Positions 1 through 64,000 of a DNA stretch of 64,000 nt are shown piece after piece (position 1 is the stretch's first letter; each line of letters starts with the position of its first letter). Both the position numbers and the translations under genes were made by a program. Source of the DNA: Prochlorococcus marinus XMU1402 (GTDB lineage Bacteria; Cyanobacteriota; Cyanobacteriia; PCC-6307; Cyanobiaceae). The DNA is taken from the NCBI RefSeq assembly GCF_017696205.1, contig NZ_JAAORD010000001.1, positions 682,001 through 746,000 of the forward strand. The letters are read 5' to 3'. The notes beneath the pieces are model-generated. The model was not told the origin of the DNA. It ran no database searches and saw nothing but the letters and a program-made list of their open reading frames with translations.

Positions 1-224
1 TTGAAACTGCAGAGAAAAGATCACTTTCTGAACTTGGAATAGGTAAAAAAAGCGGGGCAAAAATTTTGGCTATAAAAGAGAACGAAAAATTATTTACTAA
101 CCCTGGCGGTAATTTTATACTTCAGCCAGGTCAGGTATTAATAGCATTTGGTAGTAAAGAACAACTAAATATTTTGAACGGATTATTAGGTAATCTTGTC
201 GTAGCAGTAGAGCTATTAAAATAA
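1..224 (+). CDS. K+ channel/transporter, TrkA-C (RCK) domain, C-terminal end only
   Basis: The open frame enters from the left edge and stops at 222-224, giving about 73 residues. The segment reads like a TrkA-C (RCK C) domain: it has the KSGAKILAIKENEK strand region, then FTNPGGNFILQPGQVLIAFG, where the proline-glycine turn and the 'GQVLIAFG' strand are typical of the domain that closes a ligand-binding regulatory module of K+ channels and Trk systems. The membrane part must lie upstream of the window, so channel versus Trk-type uptake protein cannot be decided here. The domain assignment is from pattern recognition, not a search. Confidence 0.7.
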   Translation, partial: ETAEKRSLSELGIGKKSGAKILAIKENEKLFTNPGGNFILQPGQVLIAFGSKEQLNILNGLLGNLVVAVELLK

Positions 225-278
225 ATAAATCGAGATTCAGAATTAATTGCTAAATTGATTTTGGTTGGAATAAATTAA

Positions 279-632
279 ATGAAAATATTTAAATTTCTAT
301 TCGTTATTCCTGTAATAACTTTAATTATTATTTTTCAAACCTCTTTGCAAAACAGATATCTAATGGCTTCTGATATTAGAAATGGAGAAACAATTTTTAG
401 AAATGTTTGTGCAGGCTGCCATGTAAGAGGTGGATCAGTAGTTCTTAAAGGATCCAAATCATTAAAACTTTCCGACCTTGAAAAAAGAGGAATAGCAGAT
501 GTAAATTCAATAACAATTATTGCCAATGAAGGTATTGGTTTTATGAGGGGTTATAAAAATAAATTGAAGGATGGAGAGGATAAGGTTCTTGCACAATGGA
601 TCATTCAAAATGCAGAAAAAGGTTGGGAGTAG
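279..632 (+). CDS. c6-like cytochrome c, lumenal/periplasmic
   Basis: A 117 aa protein with a hydrophobic N-terminal segment (residues about 4-23, signal peptide or anchor) followed by a class I c-type haem site CAGCH at residues 44-48. Met89 in 'GFMRGY' is the likely sixth haem ligand. Length and layout match cyanobacterial cytochrome c6 or its low-abundance variants, soluble electron carriers in the thylakoid lumen or periplasm. It lacks the usual mature N-terminus of standard PetJ, so it may be a variant (c6B/c6C-like) rather than the main photosystem I donor. It lies between a K+ channel end and phoB, and is followed by its own strong terminator, so it is probably monocistronic. Confidence 0.8.
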   Translation: MKIFKFLFVIPVITLIIIFQTSLQNRYLMASDIRNGETIFRNVCAGCHVRGGSVVLKGSKSLKLSDLEKRGIADVNSITIIANEGIGFMRGYKNKLKDGEDKVLAQWIIQNAEKGWE

Positions 633-642
633 ATGAAAAGTT

Positions 643-688
643 TGCTTCTTTAATATGTTTGTGTGAGGAAAATTAAAGAAGCATTTTT
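643..688 (+). terminator. Rho-independent terminator after the cytochrome gene
   Basis: A perfect 12-bp inverted repeat (TGCTTCTTTAAT at 643-654 with ATTAAAGAAGCA at 672-683), a 17-nt loop, and five T residues directly after the stem (684-688). It closes the cytochrome transcript before phoB. Confidence 0.8.
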
Positions 689-703
689 ATATTAAATAAA
701 CAG

Positions 704-721
704 GTTTAAGGACAAATTAAA
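704..721 (+). promoter_or_regulatory. Weak Pho-box-like repeat before phoB
   Basis: GTTTAAG at 704-710 and AATTAAA at 715-721 are spaced 11 bp start to start, the pitch seen in the stronger candidates before pstS and pstC. The second half is poor and TTAA is common in this AT-rich DNA, so autoregulation of phoB through this site is only a possibility. Confidence 0.2.
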
Positions 722-826
722 AAGCAAATAAGATCAAATAAAAAATAAGCATTGAATGTAAAGTAAATATGAAATAATTACATCAAATAAATTTGATTAT
801 ATAAAATTAATTTGTTGGGTTTTTAA

Positions 827-1555
827 ATGACTATTAAAGATCATAAAAGTTTGCAAGACTCAAAAATTCTTCTTGTAGAGGATGATAAGAGTATTAGGCT
901 GACAGTATGTGAATCATTGAAAGGCGAAGGTTTTCAAGTGTTAACTTTTAAGGATGGTTTAAGTGCCTCAAAATTTATTGACGATAATACTAGAAATGAT
1001 ATAGACCTTATAATTCTTGACGTGATGTTGCCAGGGCTTAATGGATTAGAGTTATGCAGAAAAATAAGAAATGAAGAAAATTATACACCTATATTAATTT
1101 TGAGTGCTAAAGATAATGAATCAGACCGGGTTCTTGGATTAGAGGTTGGTGCTGATGATTATTTAACAAAACCTTTTGGTTTAAATGAATTAATTGCCAG
1201 ATCAAGAGCATTAATAAGAAGATCTAAACGTAATAAGAAATATATAGACAAAAGACAAACCATCATTGAGTTTAATCATATAAAAATGTTTTTAGAAGAA
1301 TGCAGAGTAACTTCTTTTGATAGGGAAATAACTTTATCTCCAAAAGAATTTAAATTATTAGAGTTATTTATGAAAAGTCCAAAAAGGGTATGGTCAAGGG
1401 ATTTAATTCTTGAAAAAATATGGGAAATTGACTTTATTGGTGATACTAAAACAGTAGATGTTCATGTTAGATGGCTTAGAGAAAAATTAGAAGAAGATCC
1501 CTCAGCGCCAAAACTTCTGAAAACTGTAAGAGGTTTTGGATATAAGTTTGGGTGA
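827..1555 (+). CDS. phoB: PhoB-type response regulator (OmpR family)
   Basis: A 242 aa two-domain regulator. The receiver domain (residues about 12-130) has the acidic pair D19-D20, the phospho-acceptor Asp65 in LIILDVMLPG, and the conserved Lys in TKPFG. The C-terminal winged-helix domain (about 145-240) ends in the typical VRWLREKLEEDP / VRGFGYKF strands of OmpR/PhoB proteins. It should bind Pho boxes and activate the phosphate-starvation regulon, whose members (porin, pstS, pstCAB) follow within 12 kb. It overlaps phoR by 4 bp, so the two are probably translationally coupled. Assignment to PhoB rather than another OmpR-family member rests on this context. Confidence 0.93.
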   Translation: MTIKDHKSLQDSKILLVEDDKSIRLTVCESLKGEGFQVLTFKDGLSASKFIDDNTRNDIDLIILDVMLPGLNGLELCRKIRNEENYTPILILSAKDNESDRVLGLEVGADDYLTKPFGLNELIARSRALIRRSKRNKKYIDKRQTIIEFNHIKMFLEECRVTSFDREITLSPKEFKLLELFMKSPKRVWSRDLILEKIWEIDFIGDTKTVDVHVRWLREKLEEDPSAPKLLKTVRGFGYKFG

Positions 1556-2706
1556 AAATGAAAACACTTCAAGAGGTATTAATTTTATTTTATAAGAAAT
1601 GGAAAAATAAGGTTAAAGGATTTTCAAAAAATAATAAAAATATTGAATCAACTAAAAAAAAGAACCAACAAATTTTTGATTTTCCATTTGATAAAGTTAA
1701 ACCACAGCAACTTTTGTCTTGGTTAGATTATTCATCTCAAGGATGGATGATTTTGTCATCTGATCTAACAATAAAATTTATCAATCAGAAAGCTTTATCT
1801 CTCATTAAGTTTATTAAATATAAAGACGTTATTGGAAAAGCAATTAATGATATTAATGAGCTCGACGTAGTAAGAAATAAAATTCTATATTCTAGAAAAA
1901 AAGATTTCCCAATCAGCCTAGATTGCGCCATTTCGGGGGAACCCATTTCTGTAAATATTGTTAGAGCAAGGAAGAAAAATTATTTAATATTGCTAGAGAG
2001 TAAATTATCAATCGAATCCATAAAAAAAAGACAGAATCAATTAATCAATGATGTGTCTCATGAACTGAAAACACCTCTTACATCTCTTATTTTAATAGGC
2101 GAAAGATTGGAAGCAGTAGTATCAAAGAAAGATAAATATCTTGTTAAAAGACTTAAGAAAGAATCTAAAAGACTAAGAAAAATGGTCGAAGAGACTTTAG
2201 AGCTTTCCAAGTTAGAAAGTAGCGAATCTTTTAATAAAAACAAAAAAATATCTATTTCAGATTTAATAATGGAATCTTGGCAAACCTTAAAACCTCTTGC
2301 AGAAAAGAAAGATGTAAAAATAAATTTACTGATACCAACAAAATATTTTATATCTGCAGATATTGAAAATTTAAAAAGAGCTTTTATAAATATTTTGGAT
2401 AATGCTATTCGTTATTCCCCAGCTAATGAAGAAATTCAAATTGAAATTTTCAAAAGAGATAGTTCTGTTGTTATAAGAGTTAGAGATAAAGGTATTGGAT
2501 TAGAAGAAAATGAATTTAATGATATTTTTTCTCGTTTTTATAGAGGTGATCCATCAAGGACTAAATTCAAGAAAAGCGGAAGTGGTTTAGGTCTTTCAAT
2601 AACAAAAAAAATAATCAATAACAATAAAGGTTTTATAAAGGCTTTTAATCATAAGGATGGTGGAGCAATTATAGAAGTTATCTTCCCATTGACGGAAGAA
2701 TTTTGA
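1552..2706 (+). CDS. phoR: PhoR-type sensor histidine kinase
   Basis: A 384 aa kinase. Residues about 58-150 look like a PAS-type sensor segment, the HisKA domain has the phospho-acceptor His170 in NDVSHELKTPLTSL, and the ATPase domain shows the N box (NILDNAIRYSP), G1 (DKGIGL) and G2 (GSGLGLSI). There is no strong membrane segment, so it is probably cytoplasmic or peripheral, sensing phosphate through the Pst system. The chosen start is GTG at 1552, overlapping the phoB stop; ATG at 1558 would remove only two residues. The gene looks intact. Adjacent phoB is the expected partner. Confidence 0.92.
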   Translation: MKMKTLQEVLILFYKKWKNKVKGFSKNNKNIESTKKKNQQIFDFPFDKVKPQQLLSWLDYSSQGWMILSSDLTIKFINQKALSLIKFIKYKDVIGKAINDINELDVVRNKILYSRKKDFPISLDCAISGEPISVNIVRARKKNYLILLESKLSIESIKKRQNQLINDVSHELKTPLTSLILIGERLEAVVSKKDKYLVKRLKKESKRLRKMVEETLELSKLESSESFNKNKKISISDLIMESWQTLKPLAEKKDVKINLLIPTKYFISADIENLKRAFINILDNAIRYSPANEEIQIEIFKRDSSVVIRVRDKGIGLEENEFNDIFSRFYRGDPSRTKFKKSGSGLGLSITKKIINNNKGFIKAFNHKDGGAIIEVIFPLTEEF

Positions 2707-2769
2707 GATTTATGTAAAAATTATTTGATTGTTTTTAATACATTCACAACCTTTTTTTGTTGAAATAAA

Positions 2770-2793
2770 AAAGCCTGCAATTTTGCAGGCTTT
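2770..2793 (-). terminator. Terminator downstream of the porin gene
   Basis: An 11-bp inverted repeat (AAAGCCTGCAA at 2770-2780, TTGCAGGCTTT at 2783-2793). Read on the minus strand it is followed by a run of six T residues, so it should end the porin transcript. On the plus strand only three T residues follow, so it may end the phoR transcript weakly. Confidence 0.75.
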
Positions 2794-2827
2794 AGATATG
2801 CGTAGAATTTTAAGAACTTCGATAAGA

Positions 2828-4198
2828 CTAGAACTTGAATGAAGTCTTAACCATTACACCAGTCATATCATCTGTATTTGCAGCTGATACATCCTTTGCG
2901 AAAACTAATGGAGTAATTGTCATACCATCGTTTATTTGGTAGGAGTAGTATGCCTCATACATGTACTGAGCGTCTGTATCTTCAACAGTGTTAACTCTTG
3001 TACCCATTCCGATTCCAAGCTCACCAGGTCCAACTTCAGGCCATGTTAGTCCAACGAAGAAGTTTGATAATCCGTCGTTGTTACCAACAACACTACCATC
3101 TTCACCAGCTTCGTAACCAACACTTATTGAAGGAAGTCCTTCAGAATCAGGAGTGTAGTAAGCATTAAGAGCAACGAATGAATCAACCTCCATGTTGTCA
3201 TTAACTGGAGCTCCATCTTCAGTAACAGCGTAAGTTGCTGAAACACCATAGTTATCACCTGTATAAGCGAAGTTAATACCATAAGCATCAACACCTTCTT
3301 CGTTAGCTATGTCATTTTCGTCACCAGCCCAACCTACAGCAGCAGTTAAACCGTTACCGAAGTCATATTCAGCACCTATGTATGCGCCATCATTATCAAC
3401 GTCGCCGTTAGGTGTACCACACTCATCAAGAGTGTCACCAGGTGTTCCGTAAGTGCAAGCCTTGGTGAACAATTTACCACCACCTATGTCATCACCAACC
3501 ATAACTGTTGTCTTATCACCAAGTGGGAATTTATAAGAGATCTCGTCAAGTCTTAAAGCTTCACCAGCTATAGTGTCTCCACCAAACTCATCAATACCTG
3601 GCGCGTCAGAATTACCAGTATCGAATTTAATTTCAAGATTATCTTCACCAGTGAAACTTGTAGTTAATTTCATGCCGAAGTCATAACCTGCTCCTAAGTT
3701 GTCATCACGATCGTTACCACCGTCATCGTCATAACTGATACCAGCGAAGAAGTTAGCACCGAATGACGCCGTTGTAGTTTCTGAGAAACTTGCAGCTTCA
3801 ATTCCATTAACACGAGCTTCGAGGCCATCCACTCTTCCTTTCATAATTGCTAACTCAGAACCAAGTTCATCACTTAACCTGTCTATTGCAGCTTCATTCA
3901 TCAAGCCTTCACCGCCTGCAATTAGATTATTTAATTCAGCAGCAGCTTCTAAACGAGAGACAGAGTTACCATTGAATCTTGGACTATTTGTAAGATCCTT
4001 TAAAGAATCGTAAGCCCAATCTCCTGGAAATAAAGTATCAGATTTGAAATCACTTAAAGATACTAGATTGTTAGAGTTTGAATAATCGCTAAGATCATAT
4101 GTATTGACCTCAGCAGCATTTACTGCAAATCCTGAAGCAATTGAAATGATTGCAGGAGCAGCAATTAATTTTTGAAAAAGTTTCATAAACCTCAACAC
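2828..4198 (-). CDS. Outer-membrane porin with SLH domain (Som/OprB-like; PhoE-type by context)
   Basis: A 456 aa protein with a signal peptide (start to about 'GFAVNA|AEVN'), an SLH-type module (about 45-95, SLSDFKSDTLFPGDWAYDSL with SRLEAAAELN), a short coiled coil (DRLSDELGSELAIMKGRVDG), then a long Gly/Asp/Asn-rich beta-barrel ending in Phe (MVKTSFKF), the usual outer-membrane insertion signal. This architecture is that of cyanobacterial Som/OprB porins. It is divergent from pstS, lies beside phoBR and has a Pho-box-like pair about 40 nt upstream of its start, which suggests a phosphate-starvation-induced porin for phosphate entry. ATG at 4198 is used; a second Met (residue 5) could also start it. 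Confidence 0.85.
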   Translation of the reverse strand: MLRFMKLFQKLIAAPAIISIASGFAVNAAEVNTYDLSDYSNSNNLVSLSDFKSDTLFPGDWAYDSLKDLTNSPRFNGNSVSRLEAAAELNNLIAGGEGLMNEAAIDRLSDELGSELAIMKGRVDGLEARVNGIEAASFSETTTASFGANFFAGISYDDDGGNDRDDNLGAGYDFGMKLTTSFTGEDNLEIKFDTGNSDAPGIDEFGGDTIAGEALRLDEISYKFPLGDKTTVMVGDDIGGGKLFTKACTYGTPGDTLDECGTPNGDVDNDGAYIGAEYDFGNGLTAAVGWAGDENDIANEEGVDAYGINFAYTGDNYGVSATYAVTEDGAPVNDNMEVDSFVALNAYYTPDSEGLPSISVGYEAGEDGSVVGNNDGLSNFFVGLTWPEVGPGELGIGMGTRVNTVEDTDAQYMYEAYYSYQINDGMTITPLVFAKDVSAANTDDMTGVMVKTSFKF

Positions 4199-4239
4199 GT
4201 AAAAATGGATATTGATCCAAACTTATGAGAACGAATTCA

Positions 4240-4257
4240 GGTTAAGAAACGGATAAG
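4240..4257 (-). promoter_or_regulatory. Candidate Pho box for the porin gene
   Basis: On the minus strand the sequence reads CTTATCC GTTT CTTAACC: two 7-mers at 11-bp pitch, matching the cyanobacterial Pho-box pattern of tandem PyTTAAPyPy-type repeats. It lies about 42-59 nt upstream of the porin start, a position where PhoB could replace the -35 element. Confidence 0.55.
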
Positions 4258-4288
4258 AAATAAAGTAAAAAGGTAAATTTAAAAAGAA

Positions 4289-4306
4289 CTTAAACTGCTC
4301 TTAAAG
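4289..4306 (+). promoter_or_regulatory. Candidate Pho box, pstS-facing orientation
   Basis: CTTAAAC (4289-4295), four spacer bases, CTTAAAG (4300-4306): 11-bp pitch, reading toward pstS. It lies about 210 nt upstream of the pstS start, far for a class II site, so it may cooperate with the nearer pair at 4413-4430 or drive a longer leader. Confidence 0.45.
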
Positions 4307-4412
4307 TAAATAAAAAAAATTTTTTAATTTTCTCGTACAAAAGTTAAAAATTAACCTAATTTTATTTTTAAATATTTTCAAAACCAAACGAAAAAGCTCT
4401 AATCAAGATTTA

Positions 4413-4430
4413 GTTTAAGTAATGGTTAAG
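4413..4430 (-). promoter_or_regulatory. Candidate Pho box near the pstS promoter, reverse orientation
   Basis: GTTTAAG (4413-4419) and GGTTAAG (4424-4430) at 11-bp pitch; on the minus strand this is CTTAACC-N4-CTTAAAC. A third, weaker TTAA element follows 11 bp further (4435-4441). It is about 87 nt upstream of pstS. A TATAAA hexamer at 4490-4495 could be the -10 element of pstS. Confidence 0.45.
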
Positions 4431-4516
4431 AACTAATTAATTTAAAGATAAACTTTAAATTAAAGAGTATTTGTTTTCATGTTAAGTGCTATAAATATGT
4501 TGTCTTTCGTTAATTC

Positions 4517-5497
4517 ATGAAATCAATGAACATAGCTAAGAAAGCTTTGGTCTTTACTTCTGTAGTTGCCATTGCTGCTGGCACAAGTGTTTCGGCAAAA
4601 ACAAGATTAAGTGGTGCTGGAGCATCATTTCCTGCCAAAATTTACACTCGATGGTTTTTTGATCTAGCAAAATCTGGCGGCCCAAGAGTTAATTATCAAG
4701 CTGTCGGCTCTGGTTCTGGAAGAAAAGCATTTATTGATCAGACTGTAAACTTTGGTGCTTCTGATGATCCCATGAAAGATAAAGATATAGCAAAAGTTAC
4801 TAGAGGACTAGTACAGATACCTATGGTTGGAGGTACTATTGCATTCGGTTATAACTACGACTGTGATTTGAAACTTTCCCAAGAAAAAGCAGTACAAGTT
4901 GCTATGGGAATGATTAAAGATTGGAAAGAATTAGGTTGTAAACCAGGGAAATTGACTTGGACCCATCGTTCTGATGGATCAGGTACAACTAAAGCCTTTA
5001 CAAACTCCATGGAAGCGTTTTCAAGAACTTGGACTTTAGGAACTGGTAAATCAGTTAAGTGGCCGGCAGGTGTTGGTGCAAAAGGTAATTCTGGTGTCGC
5101 TGGAGTTATACAAAACACTCCTGGCGCAATTGGTTATGTTAACCAGTCTTATATAAAAGGTAATGTTAAAGCTGCTGCACTTCAGAATCTTTCTGGAGAA
5201 TATGTAAAGCCTACAGTTGAGGCAGGAGCAAAAGCTCTTAATGGCATTACTTTAGATGAAAATCTTGCGGGTAAAAATCCTAATCCAACTGCAAAAGGAG
5301 CATATCCTATAGCTTCATTAACGTGGATACTTGCCTATGAAGAAGGTAATGGTAGAAACACTAAAGCTATCAAACAAGCCTTTAATACATTGTTAAGTGA
5401 TGAGTATCAAGATAAAGCTCCATCACTAGGATTTGTCCCTTTGAAAGGCGATATTCTTGAGAAATCAAGAGCTGCTGTAAAAAGAATCGGTAAATAA
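4517..5497 (+). CDS. pstS: Phosphate-binding protein PstS of the Pst ABC importer
   Basis: A 326 aa periplasmic phosphate-binding protein. A signal peptide ends near Ala27 (TSVSA|KT; no lipobox). The mature protein opens with LSGAGASFPAKIYTRWF and contains the phosphate-ligand segments GSGSGRKAF, FGASDDPM and the loop HRSDGSGTTKAFT, all hallmarks of PstS. It delivers phosphate to PstC-PstA, whose genes lie 4.4 kb downstream after the arsenic genes. It is flanked by Pho-box-like repeats upstream and a strong terminator downstream, consistent with high, separately controlled expression. ATG at 4517 is chosen; ATG at 4526 would still leave a signal peptide. Confidence 0.95.
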   Translation: MKSMNIAKKALVFTSVVAIAAGTSVSAKTRLSGAGASFPAKIYTRWFFDLAKSGGPRVNYQAVGSGSGRKAFIDQTVNFGASDDPMKDKDIAKVTRGLVQIPMVGGTIAFGYNYDCDLKLSQEKAVQVAMGMIKDWKELGCKPGKLTWTHRSDGSGTTKAFTNSMEAFSRTWTLGTGKSVKWPAGVGAKGNSGVAGVIQNTPGAIGYVNQSYIKGNVKAAALQNLSGEYVKPTVEAGAKALNGITLDENLAGKNPNPTAKGAYPIASLTWILAYEEGNGRNTKAIKQAFNTLLSDEYQDKAPSLGFVPLKGDILEKSRAAVKRIGK

Positions 5498-5519
5498 ATC
5501 GTAAGACAAACATTTAAAT

Positions 5520-5546
5520 GGGGGAATTTATTTCCTCCTTTTTTTT
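5520..5546 (+). terminator. Terminator after pstS
   Basis: A 7-bp stem (GGGGGAA at 5520-5526 with TTCCTCC at 5532-5538, one G-U pair), a 5-nt loop, and an 8-base T run (5539-5546). The T run reaches the stop codon of the convergent chrA. Confidence 0.8.
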
Positions 5547-6771
5547 ATGCGAACAAATATTTTGACAAACCTAATATTAAAGAAAAAAGAATAAGTATGT
5601 AGGTTGGAACTATTTTAAAAAAAGATAATAGTGTGGAGATTAAAACTATAAAAATAGAGCTAATTAAAAAGAATTTTGATGAAAAACTATTTTCAATTAA
5701 ATTAAAGCCAGAGAAAATAACTGCTCCTGGAATTGTATTGATTACTCCTTCGATAAAGTAATTAATCGATTTAATTCTGTTTTTTATGAAGGCTTTTCCA
5801 AAAACAAAAATCAATAAAAAACTTGGTAAAAAAATTGCAAAAGTTGATATAAATGAATACTTTAAAGCTTCATTTAATCCTCCGACCGAAAACCCAGCTT
5901 TGTATCCAATAAAACTTGTAGTTAATAAGACAGGACCAGGTGTTATCTGGCCAATCATTATCCCATCTATAAATTCATTATTTGTTAACCATCCTTGTGA
6001 GACAACATAATCACTCATTAGAGGAATGATTACTAATCCCCCTCCAAAAATAAAAAGTCCCGATTTCAAGAAGAAAAAAAACAGATTAAGATAATCTATT
6101 AAAAACTTTGAGTTTGTAGAGTGCTTTAAAAAATTATAAAACTTGGCAATATACAAAAAGATTGAGCTAGTTAAAAATGAGGTTGTTGAAAATATAGATA
6201 AAGGAACCAAGCTATAAAAAATATTTTTCCATTGCTGTAAGAAAATATTTATCAAACCTGCAATAGTAAGAATTGTTATGAGAGGAAATTGAATACTATT
6301 ATATTTTGCAAATATAAGTAGAAATAAGATTGAGCTAGAGAATAATACTCGATCTAACTTTAATCTTTTTTTTAAAAGAACTAATGCAAATGAAAAAATT
6401 ATTCCTGCAATAATAGGAGGATTAAAATAAATTAAATCATTTAGAAATTCTGATCCTGAATAAATTTGCCAAAAAAAGCTAAGAACTAATACCGAAATGA
6501 ATCCTGGGATAATGAAACATAAACCGGATATCAATCCACCAAGATAACCATTAATTTTAAGACCTATATATATTGCTAATTGAGTGGATATTGGCCCAGG
6601 AAGCAATTGACATAAACCAATACCTTTTTCAAAAGATTGTGTAGAGATTAATTTTTTATTATTTATAAGTTCATCTTCGAATAAAGAAATATGAGCATAT
6701 GGTCCTCCAAAACTGAAAATACCAATTTTTAGAAAAATTTTTGCAAGTTCAATTAAGGATATTTTTGTCAT
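5545..6771 (-). CDS. chrA: Chromate-transporter-family (CHR) membrane protein
   Basis: A 408 aa hydrophobic protein with the two tandem halves of long-chain CHR-family transporters. The first half carries SFGGPYAHI and [15 protein letters not shown]; the second repeats the pattern with [13 protein letters not shown] and [16 protein letters not shown]. About ten to twelve membrane segments are evident. The family exports chromate (or related oxyanions) across the inner membrane. It starts 30 bp after arsJ on the same strand, so it is probably the last gene of a gap-arsJ-chrA operon under ArsR control. Substrate specificity cannot be read from sequence; another oxyanion is possible. Confidence 0.85.
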
Positions 6772-6801
6772 TTAAATACTCTAATTTCTAAAAATTAGTT
6801 T

Positions 6802-8061
6802 TTATGGTGATGATAAGCTTTGTTTGATTGATGGTAATTTAAGACTCGAAATCCAAGATAATAATATTAGAAGTGATGAAAAATAAAGACAATATTGAAG
6901 ACCAATACTCGGATTTCTCCCAATCATAAATAGTAAGCCAGATAGTAATGTTCCAACTAGTCTTCCAGCCGCATTTGCCATGTAATAGAAGCCAACATTT
7001 AAACTGACTTTTTCATTATCAGAGTAGGCCAAAATCATATAAGAATGTGTGGAGGAATTCATTGCAAAAACAAATCCAAAAATAGTAAGTCCTAAAATTA
7101 TTGCTATCGATGGAGAACTTTCTCTCCATAATGCGACTCCTATCAAAGACGGTATGACCATTAATACGGCACTCCAAAATTGGATAGCTTTACGATCTGG
7201 ACTTTCTTTCTGGCCCCACATCTTTCTAATTGCTGGAGCCGAAGCCTGAACAATTCCATAACCTATTACCCAGGCCCCAAGAAATAATCCTATCTCCATG
7301 TAGTCCCAACCAAATGCCATATCTAGGAATACTGGAAGAGCTACAACAAACCAAACATCTCTTGCTCCAAAAAGAAAGAATCTTGCTGCTGAAAGAATAT
7401 TTATTGCATTTGATTTTGAAAAAAGATCATTAAAAGCTGGTTTGGTTTTCATCTTGCCAATTTCTCCAGGCAAAATTAATGTCAATAAAAAGGCTAAGCA
7501 GAGTCCAAAACCCATAATTCCTACAGCATTATTGAATCCAAATAACTTATATAGAAGTCCACCTAAGAAAAAGCCAACTCCCTTAAGAGCATTTTTAGAA
7601 CCAGTTAAAATAGCAACCCATTTAAAAAGTTGTTTTTGGCCAGTATCATTGCCATCATTTGTCTCTGGAACTATCGTCTTAACAGCACTTTTAGCACTCA
7701 TTTTGTTTAGATCTTTTGCTATCCCACTGACTGCTTGAGCAACCATAACGTATACGACACTAAATATTATTGGCCAATCCTCCTTAACTGGAATAAGCAT
7801 GAAAAGAGCAATGATTTGAAGGATAGTCCCAATCCATAAAGTAAGCCTTAAACCATATCTTGCTCCTATCCAACCACCATATAGATTAGTAATTATTCCA
7901 AAAAACTCATAAAAAAGGAAAAGTAAAGCAATTTGTAGAGTTGTGTAACCTAGCTCATGAAAGTGACCAACAACTAATAATCTTAATGCGCCGTCAGTGA
8001 GCGTGAATGCCCAATAGTTTGCTGTTACAACACTATATTGTTGAATATTAGATAACTTCAT
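6802..8061 (-). CDS. arsJ: ArsJ, organoarsenical (1-arseno-3-phosphoglycerate) exporter, MFS
   Basis: A 419 aa major-facilitator protein with about 11-12 membrane segments; the N-terminal part YWAFTLTDGALRLLVVGHFH and YGGWIGARYGL match what is known of ArsJ. ArsJ exports 1-arseno-3-phosphoglycerate, the unstable product made when glyceraldehyde-3-phosphate dehydrogenase uses arsenate instead of phosphate. The gene follows gap by 11 bp, and the pair faces arsR, the standard gap-arsJ arrangement. Placement inside the phosphate-uptake cluster makes sense, as arsenate enters through phosphate transporters during phosphate starvation. Confidence 0.9.
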   Translation of the reverse strand: MKLSNIQQYSVVTANYWAFTLTDGALRLLVVGHFHELGYTTLQIALLFLFYEFFGIITNLYGGWIGARYGLRLTLWIGTILQIIALFMLIPVKEDWPIIFSVVYVMVAQAVSGIAKDLNKMSAKSAVKTIVPETNDGNDTGQKQLFKWVAILTGSKNALKGVGFFLGGLLYKLFGFNNAVGIMGFGLCLAFLLTLILPGEIGKMKTKPAFNDLFSKSNAINILSAARFFLFGARDVWFVVALPVFLDMAFGWDYMEIGLFLGAWVIGYGIVQASAPAIRKMWGQKESPDRKAIQFWSAVLMVIPSLIGVALWRESSPSIAIILGLTIFGFVFAMNSSTHSYMILAYSDNEKVSLNVGFYYMANAAGRLVGTLLSGLLFMIGRNPSIGLQYCLYFSSLLILLSWISSLKLPSIKQSLSSP

Positions 8062-8072
8062 AAAGACATAAA

Positions 8073-9098
8073 TTAAATCTCTTTTTTGATTACATATTCA
8101 GTAAGATCTGCAAGTCTGCAGCTGTAGCCCCACTCGTTGTCATACCAAGCGTATATTTTTAATAAATTTGAATTAACAACCATCGTTGATAAACTATCAA
8201 CTATTGAACTTCTAGAGTCATTTACATAATCTGCAGAAACTAAAGGTCTTTCTTCGTAGCCAAGAATTCCTTTTAAATAAGTTTCTGAAGCTTCTTTAAG
8301 TGCCAAATTTACTTGTTCAACTGTCACTTTATTATTTAATTCAAAAACTGCATCTGTTAAAGAACCATTAAGTAGAGGAACTCTTACAGCATGGCCATTT
8401 AATTTTCCTTTTAATTCTGGAAAGATCTCAGCGATAGCTTTGGCAGATCCAGTAGTAGTAGGTATTAAACTTTGCATACATCCTCTTGCTCTCCTCAAAT
8501 CACTTTTATAAAAATCTACAGGGACTTGAGTGTTCGTTACATCGTGAATAGTTGTAATAGCGCCATGTTTAATTGAAAAATTTTCATTAATCACCTTTAC
8601 TATCGGAGCTAAACAATTTGTAGTGCAGGATGCTGCAGTTACTAATTTATGTTTGGAAGGGTCATAAAGACTTTGATTTATGCCATAAACAACATTAAGT
8701 GATTTAGCTTCCGCAACAATTCCTTTGACTGGACAAGCTACTATTACTCTTTTCATCCCTAGAGAATCAAAATAGGGATTTAGTTTGTCTGGCTTTTTAT
8801 TCTTTCCTGTACATTCCAAAATAATATCTACAGAAGATTTTTCCCAAGGAACATCTAGGTAATTTTTGAAAGATGTGTAAGCTAATTTCTTTCCATCAAT
8901 TATTATTGCTTCTTCTTTGACCTTTATATCTTTCACCCATCTACCATGGACTGAATCGAATTCGAGTAGATGCGCAGCGGCATTCGAATCTCCTGCTATC
9001 TCATTAATGTGAGTTATTTCTATATCAGCTCTATCCCATAATGCTCTGAAAACTAATCTACCAATTCTTCCAAAACCATTAATTCCAATTTTCATCAC
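8073..9098 (-). CDS. gap: ArsJ-associated glyceraldehyde-3-phosphate dehydrogenase
   Basis: A 341 aa GAPDH. The Rossmann motif [10 protein letters not shown] is at residues 5-14; the active-site motif ASCTTNC gives the nucleophile Cys158, and His185 in ITTIHDVTN is the catalytic base. The C-terminal YDNEWGYS is present. The photosynthetic GAPDH (Gap2) must be elsewhere in the genome; this copy is next to arsJ and arsR, so its likely job is to convert arsenate plus glyceraldehyde 3-phosphate to 1-arseno-3-phosphoglycerate for ArsJ. A palindrome 23 bp before the start is the probable ArsR operator. The function in arsenic rather than carbon metabolism is inferred from context. Confidence 0.9.
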
Positions 9099-9120
9099 TA
9101 TGAAATCTCCTAGATAAATT

Positions 9121-9144
9121 ATACATCAAAATATTTTGATGTAT
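9121..9144. promoter_or_regulatory. ArsR operator: perfect 24-bp palindrome
   Basis: ATACATCAAAAT followed directly by its exact reverse complement. The core ATCAA-N6-TTGAT agrees with known ArsR/SmtB-family operators. It sits in the 91-bp divergent region between gap (start 9098) and arsR (start 9190), so one dimer could repress both directions. Confidence 0.8.
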
Positions 9145-9189
9145 CAATATTTTTTTTAATGAAATCTTTTTTACTTGAGCTATATTTAA

Positions 9190-9531
9190 GTGGATTTAAT
9201 TACTTTAAAATTGTTAAAAGAGAGTAGCAAAGTAAAAAAAGAAAATATATCTAAGTTGATGGTTTCATTTTCTGATCCTTTTAGGCTAGAAATAATTGAC
9301 CTAATGATGGATGGAGAAGTTTGTGTATGCGATATTATGAAATTAACTAATTTATCTCAATCAAGAATTTCATATCACATAAAAATATTGAAGGAGGCTG
9401 GTCTTATCACAGACCGACAAGAAGGTAGATGGGTGTACTACAGCCTAAATAAAGAATCTCTCTTATTGATCAAGGAATGGATATTTTCTTTGACAGATTA
9501 TTCCTCAAATAGAAAACGTTGCTGCGAATAA
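9190..9531 (+). CDS. arsR: ArsR-family metalloregulatory repressor
   Basis: A 113 aa winged-helix repressor. The recognition helix region contains SQSRISYHIKILKEAGLI and the wing is RQEGRWVYYSL. The metalloid-binding pair Cys45-x-Cys47 sits in GEVCVCDI, the classic ArsR alpha-3 site; a further Cys111-Cys112 pair near the C-terminus may add ligands. It should leave the palindrome at 9121-9144 when it binds arsenite, inducing gap-arsJ-chrA. The start is GTG at 9190; no ATG is available until residue 24, inside the domain. Confidence 0.92.
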   Translation: MDLITLKLLKESSKVKKENISKLMVSFSDPFRLEIIDLMMDGEVCVCDIMKLTNLSQSRISYHIKILKEAGLITDRQEGRWVYYSLNKESLLLIKEWIFSLTDYSSNRKRCCE

Positions 9532-9549
9532 ATTATATTTTAGATTTTA

Positions 9550-9756
9550 TTAATTAACTTCTGATTCCCTGTCATAAGTCATTCCTGATTGTTCCATCCA
9601 CTCAGCTTTAGTTTTGCAATTTTGTTTGTGATTAAAGATGTGAAAACCTTCAATAATAATCATTATGGATAGAAGCAAAACAGGAATAAAATATACAGGG
9701 GAAGATATTACTTCTTTATATTTGATTTGAGCAATGAATTCCCTGTAATTAATCAT
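9550..9756 (-). CDS. Small membrane protein, unrecognised
   Basis: A 68 aa protein with one membrane segment (about residues 20-39, VYFIPVLLLSIMIIIEGF) and a hydrophilic C-terminus containing a single Cys. It is convergent with arsR and divergent from pstC. No family recognised. Its location between arsenic and phosphate genes may be coincidental. It is a plausible gene given its composition and clean ATG start. Confidence 0.6.
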   Translation of the reverse strand: MINYREFIAQIKYKEVISSPVYFIPVLLLSIMIIIEGFHIFNHKQNCKTKAEWMEQSGMTYDRESEVN

Positions 9757-9793
9757 CCCCTCAGTTTCTATTTAGTTAATAATATTCACCTAT

Positions 9794-9811
9794 GGTTAAG
9801 TAAAGTTAAAG
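9794..9811 (-). promoter_or_regulatory. Candidate Pho box before pstC, reverse orientation
   Basis: GGTTAAG (9794-9800) and GTTAAAG (9805-9811) at 11-bp pitch. The orientation is like that of the pair at 4413-4430 before pstS. It also lies about 40 nt upstream of the minus-strand 68 aa gene (start 9756), so it could serve that gene. Confidence 0.4.
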
Positions 9812-9870
9812 AGAAAAATTTTTGAAAAAATTAACTTTAAGGATGTTTACTTTTCATGACTTTCTTATAC

Positions 9871-9899
9871 CTTTAACCCCTCTTAAAGTCTTTTACAAC
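9871..9899 (+). promoter_or_regulatory. Candidate Pho box of the pstCAB operon (three tandem repeats)
   Basis: CTTTAAC (9871), CTTAAAG (9882) and TTACAAC (9893), each starting 11 bp after the last. This is the most regular example in the window. TATAGA at 9915-9920 is placed where a -10 element would be if PhoB covered the -35 region; pstC starts at 9936. Confidence 0.6.
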
Positions 9900-9935
9900 A
9901 TTTAGTAGTAGATTTATAGAGATATTCTTTTTTTA

Positions 9936-10883
9936 ATGGAAGAGAAATTAACTCTTTTCAAGAATCGTAAAAGATTCGGTATCGAAAAAAATATAGATAT
10001 TATTTTCAAGAATACTTCTCTAGTCTTGTCTAGTTTCGTAGCAATAATACTTTTAGGAATTATTTTAGTAGTCTTTTTTCAGTCATTTGAATCTTTTTCA
10101 AGGTATGGCTTGAAGTTTTTAGTAACCTCTGAATGGAATCCAGTAAAAGATGAATACGGAGCTTTTACTGCAATATATGGCACATTAGTAACTTCATTTC
10201 TTTCGTTATTAATAACTATTCCTCTAGGAGTTGGTACTGCAATATTTATTACCGAGGACTTTGTACCTAAAGTTTTTAGAGAAATAATAGGTTCTTTTGT
10301 TGAATTATTAGCAGCAATTCCATCAGTTGTATTAGGACTTTGGGCAATATTTGTTATGGAACCTTTTTTTAGAGCCTTTTTTGTCTTTTTACACAATTTC
10401 TTTGGTTGGATACCATTATTCAGTACAGAACCAACAGGCAGGAATTCTTTGTTAGCAATATTGATTTTAGTAGTAATGCTTTTGCCAATAGTGACCTCCA
10501 TTGCAAGGGATTCACTTAATCAGGTACCTAAAAAGCTGAGAAATGCAGCATATGGAATTGGAGCAAGTAGATGGAAAACAATATTTTCAGTGATTTTGCC
10601 GGCAGCATTATCAGGAATTATGGCAGGAGTTCTATTGGCTTTAGGTAGAGCAATGGGTGAAACCATGGCTGTAACAATGATTATTGGAAATTCTAATGCA
10701 TTTAGTTGGTCTCTATTATCTCCTGGATATACCATTTCCTCCATGCTTGCAAACCAGTTTGGTGAAGCTGATGGTAGTCAGGTTTCATCACTTTTTTATG
10801 CGGCTTTTGTACTGATGATCCTTTCTTTGGTGGTCAATATCTTTGCGCAATGGCTAGTTAAGAAATTTAGTCTCAAATATTAG
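9936..10883 (+). CDS. pstC: Phosphate ABC transporter permease PstC
   Basis: A 315 aa permease with a long N-terminal membrane helix (residues about 28-52) and five or more further helices. The cytoplasmic EAA loop that contacts PstB is present (AAYGIGASRWKTIFSVILP), followed by GRAMGETMAVTMIIGN, a segment characteristic of PstC. With PstA it forms the inner-membrane channel for phosphate delivered by PstS. It is the first gene of pstC-pstA-pstB, preceded by a three-repeat Pho-box-like element. Confidence 0.95.
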   Translation: MEEKLTLFKNRKRFGIEKNIDIIFKNTSLVLSSFVAIILLGIILVVFFQSFESFSRYGLKFLVTSEWNPVKDEYGAFTAIYGTLVTSFLSLLITIPLGVGTAIFITEDFVPKVFREIIGSFVELLAAIPSVVLGLWAIFVMEPFFRAFFVFLHNFFGWIPLFSTEPTGRNSLLAILILVVMLLPIVTSIARDSLNQVPKKLRNAAYGIGASRWKTIFSVILPAALSGIMAGVLLALGRAMGETMAVTMIIGNSNAFSWSLLSPGYTISSMLANQFGEADGSQVSSLFYAAFVLMILSLVVNIFAQWLVKKFSLKY

Positions 10884-10889
10884 GTAATT

Positions 10890-11783
10890 ATGAATTCACT
10901 TTATTATCAGAAAAGATTATCAAGAAATATAGGAGATAAATTCTTTACTTCTTTATCAGTAATTTGTGCATTGATAGCAATACTTCCTTTGATTTTTCTA
11001 GTGACTTATATCCTTTACAAAGGTGGATCTCAAATCACACTAGAACTATTTACTTTAGAACCAAATCCTCCTGGAGATGATTTAGATGCAGGAGGTATTA
11101 ACCCTGCATTAATAGGCACATTAATAATAACTACCATTGCTTCAATTATCGCTATACCAGTAGGTGTTGGTGGTGGCATATATTTAGCTGAATACTCTAA
11201 AAGCGGTGCTTTTTCAAGGTTTATCAGATTCGGGGTAAATGTTTTAGCGGGAGTCCCCTCAATAATTGCCGGTGTATTTATTTATGCCTTAATTGTTTCA
11301 ACAAAGATCTTATTTGGAAGTATGTATAGCGGTTTGGCTGGAGGAATGGCGCTTTCAATATTGATGTTGCCTTCTGTGATAAAGACGACTGATGAAGGTT
11401 TAAAGCTTGTTCCTAATGAGTTGAGATATGCTTCTCTTGGAGTTGGAGCAAGTATGTATACAACTATATTGAAAGTTACTTTGCCCTCTGCATTTAGGTC
11501 TATTGCTACTGGCGTTGTACTTGGAATCGCAAGAGCTGCAGGTGAAACAGCACCTTTGATTTTTACGGCTTTATTCTCTTACTACTACATAACAGGCTTT
11601 GGAGACTTGTTTTATGAGATGGGTTCTTTGGCGGTATTAATATACAATTTTGCTTTAGAACCATACGATGCTCAGAATAAATTAGCCTGGGCAGCTTCCT
11701 TTATTCTTGTTTTATCGATACTATCAGTAAATATATTTTCAAGGATATTGGCCGCTTTTACTGAGAAAACCAAGCGAGTATAA
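10890..11783 (+). CDS. pstA: Phosphate ABC transporter permease PstA
   Basis: A 297 aa inner-membrane permease with six predicted membrane segments. The EAA loop (LGVGASMYTTILKVTLPSA) and the following GIARAAGETAPLIFTALFS are typical of PstA. It starts 6 bp after pstC and its stop codon directly precedes the pstB start, so the three genes are one translational unit. Confidence 0.95.
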   Translation: MNSLYYQKRLSRNIGDKFFTSLSVICALIAILPLIFLVTYILYKGGSQITLELFTLEPNPPGDDLDAGGINPALIGTLIITTIASIIAIPVGVGGGIYLAEYSKSGAFSRFIRFGVNVLAGVPSIIAGVFIYALIVSTKILFGSMYSGLAGGMALSILMLPSVIKTTDEGLKLVPNELRYASLGVGASMYTTILKVTLPSAFRSIATGVVLGIARAAGETAPLIFTALFSYYYITGFGDLFYEMGSLAVLIYNFALEPYDAQNKLAWAASFILVLSILSVNIFSRILAAFTEKTKRV

Positions 11784-12593
11784 ATGATTAAAACTAATAA
11801 AAAAACACCAAAGAATATCATTTTATCTCTAGAGAATGTCTCTATTAGTTATGGAACTTTCGAAGCTGTAAGAAATGTATTTTGTAACTTTAAAAAAGGA
11901 AATATAACCTCTCTTATTGGACCTTCAGGTTGTGGTAAATCAACTGTTCTTAGATCATTAAATAGGATGAACGATTTAATTCCTAATTGTTCACTGAAAG
12001 GAACAGTCCTCTTTGATGGAACTAATATTTACGATAAAAGAGTAGATCCAGTTGAAGTAAGAAGAAGAATAGGAATGGTCTTTCAACAACCTAATCCTTT
12101 TCCTAAATCTATCTACGAAAATATTGCATTTGGAGCAAGAATTAATGGTTTTACTGGAAATATGGATGAATTAGTGGAAAGTTCACTTAGAAAAGCAGCT
12201 TTATGGGACGAATGTAAGGATAAATTGAATGATAGTGGTTACTCGTTATCTGGTGGACAACAACAAAGACTATGTATAGCAAGGACCATCGCAATTGAAC
12301 CTGAAATAATTCTCATGGATGAACCATGCTCAGCTTTGGATCCTATTTCTACTTTGAAAATAGAAGAGACAATGCATGAACTTAAGAAGAATTACACAAT
12401 AATTATCGTTACACATAATATGCAGCAGGCTTTAAGAGTTAGTGATATGACTGCATTTTTTAATGCTATTGAATATGAAGATGGTGATGGAGGAAAGGTT
12501 GGTTATCTTGCTGAATTTAATTCGACAAAGAAAATTTTTAACTCTCCAAAAGAAAAAACTACTCAGGAATACATATCTGGTAAATTTGGTTAA
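11784..12593 (+). CDS. pstB: Phosphate ABC transporter ATPase PstB
   Basis: A 269 aa ABC ATPase. Walker A is GPSGCGKST (46-54), the signature is [14 protein letters not shown], Walker B is [13 protein letters not shown], and the switch His lies in [13 protein letters not shown]. The stretch [15 protein letters not shown] is diagnostic of PstB. It powers PstSCA uptake and is the last gene of the operon, starting with no gap after pstA. Confidence 0.96.
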
Positions 12594-12624
12594 TGTTTAA
12601 TTTTTACTTATAAAAGAAAGATTT

Positions 12625-12643
12625 TTACCTTTTAGAAAGGTAA
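12625..12643. repeat. Short stem-loop after pstB
   Basis: TTACCTTT (12625-12632) and AAAGGTAA (12636-12643) form an 8-bp perfect stem with a 3-nt loop, 32 bp after pstB. No T run follows on either strand, so it is not a canonical terminator; it could protect the mRNA 3' end. Confidence 0.4.
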
Positions 12644-12675
12644 GGGGTAGACAAACAGTATAAATACCTATATAG

Positions 12676-12858
12676 TTATTTCGAATTAGCATTTCTACAG
12701 TTGAAAAACTTTCCTTTTCTACCTTTCTTGATTTTTGCAGGGGCTCTAATAACTACTGCAACAATAGGTTTGCCTGTATTTACTTCATAATTTGAAAGTC
12801 TTTCTATTTCAGGTAATCTTATGTTTTCAATAATAAATAAAGAATTAATTGGAAGTCC
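12676..12858 (-). pseudogene. 60-codon open frame without a start codon; possible gene remnant
   Basis: The roughly 390 bp between pstB and the 48 aa gene holds no normal gene. On the minus strand an uninterrupted frame runs from just after a TGA (12859-12861) to TAA at 12676-12678. Its 60 residues look protein-like: an acidic/hydrophobic first half (IRLPEIERLSNYEV), a beta-like stretch (KPIVAVVIRAP) and a very basic end (KIKKGRKGKFFNCR). No ATG, GTG or TTG occurs in frame, so it is either the 3' part of a broken gene or chance. No homologue was recognised. Confidence 0.3.
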
Positions 12859-12986
12859 TCATAAAACCTTCAAAAAAGGAAATTTATTTGACTTTATAAA
12901 AAAAAGAGAGAATATGAACCTGTGTGGGAGTGAAAAATCTGTATTAAAACCATTTTTAAAAGTGGTTAATTTCTAATTTATTTATC

Positions 12987-13133
12987 ATGGATAAAACTAA
13001 AGAACAGTTAGAAAAATTAAGAGAAGTGGCAGAAGCTTCTCTTACAAAAACGGATGAACTTCAAAAAGTTCTTGCTCAAATAGAAGCTTTAATGTCTAGA
13101 GAAGAATCGCAAACACTATCAAAGAAGAAATAA
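12987..13133 (+). CDS. Small helical protein (48 aa), unrecognised
   Basis: ATG at 12987 opens 48 codons ending with TAA at 13131-13133. The product is charged and helical (MDKTKEQLEKLREVAEASL, then TDELQKVLAQIEALMSREE), with heptad-like spacing suggesting a short coiled coil, and a Lys-rich tail. It is too regular for noise, and small coiled-coil proteins are common in these genomes. The function is unknown. A structured stretch and a terminator follow within 45-160 bp. Confidence 0.5.
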   Translation: MDKTKEQLEKLREVAEASLTKTDELQKVLAQIEALMSREESQTLSKKK

Positions 13134-13177
13134 TTATTTAAAAAAAATTTTTAGGTTTTGTACTTTTAATTACACCT

Positions 13178-13290
13178 CTTCAATTCTGTTGAAGTTATTA
13201 ATTGGGTATACAGAACCCGTTCCAAAGTTTTCTGTTAGGTCTCGAGGTCTTACCTTCTTTAAGTAAAAGACCTCTTTAATTTTTTTTTTT
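13178..13290 (+). ncRNA. Candidate small structured RNA or 3' UTR with three hairpins
   Basis: Three successive perfect stems: CTTCAA/TTGAAG (13178-13183, 13189-13194), GGGT/ACCC (13204-13207, 13215-13218), and the terminator stem GAGGTCTT/AAGACCTC (13244-13251, 13267-13274) with a long T tract. There is no open frame here. This is the layout of a short bacterial sRNA, but it could equally be the structured 3' end of the 48 aa gene transcript. No match to a known cyanobacterial sRNA was recognised. Confidence 0.4.
13244..13290 (+). terminator. Strong Rho-independent terminator
   Basis: An 8-bp perfect GC-containing stem (GAGGTCTT / AAGACCTC), a 15-nt loop, then TTTAA and an 11-base T run starting at 13280. 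It ends plus-strand transcription before the convergent gene at 13312-13614. Confidence 0.8.
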
Positions 13291-13311
13291 AATATTTTAT
13301 AGCCTACTTAT

Positions 13312-13614
13312 TTAGTTGATTACTTTATAGATTTCTTTCAAGCAGACATTTACATCAAAAGATTCAGTATTTACAACCTCTATTCCTGTTTTTTCTGTAA
13401 CTTCAACAGTGGCATTGCATTCGTCTTGCTTAAGAGCCATGTAAATTGGCTTTTTATCTTTTATATCTACTCCATTCCTTGATTCAGTATTTTCTTTATA
13501 TTGCTCCATTACGAGCGTAAGGGCCTCTATCTCAACGGAAAAATTCTCATTTGCTTTTGCTTCAAATGGGATTAAAAGAAATGGAAACAAAATCAAGGCT
13601 ATTAATTTTTTCAT
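13312..13614 (-). CDS. Small secreted protein, unrecognised
   Basis: A 100 aa protein with a clear signal peptide (MKKLIALILFPFLLIPFEAKA|NEN) and a mature part of about 78 residues containing two Cys (in DECNAT and VNVCLKE) that could form a disulphide. It is probably periplasmic. No family recognised. It is monocistronic, and the 204 bp between its start and pdeM hold nothing evident. Confidence 0.6.
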   Translation of the reverse strand: MKKLIALILFPFLLIPFEAKANENFSVEIEALTLVMEQYKENTESRNGVDIKDKKPIYMALKQDECNATVEVTEKTGIEVVNTESFDVNVCLKEIYKVIN

Positions 13615-13818
13615 TTCTATAAAAAGTGTTTATTTTTTTTATAACGTGGATTGTCTGCTAAAGGAAGGGGCATTAGCTTTATAAATTTTTAATAATCTAT
13701 TGTTATTTGAGAGATGTATTATTGAATCAATTTATTCGATAAAAAATCTAAATGAGACTGTTAAGTATAAATTGGTATATCTAAATGAAAAAAATAGTTC
13801 ACTTTAGTAGAATTTTTC

Positions 13819-14469
13819 TTAAGATTTAATTTGGATAATTTCTTCTTCAGAAACAACTGCCCATTTTCTAAATGACTTTTTGCAAGGATAACCTCCTGTT
13901 AAGTCTCCAAAAGCAGGTAAATATAAAACATTTTTATTTATATCCATTGCAAAACATCTAAAAGATAATTTATCTCCATTGTTTTTTAAGTAAACTTTTG
14001 GATGATAATGTCCGCAAATATTCAAGGTTTTATTGTTTTCTAAATTAACTGGTTCATGGCTGAAAGTAATATTTTTAGTCTTTTTAATGTCAAAAATTTT
14101 TATATTTTTAATATCACAACCTACATCGTGATTTCCTAGGACTAGTTCAACGTTAGTTTTTAGTAGTTCAGGAAGGTCCTCAACTTTTTTTTGAAGAGAT
14201 TTATCTATTGAATATTTGCTGTGGAATAAATCTCCCAATATTATTAACTTCTCAGGATTATATCTTTTTACTATTTTTTTTATTCTTGCGAAATTATTTT
14301 TATCTGAATTATTAGTAAGTGGTATACCATTTTGCTGAAAATACTCAGCTTTCCCAAGATGAATATCGCATATTAATAATTCTTTTGTTTCTGGTAGAAA
14401 TAAAGCTCTTGAAGGAAGCATCTCTAATAATGTATCTTCCCAACTAAATTTAAAAGAACTTTTTTTCAT
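13819..14469 (-). CDS. pdeM: Ligase-associated metallophosphoesterase, PdeM type
   Basis: A 216 aa calcineurin-like phosphoesterase. The metal-binding motifs appear in order: D35-x-H37 (LLICDIHLG), GD at 79-80 (IILGDLFHSK), GNHD 112-115 and GHYH 153-156. The family belongs to the ligase-associated DNA damage response set and is thought to process DNA ends. It is the last gene of a four-gene operon: its ATG follows the helicase stop with no gap. The biochemical role is inferred from family and operon context. Confidence 0.85.
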   Translation of the reverse strand: MKKSSFKFSWEDTLLEMLPSRALFLPETKELLICDIHLGKAEYFQQNGIPLTNNSDKNNFARIKKIVKRYNPEKLIILGDLFHSKYSIDKSLQKKVEDLPELLKTNVELVLGNHDVGCDIKNIKIFDIKKTKNITFSHEPVNLENNKTLNICGHYHPKVYLKNNGDKLSFRCFAMDINKNVLYLPAFGDLTGGYPCKKSFRKWAVVSEEEIIQIKS

Positions 14470-16956
14470 TTAATCACTATATTTTTTTATAAGTTTTTCT
14501 ACTCTTTTTTCTATTGGTTCATTGCTTAAAGTATTTTTAAGTCTTTCAACTAATAAAGGGAAAGCAAAAGGAGTTGGAGTTTTTATCTCGTTTAATAGAA
14601 TTTTTAAATTTTTTAATCTTTCTAATGATCTAGATATTCTTTTATTTTCTAATTGATATTCTCTAACTTCTTGATGCGATTGTTTAATCAAAAGATGGCC
14701 TTCTTCATATTTAGAAAAGACATCGTAGAAAAGACTAGAACTTATTTGAAGTTGGGAGGAAGTTTTTGTTTTGGTTGGATTATTTTGATTTACTAGTCCA
14801 CTTATCTGGGCAATATTTTTAAATCTACGTTTTGTTAATTCTGAAAAATTAATTGCATTTTCTAGATCTTCTTCTAATTTTTTGTTATCCAAAAAATAAT
14901 CAGCTTCTTTTTTAATTATGGAAAAATCATAATCTTCTGAAGTAGTTAAGCTGAATCCAAAATCATTAGCAGCAATAGTAAATGTAGATTGTTTTAATTT
15001 TGCTAATCTTAAAGCCCATAGAAATGCAATTCCTTCATTTACAAATTTGCCATCAAGTGTAAAAACAAAAAGATTTGATAAATCCTTGGTTTTATATATT
15101 TCTATGAGGAATTCATCTTTCTTTGGAATATTTGAAAGAACTTTTTGTTTCTGGAATATTGGGCGTAATGAATTTAGTTCAGGATTTAAGTAATCATAAT
15201 TTTCTAGTTCGTTGCATATATCTATTTCTTTTCTCAAACTCTCACAAAGTAGATCAGAAATTGCCATTTGACCTCCAACCCATGCAGGAATTAGAGAACT
15301 TTTTTTTGTTGATTTTTTAACGTACAAAATCATATCTCTTATTCTTACAAATTGAAGCATTTTACCGGCAAAGTAAAATGTATCCCCGGGATTTAATTTT
15401 GAAGCAAAATTTTCCTCTAAATTACCCAAAGATCTACCTTTCATATATTTGACATTCACAAATTTGTCACTCGTAATTGTCCCAATATTGAACTTATGCA
15501 TTCTTATTAAAGATTTGTCTTTTACAAAATACTTAAAGTTTTCATTATTAATTTGTGATTCTTCTTTAACTATCTTTTTATATTTTGGGTATGCTTTAAG
15601 ACATTTTCCTCCATATTCTAAAAAGTCAAGACACCAATTCCAATCTTGATCTTTAAAGTTTCTATAACTCCAGCAATTTTTAATTCTTTCTTTCTCAATT
15701 TTCGGATCAAAGCCATTTCCACATGCCAAACTTATTAGATGTTGTAGAAGCACATCATAAGATAATTCAGGAAGTCTAATTTCCTCAGATATACCACTTT
15801 TTATTATTCTTCTCATTGCACTAATCTCTAATAACTCTAAAGAATTAGTAGGCATAAAAATTATTTTCGATTTTCCACCTGGTCTATGAGCACTTCTTCC
15901 CGCTCTTTGGATAAGTCTGGCTAAATTCTTTGCACTACCAATTTGAACTATTTGATCTACAGGTTGGAAGTCAACTCCCAAATCTAAAGAGCTGGTGCAG
16001 ACTACCCATTTTATCAATCCGTCCTTAACCCCTTCTTCAACTCTTTTTCTATCTTCTTTATCCAGGGAACCGTGATGAAGTGCAATTTTGTCTTCCATCT
16101 CTGGGAGAAAAAATTTAAGACATTGATACCATCTTTCAGATTGATTTCTCGTATTGGTGAATAATAAGGTGCTTTTATTTTTATCTAGGATTTTTAATAG
16201 TGAAGAATGACTTCTAATCCCAAGATGCCCACTCCATGGAAAGGTAGTTTCTTCCTCTGGTAAAACACTTATAATTTCTATCTCTTTTTGAATATTTGAA
16301 CTTATAATTTTGGGTTTAATAGCGCTCATCCCAACTATTGCTCTGGCTGCTTCTTCAATATTTCCAATAGTTGCAGACATTGCCCAAATTTGTAAATTTT
16401 TTATATTACCTCTTAGCCAACTTAAAGATAACTCGCACTGGTTTCCTCTTTTACTACCCATCAATTCATGCCATTCATCAATAATTATTGATGACAACTC
16501 CTTGAACAGATTATTAGATTCTTTATTAGAAATTAAAAGAGATAAAGACTCTGGAGTGGTAATAAGAATATTAGGTGGTTTAGCTAGTTGCTTTTTCTTT
16601 TCATATGGGGTTGTATCCCCGTTCCTAATTTCAACAGTGATTTCTTTATTAAAATGCAAAGCTGCTAATTGTATAGAGTTTTTTAGATCTCTACTTAGTG
16701 CTTTTAAAGGGGTTATTAATAATATATTCACACTTTTATTATTTTTGGGATCTTTTATCTTTGATAGAGGTCCCATTAATGCAGCATAAGTTTTGCCGCA
16801 TCCAGTAGGAACTTGTATTATTCCACTCTCTCCATTTAAAAATGCTGCCCAAGATTCGATCTGATAGGGTAGTGGCTCCCATCCATTTGTGGAGAAAAAC
16901 TGTTTAATTTTAGAAATTAAATAATTTTGCTTATTATTTTCCGTAATATTTTTCAT
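14470..16956 (-). CDS. Ligase-associated DEXH helicase (Lhr-like)
   Basis: An 828 aa superfamily 2 helicase. Walker A is TGCGKT (51-56), motif II is DEWH (160-163), motif III is SATIG, motif IV region LLFTNTRNQSE, and motif VI is RLIQRAGRSAHRPGG. The C-terminal half is the Lhr-core extension with a winged-helix/beta-barrel region. In the conserved quartet it works with the DNA ligase, the MBL exonuclease and PdeM in DNA repair. Its ATG overlaps the ligase stop by 4 bp. Confidence 0.88.
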   Translation of the reverse strand: MKNITENNKQNYLISKIKQFFSTNGWEPLPYQIESWAAFLNGESGIIQVPTGCGKTYAALMGPLSKIKDPKNNKSVNILLITPLKALSRDLKNSIQLAALHFNKEITVEIRNGDTTPYEKKKQLAKPPNILITTPESLSLLISNKESNNLFKELSSIIIDEWHELMGSKRGNQCELSLSWLRGNIKNLQIWAMSATIGNIEEAARAIVGMSAIKPKIISSNIQKEIEIISVLPEEETTFPWSGHLGIRSHSSLLKILDKNKSTLLFTNTRNQSERWYQCLKFFLPEMEDKIALHHGSLDKEDRKRVEEGVKDGLIKWVVCTSSLDLGVDFQPVDQIVQIGSAKNLARLIQRAGRSAHRPGGKSKIIFMPTNSLELLEISAMRRIIKSGISEEIRLPELSYDVLLQHLISLACGNGFDPKIEKERIKNCWSYRNFKDQDWNWCLDFLEYGGKCLKAYPKYKKIVKEESQINNENFKYFVKDKSLIRMHKFNIGTITSDKFVNVKYMKGRSLGNLEENFASKLNPGDTFYFAGKMLQFVRIRDMILYVKKSTKKSSLIPAWVGGQMAISDLLCESLRKEIDICNELENYDYLNPELNSLRPIFQKQKVLSNIPKKDEFLIEIYKTKDLSNLFVFTLDGKFVNEGIAFLWALRLAKLKQSTFTIAANDFGFSLTTSEDYDFSIIKKEADYFLDNKKLEEDLENAINFSELTKRRFKNIAQISGLVNQNNPTKTKTSSQLQISSSLFYDVFSKYEEGHLLIKQSHQEVREYQLENKRISRSLERLKNLKILLNEIKTPTPFAFPLLVERLKNTLSNEPIEKRVEKLIKKYSD

Positions 16957-18593
16957 GATTTTTTTTTCATTAGTTCATAAGCATTCTCTAGGCTATCTGC
17001 ATCATTAATTTTTTTATCTTTTCTCCATTTTGTTATTCTTGGAAATCGTACTGCTATGCCTGACTTATGACGTTTAGAAATTTGTATTTTCTCAAAAGAT
17101 ATTTCGAATACCATTTCTGGTTTTAACGATCGAACAGGACCAAATTTTTCTATGGTATTTTTTCTTATCCATTTATCTAGCTCTTTAATCTCAATATTCG
17201 TTAAACCAGAATATGCACTTGCAAATTTAATTAATTCTTTGTCTTTCCATAATGCAAAACTGTAATCTGTATACAGACCAGCTCTTCTGCCACTACCGCT
17301 CTTAGCGTAAATTAGAACAGCATCCAGTTGCATAGGATCAACTTTATATTTCCACCAAAAACCTTTCTTTCTACCAGAGGAGTATATAGAAGTCTTTTTC
17401 TTAATTATTAATCCTTCAGTATTATTTTCTCGAGATTTTTCTTTATAAGTTAAAGCATCAGGCCAATCTTTAGGAAAGATTAAATCACATATTTTGAAAA
17501 TATCAGAGATATTATTCTCAGTTTTAATTTGCCATTTTGAAAAATATTTTTCTAACTCAATTCTTCTATTTTCTAATTTAATTTCTCTTATATCTCTCCC
17601 ATTAATCTCTAAAAGATCATAAGCAATAAAAATAATTGGATATTTTATTTGGATTGATCTAGAAGGAGACTTTCTATTTATTCTTTTTTGAAGTAAAGAA
17701 AAATCAAAGGCAATTTGTTCTTTATAATTCCAAACTAATAATTCCCCATCAAGAACAAAATCATCTTTTATATGTGACATCTTCTCTACTAATTCTGGGA
17801 ATGATTCATTTACTAATTCTTGCCCTCTTGTCCATAACGAAACATTGCCAGATCTTTTAATTAATTGCATCCTTATACCGTCGTATTTCCATTCAAATTG
17901 AAAATCATTTATTGAATTTTTGAAGATTTTATCTTCAATAGTATTTGCTAGAAGAAATGGAAATGGTTTGGAATTTAACTCTTTAAGATTGATTTTCTTG
18001 TTAATTAAAAATTTATATGAATCAATTGAAGGTTTAAAATCACCCATCAACCTATGAGAAATAATCTCTTCCTCAATATTAATTAGTTTTGATATTGATT
18101 TTGTGATTAATCCGATAGAGACTCCTACTCTAAAAGTGCCTGTAAGAATTTTATTAAAAATTAGATGGTTATCTTTTGGTAATGTTTCCCAAAGATTTTT
18201 AATTTCTAAATTTTTCTCGTCCTCATTAAGTTTTGATAATGCAGGTATTGTTTCACTTAGTAATTCATTGAGACTTATATTTGATAATTTCTTTTTTCTA
18301 GAATTATTTTTATTTTTAAGTAATAACGTTATTACCTCAGCAGAATCACCAACTTTTAAATAACATGTATCAATTAACCATTGAGGATATTCATATATTT
18401 GAGAAAAAAGATTTTTTAAATATCTTCCACTAATAAATCTCTTATTACTTTTTCCAGTTAGTAAATATATTGCCCATGAATTATCTATTGGATCATTAGA
18501 TAAAAAATAATTCTTTAAAATTTCAATTTTATCATTTGTACTATTAATTGAATCTAGATCGCCAAATAATTCTGAAAACTTTTTTAAGCTCAT
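16953..18593 (-). CDS. ATP-dependent DNA ligase, damage-response type
   Basis: A 546 aa ATP-dependent ligase. An N-terminal helical DNA-binding domain (about 1-205) precedes the nucleotidyltransferase core with motif I KYDGIR, nucleophile Lys236. Motif III (FVLDGELLVW), motif IV (TEGLIIKK) and motif V (WWKYK) are present, and an OB-fold domain closes the protein. The replicative NAD+-dependent LigA must be encoded elsewhere. Overlap with the helicase and a 2-bp gap to the upstream exonuclease mark one operon. Confidence 0.9.
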   Translation of the reverse strand: MSLKKFSELFGDLDSINSTNDKIEILKNYFLSNDPIDNSWAIYLLTGKSNKRFISGRYLKNLFSQIYEYPQWLIDTCYLKVGDSAEVITLLLKNKNNSRKKKLSNISLNELLSETIPALSKLNEDEKNLEIKNLWETLPKDNHLIFNKILTGTFRVGVSIGLITKSISKLINIEEEIISHRLMGDFKPSIDSYKFLINKKINLKELNSKPFPFLLANTIEDKIFKNSINDFQFEWKYDGIRMQLIKRSGNVSLWTRGQELVNESFPELVEKMSHIKDDFVLDGELLVWNYKEQIAFDFSLLQKRINRKSPSRSIQIKYPIIFIAYDLLEINGRDIREIKLENRRIELEKYFSKWQIKTENNISDIFKICDLIFPKDWPDALTYKEKSRENNTEGLIIKKKTSIYSSGRKKGFWWKYKVDPMQLDAVLIYAKSGSGRRAGLYTDYSFALWKDKELIKFASAYSGLTNIEIKELDKWIRKNTIEKFGPVRSLKPEMVFEISFEKIQISKRHKSGIAVRFPRITKWRKDKKINDADSLENAYELMKKKS

Positions 18594-18595
18594 AT

Positions 18596-19582
18596 TTATT
18601 TATCTAATAAAAGGAGATTTATTGATTCCTTTTCAACTAAATATTTACTTAAGGCTTCACTATCTCCATGATGAAAAAATACATTTTTTGCTTCAGACTT
18701 TTTTACTACTTCCAGAATTCCATCCCAATCCGCATGATCAGAGATTGCGAATCCTTTATCATATCCTGATCTTTTTCTTAGAGCTCTTATTGACATCCAT
18801 CCACTCGCGAAAGCTGTTTGAATGTTTTTGAAATTTTTTAAATAAGAACCCTTACTTAAAGATGGCGGTAATAATATTAGACTCCCTTTAAGTTCATCTA
18901 TCTTTTTTTTATTTTCAATTTTTATAGTATCTTTAATATCAATTCCAAGTTCCCTATAACTATTGTTCATTTTGTGAATACTGCCATGGGAATAAATATT
19001 GCCTTTAAAATTTGTTTGACTAATTTCGTTTAACAATCTCTGAGCTTTTCCAAGTGAATAGCAGAAAAGTAAAGAAGTTTTTTCTGGTGAATTAGTTATC
19101 CATTTTGAAATATCATTTGCTATTTTATTTGATTCATCCCACTTAAATATTGGCAAACCAAAAGTACATTCGCTTATTAAATAATCAGTTTTTACTATTT
19201 CATATTGTTTGCAAGTCTGATCTTTTTGAAGCTTAAAGTCACCTGAAATTAGCCATTTTTCTTCAGCAAAAATAAACCTTATTTGACTAGATCCAAGAAT
19301 GTGACCGGATGGATGAAAAGAAATATTAATGCCATTTATCTTAAATTCCTCTCCATATTCAAAAGTCTTAATTTTGATATTATCTCCAACTCTTTCTTTA
19401 AGAAGTATCGCAGTTTCCCTAGTAGAAATGTATTCTTCACAGCCAAATGTAAAGTGATCAAAATGAGCATGAGTTATTAATGCCTTTTTTACTGGCTTGC
19501 TTGGATCAATCCAAATATCAGCAAGTTCACAATAAAGACTTCCATCTTTATATCTAATTAAATATTCTTGTTTAGTTCTCAA
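18596..19582 (-). CDS. Ligase-associated MBL-fold exonuclease (SNM1-like)
   Basis: A 328 aa metallo-beta-lactamase-fold protein. The metal motif HAHFDH is at residues 38-43, with further ligands in SGHILGSSQIRF and LISGDFK; the beta-CASP-type part ends with ISDHADWDGI and FFHHGD. It is the first gene of the four-gene set (exonuclease, ligase, helicase, phosphoesterase). By family it is a nuclease that trims DNA ends before ligation. Confidence 0.87.
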   Translation of the reverse strand: MRTKQEYLIRYKDGSLYCELADIWIDPSKPVKKALITHAHFDHFTFGCEEYISTRETAILLKERVGDNIKIKTFEYGEEFKINGINISFHPSGHILGSSQIRFIFAEEKWLISGDFKLQKDQTCKQYEIVKTDYLISECTFGLPIFKWDESNKIANDISKWITNSPEKTSLLFCYSLGKAQRLLNEISQTNFKGNIYSHGSIHKMNNSYRELGIDIKDTIKIENKKKIDELKGSLILLPPSLSKGSYLKNFKNIQTAFASGWMSIRALRKRSGYDKGFAISDHADWDGILEVVKKSEAKNVFFHHGDSEALSKYLVEKESINLLLLDK

Positions 19583-19617
19583 AACTACATCTCTTACAAT
19601 GAAGTTAATTTAGCTAA

Positions 19618-20031
19618 TTATGCCCACGCTTGTTTTGATAAAGCTATGGCTGAAATTGTTAGTAAAGCAATAACTACAAATTTGTTACTCCAATTAATCA
19701 TGAATGAACTAATTTTGTTGAAAGAAACTCTATTAGATGGCACAATCTTTTTTTTGTTGATAATTTGATGATTTTCATTGTTTTCTAGGTAATTTAAATT
19801 TTTAATCTCATTTATTAATTTAAATTCGCAAGTTGAGAGTTTTTCTACTTGATTTAATAATTCAATATCTTCTGGCCTTAATAAAGAATTTAATTCTTTA
19901 ATTTGTCTTTCGTTTTTCATAAGAAATTCATTAACTATCTCATCTGTCTCTAATCCCTTCTTTATATTTAAAAGAATATCATCTCTTTCCCAGGATTTTT
20001 CAAGAGAATTCAAAATTTTTCTTATGCTCAT
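19618..20031 (-). CDS. C-terminally anchored helical protein, unrecognised
   Basis: A 137 aa protein, mostly charged helices (residues 1-100) followed by one membrane segment near the C-terminus (about 115-132, KFVVIALLTISAIALS). This is the layout of a tail-anchored protein. It lies 35 bp upstream of the exonuclease gene on the same strand and could share its transcript. No family recognised. Confidence 0.55.
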   Translation of the reverse strand: MSIRKILNSLEKSWERDDILLNIKKGLETDEIVNEFLMKNERQIKELNSLLRPEDIELLNQVEKLSTCEFKLINEIKNLNYLENNENHQIINKKKIVPSNRVSFNKISSFMINWSNKFVVIALLTISAIALSKQAWA

Positions 20032-20115
20032 TTTAAGTATTTTTACTTATAATAAATTATTATTTTTTTCTTCTGTGGCTTATTTCATTTAAGTAAATAA
20101 AAAAATAATTTTTAT

Positions 20116-20397
20116 TTAAGATTTACGAATAAGTCTGTTAGTAAAGTATTTTATCTTTACCTTTTCTACAATTTTTTTAGAACTATTTTTAGTTTTAACT
20201 TTATTTAAATTGATCACTTCATCTGACACATTTTTGCCCGTTTCAAAATAACTTTTAATTTTTTCTAATTCTTCTTTATTTAATCTTTTTGTAGCACCTT
20301 TTGCATTGATTCCAAGTTTCTTGCAGGCTATTAATATTCTATTACTTTCGACATTAAGATCTTTGGCAATACTGAAAATAGGAGTGTTGATAGACAT
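20116..20397 (-). CDS. Stand-alone IF-2 N-terminal-domain-like protein
   Basis: A 93 aa basic protein. Residues about 6-52 (PIFSIAKDLNVESNRILIA, KKLGINAKGATKRLNKEEL) resemble the IF2_N domain: a short strand, the 'xxAKxLNVxSxxI' helix, a 'KKLGI' helix and an 'LxxEExxKI' helix. The rest is Lys-rich and probably disordered. No GTPase domain follows, and infB is not nearby. It might bind the ribosome or tRNA like the IF-2 N-domain, or be a related helical fold; this is inference. Confidence 0.6.
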   Translation of the reverse strand: MSINTPIFSIAKDLNVESNRILIACKKLGINAKGATKRLNKEELEKIKSYFETGKNVSDEVINLNKVKTKNSSKKIVEKVKIKYFTNRLIRKS

Positions 20398-20494
20398 TAT
20401 TTTCTTTTCTATGAAATTATTTATTTATAGTATATTTATAAATTAGAAATTAAATGTATTTTTAATTATTATTAATTTTAAAAACTTTTTTTAA

Positions 20495-21814
20495 TTAGGC
20501 TACTTCATCTTCGACATTATTTAAATCATTAAATTTTTTTTGCATGGTTGGGTTATTTCTAGTTAATTTCTTTACTGTTAAATCTTGAGATTTGCTGTCA
20601 GCGGATAAAAGATGTTTTTTCGAGAGAATTAAAGCCTCTTTAGTTTTTTGTAAATGGGTTATTGATTTATCAATTTCTGAAATTGCATCATTAAATCTAT
20701 CTTGGGCCAGTGAAACATTTTTTCCAACGGCATTTTTAAATTGCTCAAGAGTACTTTCAAAATTAGTTATGTCGTAATTCTCGCGTTTCATTAAATCAAT
20801 TTGTGTTTTGTATTTTAAGGTTTCCATAGATGCATTTCTTAGAAGAGAAATTATCGGCAAGAAAAATTGAGGTCTTATGACATACATCTTTGGAAATCTA
20901 TGAGAAACATCTACTATGCCTGAATTATATAGTTCACTATCTTGTTCTAATAGAGAGACGAGTACTGCGTACTCACAAGATTTTTGCCTTCTATCTTTAT
21001 CCAATTCTTTTAAAAAATCTTCGTTTTTTCTTTTATTAGTTCCATTTAAACTTTCGTTCTTCATCTCAAACATTATTGATACGACTTCTGTTTTATTTTC
21101 ATCAAATTCTCTAAATATATAGTCCCCTTTACTTCCTGAAGTGGCGTCATTATCCTTTTCGAAATATGAGTTTTTAAATGCAGAAGCACGATTAAGATTA
21201 AATTGTGTTTCACAATGGATTTCCAAGGTTTCCCCTACCATCTTTGTAGATAATTTAGATTTCATTTCTCTTAACTCTTTAATAGTTAGGTCCCTTTCAC
21301 TAATTTTGCTTTTAAACTTTTCTTCAATTAATTTTTCATTAATTGATTGTTCAAGACTCATCCTTTCAATGGAATTCGTTAATGATAAGTTTTCTTTCTC
21401 TAAATTAGAAACTGCATTTTTAATTTTATTTTTTAAAGATAATTCTGAAATTAAAGTCTGGTTTTTAATTTCATCCTTTAATTTGTTTAACTCATTGTTT
21501 AGAGAATTAATTTTATTTGTTGCTTGACTTCTTAATTCATTTAGAGCATTCGTTTTCTTCTCTTCAGCGATATTTAGTTTAGATTCAAGAGTTTTGATCT
21601 CATTTTCTTTAATAATTTTTTGCTCTATTAACTGTATTTTCGACTCTCGCTTTAAAATTTCCAAAGCTTTTTTATTATCTTCTTCAGCTAAAAGAAGTCT
21701 TTCTTTTATTTGTTTATTAAATTCTTTGTCTTTTATCTGATCAAGTATTTCTTGAAAGCTGCTTGGTTCAATTCGGAAAGTTTTGCCGCATGAGGGACAT
21801 TTAATATCTTTCAT
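20495..21814 (-). CDS. DUF2130 protein: coiled coil plus restriction-nuclease-like domain
   Basis: A 439 aa protein. It starts with a CPSCG knuckle (Cys6, Cys9), then a long coiled coil (about 25-190), then a globular domain recognised as DUF2130. That domain shows a PD-(D/E)xK-like pattern: Glu195 in GETLE, Asp231 in SKGDYIF and Glu250-x-Lys252 in MFEMKNE. A second helical region ends the protein. The layout recalls RmuC-type proteins, so a DNA-end or recombination role is conceivable, but none is established for the family. It stands alone, flanked by unrelated small genes. Confidence 0.7.
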   Translation of the reverse strand: MKDIKCPSCGKTFRIEPSSFQEILDQIKDKEFNKQIKERLLLAEEDNKKALEILKRESKIQLIEQKIIKENEIKTLESKLNIAEEKKTNALNELRSQATNKINSLNNELNKLKDEIKNQTLISELSLKNKIKNAVSNLEKENLSLTNSIERMSLEQSINEKLIEEKFKSKISERDLTIKELREMKSKLSTKMVGETLEIHCETQFNLNRASAFKNSYFEKDNDATSGSKGDYIFREFDENKTEVVSIMFEMKNESLNGTNKRKNEDFLKELDKDRRQKSCEYAVLVSLLEQDSELYNSGIVDVSHRFPKMYVIRPQFFLPIISLLRNASMETLKYKTQIDLMKRENYDITNFESTLEQFKNAVGKNVSLAQDRFNDAISEIDKSITHLQKTKEALILSKKHLLSADSKSQDLTVKKLTRNNPTMQKKFNDLNNVEDEVA

Positions 21815-21944
21815 TTTTTAATTACAAATTAATATTAGAAAGGATTTAATATTCGAATTATTTAAAAAGAATATTATTCTTGACTTAGAATAAACAATGA
21901 TTGGATGTTATGCATTAAAAAAGAAGATAAATTCTTAATGGAAG

Positions 21945-22313
21945 TTATATTAGTCCAGATTCTTTGAGAATATTAATTTTATTTGCTAATTCAATATCTG
22001 CAGATGATATTGAGCGATCTATTGTTTTGTTAGAAGAAACTGTGTAACCACTATCATCAACAAATTCATCTTCTGCATCTTTTAAATGCATATTCTTATT
22101 TTGTATCTCTTTTAAAGTGTCAGATTTAAATAGATTTGATTTACTAACATTGCCAAATCCAAAATTTGCAATCCCTCTCGCATCCAATGCTTCCTCAACC
22201 AATATTCCAACAACTTTAGATCTACTTATAGATTCACTTTTGGATATTTCATCAATAATTTCTAGTACCCTTTTTCTAGGGAGATATCCTATTCTTTTTA
22301 CTTTATTATCCAT
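21945..22313 (-). CDS. Ribbon-helix-helix-like protein, possible DNA-binding
   Basis: A 122 aa protein. The N-terminal 45 residues (basic strand RIGYLPRKR, helix VLEIIDEISKSE, turn, helix SRSKVVGILVEEALDAR) fit the beta-alpha-alpha layout of CopG/Arc-type ribbon-helix-helix proteins. The C-terminal part is polar and may be flexible. No toxin partner gene is adjacent. The identification is by pattern only. Confidence 0.5.
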   Translation of the reverse strand: MDNKVKRIGYLPRKRVLEIIDEISKSESISRSKVVGILVEEALDARGIANFGFGNVSKSNLFKSDTLKEIQNKNMHLKDAEDEFVDDSGYTVSSNKTIDRSISSADIELANKINILKESGLI

Positions 22314-22551
22314 TGAAAAATATATTATGTCGTTATTGTAACACTTCTGTCAAATTAAATCAGATTTTGGGACATAGTAATAAGTGTAAATTTAAGCCAT
22401 GAAAGAACGTATAATTTTTATTAGCCTTCATAGAAAGTAGTTTCTTTATTTGTAATTTATTAGTAATTAAGTTATTTTTAGACGCTTCAAATAATTACGC
22501 TTTCAACTTAGGACAAAAATTCAAGATCTTTTTTATCTAAATTCTAATTCC

Positions 22552-22755
22552 ATGAAAGATAAACTTTACGATAATGCCGACAGCTTCGCAATGTCATTTG
22601 ATGAGGAATGGAAAAGAATTAATTGCGATGATTTACGATTAAAGATTGATAAAGTATTTGAACATTTATCTGAACATCCTTTTTTAGTCTCCAATCCTGA
22701 AAATGCAAGAAAAATGGTTGAATTTAGGATTTTTTCATTAAAAAAATTTCAGTAA
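22552..22755 (+). CDS. Small soluble protein (67 aa), unrecognised
   Basis: A 67 aa protein with an acidic N-terminus (FAMSFDEEWKRINCDDLRLK) and a second helix ending in basic residues. It has no signal peptide or membrane segment. The 238 bp upstream hold nothing coding. It is one of several short genes in this islet; the function is unknown. Confidence 0.5.
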   Translation: MKDKLYDNADSFAMSFDEEWKRINCDDLRLKIDKVFEHLSEHPFLVSNPENARKMVEFRIFSLKKFQ

Positions 22756-22785
22756 TTTTTTAAAAATAATTCCGATACTCAAAAT

Positions 22786-22959
22786 TCACATGTTTGGTGA
22801 ATTAAAAAATCCCTTGCTGTATAAAAATATTGTTATGCCAATTATTGGACCTATTCCAAATATAAAAAGCACTAGTTTTGCAGAATTTTTAGTTTGACCT
22901 ATTTCTTGATTCTTTTTAATTGAATTCTTCTTATTCTTTTTTGATTGTTTGTTTTTCAT
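22786..22959 (-). CDS. Small basic single-span membrane protein (57 aa)
   Basis: ATG at 22957-22959 opens 57 codons. The first 28 residues are extremely basic (MKNKQSKKNKKNSIKKNQ), followed by one hydrophobic helix (LVLFIFGIGPIIGITIFLY) and a short tail. By the positive-inside rule the N-terminus faces the cytoplasm. It resembles many small Prochlorococcus membrane proteins of unknown function; no family is recognised. It is convergent with the 67 aa gene. Confidence 0.55.
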   Translation of the reverse strand: MKNKQSKKNKKNSIKKNQEIGQTKNSAKLVLFIFGIGPIIGITIFLYSKGFFNSPNM

Positions 22960-23069
22960 CAAATATATAATACTACATATAAACTTTAAAAAGCTTTTGA
23001 TGAATAATCAAATCTCTTATATTTTTTATCTAATTAAATTTATTAAAGTTTTATAAAAACTCAATATTG

Positions 23070-23075
23070 TATAAT
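23070..23075 (+). promoter_or_regulatory. -10 element (TATAAT) of the 65 aa gene
   Basis: An exact TATAAT hexamer ends 20 nt before the ATG at 23096, which would leave a very short leader. No clear -35 is visible. Confidence 0.4.
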
Positions 23076-23095
23076 ATTTTTAGTAAGAAGCAAGT

Positions 23096-23293
23096 ATGAG
23101 TGCAACTAAAAGAGAGGAAGTAAGTTCACACCTAAGATACATAAGGTTAGAACTTAGAGAGATGCATCAAATGCTTATCAAAGATGATTTGTTACCAGAC
23201 TTAAATGAAGCAAAAGAAGTTCATGCACAACTTGATGCTTTATTCGATTTATTATCAGATAAGGAATTAAAAAAGATAACAAGCCAATATTGA
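23096..23293 (+). CDS. Small helical protein, paralogue of the gene at 24521-24697
   Basis: A 65 aa, two-helix protein without a membrane segment. An ungapped stretch of 50 residues aligns with the 58 aa product encoded at 24521-24697 with 16 identities, including the pattern HLxxxRxxLxxMH and LLPxxxExK, so the two are a small local family. The family is not recognised. The strong TATAAT just upstream supports real expression. Confidence 0.6.
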   Translation: MSATKREEVSSHLRYIRLELREMHQMLIKDDLLPDLNEAKEVHAQLDALFDLLSDKELKKITSQY

Positions 23294-23307
23294 AATAAAT
23301 AGAATAA

Positions 23308-23502
23308 TTATAAATAATTAGTTGCGGATTCTATTTCTTTACGATTATCGTGCATCTTTTCTAATTTGTTGTAAATTTCTTTGATTTGGATTTGTAATAA
23401 ATCAGTTGAATTTATATTGCTTAAAGCATCCATCGCTGATAAAAGACTCTCTTTAGCTTCAATTAAATGTCTGCATTCCTTACTGCCAGCTTCGTATGAC
23501 AT
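23308..23502 (-). CDS. Small helical protein (64 aa), unrecognised
   Basis: A 64 aa, helix-rich protein (CRHLIEAKESLLSAMDALSN, then LLQIQIKEIYNKLEKMHDN). It has no signal or membrane segment and is convergent with the 65 aa gene (15 bp apart). It could form a helical bundle; no function assigned. Confidence 0.5.
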   Translation of the reverse strand: MSYEAGSKECRHLIEAKESLLSAMDALSNINSTDLLQIQIKEIYNKLEKMHDNRKEIESATNYL

Positions 23503-23641
23503 AGTTTTATAAAAATTAAATTATCACAAATATATAAAAAAATGTTCCGTATTGCTTGATACTCTTATCAAATGAAAGCTAATTATTGTTATTTTTAATA
23601 CAGAGTGAGTAATTATTTTTATTAATATTAAAAATAAAAGT

Positions 23642-23824
23642 ATGAAAGAGAATCACAAAGATTACGAATTGTCTATAAATGAGGCTTTAGAAAATGCAAA
23701 AAAAAGGATTAATTTATTAGATAGTACTGATAGAAAATGTGTTTTTGAAGAATACAAGGAATGGATCAATAATGGTTTAAGTGAGCAAAATATCTTACTA
23801 CTTCGAGAGGATCCAACAATCTAA
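23642..23824 (+). CDS. Small protein (60 aa), unrecognised
   Basis: A 60 aa soluble, acidic protein (LSINEALENAKKRINLLDST; FEEYKEWINNGLSEQNILLL). ATG at 23642. The pattern 'F(x)EYxxWINxGLSEQ' looks like a folded helical protein, but no family is recognised. It converges on the disrupted gene at 23846-24127. Confidence 0.5.
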   Translation: MKENHKDYELSINEALENAKKRINLLDSTDRKCVFEEYKEWINNGLSEQNILLLREDPTI

Positions 23825-23845
23825 AAGACTTATCAATATTTTTGT

Positions 23846-24127
23846 TTAATTTTTTTCATTAGAAGTAATCTTATATAAAAAATAAAGGCTTATTATAAAG
23901 ATAATTATTAGAATAATTGTTAGAGAAGAAAGATTATACAAAGTCAAAAATTTAAATTTTTTTTTATAATACCATCCCTTTCATGTTTCTCTTTCGATTC
24001 ATTTACCGTTTATAAGTGAAAAAATAAATTTTCTTAAATTGTCTTTTTCTAAATAGATTTCTTTTTTCTTATAGTTCTTTAATTTCTTAAAAATTAAATC
24101 TGATAAATATTCTGATTTTTGAGTCAT
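23846..24127 (-). pseudogene. 93-codon membrane-protein frame with two in-frame TGA codons
   Basis: From ATG at 24125-24127 the minus strand reads 42 codons (MTQKSEYLSDLIFKKLKNYK ... SLINGK), then TGA at codon 43, five codons (IERET), TGA at codon 49, and continues as KGWYYKKKFKF followed by a hydrophobic helix (SLTIILIIIFIISLYFLY) and a polar tail to TAA at 23846-23848. Both stops lie where Trp fits (the TGA-K-G-W context). The simplest view is a gene inactivated by two TGG to TGA changes; a 42 aa truncated protein could still be made. No family recognised. Confidence 0.5.
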
Positions 24128-24136
24128 AAGTAAAAG

Positions 24137-24487
24137 CTATTTTTCTAATAAATAAGTTTTCTCTACTCCTATCTTATCTGGCTTTGTTAATTTACATCCT
24201 TTATCTTTTTCCATATCACAATCTTTTGTGGCAGGAACAGATTTCCATGTACAAATTTTTTCTTGAGAATCTTCTTTTAAAATAACCCAACCATCATCTA
24301 GGTATTCTGAAATTCCATCTTCTCCACAGGAAAACTTTATTTCCATTTTCTTTTTTTCTAAATTGTTATTATTATTACTTTTCCCATCAGAATTGATTAT
24401 GGGATTTTCATTATTTTGGGATATTTTACAAGAAGTTAAGAAAACTAAAAGAAAAAATAATTTTGTAAATTGTTTAATTCTTTTCAT
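24137..24487 (-). CDS. Small lipoprotein, unrecognised
   Basis: A 116 aa protein with a lipoprotein signal: lipobox LTSC with Cys20 after a hydrophobic stretch. An Asn-rich linker (about 25-43) leads to a small domain with four further Cys (FSCGED, KICTWKS, KDCDMEK, KGCKLT), possibly two disulphides. Likely membrane-anchored in the periplasm. The next gene downstream on this strand is the TGA-interrupted frame, 9 bp away. Confidence 0.65.
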   Translation of the reverse strand: MKRIKQFTKLFFLLVFLTSCKISQNNENPIINSDGKSNNNNNLEKKKMEIKFSCGEDGISEYLDDGWVILKEDSQEKICTWKSVPATKDCDMEKDKGCKLTKPDKIGVEKTYLLEK

Positions 24488-24520
24488 TTGTTTATCTATT
24501 GATAATTATAAGTTTATAGT

Positions 24521-24697
24521 TTATTTTGATTCTATCAATTTTAATAATTGATCCATTTTATTCATTAATGTTTTTACTTCATCTGGATGAGGTAATAATA
24601 ATTCTTCTGTAACGGCTAAATGCATTTGCTTTAAATTTTGCCTAAGATCTTTTAAATGCATTTTTACATTGTCTTTCTTTTGTCTTATATCAGTCAT
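24521..24697 (-). CDS. Small helical protein, paralogue of the gene at 23096-23293
   Basis: ATG at 24695-24697 opens 58 codons. The product (MTDIRQKKDNVKMHLKDLRQ ... LLLPHPDEVKTLMNKMDQLL) aligns without gaps with the 65 aa protein encoded at 23096. Both keep HLxxLRxxLxxMH and LLP followed by an acidic/basic helix. That independent similarity supports this as a real gene although it is very short. Function unknown. Confidence 0.6.
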   Translation of the reverse strand: MTDIRQKKDNVKMHLKDLRQNLKQMHLAVTEELLLPHPDEVKTLMNKMDQLLKLIESK

Positions 24698-24781
24698 AGG
24701 ATAAAATCTAAATTTAATTAAACTTTGATTGGTTATTATAATATTTTGAAGGGTATTATTAGGAAATGAGTAAAAATTTTT

Positions 24782-25216
24782 TTAATCTTTAAATTTATCG
24801 ATTTCTTCACCACCATAGCAAAAATTTGTTGATAACATTTTTAATTCTCTTTTATTAAGCTTAAGCCCTATTGAATTTTTATTTTTAATAATATAATTTT
24901 TAGCAATAGCTTCACAATCTAATTTATTTTTTGCATGTTTAATAACTGGATAAAAATATGCCAATGAAGTAATTCCAAACAAAAATAATATTATTAACTT
25001 TTTTTCATTTTTAATTAATTCTTTAGATTCTCTTTTGGCTTTTAATATTTTTATTAGTAACTTATCTGGTAAACCAATCTGCACAAATAACAGCTCTACC
25101 CACCATGGAAGATCTCTATCTTTCTTTTTATTTGAGTTTTCAGAGGTATTCATTTTCTTGGTTTCATAATTTTGGTTTCTGATCTCTTTGGGATTATTTT
25201 TTCCTTGTTTACTCAT
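24782..25216 (-). CDS. Single-span membrane protein, unrecognised
   Basis: A 144 aa protein: a polar, Lys/Asn-rich first 35 residues, an amphipathic region (LPWWVELLFVQIGLPDKLLI), one membrane helix (about 74-92, LIILFLFGITSLAYFYPVI) and a C-terminal domain with two Cys (KLDCEAIAKN, NFCYGG). It is probably anchored in the inner or thylakoid membrane. No family recognised. Confidence 0.55.
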   Translation of the reverse strand: MSKQGKNNPKEIRNQNYETKKMNTSENSNKKKDRDLPWWVELLFVQIGLPDKLLIKILKAKRESKELIKNEKKLIILFLFGITSLAYFYPVIKHAKNKLDCEAIAKNYIIKNKNSIGLKLNKRELKMLSTNFCYGGEEIDKFKD

Positions 25217-25345
25217 ATCATCAAATATCTAATTGAAATATAAAAGGTTTATTTTGATTTGGAAACTATATTTTATTTTATAAGTTTTAATTTAATTTAT
25301 CTATGAATTTGAGTATTGTAAATTTGTATTTAAAAAAATTTGTAG

Positions 25346-25616
25346 ATGGCAAAAAAAAAGAAGGAAGTTAAATAAAGATTTCGAGAAAAAAATATATTCA
25401 TCAAAAAAAAATGTTGAACTAGTTTTGGCAAAAATCTATGATATAGATGATGAAGATATACAAAAAGAATACATGACTGCTTTCAATGAAGTTGTCTACT
25501 TATATGATGTTTTAAAAGAAGCTTATGATCAACAGGGATTTAATGAAGATTCAGAAGGACTTCTGACAAATTATAAAAATTCTTTTAATCTTTTTGAATC
25601 AGAATTTGAAATTTAA
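25346..25616 (+). pseudogene. 89 aa gene split by a frameshift in an A9 tract
   Basis: ATG at 25346 starts a frame that ends after 9 codons. Just after the start codon is a run of nine A (25351-25359). Removing one A joins the ATG to a long open frame, giving MAKKRRKLNKDFEKKIYSSK followed by the clean acidic protein NVELVLAKIYDIDDEDIQ to the stop at 25616 (89 aa). The downstream frame itself has only a TTG at 25425 or a late ATG. The gene is thus frameshifted, read by polymerase slippage on the A tract, or carries a sequencing error. Its C-terminal part is an acidic helical protein of unknown function. Confidence 0.5.
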
Positions 25617-25623
25617 GATATAT

Positions 25624-25830
25624 TTATCTCTTGAAAGGTATTACTGGTACTTCAATTAATTTACCATTATTTAGATCGAATCTTTTCTTTCGCAAATTTT
25701 TTATGCAAGTTAAGTGCCTCTTCTCATTCTTACAAAATCTTTTTATTTGGTAATCAGTTAAAGAGAAGGATTTATCGCCGGATATGACTAAAACGAATAA
25801 AAATAAACACAAATTTATTGCTAATTTCAT
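25624..25830 (-). CDS. Small secreted basic protein
   Basis: A 68 aa protein with a signal peptide (MKLAINLCLFLFVLVISGDKS, cleavage near SFS|LTD) and a mature basic part with two Cys (KRFCKNEKRHLTCIKN) that may form a disulphide. It is convergent with the frameshifted 89 aa gene, 7 bp apart. No family recognised. Confidence 0.55.
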   Translation of the reverse strand: MKLAINLCLFLFVLVISGDKSFSLTDYQIKRFCKNEKRHLTCIKNLRKKRFDLNNGKLIEVPVIPFKR

Positions 25831-25872
25831 TGATTTTCTGGATACTTTAGTAACTTTGAATAAAGATTAAAT

Positions 25873-26151
25873 CTAATTACCATTATAAATGTCTATAATT
25901 TCTTTTAATTCATCTTTACTTAAGTCTGTTGAAATAAAAACTTCTTGAGCTGTTTTCCCCTTTCTTGCAATGGCTTTATATCCGTTAATAGTTTTAACCG
26001 ATAATCTTATAGTCAATTTTGATGATCTTCCTCTTGCTTGGGATATCACGGCAGGAGTTATTGTCTTGATATTTGTGTTAAGAGCTAATTTTCTCAATAT
26101 AGGAATTAAACCATCTATGTTCGTACTATGGTTTAATACTAACCTGCCCAT
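25873..26151 (-). CDS. DUF2103 family protein
   Basis: A 92 aa protein opening with MGRLVLNHSTNIDGLIPILR, followed by the strands TITPAVISQARGR, LTIRLSVKTINGYKAIARKG and QEVFIST. These match my memory of the small cyanobacterial DUF2103 family (annotated as predicted metal-binding). Length is typical. It is divergent from petN; its biochemical role is not known. Confidence 0.65.
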   Translation of the reverse strand: MGRLVLNHSTNIDGLIPILRKLALNTNIKTITPAVISQARGRSSKLTIRLSVKTINGYKAIARKGKTAQEVFISTDLSKDELKEIIDIYNGN

Positions 26152-26259
26152 TTTGTTATTCTATATTATGAAATTGTGTTTCTGAGACTTTAAATTTAGC
26201 TAAGAAATGATTAAAAATATTTGAAATTCTGTTATATTTGGTTAAATGCTTTAAATCTA

Positions 26260-26361
26260 ATGATCTTTCAACTCGGATGGGCCGCATTAGCTGCAATTTT
26301 TACTTTTTCAATTGCTATGGTTGTTTGGGGTAGAAATGGTGATGGCTCTATTGATATATGA
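26260..26361 (+). CDS. petN: Cytochrome b6-f complex subunit PetN
   Basis: A 33 aa single-span protein. The segment [14 protein letters not shown] is the invariant signature of PetN, the small subunit needed for stable cytochrome b6-f complex in thylakoids, which carries electrons from plastoquinol to plastocyanin or cytochrome c6. ATG at 26260 follows a short AT-rich leader. Its stop codon overlaps the start of a second small membrane ORF (ATGA at 26358-26361). Confidence 0.93.
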
Positions 26362-26498
26362 TTTCACTTTTAAAATATGAATCTTTTTTAAGTAAATTTC
26401 TAATATATACATCTTTCACTTTGCTTATTTTCATAACATTTGCTGTAACTTATATAACTTATATTTCTTGGAAAGATAAAAGAAGATTGAAGCAATAG
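26358..26498 (+). CDS. 46 aa membrane protein coupled to petN
   Basis: ATG at 26358 overlaps the petN stop by 4 bp. It encodes 46 residues with one hydrophobic helix ([20 protein letters not shown]) and a basic C-terminal tail ([10 protein letters not shown]), so the C-terminus probably faces the stroma/cytoplasm. Overlap with petN implies coupled translation and co-production. It does not match the other known small photosynthetic subunits I can recall. Confidence 0.6.
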
Positions 26499-26501
26499 TT
26501 T

Positions 26502-27158
26502 CTATCTTTTTATGTCTTTTTTCTTATCCTTTAATCTTAGTTCTTCAATTAATTCTTTTGCTTGTTTCAATTTGGAGATACTACTTTTGTAGATTCCAAT
26601 ATCTTTTTCTACTTTATTAGTAGGTAGGTTTAAACTTTCAAAAATATTTATGATTGCCTTATTAATTTCAGTTTCATTTTTCCCTTTTAAATCGTGGGAT
26701 TCTGAGATTAGTATATACATTCCCAAGATCAATATCCTTGAGGGATAAAGTTTAGTATCATACTTTTCTTTTAGCAATTTTAATATTTCTTCTGATGATT
26801 TATCTTTAAATTCTAATTGAGATTTTTGCGATATTTCTTTAATTTTCTTACCTTCAAAATTTGAAGAACTACATAAGGAATCAAAAAGAAGATCTAAATG
26901 TTTCTCAGGCTCGTATCCTTTCAATAATTCTTTGAAAGTTTCTGTGAGACCAATACAAAAGAGATAATCTTGTGAAAATTCACTCTGATGATTTAAAAGA
27001 TTTAGTTCAACAAGAATCTCATCAACTATTCTTTTGTATAAAGCTGGAATAATGTAAGGAAATTGTTCATGGAATAACTTCTTGCTATCTGAAACAGTCA
27101 ATTTTTCTTTCAATTTTTTATATGTAAACCTTAATAAGGTTAGCGTATGTTGACTCAA
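26502..27158 (-). CDS. thf1: Thf1/Psb29, photosystem II biogenesis protein
   Basis: A 218 aa helical protein. [47 protein letters not shown] and the charged C-terminal coiled coil match the Thf1/Psb29 (Psp29) family. In cyanobacteria and plants this protein is needed for photosystem II repair and for normal levels of thylakoid FtsH proteases. Here ftsH and clpP lie directly next to it, on the other side of a 35-bp divergent promoter region. Confidence 0.85.
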
Positions 27159-27193
27159 TATCGTTAATATCTAATAAACAGATAAATATTATT

Positions 27194-27778
27194 ATGATCC
27201 CTTTAGTTTTAGAAGATTCTGGTGGCACTGAAAGAGTCTTTGATATTTATTCGAGACTTTTAAGAGAGAGAATAATCTTTTTGGGAGAACAAGTTACTAG
27301 CGAAACTGCTAATAGAATTGTCGCTCAATTGCTTTTCCTTGAAGCAGAAGATCCAGATAAAGATATTTATATGTATATCCATTCTCCAGGAGGATCTGTA
27401 TACGATGGCTTAGGTATATTTGATACAATGCAACATGTTAAACCTGATATCCATACTGTTTGTGTGGGTTTAGCCGCAAGTATGGGTGCATTTTTGTTAG
27501 CTGCAGGTACTAAAGGTAAAAGAAGTAGCCTTAGACATTCAAGAATAATGATTCATCAACCGCTTGGTGGCGCTAGAGGCCAAGCAAGTGACATAAGAAT
27601 TCAAGCAGATGAAATTTTATTTTTAAAAGAACGTCTTAATACCGAATTATCAGAAAGAACCGGTAAAGATTATGAAACCATAAAAGCAGATACTGATAGA
27701 GATTTCTACATGTCTCCAAAAGAGGCAGTTGATTATGGATTAATAGATTTGGTTTTAGATAAGAAACCTAAAATTTAG
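27194..27778 (+). CDS. clpP: ATP-dependent Clp protease proteolytic subunit
   Basis: A 194 aa serine protease with the catalytic Ser96 in GLAASMGAF and His121 in MIHQPLGGA. The segments [12 protein letters not shown] and the C-terminal [12 protein letters not shown] are standard. Cyanobacteria carry several ClpP/ClpR paralogues; this one keeps the catalytic residues, so it is a ClpP rather than a ClpR. It converges with ftsH, overlapping its end by 4 bp. Confidence 0.95.
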
Positions 27779-29688
27779 TTTAAAAGTTGTGGAGTTCTCT
27801 CTTTTTTAGGGATGTCAGTGAATTGAGAAAGTATGCTCACAAATTCATCACCATCTAATGTCTCTTTTTCTATTAATAAATCGACAATTTTATCCATTGC
27901 CTCTCTATTTTTGCTGACTATAGAATAAGTTTCTTTATAACATTCCTTTACCATCACTCTTACACTTTCATCGATTTGTTTTGATATAGAATCAGAAACT
28001 TCACTTCTAGTCATTAAATCTCTACCAACAAAAACTTCTTGATTTCCTGTTTCTAAAGCTATAGGCCCTAAATTGCTCATTCCAAATCTAGTAACCATTT
28101 GACGTGCCATTGAAGCAACTTGTTGAAAATCACCACCGGCACCTGTTGTAATTTCGCCTTCTCCAAAAACAACATCCTCAGCTGCTCTTCCTCCTAATGC
28201 ACCCATTATTCTGGCTTTTAGTTGTGCTCTACTAACTAGGGTTTGCTCATCGTCTGGAGTAAACCAAGTTAAACCTTTAGCTTGACCTCTAGGGATGACA
28301 GTTACTTTTTGAACAGGATCATGAGCTTTAACTAGTGAACCGATAAGAGCATGACCAACTTCATGGTACGCAATTAATCTTTTACTTCTCCCATCTGTTA
28401 ATGGTGATCCCTCCATTCCGGCTACAATCCTATCAACAGAATCATCAATTTCAGAAATACTAATCGAGTCTTTTCTTCTCCTTGCAGTTAGGATCGCTGC
28501 TTCATTTAGTAAATTTGCTAAATCTGCTCCGGTAAATCCAGGAGTTCTTCTTGCGATACTTTCGAGTGTTAGATCTTCTTGGAGCTTTTTATTTCTTGCA
28601 TGAACTTCAAGTATAGATAATCTACCTTTAATATCTGGAGCATCTACCGTTACTTGCCTGTCGAATCTACCAGGTCTCATTAAAGCTGAATCTAAAACAT
28701 CAGGTCTGTTTGTCGCTGCAATTATAATGATACCGCTGTTACCTTCGAATCCATCCATTTCGGTGAGTAATTGGTTTAGAGTCTGTTCCCTCTCATCATT
28801 ACCTCCTCCAATACCTGCGCCTCTTTGTCTTCCAACAGCATCAATTTCGTCAATAAATATTAAACAAGGACTATTTTCTTTGGCTCTCTTAAAAAGGTCT
28901 CTTACTCTACTTGCACCAACACCAACAAACATCTCAACAAATTCAGAGCCTGATAAAGAAAAAAATGGAACACCTGCTTCACCTGCTATCGCTTTAGCTA
29001 AAAGTGTTTTACCAGTACCTGGGGGGCCAACTAATAGGACTCCCTTAGGAATTCTTGCCCCGACAGAAGTAAATTTTTCTGGCTTTTTTAAAAAAGTAAC
29101 AACTTCCTGCAAATCCTGTTTAGCTTCGTTAACTCCTGCTACATCATCAAAAACTACTCCCGTTTCTGCTTCCATTGCAAATCTTGCCTTTGTCTTTCCA
29201 AACTGCATGGCTTGCCCAGGACCTCCTGGCATGCCACTTGATCTTCTAGCTAATAAAATTAAACCGCCTATTAAAATGGCTGGGAAAAGTAAATTACCCA
29301 AAATTCCTAATCCAGCTGGTGCAGTCTTAACAGGATGTACATCAAAACTGATTCCCTCATTTTTTAAATTATTTATCAGTTCAGGAGTAAGGCCTGGGAG
29401 ATCAACTCTTAATCTTTGAACTTTATTGTCTAAGTCTGAATCTATTGTCTCTACTACTGCATTTCTACCGCCATCATAAATATCGACTGATGTTACCCTT
29501 CCTGAGTTAATGTAATCTAAAAATCTTCCATAACTAACTCTAGCTACCGCAGAATTTCTAGGAGCAACGGTTGTTCCATTTGATTTAAGTGAATCAACAT
29601 TACTAGATGATAAGAATTGGTAAGAAAGCCCTATTACTAAAACTATAGGTAATGCCCATAAAATTAATGTTTTGATTTTTGGATTCAT
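27775..29688 (-). CDS. ftsH: FtsH membrane AAA+ metalloprotease
   Basis: A 637 aa protease: a membrane segment at about 8-26, a lumenal domain, a second segment at about 128-147, then the AAA+ module with Walker A GPPGTGKT (221-228), LIFIDEID, the SRH region ([17 protein letters not shown]) and the zinc site HEVGH (442-446). FtsH complexes remove photodamaged D1 from photosystem II. It is convergent with clpP and near thf1. Confidence 0.96.
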
Positions 29689-29795
29689 TAATTTGTTAAA
29701 AGTTAATTAATAGATTCTAGACTGAATCAATGCATTTCGTTGATATTTTCTTTAACTTTGTGCTTATATTACTCTTGTTACTATTAGATTTATTT

Positions 29796-30005
29796 ATGAA
29801 ATTTGTGATCAAAGATAAGGTTAAGTTGATTGCCCCAGTCTCTTTCCTAAAGACTTCTGATAATATGCCAATGCTAAGACCTCCTGATCTAGTCGCAATT
29901 GATGAAGTTGGGGAAATCTTATCAATAAAATCTCCTGAAACTGTTGAAGTAATGTTTAGAAGAGGTTCCTTTTTAATAGATATTGATAAGATTGAAAAAG
30001 TTTAA
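29796..30005 (+). CDS. sipA: SipA-like regulator (DUF3148), NblS-interacting
   Basis: A 69 aa SH3-like beta-barrel protein. SFLKTSDNMPMLRPPDL and the later VMFRRGSFLIDIDKIE match SipA (DUF3148), which binds the sensor kinase NblS and modulates high-light and nutrient-stress signalling. An upstream ATG at 29730 would add a hydrophobic stretch (FVLILLLLLLDLF) unlike the family; ATG at 29796 (MKFVIKDKVKLIAP) gives the usual start, so it is used. Confidence 0.75.
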   Translation: MKFVIKDKVKLIAPVSFLKTSDNMPMLRPPDLVAIDEVGEILSIKSPETVEVMFRRGSFLIDIDKIEKV

Positions 30006-30007
30006 TA

Positions 30008-31225
30008 TTAAAAGTATTTCTGCCATCTTTTTTTAATTTCAGAAATATTTTTTTTATTTCCAGAAATACTCAAATAAGGTTTTGAAAAATACTTATTTAT
30101 CAAATTAAAAATATCTAATGCAGATATTTCATCTATCTTAGAATTAAAATCAATTTTCGAAATAGGTTGTATTCCATAGCTAATCAATTGAATCTCTCGT
30201 TGTAAGATTTCATCTAAAGATTGATTGCCTAAAAGGAAAGAACCCTTTAATTTTTCTTTAGCTAAAAGAATTTCAGAATCCATTAGCTTGTTTAAAAGTA
30301 AATTTTTCCATAACGACGATAAAAGTTCAAAAGCCAAAATTGCATTTTTATTTGATACTGATAAATAAACTAAAAAAGGAGCATTCCCATTTCTGACAGG
30401 ATTAAAAACTCCTAGATCGTAAGTGATGCCATTTTTTTCTCTGAAAAGTTTAAATAAAGCAGCGCTCATTCCATAGGATAAATGTGACTCAAAAACCTTA
30501 AGTGGCAAGTATTCTATACTTTTACAAGAGCAGGTTTGATTTCCTATAATTATTATTGTTTGGTTTGAATCATTGCTTATGTAATCAAATCTATTTAGAG
30601 ACTCTGAATGATTACTTATAGCCCCTGACTTTTCTAATTGAATAGTTTGATCTGATTTGTCCAAAGTTTCTCCGTTTATTTCTAAGTTGTTCGAAATTAT
30701 ATACTTTTCTCTTTCATTAAAATTTTTAAACTCACATAAAATATCGTTGTAGGTTATTTTTGCGACATCATTTGCATTACCAATTGTATTAAAAGCATAA
30801 GGATGATTTGAATAAACAATTTTTTTCCATTTCTCGAAACATATATTGAATGGATTTTCTCTATCTTTTTTAATCAAATTAATAGTGGAATTTTTCACTT
30901 TTTGAAATTCAATTTCAGATAAAGTTGGCTTATTAATTATTAAGTCCAATAAAGGGAGTAATTTGCTGAAATGTTCATTTAGGGATTTGATGCTTATAGA
31001 GATACCATCTTCAAATACTTCCTGATTTAACTCTGCACCATAGGATTCAATATATTCTGATAGCTCAAAATTATCAAAACCATCACATCCTCGAGTAAGT
31101 AATGAAGAAAGAATCTTGTTAATACCTTTTTTATTAATAACATCCATATCGCTGCCACCTTTAATCCATATTGAAGCAATTGAAAAATTTCTTTTTTTAT
31201 TATTTAAAAAATATCTTTTAATCAT
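30008..31225 (-). CDS. M16-family peptidase homologue, non-catalytic partner
   Basis: A 405 aa M16 (pitrilysin/processing-peptidase) fold protein. The HxxEH zinc motif is missing: the corresponding region reads GINKILSSLLTRG. The C-terminal half keeps the substrate-binding Arg-Tyr region (LFREKNGITYDLG). Pairs of an active and an inactive M16 protein form heterodimers in bacteria; the active partner is the upstream gene, with a 4-bp ATGA overlap. Substrate unknown. Confidence 0.82.
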   Translation of the reverse strand: MIKRYFLNNKKRNFSIASIWIKGGSDMDVINKKGINKILSSLLTRGCDGFDNFELSEYIESYGAELNQEVFEDGISISIKSLNEHFSKLLPLLDLIINKPTLSEIEFQKVKNSTINLIKKDRENPFNICFEKWKKIVYSNHPYAFNTIGNANDVAKITYNDILCEFKNFNEREKYIISNNLEINGETLDKSDQTIQLEKSGAISNHSESLNRFDYISNDSNQTIIIIGNQTCSCKSIEYLPLKVFESHLSYGMSAALFKLFREKNGITYDLGVFNPVRNGNAPFLVYLSVSNKNAILAFELLSSLWKNLLLNKLMDSEILLAKEKLKGSFLLGNQSLDEILQREIQLISYGIQPISKIDFNSKIDEISALDIFNLINKYFSKPYLSISGNKKNISEIKKRWQKYF

Positions 31226-32484
31226 TTACTAGGTTGTGCAATTAGGGTGAATTTATCTCCGCGGATAATGTTGGTAATTTCTTTGAAATTACTTAAATCA
31301 TTCCAATATTTTAAATAGCTTTCTAACTTGTTGATTGATGATTCTCTCCCCCAAAGAAGTTCATTCCCAAAGAATGAAGAAAGTTGTGTGGATGTTTCTA
31401 AATTAAAAAGATAATTGCTTTTTACAATATTTACTGCTTTTCTTATTTCCTCCAAAGTTAAAATATTGTCTAATGTGATTTCATCAATTGTTTTATTAAT
31501 TTTGTCTTCTACTAAATAAGTATCTTTACTTTCACAACTTGCTTCTAAGATGAATAACCCGCCAAGTTCACCAGGATTTACATCAACATATACAGATTCA
31601 ACAAGATTATTTTTTTCTTTTAAAATTTTAACTAATCTGCTGTTTCTTCCCACAGAGAGTATTGATGCAAGGATTTCTAGTCCAATAATATTTTTTTGGT
31701 CTCTTAGATTTGGGATAAACCATGTCATAAATATTCTTGAAAATTCCAAATTTTTAAATTTAATTTCCTCTCTACCATTCCTAATTTTAAGGGGAGGGTT
31801 ATTTTCTAAATTGATTGAATTTGTATCCTTAAGGGTTGGATTTTTATTTATTCCAGAAAGATCACTTTTTTCAAAAATATTATAAATATCTCCTGAAAGA
31901 TTGCCCGCAATTGCCACACAAATATTTTCGCAATTATAGTGTTTGAGATGAAATTTCCTTAGATCATTAATATCTAATCTATTAATACTTTGTTCAGTAC
32001 CTAGTATCGAGTTGCCATAACTAGAACCTTGCCAAACCCTTTTTAAAAAGTAATTAAATAATTTTTCTTCCGGCTGATCATTTTGTTGTTTTATTTCATC
32101 AATTACTACCCCTTTTTCTTTTTTAAATTCATCGGTATTAAAATTTGGAGAAACAACAATATTTGTCAAAAGCGCTAACGATTCTTTAAAGTTAATTGGT
32201 GGAATAAGCACATGGTAATGAACATCGTCATAACCTGTTGAGGCATTACTTAATCCTCCTAGTGATTCAATTTTATGATCAAATTCACCTGGCATAAGTT
32301 TGTTAGTGCCCTTAAAAATCATATGTTCTAGAAAATGAGCAGTGCCATTTTTATCAACTTCCTCAAAGGAAGAACCTGCTTTGCACCAAATATCAATGCT
32401 TATAAGTGGCAAATCTTTATTATCCACAAATACACATCTAGTTTTGCTTGAATGGATATAGTAGTTAACTTCTCCTACATTCAT
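31222..32484 (-). CDS. M16-family zinc peptidase, catalytic
   Basis: A 420 aa peptidase with the inverted zinc motif HFLEH (residues 50-54) in GTAHFLEHMIFKGT, and the downstream Glu region (KGVVIDEIKQQNDQPEE) that completes the site. The early part KAGSSFEEVDKNGTAH is the classic M16 start. It is translationally coupled to the non-catalytic partner and divergent from pcyA (41 bp). Confidence 0.9.
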   Translation of the reverse strand: MNVGEVNYYIHSSKTRCVFVDNKDLPLISIDIWCKAGSSFEEVDKNGTAHFLEHMIFKGTNKLMPGEFDHKIESLGGLSNASTGYDDVHYHVLIPPINFKESLALLTNIVVSPNFNTDEFKKEKGVVIDEIKQQNDQPEEKLFNYFLKRVWQGSSYGNSILGTEQSINRLDINDLRKFHLKHYNCENICVAIAGNLSGDIYNIFEKSDLSGINKNPTLKDTNSINLENNPPLKIRNGREEIKFKNLEFSRIFMTWFIPNLRDQKNIIGLEILASILSVGRNSRLVKILKEKNNLVESVYVDVNPGELGGLFILEASCESKDTYLVEDKINKTIDEITLDNILTLEEIRKAVNIVKSNYLFNLETSTQLSSFFGNELLWGRESSINKLESYLKYWNDLSNFKEITNIIRGDKFTLIAQPSK

Positions 32485-32525
32485 TTAAATTTTCTCTTTA
32501 AACTCTATTTTGGTTCTTTTTACTC

Positions 32526-33251
32526 TTGTTGTCTGAATCTTTAACTAAAACTAAATTAACGGACCCTCTTATTTTGGACTTATTACAAAATATTAGAGAG
32601 CATAGGTCAATGCTTGATAACCTTCAGACTTTAAAGGTAGATCCAAATCTTAATAATATAGTATCGAACGAAATTGGTAGGGAGCTGATTATTGAAAACG
32701 AATTTCATAAAGCAAAAGGTTTTAGAAAATTACATATAGAAGTAGCGGAATTTTCTAAAAATCTTAAAATTTTACACTGCGTTTTTTTCCCTGATCCTAA
32801 ATTTGATATCCCAATTTTCGGAATGGATTTAGTAAAAATAAATGATGTTGTGTCTGCTGCAATTGTTGATTTATCTCCTGCATCTAAAAATCAAGGTTTG
32901 AAATATGAAGAACTTCTCAATGAAGTTGATAAAAGCTCCTTCACATCATTAAGAGAAATCCCTAACTGGGGGGAGATTTTTTCTAAGAATGTATTTTTTG
33001 CATCTCTAAAAAGTAAATCTGAAAAAAATGATTTTTGCAGAGTTGTTGATCAATACCTTTCTATTTTGATCAAATTAAGTAAGAAAGCCACACCTGAATT
33101 TAAAGAAGAAATTATTAAAGAGAGAGTAGATTACCAAAAGAATTATTGTGTGCAACAAATGAAAAATGAGAAGACTAGTATGGTTCTTTTAAAATATTTT
33201 GATGAAAAATGGGTCAATAACTATATCAAAAAAGTACTCTTCGATTTTTAA
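32526..33251 (+). CDS. pcyA: Phycocyanobilin:ferredoxin oxidoreductase
   Basis: A 241 aa ferredoxin-dependent bilin reductase. The segments [32 protein letters not shown] and IVDLSPASK are typical of PcyA, which reduces biliverdin IXalpha to phycocyanobilin in two steps. Prochlorococcus has no phycobilisomes, so the product may serve residual phycoerythrin or another chromophore role. Translation starts at TTG 32526; the stop overlaps the ATG of the next gene (TAATG), suggesting a shared transcript with the exporter genes. Confidence 0.92.
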
Positions 33252-34171
33252 TGAAATTAAAAATATTCAAAAATTTAATTGTTTATCTATTATTGTTTGT
33301 ACCTTTATCTATTGGACTTATTGCCTGTTCTAGTTCTAGCAATAGTAAATCTAAATCCAAATTAAAAGAGGAAATTAATGCAGATTTCATTCCAACTGTA
33401 ACAGCTGTTGCCGCGCTGGGGAGACTTTCGCCTTCTGGAGAGATTAGGCAACTAGCAGCTCCGATAAGTCAATTTGGCTCGTCTCCTCGAATAGTTGAAA
33501 TTTTAGTAAATGAGGGAGATTTCGTAAATAAAGATGATATTTTGGCAATTTTTGAAAATAGAGAAAAGTTGATTTCTGATCTACAAAGGAATGAAGAACT
33601 TATTAATACAATTAACGATGAAATTGCCCTAAAGAAAGATCAAATTCAAAGGTATGAACTGGCTTTGAGCAAAGATGCATATTCATTTGTACAGTTTTCG
33701 CAAAGAAAAGATGAATTATTAAAGTTGCAAAAACAAAAAATAAACCTTGTAGGGGATCAAAAAAATATCAAGATAGATCTTTTTAATTCAAAATTAAGGA
33801 GCCCAATTGATGGTTTTATACTTGGGATAAATACGAGAGTAGGTGAGAGGCCAATGAATGAAGGGATACTAGATATTGGTTCCAGTCAAAAGATGGAAGC
33901 TATAATAGAGGTTTATGAATCTGATATCGATAGAGTCTTCATCTCTCAGAATGTCCAATTGAGCAGTGAGAATGGAGGTTTTCAAAAAAATCTCAAAGGG
34001 AAGGTAATTAGGATAAGTCCTCAGGTTAAACAAAGAAAAGTTTTTTCTACTGATCCAACGGGTGATGCTGATTCACGCATTATCGAGGTTCTGGTGAAGC
34101 TAGATCAAGACTCTATAGATACTGTACAAAATTATGCAGGAATGAAAGTGATTGCAAAATTTATTCCCTAA
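33251..34171 (+). CDS. devB: DevB-like membrane-fusion protein (lipoprotein) of an ABC exporter
   Basis: A 306 aa HlyD/DevB-type membrane-fusion protein. A lipobox (LIAC, Cys26) precedes a Ser/Lys linker; then come a lipoyl-like half motif (SPRIVEILVNEGDFVNKDD), a coiled coil (about 105-165) and the second lipoyl half (KLRSPIDGFILGI). It bridges the inner-membrane pump to the envelope. With the next two genes it forms the DevBCA exporter set, which in filamentous relatives moves glycolipids; the substrate in a unicell is unknown. Confidence 0.85.
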   Translation: MKLKIFKNLIVYLLLFVPLSIGLIACSSSSNSKSKSKLKEEINADFIPTVTAVAALGRLSPSGEIRQLAAPISQFGSSPRIVEILVNEGDFVNKDDILAIFENREKLISDLQRNEELINTINDEIALKKDQIQRYELALSKDAYSFVQFSQRKDELLKLQKQKINLVGDQKNIKIDLFNSKLRSPIDGFILGINTRVGERPMNEGILDIGSSQKMEAIIEVYESDIDRVFISQNVQLSSENGGFQKNLKGKVIRISPQVKQRKVFSTDPTGDADSRIIEVLVKLDQDSIDTVQNYAGMKVIAKFIP

Positions 34172-35343
34172 TGAATTTTTCTTTTTTAAAATTTAGAAAA
34201 ATCCCATTAGCTTGGTTATTGTTAACTAGGCAACCATTAAGATTGGCAGTTGCTATTGCTGGAATAAGTTTTGCAGGCATTTTAATGTTTATGCAGTTAG
34301 GTTTTAGGGATGGTTTATTTGATACGAGCGTAACTATTCATAAACTTTTAGATGCTGATCTGGTTTTGATTAGTCCTAGATCAAAAAGTTCTATAAGTAT
34401 GAGTGGATTCCCAAAAAGAAGATTGATTCAAACTCTCGCAGTGGAAGATGTTGAAAAAACTGCTCCCGTCAATCTAAATTATTTACTTTGGAGAAATCCC
34501 GAAAATCTTAAGACAAGATCTATACTCGCTCTAGGTTTTAATCCAAATGATTCACTTCTTTTAGATGAGGGATTCTCAAAGAAAGCTTATAAATTAAGGA
34601 ATCCATCAAGAGTTTTGTTTGACAAACTTTCTAGACCTGAATTTGGACCAATTGAAGAATGGTTTTTATCAAATCAAAAAGTTGAAACAGAAGTGGCTGG
34701 GAAAAGAGTAATTGTTGAAGGTCTAGTGGCGTTGGGACCATCTTTTGGTGCAGATGGTAATTTGATAACTAGCCGAGAAACCTTCTTAAGGCTTTTTCCT
34801 GCAAATCCTCCTGGGAGCATAGAAATTGGTTTAGTTAAGCTTAAAAAAGGATCTGATCCTGAATTGATTTCAAAAATTTTAAACAACTCACTCCCTAATG
34901 ATGTTCGAGTTCTTACAAAAAATCAATTTATAGAATTTGAAAAGAATTATTGGAAAAATAGTACTGCTATAGGTTTTATATTTAGTTTGGGAGCTTTGAT
35001 GGGTTTCGTTGTAGGGTGTGTTGTCGTTTATCAAATTCTTTATAGTGACGTTACTGACCACCTTCCGGAGTATGCGACTTTATTGGCCATGGGTTATAGA
35101 TTGAAATCTCTTTTCTTTGTCGTAGCCAGAGAAGGGTTTTTGTTAGCGTTATTTGGATACTTGCCTGCTTATTTCTCTGGTCAAATACTTTACTCAGTAA
35201 TAAGAAATTCTACTAAACTGCCAATAATTATGGATGCAGAGAAAACTATCCTAATTTTTATTTTGGTTTTAGTTATGTGCATGGGGTCTGCCGCTGTAGC
35301 GATGCGTAAATTAGTTGACGCTGATCCTGCCGAAATTTTTTAG
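34171..35343 (+). CDS. devC: DevC-like ABC exporter permease (MacB/FtsX type)
   Basis: A 390 aa permease with an N-terminal membrane helix (about 25-45), a large extracytoplasmic domain (to about 265) and three C-terminal helices, the MacB/FtsX topology. The start codon overlaps the devB stop. WLLLTRQPLRLAVAIAGISF and the 'YATLLAMGYRLKSLFFVVAR' region are typical of DevC proteins. Partner of the adjacent DevB and DevA. Confidence 0.85.
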   Translation: MNFSFLKFRKIPLAWLLLTRQPLRLAVAIAGISFAGILMFMQLGFRDGLFDTSVTIHKLLDADLVLISPRSKSSISMSGFPKRRLIQTLAVEDVEKTAPVNLNYLLWRNPENLKTRSILALGFNPNDSLLLDEGFSKKAYKLRNPSRVLFDKLSRPEFGPIEEWFLSNQKVETEVAGKRVIVEGLVALGPSFGADGNLITSRETFLRLFPANPPGSIEIGLVKLKKGSDPELISKILNNSLPNDVRVLTKNQFIEFEKNYWKNSTAIGFIFSLGALMGFVVGCVVVYQILYSDVTDHLPEYATLLAMGYRLKSLFFVVAREGFLLALFGYLPAYFSGQILYSVIRNSTKLPIIMDAEKTILIFILVLVMCMGSAAVAMRKLVDADPAEIF

Positions 35344-35356
35344 CAATTAAAGATAA

Positions 35357-36085
35357 ATGGTTAAAGCTAATAAATCAAAAAATAATGTTAAAAACCTTAA
35401 AACAGTCTCAATAAATAATTTGAGTCACTTTTATGGAAAAAATGAGAATAAAAAACAAGTTCTTAATGACGTTAATTTAAATATTGATAAAGGAGAGTTA
35501 GTCCTTTTGAAAGGACCTTCTGGATGTGGTAAAACGACTCTTTTAACATTAATTGGTGCCTTGAGAACCTGTCAAAGTGGAGATTTAACTGTCCTAAATA
35601 ATCAGTTAAATGGAGCATCAAGGAAAACACGTCAGATTCTTAGAAGAAGTATTGGAATGATTTTTCAAGGTCACAATCTTCTGAGATGTTTAACAGCAGA
35701 ACAAAATGTCCAGATGGGCGCAGATTTAATAAAAGGTTTAACATATTTGCAAAGGCGTGAAATAGCACGGGATTGGTTGTCAGCAGTAGGATTAGAAGAA
35801 CATCATAAAAAGTTACCAAATGACTTATCTGGTGGGCAGAAACAAAGAGTAGCAATTGCTAGAGCTTTATCTGCTAACCCAAAACTTTTATTAGCTGATG
35901 AGCCCACTTCTGCTTTAGACAGCGTCACAGGAAGAGAAATAGTAACGCTTTTAAGGAAACTAGCAAAAGACCAAAATTGTTCTGTCCTTATGGTGACGCA
36001 TGATCCAAGAATTTCTGATATGGCTGATAGGATATTAAATATGGAAGATGGTAAAATATATAGTGCTCATAGTGAGCTAATATAA
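35357..36085 (+). CDS. devA: DevA-like ABC exporter ATPase
   Basis: A 242 aa ATPase of the LolD/MacB/DevA group. Walker A is GPSGCGKTT, the signature is DLSGGQKQRVAIARAL, Walker B is LLLADEPTSALD and the switch His is in VLMVTHDPRI. It lies 13 bp after devC. It energises the DevBCA exporter. Confidence 0.88.
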   Translation: MVKANKSKNNVKNLKTVSINNLSHFYGKNENKKQVLNDVNLNIDKGELVLLKGPSGCGKTTLLTLIGALRTCQSGDLTVLNNQLNGASRKTRQILRRSIGMIFQGHNLLRCLTAEQNVQMGADLIKGLTYLQRREIARDWLSAVGLEEHHKKLPNDLSGGQKQRVAIARALSANPKLLLADEPTSALDSVTGREIVTLLRKLAKDQNCSVLMVTHDPRISDMADRILNMEDGKIYSAHSELI

Positions 36086-36103
36086 TTAAAAGTTAAAAAT
36101 TTT

Positions 36104-36253
36104 ATGGCTAAGAGAAGGAATCTAAAAAAAGAAAAGCAGGAACGTAATAGAGCCTATGCTAGAAAATTCAAAAAAAGGAAATTAAGAACTGATGGAAGAC
36201 CTGATGGTGGGAACGTTACAGGCACAGCAAATAATGGCGGTGCAGCTGATTAG
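36104..36253 (+). CDS. Small very basic protein (49 aa)
   Basis: ATG at 36104 opens 49 codons. The first 30 residues are extremely Lys/Arg-rich (MAKRRNLKKEKQERNRAYAR, KFKKRKLRTDG) and the tail is Gly/Asn/Ala-rich. This composition suggests binding to rRNA or DNA. It follows devA by 18 bp on the same strand. Its bias to Arg/Lys in a genome poor in GC and its clean end support it as a real gene; no family is recognised. Confidence 0.6.
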   Translation: MAKRRNLKKEKQERNRAYARKFKKRKLRTDGRPDGGNVTGTANNGGAAD

Positions 36254-36313
36254 GGAATATCTTTTATTTTTTCTTTTAGAGTTCAATATATTATGCATAT
36301 ATAAGACTTAATC

Positions 36314-37225
36314 ATGAATGTAAGTATTGTTATACCGACTTACAATAGGTTGCCTATATTAGAGAAATGTCTATTTGCGCTTGAGAATCAAAATTTAAAT
36401 ACAAATATCAGTAATTATGAAGTAATAGTAGTTGATGATGGATCAACTGATGGAACAACCTCATGGATAAATAAAAACAAAGCTAATCTTCCGCACGTTA
36501 TTCTTTTTGAGCAAGAACATGGAGGGCCTGCACTTGGAAGAAATCTTGGAGTAATTAAATCAAAATATGAAATTCTTATATTCATTGATAGTGATCTTAT
36601 TGTTTTAGACAATTTTATAAATTGCCACGTAGAAAAATTACTTGCCTCTTGGAGAAAAAATGATAAAAAATGTTTTACCTATGGATCGGTAGTCAATACA
36701 TCTAATTTTCTAAATCCCCAGAGTGAAAAACATAAAATAATGGACACTTCTTTTGCATACTTTGCTACTGGTAATGTAGCGATATCAAAAGAATTGATTT
36801 TAAGTGTGGGGTTATTTGATACTTCATTTAGTCTTTACGGTTGGGAGGATTTAGAACTTGGAGAAAGATTAAAAAAAATTGGGACAAAATTAATTAAATG
36901 CCCTAATGCAGTAGGTTTTCATTGGCATCCGCCATTTAATTGCGAACAAATAGATTCATTAATAACTCAAGAAAAAGAGAGAGCAAAAATGGCTTTAGTG
37001 TTTTATAAGAAACACCCAAATTTAAGGGTTAGATTTATGATTCAATTAACTCCTCTACATTATTTACTCTGGCAAATTCTTTGCTTGGGAGGACTAATCA
37101 GTGTTGATAGAATCCTTCCTTTATTAAGATTCCTAGTAAATATAAGAAGAAATAGACTTGCACTTGAGATATTAAGGATCCCACTAAATATGATTTACAT
37201 TAAACAGTTAACCAAAACAAGATAA
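36314..37225 (+). CDS. Family 2 glycosyltransferase
   Basis: A 303 aa GT-A-fold glycosyltransferase. It opens with VSIVIPTYNRLPILEKCL, then VIVVDDGSTDGT (nucleotide-sugar Asp), the DxD-type IFIDSDLIV and the acceptor-site FSLYGWEDLELGERLK. A C-terminal hydrophobic helix (about 242-260) may tether it to the membrane. It probably adds a sugar to a cell-envelope polysaccharide or lipid; donor and acceptor cannot be predicted. Confidence 0.87.
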   Translation: MNVSIVIPTYNRLPILEKCLFALENQNLNTNISNYEVIVVDDGSTDGTTSWINKNKANLPHVILFEQEHGGPALGRNLGVIKSKYEILIFIDSDLIVLDNFINCHVEKLLASWRKNDKKCFTYGSVVNTSNFLNPQSEKHKIMDTSFAYFATGNVAISKELILSVGLFDTSFSLYGWEDLELGERLKKIGTKLIKCPNAVGFHWHPPFNCEQIDSLITQEKERAKMALVFYKKHPNLRVRFMIQLTPLHYLLWQILCLGGLISVDRILPLLRFLVNIRRNRLALEILRIPLNMIYIKQLTKTR

Positions 37226-37253
37226 AAAACTTTTAGAAATACACATCACTTGC

Positions 37254-37259
37254 TAGAAT
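37254..37259 (+). promoter_or_regulatory. Extended -10 promoter element before rpsB
   Basis: TGC followed by TAGAAT at 37254-37259, an extended -10 element with a single mismatch to TATAAT. Initiation about 7 bases downstream would produce a leader of some 90 nt containing the pseudoknot at 37279-37342. Confidence 0.4.
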
Positions 37260-37278
37260 AATTGAAATAAATTTCACA

Positions 37279-37342
37279 CATCTGACAGTTTCGGGTGAAT
37301 TATTAATATTAATTCCCCGTCAGATGGAGGCTAACCCGAAAC
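37279..37342 (+). promoter_or_regulatory. Pseudoknot in the rpsB leader, probable autoregulatory element
   Basis: Two interleaved perfect helices: CATCTGAC (37279-37286) with GTCAGATG (37319-37326), and GTTTCGGGT (37288-37296) with ACCCGAAAC (37334-37342). The order a-b-a'-b' makes an H-type pseudoknot with a 1-nt first loop and a 7-nt third loop. The second loop holds a further hairpin, GAATTA/TAATTC (37297-37302, 37310-37315), stacked on helix 2. GGAGG (37326-37330) sits between the two 3' strands, and the rpsB ATG is 12 nt after the structure. Ribosomal-protein leaders often bind their own product; S2 is the natural ligand here, by inference. Confidence 0.7.
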
Positions 37343-37354
37343 CCTTTTTAAATT

Positions 37355-38059
37355 ATGGCTGTTGTATCACTATCAGAAATGATGGAAGCTGGTGCTCATT
37401 TCGGGCATCAAACTAGACGTTGGAATCCCAAGATGTCTAAATATATATATTGCGCGAGAAATGGTGTTCATATTATTGATCTTGTAAAAACAGCATTGTG
37501 TATGAACAATGCATATAAGTGGACGAGAAACGCTGCAAAAAGCGGTAAACGTTTCCTATTTGTCGGTACAAAAAAACAAGCATCAGATGTAGTCGCTCAG
37601 GAGGCTACACGCTGTGGAGCTGCATATGTAAATCAAAGATGGCTTGGAGGGATGTTGACTAATTGGACAACAATGAAAGCTAGGATTGAGAGATTAAAGG
37701 ATCTAGAAAGAATGGAAAGTAGTGGTTCAATAGCAATGAGACCTAAAAAAGAAGCTGCAGTATTAAGGAGAGAACTTGAAAGATTACAAAAATACTTAGG
37801 TGGACTTAAGGGTATGAGAAGATTACCAGATGTAGTTGTATTGGTTGATCAGAGAAGAGAATCTAATGCAGTATTAGAAGCTAGAAAATTAGATATCTCA
37901 TTAGTATCAATGTTGGATACAAATTGCGATCCGGATTTGTGTGAAGTTCCAATTCCTTGTAACGATGATGCCGTTAGATCTGTGCAACTTATTTTAGGAA
38001 GACTTGCAGATGCCATAAATGAGGGTAGAAAGGGCTCTAATGCCGAAAGAAAAAATTAA
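37355..38059 (+). CDS. rpsB: 30S ribosomal protein S2
   Basis: A 234 aa S2 protein: [56 protein letters not shown] and [13 protein letters not shown] are all standard S2 segments. It assembles late into the 30S subunit. The gene is followed by tsf after 45 bp, the usual rpsB-tsf operon, and is preceded by a structured leader. Confidence 0.98.
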
Positions 38060-38104
38060 ATTCCAATTTAAAACTTACTTATTCACTATTTTTTATTACT
38101 TCAA

Positions 38105-38761
38105 ATGGGAAACATTACAGCAAAACTTGTAAAAGATCTTAGAGACAAAACTGGCGCAGGAATGATGGACTGCAAAAAAGCACTTAACGAAACTGAAGGA
38201 AATCTAGATAAAGCTTTGGAATGGTTAAGAAAGAAAGGCATAGCTAGTGCCGAAAAGAAATCAGGAAGAGTAGCGGCCGAAGGGTCGATTGGTAGTTATA
38301 TTCATACTGGATCAAGAGTCGGAGTTTTACTAGAGTTGAATTGTGAAACTGATTTCGTTGCTAGAGGTGATATATTCCAATCTCTGTTGAAGGATGTCTC
38401 AATGCAAGTAGCAGCATGCCCAAATGTTGAGTATGTATCAATTGATGAAATACCAGAAGATGTTGTTGAGAAAGAAAAGCAGATTGAAATGGGTAGGGAT
38501 GATTTATCTGGAAAACCAGAACAAATTAAAGAAAAAATAGTTGAAGGGAGAATAACAAAAAGACTTAATGAGCTTGTTTTGCTTTCACAACCCTACATTA
38601 AAGATAGTTCTCTAACAGTTGAGGATCTTGTTAAACAGGCAGCTGCAAAAATTGGGGAAAATATCAAAGTAAGACGCTTTACAAGATATACATTAGGTGA
38701 AGGTATCGAAAAAAATCAGATGGACTTTGCTGAAGAGGTCGCATCAATGCAAAAAAACTAG
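38105..38761 (+). CDS. tsf: Translation elongation factor Ts
   Basis: A 218 aa EF-Ts: the N-terminal UBA-like domain has [20 protein letters not shown], followed by [20 protein letters not shown] and DFVARG. It exchanges GDP for GTP on EF-Tu. The protein is of the shorter cyanobacterial type. It is cotranscribed with rpsB. Confidence 0.98.
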
Positions 38762-38765
38762 TCAC

Positions 38766-39851
38766 TTGAATGATTTGAATAATTTCAACAATTACATAGA
38801 TATAGATAAAATTAATTCTCAATTAGAGAGAGCAGATATACAAAAAAGAATATTAACTAGAAATATCTATAGGGAATATGACCTTTATCTTAATCTTGTA
38901 AGAGATCTACTTTTCATTTCTGTAGAAAAAGGCCTTAATCAAATATATAATTATCCAACAATTAATGATAATTTCTTAAATGAAAATGAATTCTATAGTC
39001 TTTTTGAAAAAAAAATAACTAAATTAATATTTACAAATTTGCCCTTTTTAACAGTAGAACAATTAAAGATAAATCAAATTGAAAAAAATATAAATAAGGA
39101 AATTAATTTTACTATTTTTGATAGTTCCACAAAAATAAAGGATGATCAAAAAGAAAAATTTCAATATGAAGATGGTTTTCAATTAAAAGAACCCACTCAG
39201 TTTGAGATTACTGAAGACTTTTCAAATACTTCTGAATATTATCAAGCTCATAATTATGAGAGATTCGTATCACTTGATTTAGATAATAACCAACATAATA
39301 ATTATTTATCTCATAACAATTTTTTTGAAAATTCAGGAGTTGAAAAACAATTTATTTCCTCCTTAATTGAATTAATAGGAGAAGAAAAGGTGGAAAAAAT
39401 AAGACATCAAGAAAAAGAAAATATCAATCAAATGGATAATTTACCAAAAAATCAGATTCTTAATAATTTTGATTTAATAGACAAGTCTTTGGAAAATTTA
39501 CTATTGAATCTTTCGTATAATGTTAACCAAGAATTATTCAAGGCAAATATCATAAAAAAGATGATATCTAAAGATTCCTTTGATTACTTAGTGGGCAAAA
39601 ATTTTATGATAAAACATCCATATCCTTTTGTTATTAATTTCGAATTAAACTTAAATCAGTCATCATTAATCGGCAATAATTTTCCAAGCATTATTTTCTT
39701 CAATATATCTACTGTTGAGTTAGAGTTTGAAAATCTAAATCTTTCTATTCAAAGGAACAAAATAAATGAGCTAAAAAATCAATTTCAGCGTTTGATTAAA
39801 AAAGAGACATATTGGAGGCAAAAAGAAATAGCTTTGAATAAAATACGGTGA
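38766..39851 (+). CDS. Conserved-looking protein between tsf and recG, unrecognised
   Basis: About 361 aa, hydrophilic and rich in Asn, Glu and Lys. The open frame extends back to 38697 inside tsf, but TTG at 38766 (LNDLNNFNNYI...) right after the tsf stop is the more plausible start. There are no membrane segments or signal peptide. The middle part (about 130-230) is low-complexity and acidic; the ends look folded. No domain is recognised. Its place between tsf and recG suggests it belongs to that transcript. Confidence 0.65.
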   Translation: MNDLNNFNNYIDIDKINSQLERADIQKRILTRNIYREYDLYLNLVRDLLFISVEKGLNQIYNYPTINDNFLNENEFYSLFEKKITKLIFTNLPFLTVEQLKINQIEKNINKEINFTIFDSSTKIKDDQKEKFQYEDGFQLKEPTQFEITEDFSNTSEYYQAHNYERFVSLDLDNNQHNNYLSHNNFFENSGVEKQFISSLIELIGEEKVEKIRHQEKENINQMDNLPKNQILNNFDLIDKSLENLLLNLSYNVNQELFKANIIKKMISKDSFDYLVGKNFMIKHPYPFVINFELNLNQSSLIGNNFPSIIFFNISTVELEFENLNLSIQRNKINELKNQFQRLIKKETYWRQKEIALNKIR

Positions 39852-39873
39852 AAAAATAACTCTTTTTTCAAAT

Positions 39874-42330
39874 GTGACTATTAGTGGGAATAATAATAAA
39901 TTAATTAAAGATTGGATAAGACCACTTCAAAAGTCTCTTACTATTGAGACTGAAAATAAATTTATTAATACCTTAGGAAGAGAAAAATATTTTAATGATT
40001 ATTTGCATGAATCATTAAAAAAACTAGATAATCTAAATCTCTCAGATGAATATTTAAGGATATTTTATGAATTTTCTAAAAAATATAATGAATATAATAA
40101 ATTAGACGAAAAACAAAGAAAAAGGTTAATTATAGATACAAGAAAAAATCTTTATAAACTAGGTAAAACTCTAGAAATAGAAAGTTCTAATAATATTTCC
40201 AATAATGTTTTTCTGAAAAAAGCAGATTCAAGTTTGTCTTTTGATTCAGATATTTCATTAGTAAAAAATGTAGGCAAAGTTTATAAAAATAAGCTTAATG
40301 AATTAGGGATATTTCATATAAAAGATCTAGTTAATTATTTCCCACGAACATATCTAGACTATACGAATAGAGTCAAGATAATAAATTTAAAACCAGAAAA
40401 TTTATACACGTGCATTGCTAAGGTTAAAAGATTTTATATTCATAAAAGTAAAAAAAATAGTAATTTATCAATAATGAATATTGTAGTTTTTGATGAAACG
40501 TCTTCAATAAAGGTTACAAAATTTTTTTTAGGAAGAAGATTTAGATCTTACTCCTTCTTCACATCTCAAAAATCTTTGTATACTCTTGGCACCAAATTAG
40601 CAATTTCCGGTAAGGTTAAATTGACAGAGTATGGCAAAACTTTTGTAGATCCGCAGATTGAGATTCTTAAGGATAACAATGATAATTTTAATTTTTCAGG
40701 CAAAATATTACCCTTGTATTCATTAGGTGAAGCATTATCAAATATGAGTTTTATAAAACTTATGAAAAAGGTACTAATTTATGCAAAGCAATATCCAGAA
40801 ATTTTAGATAAAAAGCAACTCGATTCATTATCTTTATTATCAAAAGGAGAGTCGTTGATTAATATTCATTTTCCACCAACTCAACAGGCACTTATTGAGT
40901 CAAAAAAACGTTTGGTTTTTGATGAGTTATTCCTACTTCAAATAAAGTTCCTACTTAGAAAAAGAAAGACGAATAAGAATGTAATTACCCAACAATTACT
41001 TCAAAAAAAATCTTTATTAAAAGAATTTTTAAATAATTTTCCTTTTGAATTAACGAAATCTCAAGAAAATGTTTTAAATGAAATTAAGAAAGATTTATCT
41101 AATCCCGTACCAATGTCTAGATTGCTTCAGGGAGATGTGGGAAGCGGTAAAACCATTATTGCAATAGCGTCTCTTTTACTTGTCATTGAAAAAAACCTGC
41201 AAGGTGCATTTATGGTCCCAACTGAGGTATTGGCAGAACAGCACTATAAAAATTTATTAAAATATTTGAATCCCCTTTTAGTTTCTGTTGAACTACTTAC
41301 TGGGAATACTCCTCAAAAAAAGAGAAAAGAAATCTTCTCTAATTTGAAAAATGGATTAGTTGATATCCTTGTAGGTACTCATGCATTATTTGAGGATAAA
41401 GTCATCTTTAATGCATTAGGCATGGTCGTAATTGATGAACAACATAGATTTGGAGTAACTCAAAGAAATAGATTACTAAATAAAGGAGAAAATACTAACT
41501 TGTTATCAATGACAGCCACACCAATTCCAAGAACTCTTGCGCTTTCTATTTATGGAGATTTAGATGTGAGTCAAATTACAGAACTCCCTCCTGGGCGAGT
41601 TCCAGTAACAACAAAAATAATTTCAGAAGATGATTTAACTAACTTATTCAAGATTGTTGAAGATGAGATCAATAAGGGAAAACAAGCTTATGTGATTTTG
41701 CCACTTATAGAAGATTCAGAAAAAATGAATTTAAGCTCTGCAAAGAAAATATTCAAACATTTATCAGAAAAGGTCTTTTTTAACAAAAAAGTTGGATTAT
41801 TACATGGCAAATTAAGTTCACAAGAAAAGAATGAAGTAATTAATTCTTTTTTAAAGAATGAAATTAATATATTGGTTTCAACTACAGTAATTGAAGTTGG
41901 CATTGATGTGCCTAACGCCTCCATTATGATTATTTATAATTCGGACAGATTTGGATTGTCCCAACTACATCAATTAAGAGGGAGAGTTGGTAGAGGATCA
42001 ACAAAATCTTTTTGTTATCTGGTAACCCCCGATAAAAATGGTTTAGGAAATAAACGACTTTGTGTTTTGCAAAAATCTAATGATGGCTTTTATATTGCTG
42101 AAAAAGACTTGGAGCTTAGAGGACCTGGCCAGATTTTAGGATATAGACAATCCGGATTGCCTGATTTTGTACTGGACAATTTACCTAACAACAAATTTCT
42201 TATTGATAAGGCTCGTGAAGAGGCTATTAAGATTGTTAGTGATGATCCTGATTTAAAAGAAAATATTGTTTTAAGGAATATACTTATTGAAAATTCTGAT
42301 AATAAATTCATTCATGATTTCTTAAATTGA
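39874..42330 (+). CDS. recG: ATP-dependent DNA helicase RecG
   Basis: An 818 aa SF2 helicase. An N-terminal extension (about 1-125), then the wedge/OB domain, lead to the helicase core with Walker A GDVGSGKT, motif II DEQH (VIDEQHRFG), SMTATPIPRTLALS and the C-terminal QLRGRVGRG. The TRG-like end (ELRGPGQILGYRQSG) confirms RecG. It remodels stalled replication forks and Holliday junctions. The start is GTG at 39874. Confidence 0.95.
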   Translation: MTISGNNNKLIKDWIRPLQKSLTIETENKFINTLGREKYFNDYLHESLKKLDNLNLSDEYLRIFYEFSKKYNEYNKLDEKQRKRLIIDTRKNLYKLGKTLEIESSNNISNNVFLKKADSSLSFDSDISLVKNVGKVYKNKLNELGIFHIKDLVNYFPRTYLDYTNRVKIINLKPENLYTCIAKVKRFYIHKSKKNSNLSIMNIVVFDETSSIKVTKFFLGRRFRSYSFFTSQKSLYTLGTKLAISGKVKLTEYGKTFVDPQIEILKDNNDNFNFSGKILPLYSLGEALSNMSFIKLMKKVLIYAKQYPEILDKKQLDSLSLLSKGESLINIHFPPTQQALIESKKRLVFDELFLLQIKFLLRKRKTNKNVITQQLLQKKSLLKEFLNNFPFELTKSQENVLNEIKKDLSNPVPMSRLLQGDVGSGKTIIAIASLLLVIEKNLQGAFMVPTEVLAEQHYKNLLKYLNPLLVSVELLTGNTPQKKRKEIFSNLKNGLVDILVGTHALFEDKVIFNALGMVVIDEQHRFGVTQRNRLLNKGENTNLLSMTATPIPRTLALSIYGDLDVSQITELPPGRVPVTTKIISEDDLTNLFKIVEDEINKGKQAYVILPLIEDSEKMNLSSAKKIFKHLSEKVFFNKKVGLLHGKLSSQEKNEVINSFLKNEINILVSTTVIEVGIDVPNASIMIIYNSDRFGLSQLHQLRGRVGRGSTKSFCYLVTPDKNGLGNKRLCVLQKSNDGFYIAEKDLELRGPGQILGYRQSGLPDFVLDNLPNNKFLIDKAREEAIKIVSDDPDLKENIVLRNILIENSDNKFIHDFLN

Positions 42331-42387
42331 AAAATATCATTGTAATTTTTGATATTTATGCGACTATAAATCAATTGCAAATTTCAA

Positions 42388-43071
42388 TTGAAAATTTGGA
42401 ATAAAATACCAATTAAAGATAATGGAGATAAATTAATAGCAATTCCTAGCTGCCTAAAGTTTTTAGATCCCCACCCTTACTCTCATTTAGGAGCACCTTA
42501 CAAAGATAAAAATTCTATTTGGAAATTAAGAGAGGAGGTCGTTAATAGATTAGTAAAAGTAAATGATTATTTTATATCAAAGAGTAGTTTTAACCTTTTA
42601 ATTTATGACAGTTGGCGACCTTTAGAAGTCCAGGAATTTATGTTTAAAAGAGCATTTTTATTAGAGTGTGAAAAATCCGATATTGATATTTCTTTTGAAA
42701 ATATAAAATCTTATCCATCCATTTTAAAAAAAGTTGAAAAATTTTGGGCATATCCTTCTTATGACACTAGGTGTCCTCCCCCTCATTCAACTGGGGGTGC
42801 ATTGGATGTTTGTTTATCAGATAAAGAAGGAAATCTTGTTGAATTGGGAGGCATGGTTGATCAAATGGATGAGACCTCAAATCCTTATTTTTATGCAAAC
42901 ATAAAGAATGAAGAAGCAATTATTTGGAATAGTAGAAGAAATTTATTAAGGGAAATTATGACTAAATTCGGATTTGCTCAACATCCTAATGAATGGTGGC
43001 ATTTTAGTTATGGTGATCAATTATGGGCTTGGAAAAATAAAAAAGCAAATGCCCTTTATGGAAAAATTTAA
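42388..43071 (+). CDS. D-alanyl-D-alanine dipeptidase (VanX/DdpX type)
   Basis: A 227 aa M15D zinc dipeptidase. The zinc ligands are visible: His133 and Asp140 in PPHSTGGALDV, and His205 with catalytic Glu202 in NEWWHFSYG; the substrate Arg is in YDSWRPLE. It has no signal peptide, so it should act in the cytoplasm, hydrolysing D-Ala-D-Ala for peptidoglycan recycling. The start is TTG at 42388. A VanY-like carboxypeptidase lies at 48546-49259. Confidence 0.88.
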   Translation: MKIWNKIPIKDNGDKLIAIPSCLKFLDPHPYSHLGAPYKDKNSIWKLREEVVNRLVKVNDYFISKSSFNLLIYDSWRPLEVQEFMFKRAFLLECEKSDIDISFENIKSYPSILKKVEKFWAYPSYDTRCPPPHSTGGALDVCLSDKEGNLVELGGMVDQMDETSNPYFYANIKNEEAIIWNSRRNLLREIMTKFGFAQHPNEWWHFSYGDQLWAWKNKKANALYGKI

Positions 43072-43074
43072 ATT

Positions 43075-44862
43075 CTATTGATTTTCATTTAGTAAATTCA
43101 ATATATAATTTTTATCTTGAGTATTTATAAAATCTCCGAAATCCAAATCCAAATTACTCTTCCAATTATCAAATAATGGTTGAAGAGTTTTTTCTAAATC
43201 GTTAAGTTCCATTCTTTGTAAAAATGGTTTAGCAAGCCTTTGCAGATTTTTACTTCCCCCCAACCATAATTGGTATTTGTTTTGCCCACTTCCAACAAGT
43301 GCTAATTCGGCCATATAAGGCCTTGTACATCCATTCGGACATCCTGTCATTCTGAATAATATTGTCTTTGGTATTTTTAGATCTAATAGTAAATTTTCAA
43401 TCCTTTTTAATACATCAGGTAATATTCTTTCGGCTTCAGTCATAGCAAGACCACAAAGTGGTAAAGCAGGACAAGCTAAAGCATGCCTTTGTATTTCATT
43501 AATGTTTTCTAAATTTTCGTATCCAATTTTTGATAGAGATTTTTGAATTTCACCTTTGTTTTTATTGGCGATATTACAAAGTAAAATATCTTGATTAGGT
43601 GTGAGTCTTAAATCTAAATTATATTTTTTAACAATACTTGTGATGGTATTCTTCTTCTCTCCAGATAATCTCCCTGATAATAATGGTAAGCCTACGAATT
43701 GGGAGGTTTTATTTTGTTTATGCCAACCAAGGTAATCAATAAGAACCTTATCAGGTTCTTTTCTAATTTTTTTTATTTCTTTTTTGAAATACTTATCAGA
43801 AAGTATCTTTTTGAACCATTTAATACCTTTTCTATGAAGAAGATATTTCATTCTTGAATTTTTTCTTGATTTTCTATCACCATAATCTCTTTGAATAGCC
43901 ACAATGCTTTGTATTAATTCATAAACATCAGGTTCTTCAACATATCCAAGTGGATCTGCAATTCTTGCAAAGGTCTCTTCATTATTATGTGTGCGACCCA
44001 TACCACCTCCAACATAGAAGTTGCAGCCTTCTAAGTTTCCATCTTTAGAGGTAAAGGCAACTATTCCTATGTCATTGGTAAGAAGATCAACAGAATTGTC
44101 CCCAGGAACTGTAACAGCACATTTGAATTTTCTTGGTAAATAAGTTGAACCATATAGAGGCTCATCTTTTATCCCACTAAAAACATTATCTTTGAATTGG
44201 AGTTTCCTAATTGCTTCAATATCCTTGTCAGGCTTTATGGTGTACTCTAAATCTCCATCAGCCCAAAGCTCTAAAAAAGTGCCTTGGCCAGCCATTGGGG
44301 TGAGAAGATCTGCAACTTTTTTTGCCAATGCTCTTGCAATATTATAGTCTGGCGAATCAAATGGGGCCGCGGGGGCCATAACGTTTCTATTTATGTCTCC
44401 ACATGCAGCTAATGTTGAGCCCATTGAATTAACTATTGTTTTAATTACTTCCTTTAGGTTCTCTTTTCTAATTCCATGCATTTGAAAGGCTTGTCTTGTA
44501 GTGGCCCTAAGTGTCCCATTACCTAATTTGTCAGATAATTCATCTAATGCTAAAAATAATTTCCCAGGGACTTCACCGCCTGGATTTCTTAACCTAAGCA
44601 TCATTTGCCAATCTTTACTTTTGCCAGGCTTTCTATTTTCCCTATTATCTTGTTGATAACTACCATGAAACTTCAACAACTGCACTGCATCATTAGTGAA
44701 ATGATCGCTCTCATTGATTAATTCCGTTGCAAGTGGTTCCTTAAGGAATTGGCTACTTTTTTTAAAATTTTCAAATTTAGAAACTTCTAATCCATTTGCC
44801 AAACAAACTGTTTCTTCTTTGGCAGAATTTTTTTTCTTTTTTACTTTCTCAACCTTGATCAA
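43075..44862 (-). CDS. sir: Ferredoxin-dependent sulfite reductase
   Basis: A 595 aa sirohaem/4Fe-4S reductase. The cluster Cys are C464, C470 (ACPALPLC) and C508, C512 (TGCPNGC). LRATTRQAFQMHGI and the GGGMGRTH segment belong to the sirohaem-binding core. It reduces sulfite to sulfide with six electrons from ferredoxin for cysteine synthesis. The length fits plant/cyanobacterial Sir. Confidence 0.95.
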   Translation of the reverse strand: MIKVEKVKKKKNSAKEETVCLANGLEVSKFENFKKSSQFLKEPLATELINESDHFTNDAVQLLKFHGSYQQDNRENRKPGKSKDWQMMLRLRNPGGEVPGKLFLALDELSDKLGNGTLRATTRQAFQMHGIRKENLKEVIKTIVNSMGSTLAACGDINRNVMAPAAPFDSPDYNIARALAKKVADLLTPMAGQGTFLELWADGDLEYTIKPDKDIEAIRKLQFKDNVFSGIKDEPLYGSTYLPRKFKCAVTVPGDNSVDLLTNDIGIVAFTSKDGNLEGCNFYVGGGMGRTHNNEETFARIADPLGYVEEPDVYELIQSIVAIQRDYGDRKSRKNSRMKYLLHRKGIKWFKKILSDKYFKKEIKKIRKEPDKVLIDYLGWHKQNKTSQFVGLPLLSGRLSGEKKNTITSIVKKYNLDLRLTPNQDILLCNIANKNKGEIQKSLSKIGYENLENINEIQRHALACPALPLCGLAMTEAERILPDVLKRIENLLLDLKIPKTILFRMTGCPNGCTRPYMAELALVGSGQNKYQLWLGGSKNLQRLAKPFLQRMELNDLEKTLQPLFDNWKSNLDLDFGDFINTQDKNYILNLLNENQ

Positions 44863-44949
44863 AGGACCAAAACATATCTCTTTTTATACATTAGCGAAAA
44901 GCTTATTTAACTGGTAGTAAATTATAGTAATAGAAGTCATAATTTTTTC

Positions 44950-47112
44950 TTGTCTAAATATTTACTTGAGATAGGAACCGAAGAGTTACCAGCAAAATTT
45001 TCTCACTCTGTTCTAGATCAATTTAGATCTCTTATAGAATTTGAATTGGATAAAAAATTAATCAAATACAACAATATAGTTGTTACCTCTACACCGAGAA
45101 GGATAGTTCTTCTTATCGAAGGCTTAGTCGATTACGCAGAAGATAAGATAGTAGTGAGAAAAGGACCTAATGCAAGTTCGGCTTTTTTAAATGGATCTCC
45201 TACTAATGCTGCTTTAGGATTTGCAAAGAGTTTAGGTATTGATGTAGACAATCTTGAAATAAAAAATACAGAGAAGGGCAATTTTGTTTTTGGAACAAAA
45301 ATTGAGCAAGGAAAATCAACAAGAATTTCTTTGTCTTCAATTATTCCTAAAATAGTTAAGAGTCTTCAAGGACCTCGATTTATGAAGTGGGGTGCAGGGA
45401 ATATAAAATTTTCAAGACCTATTCGGTGGATTACTTCTATTTACAATGATGATATCCTTGATTTCGCCTTTGATGAATGTGATCCAAAAGTCGAAATAAG
45501 TAACAAATCAAAAAGCCATAGACTAATAAATGAAGTTTTTGAAGTTCAGAATCCTGATGATTTTTTTGAATTATTGAGACAAAATAGGGTATTAGTTAAG
45601 CGAAAAGAAAGAAAAGAAAAAATTAGAAGTTTAATAAATGAGGCGTCTAAATCACTAACTCTTGATGCTGACCTCTCTGAAGAATTACTTAATGAACTAA
45701 CTGATTTAGTTGAATGGCCAGACTTGATTATTGGTAAATTTAGTGAAGAATTTCTAGATCTTCCTGTTGAAGTTCTTTCAACAGTTATGAAAAGTCATCA
45801 GAGATATGTACCTCTCTTATTAAAAAATAATACTTTTTCAAAACTTGATTTAAGTTCTGAAAAAAATATTAGTACTAATTTTTTTGTTATTTCAAATGGT
45901 CTTGAAGAGTCAAATAGCAATATTGCCAAAGGTAATGAGAAAGTCCTAAAGGCGAGGTTTTCAGATGCAAAGTTTTTTGTAGAAAGTGATAAAAAAGTTG
46001 CCTCAATACAAAGAAATGAAAAACTTAAATCTGTTTCTTATTTGAAAGGATTTGGAAATATTTTTCAAAGAGTTGAGAGAATAGAGGAAGTTACTAAAAA
46101 AATTCTCATATTTTTAAACGATAAGTCATTAGATGATAAAAAATTAATAGAAGCTGCTAGATATTGTAAAAACGACTTGTGTAGCGAAATTGTTTTTGAA
46201 TTCCCTGAGTTGCAAGGAATAATGGGCGGTAAATATCTTAAAAATGAAGGATTTTGTAAGGATGTTTGTTTGGCGGTAGCTGAACATTATTTACCTTCCT
46301 TTTATAAGGATGCTTTACCCTCTACAAAATATGGCGCAATAGTTTCTATCGCAGATAAGATTGAAACTTTAATTAGTATTTTTATTTCTGGTAAGCGTCC
46401 AAGTGGATCATCTGATCCATATGCTTTAAGAAGAAATTTGAATGGAGTGATTAAAATAATTTGGAATTATGAATTTGATTTTCCTTTAGATAATCTATTT
46501 AAAGAACTAATTGATTCTTGGAAAATCTCCTTCCCTAATTTAAACTTTTCAAAAGAGAAAGTTTTAAATGATTTAAATGAATTTTTAGTTCAAAGAATTG
46601 AAAGTCATCTTGAAGAAATATCACTAGGTAAAGAATTAATAAAGGCAGTTTGCTCTTCTGATGAACTTTCTCAAGAAAGAATATTGAATATTGTTGATCT
46701 TAAAAATAGGATTAAATCAATTGTCAATTTTAAAGAAAAGGAATCTTTTATTGAAATTCAGAAGGTAATTACTAGGGTTAGTAAATTAGCTAATAGCAGT
46801 ACTCTTTCAACAGACGTTCTCTCAACAAGAAATTACGTTAATACAAAACTTTTCGAAAAAGATTGTGAAATGAAAGTTTTTGAATTTATTAGAGAATTAG
46901 AAAAGAATTTTTCAAAAGGTTATTCAAATTATTTGGAACTTCTAAATTTATTCGAGATTCATATTAATACTATTGAGGATTTATTTGATAATGAAAAAGG
47001 TGTTTTAATAATGACAGAGGATGTGAAAATAAGAAATAATAGACTAAATTTGTTGAGCTTAATAAGAAATTATTCTTTAAAGATCGTTGACTTTACACTT
47101 TTGAACTCTTAA
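44950..47112 (+). CDS. glyS: Glycyl-tRNA synthetase beta subunit
   Basis: A 720 aa beta subunit of the alpha2-beta2 glycyl-tRNA synthetase. It opens with SKYLLEIGTEELPAKF and has the HD-like region with MGGKYLKNEG and the conserved PSGSSDPYALRR. It requires GlyQ, not in this window, for tRNA charging. The start is TTG at 44950. The 3' end overlaps chlP (convergent) by 20 bp. Confidence 0.97.
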   Translation: MSKYLLEIGTEELPAKFSHSVLDQFRSLIEFELDKKLIKYNNIVVTSTPRRIVLLIEGLVDYAEDKIVVRKGPNASSAFLNGSPTNAALGFAKSLGIDVDNLEIKNTEKGNFVFGTKIEQGKSTRISLSSIIPKIVKSLQGPRFMKWGAGNIKFSRPIRWITSIYNDDILDFAFDECDPKVEISNKSKSHRLINEVFEVQNPDDFFELLRQNRVLVKRKERKEKIRSLINEASKSLTLDADLSEELLNELTDLVEWPDLIIGKFSEEFLDLPVEVLSTVMKSHQRYVPLLLKNNTFSKLDLSSEKNISTNFFVISNGLEESNSNIAKGNEKVLKARFSDAKFFVESDKKVASIQRNEKLKSVSYLKGFGNIFQRVERIEEVTKKILIFLNDKSLDDKKLIEAARYCKNDLCSEIVFEFPELQGIMGGKYLKNEGFCKDVCLAVAEHYLPSFYKDALPSTKYGAIVSIADKIETLISIFISGKRPSGSSDPYALRRNLNGVIKIIWNYEFDFPLDNLFKELIDSWKISFPNLNFSKEKVLNDLNEFLVQRIESHLEEISLGKELIKAVCSSDELSQERILNIVDLKNRIKSIVNFKEKESFIEIQKVITRVSKLANSSTLSTDVLSTRNYVNTKLFEKDCEMKVFEFIRELEKNFSKGYSNYLELLNLFEIHINTIEDLFDNEKGVLIMTEDVKIRNNRLNLLSLIRNYSLKIVDFTLLNS

Positions 47113-48433
47113 CTTTAATGCCTCCCTTTATTGAATAATTTTCAAGCATTTTTTCTACCTCTTTATTATCCCTAACAGCACTATCAACTGGTTTATATTT
47201 TAGAGGTGCTAAAGCTTTCCCCCTTAAAATCGAACCAAGTGTAAGCATTGTGATTTTAAGTTGCTGTAATGGTTTCATTGAGACAACTCTTTTGTATAAG
47301 TAACTATCAAAAGTAAGTCTTTGTACATCCATGTCATCACACATCTCAACAAAGGCTTCTCTTGCGGAGTCGTTTCTATAGAAAATATTTTGAAGAATTT
47401 CTAGAACTTTATAAGTTGTGCCATATTTTTTATCCCATTTTTTAAGATAGTTTTTTAAATCTTTTTCTGATGGAATTACTTGACCGTTTTTTGATGCCTC
47501 AACAATTTCCTCAGCACACATTCTCCCACTCTTTGCAGCAAAATAAATACCCTCTCCGGAACTTTTTGTAACATAACCTGCTGCATCACCAACTAATGCC
47601 ATTCTCCCAACTACCCTTCTTGGTCTTGGATGCTCTGGAATAGGATGTGCCTCTACCTTAATAACCTCGCCATTAACAAGTCTTTTCTTTGCTCTATTTC
47701 TTACTCCCTCTTGAAGTCCTTTAATTAATGATTGATTCTTTTGCATTGTTCCAGTGCCAACAGCAACATGATCATATTTTGGGAACACCCATCCATAAAA
47801 ATCAGGAGAAACATCTGTTCCGACGTACATTTCGGCAAGATCTTCGTAGTAAGTCATCTCCTCTTTAGGTAATTTAATTCTTTCTTGGAATGCAATAGCA
47901 ACTTTGTAATCTCCTGCATCCATTGCTTTTGCAACTCTACTATTAGCCCCATCCGCTCCGATTAAAAGGTCAACAGTAAGCTCTTTGAGATCTCCTTTTT
48001 TGTCTCCATTAGTAAAATCTGAATATGATAATTTGTATGGTCCTTGATTATTGTCGCCTGTATCAATAGAAGTAACTAATCCATTTATTAGTGTGGCCCC
48101 AAGATCTGATGCTCTATTACGCATAAAAGCGTCCATAACTTCTCTTCTACACATCCCAATAAACTCATTATCGCTTTTACCGTAAACTCTATCTAAGCTA
48201 ATATCTACCTCTCTATTTGATGGAGATATCATTCTCATATGTCTTACTTTTCTGTCAATAATTGATTCAGGTAAATCAAATTCTTCTACCATGCAAAGTG
48301 GAATAGCTCCTCCACATGGTTTTGCATTATCTAATTTCCTCTCGAATAGCCACGTCTTTATTCCAGCTTTAGCAAGTATTTCTGCAGCACACGAACCACT
48401 TGGGCCTCCTCCAATAACAGCTACCCTCAACAT
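47093..48433 (-). CDS. chlP: Geranylgeranyl reductase, chlorophyll phytol synthesis
   Basis: 446 aa when started at ATG 48433, which gives MLRVAVIGGGPSGSCAAEIL, the normal N-terminal FAD motif. The open frame extends 42 codons further, but that stretch is unlike the family and overlaps the divergent gene. DLLIGADGANSRVAKAM and VGRMALVGDAAGYVTKSSGE mark the flavin-binding fold. It reduces the geranylgeranyl group to phytyl for (divinyl-)chlorophyll and tocopherol. Confidence 0.94.
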   Translation of the reverse strand: MLRVAVIGGGPSGSCAAEILAKAGIKTWLFERKLDNAKPCGGAIPLCMVEEFDLPESIIDRKVRHMRMISPSNREVDISLDRVYGKSDNEFIGMCRREVMDAFMRNRASDLGATLINGLVTSIDTGDNNQGPYKLSYSDFTNGDKKGDLKELTVDLLIGADGANSRVAKAMDAGDYKVAIAFQERIKLPKEEMTYYEDLAEMYVGTDVSPDFYGWVFPKYDHVAVGTGTMQKNQSLIKGLQEGVRNRAKKRLVNGEVIKVEAHPIPEHPRPRRVVGRMALVGDAAGYVTKSSGEGIYFAAKSGRMCAEEIVEASKNGQVIPSEKDLKNYLKKWDKKYGTTYKVLEILQNIFYRNDSAREAFVEMCDDMDVQRLTFDSYLYKRVVSMKPLQQLKITMLTLGSILRGKALAPLKYKPVDSAVRDNKEVEKMLENYSIKGGIKVKSSKV

Positions 48434-48545
48434 ATGAAAAAAAATAATAGTGTATATAAAAGCTACATCTTTTTTGCTTATAAAAGTGCATTTCTTAAAA
48501 TAATAGTTAATATCGAAATATCTTTTCCAAATACACATTTCAATA

Positions 48546-49259
48546 TTGGAACAAAACAACGATATCGATCAATTTGATATACCGCTTGCCAAAAGAACAT
48601 ACTTAAAAAAACCTACTTCAGTATTTTTAAAAAAATTATTAATATTTTTTCCATTTCTATTACTTATTTTTTCTATAGCTGCATTGCGATGGTTTAGGAA
48701 TTTAGAAGCAGGAACTCTTCGTAATCTCATTTTTCAGGTTGAGAGAAATCAGGACCATAGAGTTTTGGGACACCTACCCTATGAAGAAATCCCAAGGGAG
48801 AAACTAGTTTTAATTGAGCCCAATATTGAAGTTCATCTTGATATGCGTGATTCTCTATTACAAATGAGAGAAGAAGCAAAAAAGGAAGGGATATATTTGG
48901 TCTTCTTAAGTGGTTATAGATCAATAAATTTGCAAAAAGATATCTTTTACTCTTTAAAATCAATTAGAAATCAAGAAGCTGTAGAGAGAGCTAGAGTTTC
49001 AGCACCTCCGGGATATTCTGAACATAGTACTGGTTTTGCAATTGACATTGGTGATGCTACTAAAAGAGAAACAGACTTTGAAACTGAATTCGAAAATACT
49101 AAAGCCTTTAGATGGTTAAAAAAGAATGCAGCTAAGTTTCACTTTAAGTTATCCTTTAACAAGGATAATAAATTCATAGATTATGAACCTTGGCATTGGA
49201 GATATGAGGGATCAATTGAAGCTTTAAAAATTTTTGAAAGTTCAAATAGAAATTTGTAA
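48546..49259 (+). CDS. D-alanyl-D-alanine carboxypeptidase (VanY type)
   Basis: A 237 aa M15B enzyme. One N-terminal membrane helix (about 29-47) places the catalytic domain in the periplasm. Zinc ligands are His160 and Asp167 (SEHSTGFAIDIGD) and His217, with catalytic Glu214 (EPWHWRYEG); FLSGYRS is the substrate loop. It trims the terminal D-Ala from peptidoglycan stem peptides. The start is TTG at 48546, 112 bp from the divergent chlP. Confidence 0.88.
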   Translation: MEQNNDIDQFDIPLAKRTYLKKPTSVFLKKLLIFFPFLLLIFSIAALRWFRNLEAGTLRNLIFQVERNQDHRVLGHLPYEEIPREKLVLIEPNIEVHLDMRDSLLQMREEAKKEGIYLVFLSGYRSINLQKDIFYSLKSIRNQEAVERARVSAPPGYSEHSTGFAIDIGDATKRETDFETEFENTKAFRWLKKNAAKFHFKLSFNKDNKFIDYEPWHWRYEGSIEALKIFESSNRNL

Positions 49260-49387
49260 ATCTAATTGATAATTAAATTATTCGATATGATTATGTTTTT
49301 CAAAGTCTTGGATAGAAAATTCTCATAAAAAGCATTCTTTGAGTTAGCCTTAATAAAGTCCATCTACAACTTATATAAATTTTATAA

Positions 49388-51184
49388 ATGTCATCTTCGA
49401 TAAAAGAAATTAGGAATGTTGCAATTATTGCCCATGTAGATCATGGGAAGACAACTCTTGTAGATGCATTGTTATCTCAATCAGGAATATTTAGAGACAA
49501 TGAAGTTATTCCTACATGTGTAATGGATTCGAATGATCTTGAAAGAGAAAGAGGCATAACAATACTCTCAAAAAATACAGCAGTTAACTACAAAGAAACC
49601 AGGATTAATATTATAGACACACCTGGACATGCTGATTTTGGGGGAGAAGTCGAAAGGGTTTTGGGGATGGTTGATGGTTGCCTTCTTATTGTTGATGCGA
49701 ACGAGGGACCTATGCCTCAAACAAGATTTGTTTTAAAAAAAGCATTAGAAAAAGGACTTAGGCCTATAGTCTTTGTAAATAAAATTGATAGACCAAGAGT
49801 AGTTCCAGAATTAGCAATTGATAAGGTCCTTGATTTATTTTTAGAATTGGGAGCAGATGATGATCAATGTGATTTCCCTTATCTTTTTGGTAGCGGCCTA
49901 TCTGGCTTCGCAAAAGAAGAGATGGAGTCAAATAGTGATAATATGATGCCTCTTTTTGAAGCTATTATCAGACATGTTCCACCTCCAGTAGGTGACTTAA
50001 ATAAGCCTCTTCAGCTACAAATAACTACTTTGGATTATTCTGACTTCTTAGGTAGGATTGTTATTGGAAAAATTCATAATGGCACTATAAAAAATGGTCA
50101 ACAAGCCAGTTTAATTAAGGAAAATGGAAAAACTATAAAGGGGAAGGTAAGTAAATTATTAGGATTTGAAGGATTACAAAGAATTGATATTAATGAAGCA
50201 TTTGCTGGTGATATCGTTGCGGTTTCTGGTTTTGATGATGTCAATATTGGTGAGACCATAGCATGCCCTGATTCACCTCATCCTTTGCCATTAATCAAGG
50301 TTGATGAGCCTACTTTAAATATGACTTTTGTTGTAAATGATTCTCCATTTGCTGGTAAAGAAGGAAAATTTGTTACTAGCAGACAGTTGAAAAATAGATT
50401 GGAGAGAGAACTCTTAACTAATGTTGCTCTTAGGGTTGAAGAAACTGATTCTCCTGACAGATTTTCAGTATCAGGGAGGGGAGAATTACACTTAGGAATT
50501 TTGATTGAAACCATGCGAAGAGAAGGGTTTGAGTTTCAAATATCACAACCTCAAGTAATATTTAGAGAAATTGATAATGTTGAATGCGAGCCTATAGAAA
50601 CCTTAGTTTTAGATGTGCCTGAAGTTTCTGTTGGTTCATGTATTGAGAAACTTGGATCGAGAAAAGCTGAGATGAAAAATATGCAGACAAGTTCAGATGG
50701 GAGGACTCAACTAGAATTTCTCGTTCCATCAAGAGGATTAATTGGATTCCGTGGAGAATTCGTGCGCATTACGAGAGGCGAGGGCATTATGAGTCATTCA
50801 TTTTATGAATATAAACCTAAAGCTGGAGACTTTGAAACCAGAAGAAATGGAGTTCTGATTGCGTTTGAAGAAGGTGTAGCAACGTTTTATGCTTTAAAGA
50901 ATGCTGAAGATAGAGGAGTCTATTTTATTAAACCTGGAGTTAAAGTTTACAAAGGAATGATAATTGGAGAAAATAACAGACCTCAAGATCTAGAGTTAAA
51001 TATATGTAAAACTAAGCAATTGACTAATATGAGGTCTGCAGGGGCAGAAGAACTAGATACTTTGCAGTCACCTGTTGATATTACCCTTGAAAGAGCACTT
51101 GAATATATTGGTCCTGATGAAATGCTAGAGGTAACACCCGATTCCATAAGAATGAGAAAAATAAATAAGAAGAAAAAGAATTAA
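49388..51184 (+). CDS. typA: Ribosome-associated GTPase TypA/BipA
   Basis: A 598 aa translational GTPase: P loop AHVDHGKTT (residues 15-23), [10 protein letters not shown] (switch I), [14 protein letters not shown] (G3) and VNKID (G4), followed by EF-G-like domains III-V and the TypA-specific C-terminal domain ([11 protein letters not shown]). It aids 50S assembly and stress adaptation. Confidence 0.97.
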
Positions 51185-51195
51185 TTATTAATTTC

Positions 51196-51564
51196 ATGAA
51201 TGAAGAAAGTACAAAAAATTTTCAAGATGCACTTTTTACTGCTTTAAATCTTTTTAACAATCACGAATGGTATGAGGCCCATGATGCTTTTGAAGAAATT
51301 TGGAATTCTGTTGATGGTGACGAAAGGCAAGTTATCCAAGGCATTTTACAAGTATCTGTATCACAGTTTCACTTAAGTAAGGGGAATTTAAATGGAGCTA
51401 CTATCTTGCTGGGCGAGGGTTTAGGTAGAATAAAAACCAGAACCAAGATTAATTTGGGTATAGATCTCGAATCCTTTTGCCGATGTTTGGAAGATTTATT
51501 GAGAAAATTACAATACAAAGAGATATTAAGTGAGAATGACAAGCCTTTTTTGAAATCTCTTTAG
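51196..51564 (+). CDS. DUF309 family protein
   Basis: A 122 aa helical protein with the DUF309 signature NHEWYEAHDAFEEIW (His23, Glu24, Glu27, His29). The His/Glu pattern and the later QVSVSQFHLSKGN suggest a metal-binding helical bundle, but no activity is established. It starts 11 bp after typA and is probably cotranscribed. Confidence 0.85.
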   Translation: MNEESTKNFQDALFTALNLFNNHEWYEAHDAFEEIWNSVDGDERQVIQGILQVSVSQFHLSKGNLNGATILLGEGLGRIKTRTKINLGIDLESFCRCLEDLLRKLQYKEILSENDKPFLKSL

Positions 51565-51583
51565 CTAATATGATTTTATTTTT

Positions 51584-51601
51584 TACAAATATATATTTGT
51601 A
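51584..51601. repeat. Perfect 18-bp AT-rich palindrome before lptB
   Basis: TACAAATAT followed by its exact reverse complement, in the 90-bp gap between the DUF309 gene and lptB. It could be a regulator site; AT-only palindromes also arise by chance in this DNA. Confidence 0.3.
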
Positions 51602-51654
51602 TTTATCGCATTCTTTTTTTAAGGAAATAAGTTAATTTTTTTGGTCTTAGGAAT

Positions 51655-52383
51655 ATGAACTTAAAAATCCAAAATGTATCTCTAACGATTCAAGGTAGGT
51701 TAATCGTAAATGATGTTTCAATAACTGTTAATCCAGGAGAAGTTGTAGGATTGATGGGACCTAATGGGGCGGGGAAAACTACTACTTTTAATCTTGCTGT
51801 GGGGAATATAAAGCCTGACAAAGGTAAAATTTTGATGAATCACAAAAATATAACTAATCTACCATTGCCGATTAGATCGAGACTTGGTTTGGGCTATCTA
51901 ACTCAAGAGGCAAGTATCTTTAGAGATCTTACTGTTAAGGAAAATATTGATTTGGCTCTGCAAAATTCATCTTATACTTCTGCTGCAATAAGAAACAGGA
52001 GAGAACAATTAATTAATGAATTTAATTTGAATAAATTTGTAGATAATTATGGTTATCAACTTTCAGGTGGTGAGAGAAGGAGGTGTGAGATAGCGAGAGC
52101 TCTAACTGTGGGTAGAAAAGGGCCTAGATATTTACTACTAGACGAACCTTTTGCTGGAATAGATCCTTTGGCTGTTAATGATTTAAAGAAACTAATTCTT
52201 AAATTAAGTGGTTATGGGGTAGGTATTCTTATTACAGATCATAATGTAAGGGAAACCCTTTTAATAACTAATAAGTCATATGTATTAAGTGAAGGAAAAA
52301 TTTTAGCTTATGGATCATCAAGGGAATTGGCTGATAATCCAATAGTCAAGAAGTATTATCTAGGAGATAATTTTAAACTTTGA
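51655..52383 (+). CDS. lptB: Lipopolysaccharide-export ABC ATPase LptB
   Basis: A 242 aa ATPase with Walker A GPNGAGKTT, YLTQEASIFRDLTVKENI (Q-loop region), signature LSGGERRRCEIARAL, Walker B LLLDEPFAGIDPLAV and the switch His in LITDHNVRETL. The 'FAGIDP' and 'ITDHNVRETL' strings are characteristic of LptB, which powers LPS transport to the outer membrane with LptF/G/C. Confidence 0.92.
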   Translation: MNLKIQNVSLTIQGRLIVNDVSITVNPGEVVGLMGPNGAGKTTTFNLAVGNIKPDKGKILMNHKNITNLPLPIRSRLGLGYLTQEASIFRDLTVKENIDLALQNSSYTSAAIRNRREQLINEFNLNKFVDNYGYQLSGGERRRCEIARALTVGRKGPRYLLLDEPFAGIDPLAVNDLKKLILKLSGYGVGILITDHNVRETLLITNKSYVLSEGKILAYGSSRELADNPIVKKYYLGDNFKL

Positions 52384-52495
52384 AAGCCTTTTTCTAAATC
52401 AATTTAAACTTTATTATTAAAGATTTACTCATATAAAAATGATTTAATTATAATTTATTTATCGTTGAATATTAAAATCGGATAAATTTCTAGAA

Positions 52496-53425
52496 ATGAT
52501 ACTAGATAATCTTTTTAAAAATTTTATATATGACCCGGTTTCAGTTTTAGGTCTATTAGTCTTTTATTTTTTATTAATTAACTTACCAATATCTTTAGGT
52601 GCAGTTTTTAAAAAAAAATCTTCTTCAATTGTAAGATTTATTACGATTTTAGTGAACCTATTAATAACATTACAATTACTTTTTAGGTGGTCAATTTCTG
52701 GGCACTTTCCTATCAGCAATTTGTATGAATCTCTTTATTTCCTTACTTGGGGGATCACATTGGGACAACTATTGGTTGAAAGGGAATATCAATTTCCAAT
52801 AATTCCCTCAATTGCAATACCAATTGAGTTATTGACAGTTGCTTTTGCTTGTTTTGTTTTACCTGACGATTTGAAATTATCATCCAACTTGGTTCCAGCC
52901 TTAAGATCTAGTTGGTTAATAATGCATGTCAGCGTCGTAATGCTTAGTTATGCGGCATTAATAATAGGTTCTTTGCTCTCGTTTTCTGTTTTATTTATTA
53001 ATAAAAATAAGCCGCTTCAAATCAGAAGTAGTTCTACAGGTATAGGGGGGTTCAAACTTTCTAATAACTATTCTTTTAATGGTTTAGTTGAACCTACTGA
53101 ATTCTCTCATTCAGAAGAATTAGATACATTAAGTTATCGTTCTATATTAATAGGATTTGTTCTTTTGACTCTCGGTTTAATTTCAGGTGCAGTCTGGGCT
53201 AACGAGGCCTGGGGTACATGGTGGAGTTGGGATCCAAAAGAAACATGGGCATTTATCTCATGGTTGTTTTATGCCGCTTATCTGCATATGAGAATTAGCA
53301 AGGGTTGGCAAGGACGCAAACCAGCATTATTAGCATCAACAGGCTTTTTAGTGGTTTTAGTATGTTATTTAGGAGTTAATTTCTTAGGAATAGGCTTACA
53401 TAGTTATGGCTGGATATTTGGGTGA
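52496..53425 (+). CDS. ccsA: Cytochrome c biogenesis protein CcsA (haem-handling WWD protein)
   Basis: A 309 aa membrane protein with about eight helices and the WWD haem-handling motif WGTWWSWDPKETW between the last helices. SNLYESLYFLTWG and WLIMHVSVVMLSYAAL carry His/Trp residues that bind haem. With Ccs1 it forms the system II synthase that attaches haem to lumenal c-type cytochromes, such as the cytochrome encoded at 279-632. Naming differs between databases (CcsA or CcsB). Confidence 0.92.
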   Translation: MILDNLFKNFIYDPVSVLGLLVFYFLLINLPISLGAVFKKKSSSIVRFITILVNLLITLQLLFRWSISGHFPISNLYESLYFLTWGITLGQLLVEREYQFPIIPSIAIPIELLTVAFACFVLPDDLKLSSNLVPALRSSWLIMHVSVVMLSYAALIIGSLLSFSVLFINKNKPLQIRSSSTGIGGFKLSNNYSFNGLVEPTEFSHSEELDTLSYRSILIGFVLLTLGLISGAVWANEAWGTWWSWDPKETWAFISWLFYAAYLHMRISKGWQGRKPALLASTGFLVVLVCYLGVNFLGIGLHSYGWIFG

Positions 53426-53453
53426 TAAAAAAATTACCCATAAATATTAATTT

Positions 53454-54209
53454 TTAGGGCTCTGAAAGAACATTACCTTTTTGTGCTTCTTGCGCAACTT
53501 TTCTCAAGTCATCACATCCCTCTTTTAATGTTGGGTAAGCAAACATTCCACTACCAGCAATAAAACAATTCGCACCAGCATCTGCACATTGTGAAATAGT
53601 CCAATTTGCTTTAATGCCTCCATCAACTTCAATATCTACATTTAAGTTTTTTTCAATAACAAAGTTTCTTATTTCTCTGATTTTATTAAGCATTGTTGGT
53701 ATATAAGCTTGTCCACCAAAGCCTGGATTAACTGTCATAACCAAAACATGATCAACCATATCCATAATGTTTTTAATCATTTCAAAAGGAGTATGAGGGT
53801 TTAATGCAACAGAAGGAGATCCTCCTAGGTCTCTTATTCTTCCAAGAACTCTATGCAAATGAATATTTGCTTCAGCATGAGCTATTACTACTCCTGGTTC
53901 ACCATTCGCCCCTTTTGTAGCGTTTACATAAGATTCAAGCATGGTTTCACAATTGTATTGGCTTACCATTAATTGAGTTTCAAAGGGGACATTGCAATAT
54001 TTCCTGCATGCAGCAATCATTTCAGGACCGAATGTAAGATTTGGTACAAAATTCCCATCCATTACATCAAATTGAATTCTATCTACCCCAGCTTCCTCGA
54101 GCTCTTTCACACATGCACCCATATTTGCCCAATCTGCTGGTAAAACTGAAGGAATTATTTGAATTGGTCTATTAACCCCAGCTAAATTTGTTTGATTTGA
54201 CTCAGTCAT
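53454..54209 (-). CDS. rpe: Ribulose-phosphate 3-epimerase
   Basis: A 251 aa TIM-barrel epimerase. The metal/catalytic segments are IQFDVMDGNFVPNLTFGP, VIAHAEA, VNPGFGGQAY and IEVDGGI. It interconverts ribulose 5-phosphate and xylulose 5-phosphate in both the Calvin cycle and the oxidative pentose phosphate pathway (gnd and pgl are 4-6 kb away). It is convergent with ccsA. Confidence 0.97.
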   Translation of the reverse strand: MTESNQTNLAGVNRPIQIIPSVLPADWANMGACVKELEEAGVDRIQFDVMDGNFVPNLTFGPEMIAACRKYCNVPFETQLMVSQYNCETMLESYVNATKGANGEPGVVIAHAEANIHLHRVLGRIRDLGGSPSVALNPHTPFEMIKNIMDMVDHVLVMTVNPGFGGQAYIPTMLNKIREIRNFVIEKNLNVDIEVDGGIKANWTISQCADAGANCFIAGSGMFAYPTLKEGCDDLRKVAQEAQKGNVLSEP

Positions 54210-54397
54210 TTAATTTTTAAAATATTTAATAAAGATACTATATTTAGTTGTTTATTCCTAATTTCAATTCATGGCCTGATAAAGTAACAGCTGTAAAGAG
54301 TTAAGAAAAGCTTATTAGCGTAATAATTCCCATAAAAAATGACACTTTTTATGAGATCATACTCAAAACCTTTTAGAAAATCCTCAAAAATTTAATT

Positions 54398-55399
54398 GTG
54401 AATCAAACTTTAATTCAAGAAATTCTCGAAGTTGTCGAGCAAGCAGCAATTGCTTCAGCAAAACTAACAGGACTTGGTCAAAAAGATGAAGCTGATGCTG
54501 CAGCTGTCGAAGCAATGAGATTGCGAATGGGCAAAATTGAAATGAAAGGGAAAATTGTTATCGGAGAAGGTGAAAGAGATGAAGCACCTATGCTTTATAT
54601 AGGTGAAGAGGTTGGGAGCGGAAGCGGACCAGGGGTTGACTTTGCAGTAGATCCTTGTGAAGGAACCAATCTTTGTGCAAATAATCAAAGAGGTTCCATG
54701 GCTGTTCTGGCGGCTTCAGATACAGGAGGTCTCTTTAATGCCCCAGATTTCTACATGAACAAATTAGCGGCCCCTCCAGCAGCCAAAGGGAAAGTAGATA
54801 TTAGAAATTCGGCTACTGAAAACTTGAAAATTCTTAGTGATTGCTTGGATCTCTCTATTGAAGAACTTACTGTTGTTGTAATGGATAGAACAAGGCATAA
54901 AGATTTAATTAAAGAGATTCGTGGATGTGGTGCAAAAGTACAACCGATTTCTGATGGTGATGTTCAAGCTGCTATAGCATGTGGTTTTGCAGGAACTGGA
55001 ACACATTGTTTGATGGGTATAGGTGCAGCTCCGGAAGGTGTTATTTCCGCTGCTGCAATGAGAGCTCTTGGAGGACATTTTCAAGGACAACTAGTTTATG
55101 ATCCAGCAATTGCTCAAACTTCTGAATGGGCTGATTACACAAAAGAAGGGAATATAAAACGTCTAAATGAAATGGGCATAACTGATATAGATAAAATCTA
55201 TGAAGCTAACGAATTGGCATCCGGAGAAAATGTTGTATTTGCTGGAAGTGGAATAACTGATGGATTATTATTTGACGGAGTTAAATTTGAAAGCGATTGT
55301 GTTAGAACAAGCAGTCTAGTAATAAGTACATTAGATAGTACTGCAAGATTCACAAATACTGTCCATATCAAAGATGGTGCTAAGAGTATCAGCCTTTAA
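54398..55399 (+). CDS. glpX: Class II fructose-1,6-/sedoheptulose-1,7-bisphosphatase
   Basis: A 333 aa GlpX-type bisphosphatase. [19 protein letters not shown] and [20 protein letters not shown] carry the metal-binding acidic residues. In cyanobacteria this one enzyme hydrolyses both FBP and SBP in the Calvin cycle. The start is GTG at 54398 (a TTG lies 2 bases earlier out of frame). hemA follows after 18 bp. Confidence 0.96.
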
Positions 55400-55417
55400 A
55401 AATTCACTTTTAGTTTT

Positions 55418-56728
55418 ATGCATATTGTTGTCGTCGGACTAAGTCATCGCACGGCACCTGTCGAAGTGCGTGAGAAGTTAAGTATTCCTGACCAATCTAT
55501 AACAGAATCATTGGAAGCATTAAAAGCTTTCTCTGATGTTTTAGAGGTGTCAATTTTAAGTACTTGCAATAGGCTAGAAATATATGCGCTAGTAAAGGAT
55601 AAAAATACCGGTATTTCATCAATTAAAGAATTTATTTCAGATTATTCCGGAATTATTTTTGAAGATTTAAATCCTCATCTTTTTTGCTTTAGACAAGAAG
55701 ATGCAGTTTTACATTTAATGAAAGTCTCTGCAGGTCTCGATAGTCTCGTTTTAGGCGAAGGGCAAATCCTTTCGCAGGTAAAAAAAATGATGAGATTAGG
55801 CCAAGAGAATCAATCTACTGGCCCTATTCTTAATAGATTATTAACCCAATCTGTTAGTACAGGTAAAAAGGTTAGATCTGAAACAAATTTAGGAACTGGT
55901 GCTGTATCAATCAGTTCAGCAGCTGTAGAACTTGCTCAATTAAAACTTGGTCAGGAAAAGGGTTTTGATACTCTTGTGAGTTTGGAATCAGAGAAGGTTC
56001 TTGTAGTTGGGGCTGGACGAATGAGTAGGCTCTTAATAACTCACTTGAAGTCAAAAGGATGTCATAAACTTATTCTTGTAAATAGAAATATTGATAGAGC
56101 ATTAAATCTTGCGGCAGACTTTCCCGACCTAGATATTGTTTGTAAAGGGTTCAACGAATTAGATGAAAATATAATAATATCTTCTCTTGTTTTTACTAGT
56201 ACGGCATCCGAAGAGCCAATAATTGATCTCGCTAAAATTGATAAATTAAATTTAAAAAATAAACTCAAATTTATTGATATTGGTGTACCAAGAAATATAT
56301 CTAATGATGTTAAACAAAATAAATTTGTACAATCATTCGATGTAGATGACTTACAGGAGGTTGTTTCAAGAAATCAGGAATTTAGACAGAAAATTGCAAA
56401 GGAAGCAGAATCTTTAGTAGAAGAAGAAAGAATCATTTTTCTTGAATGGTGGGCAAGTTTAGAGGCTGTTCCAGTAATTAATAAACTTAGATCAGATTTG
56501 GAGTTAATTAGAAAAGAGGAATTGCAAAAAGCACTAAGTAGGATGGGGCCTGATTTTTCTGCTAGAGAAAGAAAAGTTGTGGAAGCTTTGACTAAAGGAA
56601 TTATAAATAAAATACTTCACACACCTGTTACTAAGTTGAGAAGTCCTCAATCAAGAGAAGAAAGACAAGCTTCTTTAAAAATTGTTGAAAAATTGTTTTC
56701 TCTTGTAGAAGAGGATAGAAATAACTAA
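55418..56728 (+). CDS. hemA: Glutamyl-tRNA reductase
   Basis: A 436 aa enzyme. The catalytic Cys50 is in ILSTCNRLEIYA; LVLGEGQILSQVK and the NADPH-binding VLVVGAGRMSRL follow, and a dimerisation helix closes the protein. It makes glutamate-1-semialdehyde from Glu-tRNA, the committed step of chlorophyll, haem and bilin synthesis. It probably shares a transcript with glpX, linking carbon fixation and pigment supply. Confidence 0.97.
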   Translation: MHIVVVGLSHRTAPVEVREKLSIPDQSITESLEALKAFSDVLEVSILSTCNRLEIYALVKDKNTGISSIKEFISDYSGIIFEDLNPHLFCFRQEDAVLHLMKVSAGLDSLVLGEGQILSQVKKMMRLGQENQSTGPILNRLLTQSVSTGKKVRSETNLGTGAVSISSAAVELAQLKLGQEKGFDTLVSLESEKVLVVGAGRMSRLLITHLKSKGCHKLILVNRNIDRALNLAADFPDLDIVCKGFNELDENIIISSLVFTSTASEEPIIDLAKIDKLNLKNKLKFIDIGVPRNISNDVKQNKFVQSFDVDDLQEVVSRNQEFRQKIAKEAESLVEEERIIFLEWWASLEAVPVINKLRSDLELIRKEELQKALSRMGPDFSARERKVVEALTKGIINKILHTPVTKLRSPQSREERQASLKIVEKLFSLVEEDRNN

Positions 56729-56856
56729 ATTTTCATTATTTATATTAAGTTTTTCTAGTAATTTATCGAAATACCTTTGTAAACTGACCATTCCTATTTC
56801 TAAATCTGCCCATAATCAGTTACTTTAAATAGTTGTATATACCTCCATTAGATTGA

Positions 56857-58152
56857 ATGAAGCGTGTGTTGGCCATCATCCTCGGAGGAGGAAAAGGTTC
56901 TAGACTTTACCCTCTAACAAAAATGAGGGCGAAACCTGCTGTCCCATTGGCAGGTAAGTATCGTTTGATAGATATCCCAATTAGTAATTGTATTAATTCA
57001 GGTATAGAAAAAATGTACGTATTGACTCAGTTCAATAGTGCATCTCTAAATAGACATATAGGAAGAACATATAATTTGAATGGCCCTTTTGGTCAAGGCT
57101 TTGTTGAGGTTTTGGCCGCTCAACAGACTCCTGATAGTCCAAAGTGGTTTGAAGGTACTGCTGATGCAGTTAGAAAATACCAATGGTTATTTCAAGAATG
57201 GGATGTTGACGAGTATCTAATATTGTCAGGTGATCAACTATATAGGATGGACTACAGTTTATTTGTTCAACATCATAGAGAAAATGGAGCCGACTTAACT
57301 GTCGCAGCTTTACCTGTTGATGAAGCTCAAGCAGAAGGTTTTGGCCTGATGAGAACAGATGATTTAGGAAATATAAAAGAATTTAGTGAAAAACCTACTG
57401 GAGAGAAGCTGAAGGCAATGGCAGTAGATACTTCAAAATTTGGATTAAGTAAGGAGTCAGCTAAAGATAAGCCTTACTTAGCCTCTATGGGTATTTACGT
57501 TTTTAGCAGAAATACTCTTTTTGATCTTCTAAATAAATTCCCTAGTTATACCGATTTTGGTAAGGACATTATTCCTGAAGCACTTAATAGGGGTGATACA
57601 CTTAAAAGTTATGTATTCGATGATTATTGGGAAGATATAGGAACCATTGGTGCATTTTTTGAGTCAAACCTTGCATTGACTGAGCAGCCAAAACCTCCAT
57701 TTAGTTTTTATGATGAAAAATTTCCAATTTATACAAGACCTAGATTCCTCCCACCTTCTAAACTTGTAGATGCTCAAATTACTGATTCAATTGTCTGTGA
57801 AGGTACAATCTTAAAGTCATGCAGTATTTTACATTGTGTTTTAGGCGTAAGAAGTAGGATTGAAAGTGATTCGGTACTCGAGGACACTCTTGTTATGGGT
57901 GCTGATTTCTTTGAATCGCCTGAAGAGAGGATTGAATTAAGAAAAGGAGGCGGAACACCTCTTGGAGTAGGTGAAGGAACTACTGTAAAAAGAGCAATTC
58001 TTGATAAGAATACAAGGATTGGTGATAATGTCGTGATTATTAATAAAGATCGAGTAGAAGAAGCAGATAAACCAGAATTAGGTTTCTATATAAGAAATGG
58101 AATTGTTGTAGTAGTTAAAAATGCAACTATTGCAAACGGAACCGTTATTTAA
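56857..58152 (+). CDS. glgC: Glucose-1-phosphate adenylyltransferase
   Basis: A 431 aa ADP-glucose pyrophosphorylase: [20 protein letters not shown] (nucleotide loop), [25 protein letters not shown] and FSEKPTGE (substrate Lys) followed by a left-handed beta-helix with the regulatory C-terminus. It supplies ADP-glucose for glycogen and is normally activated by 3-phosphoglycerate. The start ATG lies 128 bp after hemA. Confidence 0.97.
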
Positions 58153-58249
58153 ATCTTTTCGATCATTTTTCGCTGACATAAGTATTATTTTTTGAGCAAT
58201 TTTGTTGAGTTGCAGGCACACTATATTTATTGAGTTTTTTTAATTTTTT

Positions 58250-59668
58250 ATGTCCAAGGCACATTTTGGTTTAATAGGTCTTGGTGTTATGGGCGAAAAT
58301 TTAGTTCTTAACGCAGAGAGAAATGGATTTTCTAGTGTGGTTTTTAATAGAACTTACTCAAAAACTGAAGAATTTTTACAAGGTAGGGGTTTTGGGAAGA
58401 ATATAGAAGGAGCTGAAACTCTTCAAGAATTTGTCAATAAGCTAGAGAGACCTAGAAGAATTTTAATGATGGTTAAAGCTGGACCTGCAACAGATGCTGT
58501 TATAGATAATATTTCTGGATTTCTTGAGGAAGGAGATTTATTAATAGATGGCGGCAATTCTCAATTTAAAGATACAGAAAGAAGGGTAAATACTCTCGAA
58601 AGTAAAAGTTTTGGATACATTGGGATGGGTGTCTCAGGTGGTGCCAAAGGGGCCCTAGAAGGGCCAAGTATGATGCCTGGTGGCACTAAGGCTTCATATG
58701 ATGCAATAGAAAGCTTATTAACTAAGATGGCGGCTAAGGTTGAAGACGGCTCATGTGTTGCATATGTTGGACCAGGAGGCTCAGGTCATTTTGTAAAAAC
58801 TGTTCATAACGGAATTGAATATGGAATTGAGCAAATACTCGCAGAAGCTTATGACCTTATGAAGAGAGTTAAAGGTATGAATGGACAGCAGATGTCAGAG
58901 GTATTTGGCATTTGGAACAATACTGATGAATTAGCTTCTTACCTTGTTGAAATAACAGAGATTTGTCTAAATACAAAAGATGAGATAACCGGAGATGATG
59001 TTGTGGAGAAAATATTAGATAAAGCTGGCCAGAAAGGTACTGGGTTATGGACTGTTGTAAGTGCTTTAGAACTGGGGGTATCAGTTCCAACTATTTATGC
59101 ATCTTTAAATGCAAGAGTAATGAGTTCCTTAAAAGAGCAACGTAGTGAGATTGAAAAAACTATTCCAAATAAAGAGATAGAGGATTTTGATTTAGGAAAT
59201 ATATCAGATGGAATGAAACCTTTACTTGATGCTGTAGTCCTTGCCACAATTGCTAGCTATGCTCAAGGTATGGATATTTTAAGAGAAGCATCTTCAGTCT
59301 ATAATTACGGTTTGAATATGCCATCAATTGCTCAAATCTGGAAGGGTGGTTGCATAATTAGATCAAAATTATTAGGTAAAATTCAAGATGCTTATAACAA
59401 AGACCCTAATCTGAAAAATTTAATTTTTGATGATTGGTTTAATAATGAAATTGCTACAAGATTAGATAATTTAGCTAATGTAGTTTCTTTATCCACAAAA
59501 GCAGGTATACCAGTTCCATGTCTATCCAGTACTTTAGATTATTTGAATAGTTATAGAACCAATAGACTTCCGCAGAATCTTGTCCAGGCAATGAGAGACT
59601 GTTTTGGCTCTCATACATATGAAAGAATTGATAGAGAAGGTAGTTTTCATACTGAATGGATGAAATGA
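58250..59668 (+). CDS. gnd: 6-phosphogluconate dehydrogenase
   Basis: A 472 aa decarboxylating dehydrogenase: GLIGLGVMGENL (NADP+ fold), LLIDGGNSQFKDT, GVSGGAKGALEGPSMMPGG, and the catalytic Lys-His region FVKTVHNGIEYG. It produces ribulose 5-phosphate and NADPH in the oxidative pentose phosphate pathway, important for dark metabolism and phage infection. pgl overlaps its end by 13 bp. Confidence 0.97.
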   Translation: MSKAHFGLIGLGVMGENLVLNAERNGFSSVVFNRTYSKTEEFLQGRGFGKNIEGAETLQEFVNKLERPRRILMMVKAGPATDAVIDNISGFLEEGDLLIDGGNSQFKDTERRVNTLESKSFGYIGMGVSGGAKGALEGPSMMPGGTKASYDAIESLLTKMAAKVEDGSCVAYVGPGGSGHFVKTVHNGIEYGIEQILAEAYDLMKRVKGMNGQQMSEVFGIWNNTDELASYLVEITEICLNTKDEITGDDVVEKILDKAGQKGTGLWTVVSALELGVSVPTIYASLNARVMSSLKEQRSEIEKTIPNKEIEDFDLGNISDGMKPLLDAVVLATIASYAQGMDILREASSVYNYGLNMPSIAQIWKGGCIIRSKLLGKIQDAYNKDPNLKNLIFDDWFNNEIATRLDNLANVVSLSTKAGIPVPCLSSTLDYLNSYRTNRLPQNLVQAMRDCFGSHTYERIDREGSFHTEWMK

Positions 59669-60393
59669 TTCAAAAGGTTAAAAATGGATATACACTCAAC
59701 ATTTACAAAGACAAGTTAGAACTATCAACAGCGGTTTTCAAGTTTATTGAAAGTCAAATTATTTTTACTTTAAAAAAGAAAGATAGATTCAAATTTTGTG
59801 TTAGTGGAGGTTCAACTCCTAAAGCTGTCTATCAGCTCTTATCTAATTGTGATCTTAGATGGGATATGGTTGATGTCTTTTTAGGAGATGAAAGATGTGT
59901 TGATCCAAATTCAGAATTAAGTAACACATTAATGTTGAAAAATTCATTGTTAACTAATTTTGGATCTAAAGCTTTTTTTTATGAAATTTTCAATGATTTA
60001 AATGCTGATGATGAAACTACAAAAAATCAATTTATTTCCAAATTATTTGAAAAATGTGGATCAAACCCTCCCTTATTTGATTTAACTTTATTAGGTCTTG
60101 GAGACGATGGTCATACAGCTTCACTATTCCCTTATCAAAAAAATAATAATGAAGATGATTTTGTGATTTTTAATGAAGGTAAAGGATTAAAGAGAATTTC
60201 CTTAACTCCAAAGGTCCTTTCAGCCTCATCAAAGATAGTATTTTTGGTTAGTGGGGCCAATAAAAGAATTGCTCTTGAGAGGTTATTAGATGAAAAAGAG
60301 CCTCTTGATAGAACACCATCAAAATTAATAAAATCTATTAATCAAATTTCAATATTTTGTGATCAAGAATCAGCAAAAGAATTAGAAATTTAG
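59656..60393 (+). CDS. pgl: 6-phosphogluconolactonase
   Basis: A 245 aa lactonase: FCVSGGSTPKAVYQLLS, VFLGDERCVDPN and LLGLGDDGHTASLFP are family motifs. It hydrolyses 6-phosphogluconolactone, the step before gnd, which is directly upstream. The start at 59656 overlaps gnd; ATG at 59665 would give an ATGA overlap with the gnd stop and is equally plausible. Confidence 0.95.
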   Translation: MDEMIQKVKNGYTLNIYKDKLELSTAVFKFIESQIIFTLKKKDRFKFCVSGGSTPKAVYQLLSNCDLRWDMVDVFLGDERCVDPNSELSNTLMLKNSLLTNFGSKAFFYEIFNDLNADDETTKNQFISKLFEKCGSNPPLFDLTLLGLGDDGHTASLFPYQKNNNEDDFVIFNEGKGLKRISLTPKVLSASSKIVFLVSGANKRIALERLLDEKEPLDRTPSKLIKSINQISIFCDQESAKELEI

Positions 60394-60423
60394 TTAAAGT
60401 TTAAAAATAATTAGAATTATTAA

Positions 60424-60972
60424 ATGAGTAAGAAAAAATTTTTATTCCAGAAAAGGGAGTTCAATGGTTGGAAAACATTAAATGATACAGTTATGGGTGG
60501 ATCAAGTTCAGCGTTTTGTGAAATTTCAAATTCTGGTTTGATATTAAAGGGTAATATTGTCGAGAAATCAGGAGGATTTGTTAGTTGTAGATCGTCTATA
60601 TATAAACCTTCTTTAGATGTATCTGAGTATTCATCCTTTGAATTAAATATTGATGGACAAGGAAGAACTTTTAAATTTGCTGTCGCCTGTGAAGACGCTT
60701 TGCTAGGACTAACTGAATTTATTCCAGGCGGTCTCAGGTGGATTAAATCATTCCCAACAAAAAAATTTGGAACAACAAATGTTCAAATTCCTTTTGGTGA
60801 GCTAAAACCCTCAGTAAGAGCTAATAAAGTACGTTTCCCATTTAAATTTAAGCCATCTAAAATTAAAAGATTGCAACTACTTCACTCTAAGTTCGGTGAT
60901 GATGGATTACTTAATAATGAGTTTAGACAGGGTTCTATAAAAGTTTTAATTAAATCAATAAGTGTTATTTGA
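60424..60972 (+). CDS. CIA30-family protein (NADH:ubiquinone oxidoreductase assembly type)
   Basis: A 182 aa beta-rich protein. WKTLNDTVMGGSSSAF, GFVSCRSSIYKP and LQLLHSKFGDDG fit the CIA30 domain. In mitochondria CIA30 assists complex I assembly; in cyanobacteria a role in NDH-1 or other complex assembly is possible but unproven. It lacks a signal peptide. Confidence 0.8.
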   Translation: MSKKKFLFQKREFNGWKTLNDTVMGGSSSAFCEISNSGLILKGNIVEKSGGFVSCRSSIYKPSLDVSEYSSFELNIDGQGRTFKFAVACEDALLGLTEFIPGGLRWIKSFPTKKFGTTNVQIPFGELKPSVRANKVRFPFKFKPSKIKRLQLLHSKFGDDGLLNNEFRQGSIKVLIKSISVI

Positions 60973-61348
60973 AAATCCACCTAAAAATATAGAGAGCTTA
61001 ATCGCTAAGTCTGCAGATTTAACAAATAAACCTTTTGTTCATTCTGTCGTGAAAATAAATGGTGAATACGAATTCGAAGAAGAAGATATTGATTTAACAG
61101 TTAATATCTTATGTCGAGATAAAGAAGGTAAAAGATTAGAAATTTATGATCTTGAATTAGAACTTTTTAAATCAAATAAAGAGTTGGTTTTAGTAATCTC
61201 TAAGCTTAATTTCCCTGATGAACCAATATTATGGTGTGGAGTTAAAACATTATGGATGGATAGCAATAATGGAAAAAAATGCAACTCACCAAGATACAGC
61301 TCTAGATTGGAAAATTTAGCAAATAGGATAAAAAGTTTTATTAATTAA
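60962..61348 (+). CDS. Conserved-looking small protein, unrecognised
   Basis: A 128 aa soluble protein starting at GTG 60962, which overlaps the CIA30 gene by 11 bp, so translation is probably coupled. Strand-rich composition (ELVLVISKLNFPDEPILWCG; KKCNSPRYSSRLENLA). The paired Cys and Trp near the end suggest a fold of its own. No family recognised. Confidence 0.6.
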   Translation: MLFENPPKNIESLIAKSADLTNKPFVHSVVKINGEYEFEEEDIDLTVNILCRDKEGKRLEIYDLELELFKSNKELVLVISKLNFPDEPILWCGVKTLWMDSNNGKKCNSPRYSSRLENLANRIKSFIN

Positions 61349-61369
61349 GAAAATAAACTTTGAGCTGAT

Positions 61370-63043
61370 TTATAAATCAGTAACAGCCCCTAAACTTGAT
61401 GTGCTTACGATTCTCGAATATTTTGAAAGAATTCCTCTTTTGTATTTTTGTATGGGTTTTACCCAATCTTTTTTTCTTTTTTCTAATTCTTCGTCAGATA
61501 AATCAACTTCAATTAGTTGTTTAACAGCATCAACTGTTATTAAATCACCTTCTTTTATTAGAGCAATATTTCCTCCAACAGCAGCCTCTGGAGCTATGTG
61601 ACCCACAACAAGACCATAAGTACCACCGCTAAATCTGCCATCGGTAATTAAAGCTACCTTCTCTCCAAGCCCCTGACCAACAATCGCGGATGTCGGAGCT
61701 AACATTTCTCTCATGCCTGGACCTCCTACAGGACCTTCGTTTCTAATAACAACAACATCACCAGCTTTGATATCGTTATTTAATATCGATTTTAAACAAT
61801 CCTCTTCACTTTCAAAAATCTTTGCTGGACCTGTTAATACAGGGTTTTTTACTCCGCTAATTTTGGCTACAGAACCTTCGCTCGCTAAGTTACCTTTTAA
61901 TATCGATAGATGTCCTTTTTTATAAAGAGGGTCATCTATATCTCTTATGACATTTTGATTTTTTAGAGGCTTATCTGGAATCTGCTGTAAGTATTCTGAG
62001 ATGGTTTTGCCTTCAATATTTTTGCAATCGCCATGAATTAATCCTGCATTCAAAAGTATTTTCATTACTTGTGGTATCCCACCTGCCTTATGAAGATCCA
62101 CTGTCACATATTTACCACTCGGTTTAAGGTCACAAATAACGGGCACTTTTTGTCTGATTCTCTCAAAATCATTAATGTCGATATCTATTCCTGCAGTATT
62201 CGCAATAGCTAAGATATGCAAGACCGCATTTGTTGATCCGCCAATTGCCATAATTACTGATATTGCATTTTCAAATGCTTTCTTAGTCATTAGGTCTAGA
62301 GGTCTTATATCTTTTTCGATTGCAGAGACTAATATCTCCGCACTTTTATCTGCACTTAGTTCTTTTTCAAGATCTTCAGCAGCCATAGTGGAACTGTGAG
62401 GAAGACTTAACCCTAGTACTTCAATAACCGCCGACATTGTATTAGCTGTAAACATTCCTCCACAGCTACCAGCACCAGGAATACAATTTTTTTCAACTTG
62501 GATTAGCCTTTCTTCATTAATTTTGCCTGATGTTAATTGTCCAACAGCTTCAAATGCACTAACAACAGTTAGATCTTCTCCATGCAATTTTCCAGGCTTT
62601 ATTGTCCCTCCATAAATGAAAATTGAGGGAATATTCATTCTTGCAATCGCAATCATGGCGCCCGGCATATTCTTGTCACATCCACCTATAGCAAGTACTC
62701 CATCCATACTCTGAGCATTGCATGCTGTTTCAATCGAATCAGCGATAACTTCTCTTGAAACCAGGGAATATTTCATACCCTCTGTTCCCATAGATATGCC
62801 ATCGCTTACTGTTATAGTCCCAAACATCTGCGGCATTCCACCTGATCTTTTTATTGACTCTTCAGCTTTTAGAGCTAACTTATTTAAACCTATATTGCAT
62901 GGTGTTATGGTGCTGTATCCATTTGCTACTCCAATAATAGGTTTATTAAAGTCCTCATCATTAAATCCAACAGCTCTTAACATCGATCTGTTAGGGGATC
63001 TTTGCACACCTTGGGTTATTGCAGATGATCTGAGTTTATTCAT
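61370..63043 (-). CDS. ilvD: Dihydroxy-acid dehydratase
   Basis: A 557 aa enzyme with the iron-sulfur ligands Cys49 ([10 protein letters not shown]), Cys122 ([10 protein letters not shown]) and Cys194 ([12 protein letters not shown]), matching IlvD. It dehydrates the dihydroxy acids that lead to valine, isoleucine and pantothenate. [19 protein letters not shown]-type C-terminal sequence ([14 protein letters not shown]) is present. An upstream gap of 23 bp separates it from the 98 aa gene on the same strand. Confidence 0.97.
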
Positions 63044-63066
63044 ATTATTTGTGAACCTTTTTTATT

Positions 63067-63363
63067 CTATTGCCCCAACTCTTCAAGTTGCTTCCTCACA
63101 TCAGCAATTGCAGAATTAAGTTGCTCAACTTTCTTCTCTAGATTTTCTCCTTCAACTTCATTTATATTTTCATTTGAATCAATCGCTTCAGAGCCGTCTT
63201 GAATTCTGGAGGAATACATCATTGCTTTTTGTTTTTTTTCCTCCTTTCTTTTATCTGCTTCGGATATTAACCACCAAGCTAGACCTGCTGCTCCAATAAA
63301 AGCACCGCTTATTAATGATAAAAGATTATTTGAAGACGAATCTCTGTATTCAGACATTGGCAA
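63067..63363 (-). CDS. Small membrane-anchored coiled-coil protein
   Basis: A 98 aa protein with one N-terminal membrane segment (about 14-31, LLSLISGAFIGAAGLAWWLI) and a charged, coiled-coil-like tail (VEQLNSAIADVRKQLEELGQ). It lies 23 bp upstream of ilvD and 23 bp downstream of the upp homologue. No family recognised. Confidence 0.6.
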   Translation of the reverse strand: MPMSEYRDSSSNNLLSLISGAFIGAAGLAWWLISEADKRKEEKKQKAMMYSSRIQDGSEAIDSNENINEVEGENLEKKVEQLNSAIADVRKQLEELGQ

Positions 63364-63386
63364 AATATTTACTCCTATATTCTATA

Positions 63387-63998
63387 TTAGTTCTTATCTT
63401 TAAATATAGTACTTAATCGCGATAAAGGATTCCCAATACCTGGTGTTAATAATTGTGTTATTTCGTCTTCCTCATCTATGCAAGAAGTGTAAATTACCTG
63501 ATTAGGGAATAGTTTCGCAATTTCATTTAACCCTTTATTTGAGCAAATAGCAGTTATTAAAAGAATCCTATTTGATTCAACACCTAATTCCTTTAATTTA
63601 ATTAAAGTTTCTAATGTTGCTGATTTTGTCGTTATTTGTTCCGAATAAAAAATAACTCCTTCATTTGATTCAATAGTTTTAGGAAGTTCTCCTAATGCCA
63701 GGGTTGAATTAGGAATTACTTCTTTAGATCCAAACCAAAGAGATAACCCTTCGGGCAACATTGCGAGCACTTTTATTGGATAATCATTATTAATAAAAAA
63801 TCCATCTGCGTTCCCAATCTCAGTATTCACTATTTCTTTTTTATATGGCAGCCAATTACGTAATGCTTCATATGTAAGCCATTTCCCTAATTGCTCATAT
63901 CCTGTTGAGTACAAAATATTTGGAGTGTTTTTTTCTCGCAATATTGAAAGCCAATGTTTTATTAATGGATGAGGAGGAACAATAACCTTTAGTGACAT
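63387..63998 (-). CDS. upp: Uracil phosphoribosyltransferase homologue
   Basis: A 203 aa protein. The N-terminus (MSLKVIVPPHPLIKHWLSIL) and the late GIGNPLSRL resemble UPRTase, which makes UMP from uracil and PRPP. However the PRPP loop, normally DPMLATGGS, reads SEQITTKSAT, and the 'LRAGLGM' loop is LPEGLSLWFG. Catalysis may be altered or lost. The complete coding sequence fits the window by 2 bases. Confidence 0.72.
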   Translation of the reverse strand: MSLKVIVPPHPLIKHWLSILREKNTPNILYSTGYEQLGKWLTYEALRNWLPYKKEIVNTEIGNADGFFINNDYPIKVLAMLPEGLSLWFGSKEVIPNSTLALGELPKTIESNEGVIFYSEQITTKSATLETLIKLKELGVESNRILLITAICSNKGLNEIAKLFPNQVIYTSCIDEEDEITQLLTPGIGNPLSRLSTIFKDKN

Positions 63999-64000
63999 TG

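Follow-up and report, generated by a model that had tools for sequence, protein, structure and literature searches.

The published rpsB motif and its pseudoknot in the leader of the ribosomal protein S2 gene of Prochlorococcus marinus XMU1402

Introduction

Pseudoknots in messenger RNA leaders serve in the autoregulation of ribosomal proteins, as in the leaders of S4 (alpha operon) and S15. The leader treated here is proposed to resemble them in autoregulation through a leader pseudoknot, but the proteins and the folds are others.

For ribosomal protein S2, the rpsB motif was published by Meyer et al. in 2009 with P1, P3 and a pseudoknot, and Cyanobacteria are named among its carriers (PMC2704228). 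In the part of that paper devoted to the motif, three helices (P1, P2 and P3) are described, of which P2 is absent or very short (at most 3 bp) in Cyanobacteria and P3 is typically at least 4 bp long; the pseudoknot joins J2-3 to the 3' extension after P1 (PMC2704228). This was the one paper on the motif found in a literature search. According to the relevant passage of a review, S2 of E. coli represses rpsB-tsf through the leader of that operon with the help of S1, and the operator excludes the ribosome-binding site (PMC10931766).

The window, i.e. the whole stretch of 64,000 nucleotides of P. marinus XMU1402 analysed here, carries ahead of rpsB a three-helix pseudoknot which a preliminary description had not recognised as any known structure. 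A counterpart exists, since the rpsB motif as presented in PMC2704228 includes a pseudoknot and extends to Cyanobacteria. The structure in the window is the cyanobacterial form of this already published motif, and is not new.

Results and discussion

Organisation of the rpsB leader

The features of the locus are collected in Table 1. The open reading frame following the leader, named rpsB in the preliminary description, is taken to encode S2 as recognised from its sequence, and the next one is likewise taken to be tsf. Of 146 phylum genomes searched, 145 have a relative of S2, and the gene that occupies the equivalent place in E. coli carries the annotation rpsB. Promoter-like sites of the kind listed number four in the region as compared to 1.1 in shuffles.

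Table 1. Features of the rpsB leader and neighbouring genes in window coordinates
Feature	Position	Strand	Remarks
Promoter-like site, extended -10 (TTTAGA-16-TAGAAT)	37232..37259	+	consensus scan only, 9/12
5' flank CACA	37275..37278	+	conserved; CGCA in most relatives
P1 (helix 1), 5' strand CATCTGAC	37279..37286	+	7/8 pairs with both-sided changes; 96.8% of cells paired
Pseudoknot (helix 2), 5' strand GTTTCGGGT	37288..37296	+	J2-3 of the rpsB motif
P3 (helix 3), 5' strand GAATTA	37297..37302	+	6/7 pairs with both-sided changes; 79.9% of cells paired
P3, 3' strand TAATTC	37310..37315	+	counts as for the 5' strand
CCC ahead of P1 3' strand	37316..37318	+	possible partner of the pseudoknot-strand GGG in a competing fold
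P1, 3' strand GTCAGATG	37319..37326	+	counts as for the 5' strand
GGAGG of the motif	37326..37330	+	conserved; first G paired in P1
Pseudoknot, 3' strand ACCCGAAAC	37334..37342	+	
rpsB, ribosomal protein S2, 234 aa	37355..38059	+	from the list of open reading frames
tsf, elongation factor Ts, 218 aa	38105..38761	+	from the list of open reading frames

P1, the pseudoknot helix and P3 are all perfect Watson-Crick helices, and the first two cross each other. The crossing helices of 8 and 9 bp and the third helix (GAATTA/TAATTC) were thus correctly placed in the preliminary description, as was the end of the pseudoknot 12 nt upstream of the rpsB ATG (37355). The proposed stacking of P3 on the pseudoknot helix is possible; P3 begins directly after the 5' strand of the latter. 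The placing of GGAGG between the two 3' strands holds for the most part, except that its first G is the last base of P1. A single nucleotide separates P1 from the 5' strand of the pseudoknot, leaving no room for P2.

The element has the features of the rpsB motif of Meyer et al. (2009), as far as the text on the motif goes: it lies directly upstream of rpsB, its P1 covaries (both-sided changes in 7 of 8 pairs), P3 comprises 6 bp and P2 is absent, and a pseudoknot of 9 perfect pairs, thinly supported in its core, joins the junction to the 3' extension. It differs in the length of this pseudoknot, for which PMC2704228 predicts five pairs outside Firmicutes, a comparison made by text alone.

Relation to the E. 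coli leader and to Rfam t44

A covariance model of the cyanobacterial leaders (R1), built without the pseudoknot, scores 71.2 bits at the window site and also finds the rpsB leader of E. coli K-12 in register (24.9 bits, E 8.7e-5), where the E. coli record annotates tff/T44 (NC_000913 189712-189847). The model matches 180 of 386 genomes of the phylum, namely 180 of 186 Cyanobacteriia and none of the 200 others, as counted by hand, with one match per genome among the matches listed. Two of the six Cyanobacteriia missed by R1 (G011 and G057) carry the motif with long P3 arms (L068 and L016).

Conversely, the Rfam model t44 (RF00127) gives 28.4 bits (E 0.00023) at the window site, so that R1 and t44 each find the site of the other. 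As this is lower than the gathering cut-off of 44 bits, the site is not filed as a curated t44 although it is homologous. The Rfam scan proposed in the preliminary description accordingly had a divided outcome, with nothing at gathering cut-offs in the whole window and the t44 match below its cut-off. When matches up to E 10 are admitted, the window site is the sole t44 match in the genome of 1.70 Mb (E 4.1e-4); at the same threshold t44 also matches 6 of 14 control genomes, above the cut-off in one. Weak matches of SNORD12, TtnuCD13 and Ricks_sRNA10 at the site (E 0.36 to 4) are taken as chance. No Rfam model reaches its cut-off here, and routine annotation would therefore leave the site blank.

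By eye, the E. coli tff/t44 leader shares with the window the CACA flank, P1, TGGAGG and an ACCC which can pair with GGGT of the junction; a separate GAGG lies near its ATG. It has a different P1 sequence, a longer junction, and GGGGT/ACCCC in place of the CGGGT/ACCCG of the window.

Conservation and covariation among Cyanobacteriia

The motif was sought upstream of the S2 gene in the leaders of 152 Cyanobacteriia, comprising 93 of the same family (f1), which we chose among 145 genomes in which S2 had a match, and the full set of 59 other Cyanobacteriia sampled. Both pseudoknot strand words and P1 are present in 152 of 152 leaders (93 of the family and 59 others), in a segmentation which is anchored on [CT]GGGT and ACCCG-like words, prefers a well-pairing P1 and hence leans towards the structure. 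Ten rows were anchored by hand, and one leader (L048) was added separately. The presence of the inner five pseudoknot pairs in all 152 leaders is largely by construction because of these search anchors. P1 forms 7 or 8 of its 8 pairs in 151 of 152 leaders; the remaining one (L089) has 4 of 8 pairs as segmented, where P1 is misplaced, and 7 of 8 by eye in another segmentation.

Each of the 93 family leaders has standard pairs at all 9 pseudoknot positions, and the 59 other Cyanobacteriia have them at 6 to 9. The outer four pairs, for which the count is unbiased, are standard in all 93 family leaders and in 10, 32, 50 and 58 of the 59 others. The outer pairs being kept in the family and variable elsewhere, the full helix of 9 bp is a feature of the family. 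The 5' flank reads CGCA in 82, CACA in 10 and CTCA in one of the 93 family leaders, and CGCA in 48 and CACA in 8 of the 59 others.

An alignment of 55 diverse leaders was derived from the 152 by dropping junctions longer than 34 nt, identical rows and near-duplicates. Compensatory changes, proposed earlier as the check on the helices, were found across these 55 leaders in P1, P3 and the pseudoknot, with both-sided changes in 7/8, 6/7 and 3/9 pairs, respectively (16/24 in total). Altogether 90.5% of the cells are paired (93.2% of those in the pseudoknot); shuffles give 77.8%, none of 500 reaching the observed value. When slid along the alignment, the structure pairs at most 55.7% of the cells, a comparison that favours the unslid position since the structure counted was derived from the window sequence.

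On 90 distinct rows, 699 of 720 P1 cells are paired, where shuffles average 552.8 and none of 1000 reaches the observed number, and the number of P1 pair types is not above that of shuffles (177 of 1000 as high). For the pseudoknot core the same rows give 450 of 450 paired cells against a shuffle mean of 449, a count without power because the core is nearly invariant within Cyanobacteria. Covariation support for the core is thin: two both-sided changes occur in a single sequence each, L086 with C-G replaced by U-A and L089 with U-A replaced by A-U, and the third covarying pseudoknot pair belongs to the outer ones and is not formed in 19 of the 55 leaders. The E. coli leader, read by eye, contributes a further change, GGGGT/ACCCC against CGGGT/ACCCG.

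Chance expectation

Crossing perfect helices of 8 and 9 bp with at least 4 and at least 5 G+C, respectively, within 70 nt occur once on the + strand of the window, and such a pair was found neither on its - strand nor in 20 dinucleotide shuffles of the window. The view that these helices are improbable by chance is borne out, provided that the G+C condition is kept. Crossing 8/8 pairs taken irrespective of G+C form 3 clusters per strand (shuffle mean 1.4, maximum 3) and are ordinary in such AT-rich DNA; the chance argument consequently rests on G+C content. Other + strand clusters of crossing 8-bp perfect helices lie at window positions 1312 and 20042, with lower G+C, and the number of clusters including them is within the reach of shuffles. 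Nested folding of the leader gives -20.4 kcal/mol (z -2.95).

The GGAGG of the motif and the ribosome-binding site

In the preliminary description, folding was suggested to gate ribosome entry at GGAGG, i.e. the pseudoknot would hide a GGAGG that serves as the ribosome-binding site of rpsB. GGAGG does adjoin both 3' strands, and an SD-like site downstream of the pseudoknot is found in 0 of 93 family leaders. However, 24 nt separate GGAGG from the ATG in the window, and 18-28 nt do so in the family, more than is usual for a Shine-Dalgarno site, and it is replaced by GGTGG in 7 of the 93 family leaders (GGAGG in 86). E. coli carries GGAGG at the corresponding point of the motif, and so do 51 of the 59 other Cyanobacteriia. 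In every one of these 59, a distinct SD-like word follows the pseudoknot core at 1-7 nt. Given the distance and this separate, nearer site in other Cyanobacteriia, the GGAGG of the motif is probably not the Shine-Dalgarno site of rpsB; gating is left unsupported and appears very unlikely.

SD-like words precede 4 of 42 open reading frames of the window and 3 of 42 at a control distance, counted for frames of at least 150 aa from their first ATG, by which some true starts are missed. This scarcity suggests that the downstream SD-like site may have been lost in the family along with SD use in general, with the GGAGG of the motif retained.

S2-dependent repression and its alternatives

In the folded leader mRNA, P3 would cap P1, and pairing of the junction strand with the stretch just 3' of P1 would close the pseudoknot near the start codon. 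Surplus S2, probably together with S1 as in E. coli, would bind the folded leader, and the bound leader would block initiation of rpsB translation and lower tsf through coupling. Between the pseudoknot core and the ATG lie 16 nt in the window and 10-19 nt in the family; at this distance an initiating 30S subunit would probably run into a stabilised pseudoknot. By analogy with E. coli, S2 would be the ligand, S1 its helper and steric hindrance the mode of repression in the cyanobacterium as well. The leader as a whole is explained as a cyanobacterial rpsB motif through which surplus S2 represses rpsB, with a probability of about 0.8. The preliminary description was right in the structure and location of a leader pseudoknot of the S2 operon; its proposal of autoregulation with S2 as ligand is probable from the S2 response of the homologous E. 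coli leader, as covered in the review (PMC10931766), and would apply here by that homology.

A stable fold close to the 5' end could also merely protect the mRNA or aid efficient initiation, with no binding of S2. The strong conservation of CGCA and GGAGG outside the helices favours a protein ligand, as does the homology with an E. coli leader that responds to S2 in the account of PMC10931766, and such a role is considered very unlikely.

Transcription attenuation, in which the leader would terminate transcription under S2 excess, would be in keeping with the T-run CCCTTTTT after the pseudoknot strand in the window and with one terminator-like site called at 37279-37297 against 0.2 in shuffles. 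The called stem, however, pairs the strands of P1 and the pseudoknot in a manner unlike the conserved pairing, and five consecutive T follow the pseudoknot in 4 of the 93 leaders of the family and in none of the 59 others, making attenuation very unlikely. Repression by S2 at the level of translation is the preferred reading.

A competing fold in the family

The nested minimum-energy fold of the leader extends P3 by GGG/CCC, which uses the GGG of the pseudoknot strand and thereby excludes the pseudoknot. CC occurs in the last four junction bases of 92 of 93 family leaders as compared to 17 of 59 other Cyanobacteriia. It goes together with a pseudoknot lengthened to 9 pairs (93 of 93) and with the lack of an SD-like site further downstream (found in 0 of 93 against 59 of 59). 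The leader of this Prochlorococcus/Synechococcus-like family might act as a two-state switch, in which GGG would pair either with the ACCC beside the start codon or with the CC(C) before the 3' strand of P1, and S2 would favour the pseudoknot state, thereby shutting off a start without an SD site. The GGG and CC bases are compatible with such a switch and too invariant for a covariation test; the idea is an unlikely one.

rpsB leaders of basal lineages

A different, conserved and covarying rpsB leader was observed in f24, a basal family outside Cyanobacteriia, which may, as a guess, be Gastranaerophilales. R1 has no match outside Cyanobacteriia, f24 included, among the 386 phylum genomes. The element is common to 46 of 49 f24 leaders fetched (L098, L100-L102, L107, L114-L117, L179-L218) and consists of P1, a GATAGG..CCCTAG hairpin that hardly varies, a P3 that is variable, and CCCGTAGTA as a conserved 3' stretch; an outer GGY/RCC helix is predicted. 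An alignment was made of 28 of the 46 leaders, leaving out L189 and 17 that exceed 125 nt. Both-sided changes were seen there in 9, 9 and 12 sequences for three of the four P1 pairs, and in 11 and 12 sequences for two P3 pairs.

A model of this leader (R2) matches 60 of 146 genomes, comprising 59 of 63 in f24 and one of another family. All 59 matches in f24 lie directly upstream of rpsB, as compared by eye; the match outside f24 (G032) is weak (E 0.004) and away from its rpsB. Three of the four f24 genomes missed belong to one genus, and the fourth lacks an S2 match. R2 has no match in the window or in E. coli, Rfam gave none up to E 1 for eleven leaders outside Cyanobacteriia (five with the f24 element), and the literature search returned nothing relevant to the f24 leader. 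The element may be a derived rpsB motif, with P1 capped by two stems, or a replacement of it.

The three f24 leaders lacking the element (L195, L200, L211) all belong to genus g73, are alike among themselves and perhaps represent a third type of rpsB leader. In seven leaders of other basal lineages (L093, L094, L096, L097, L106, L109, L111), CACACGCC-like and GCGGAGG-like words were seen by eye before rpsB. These are possibly rpsB motifs with a divergent pseudoknot; R1 reaches L093 only (17.8 bits, E 0.0085).

Conclusion

A published regulatory RNA has been confirmed from sequence in the window, and is counted in 180 of 186 sampled Cyanobacteriia. Retention of GGAGG in the family, where the SD-like site is not kept, points to a structural or protein-binding role for this conserved part of the leader.
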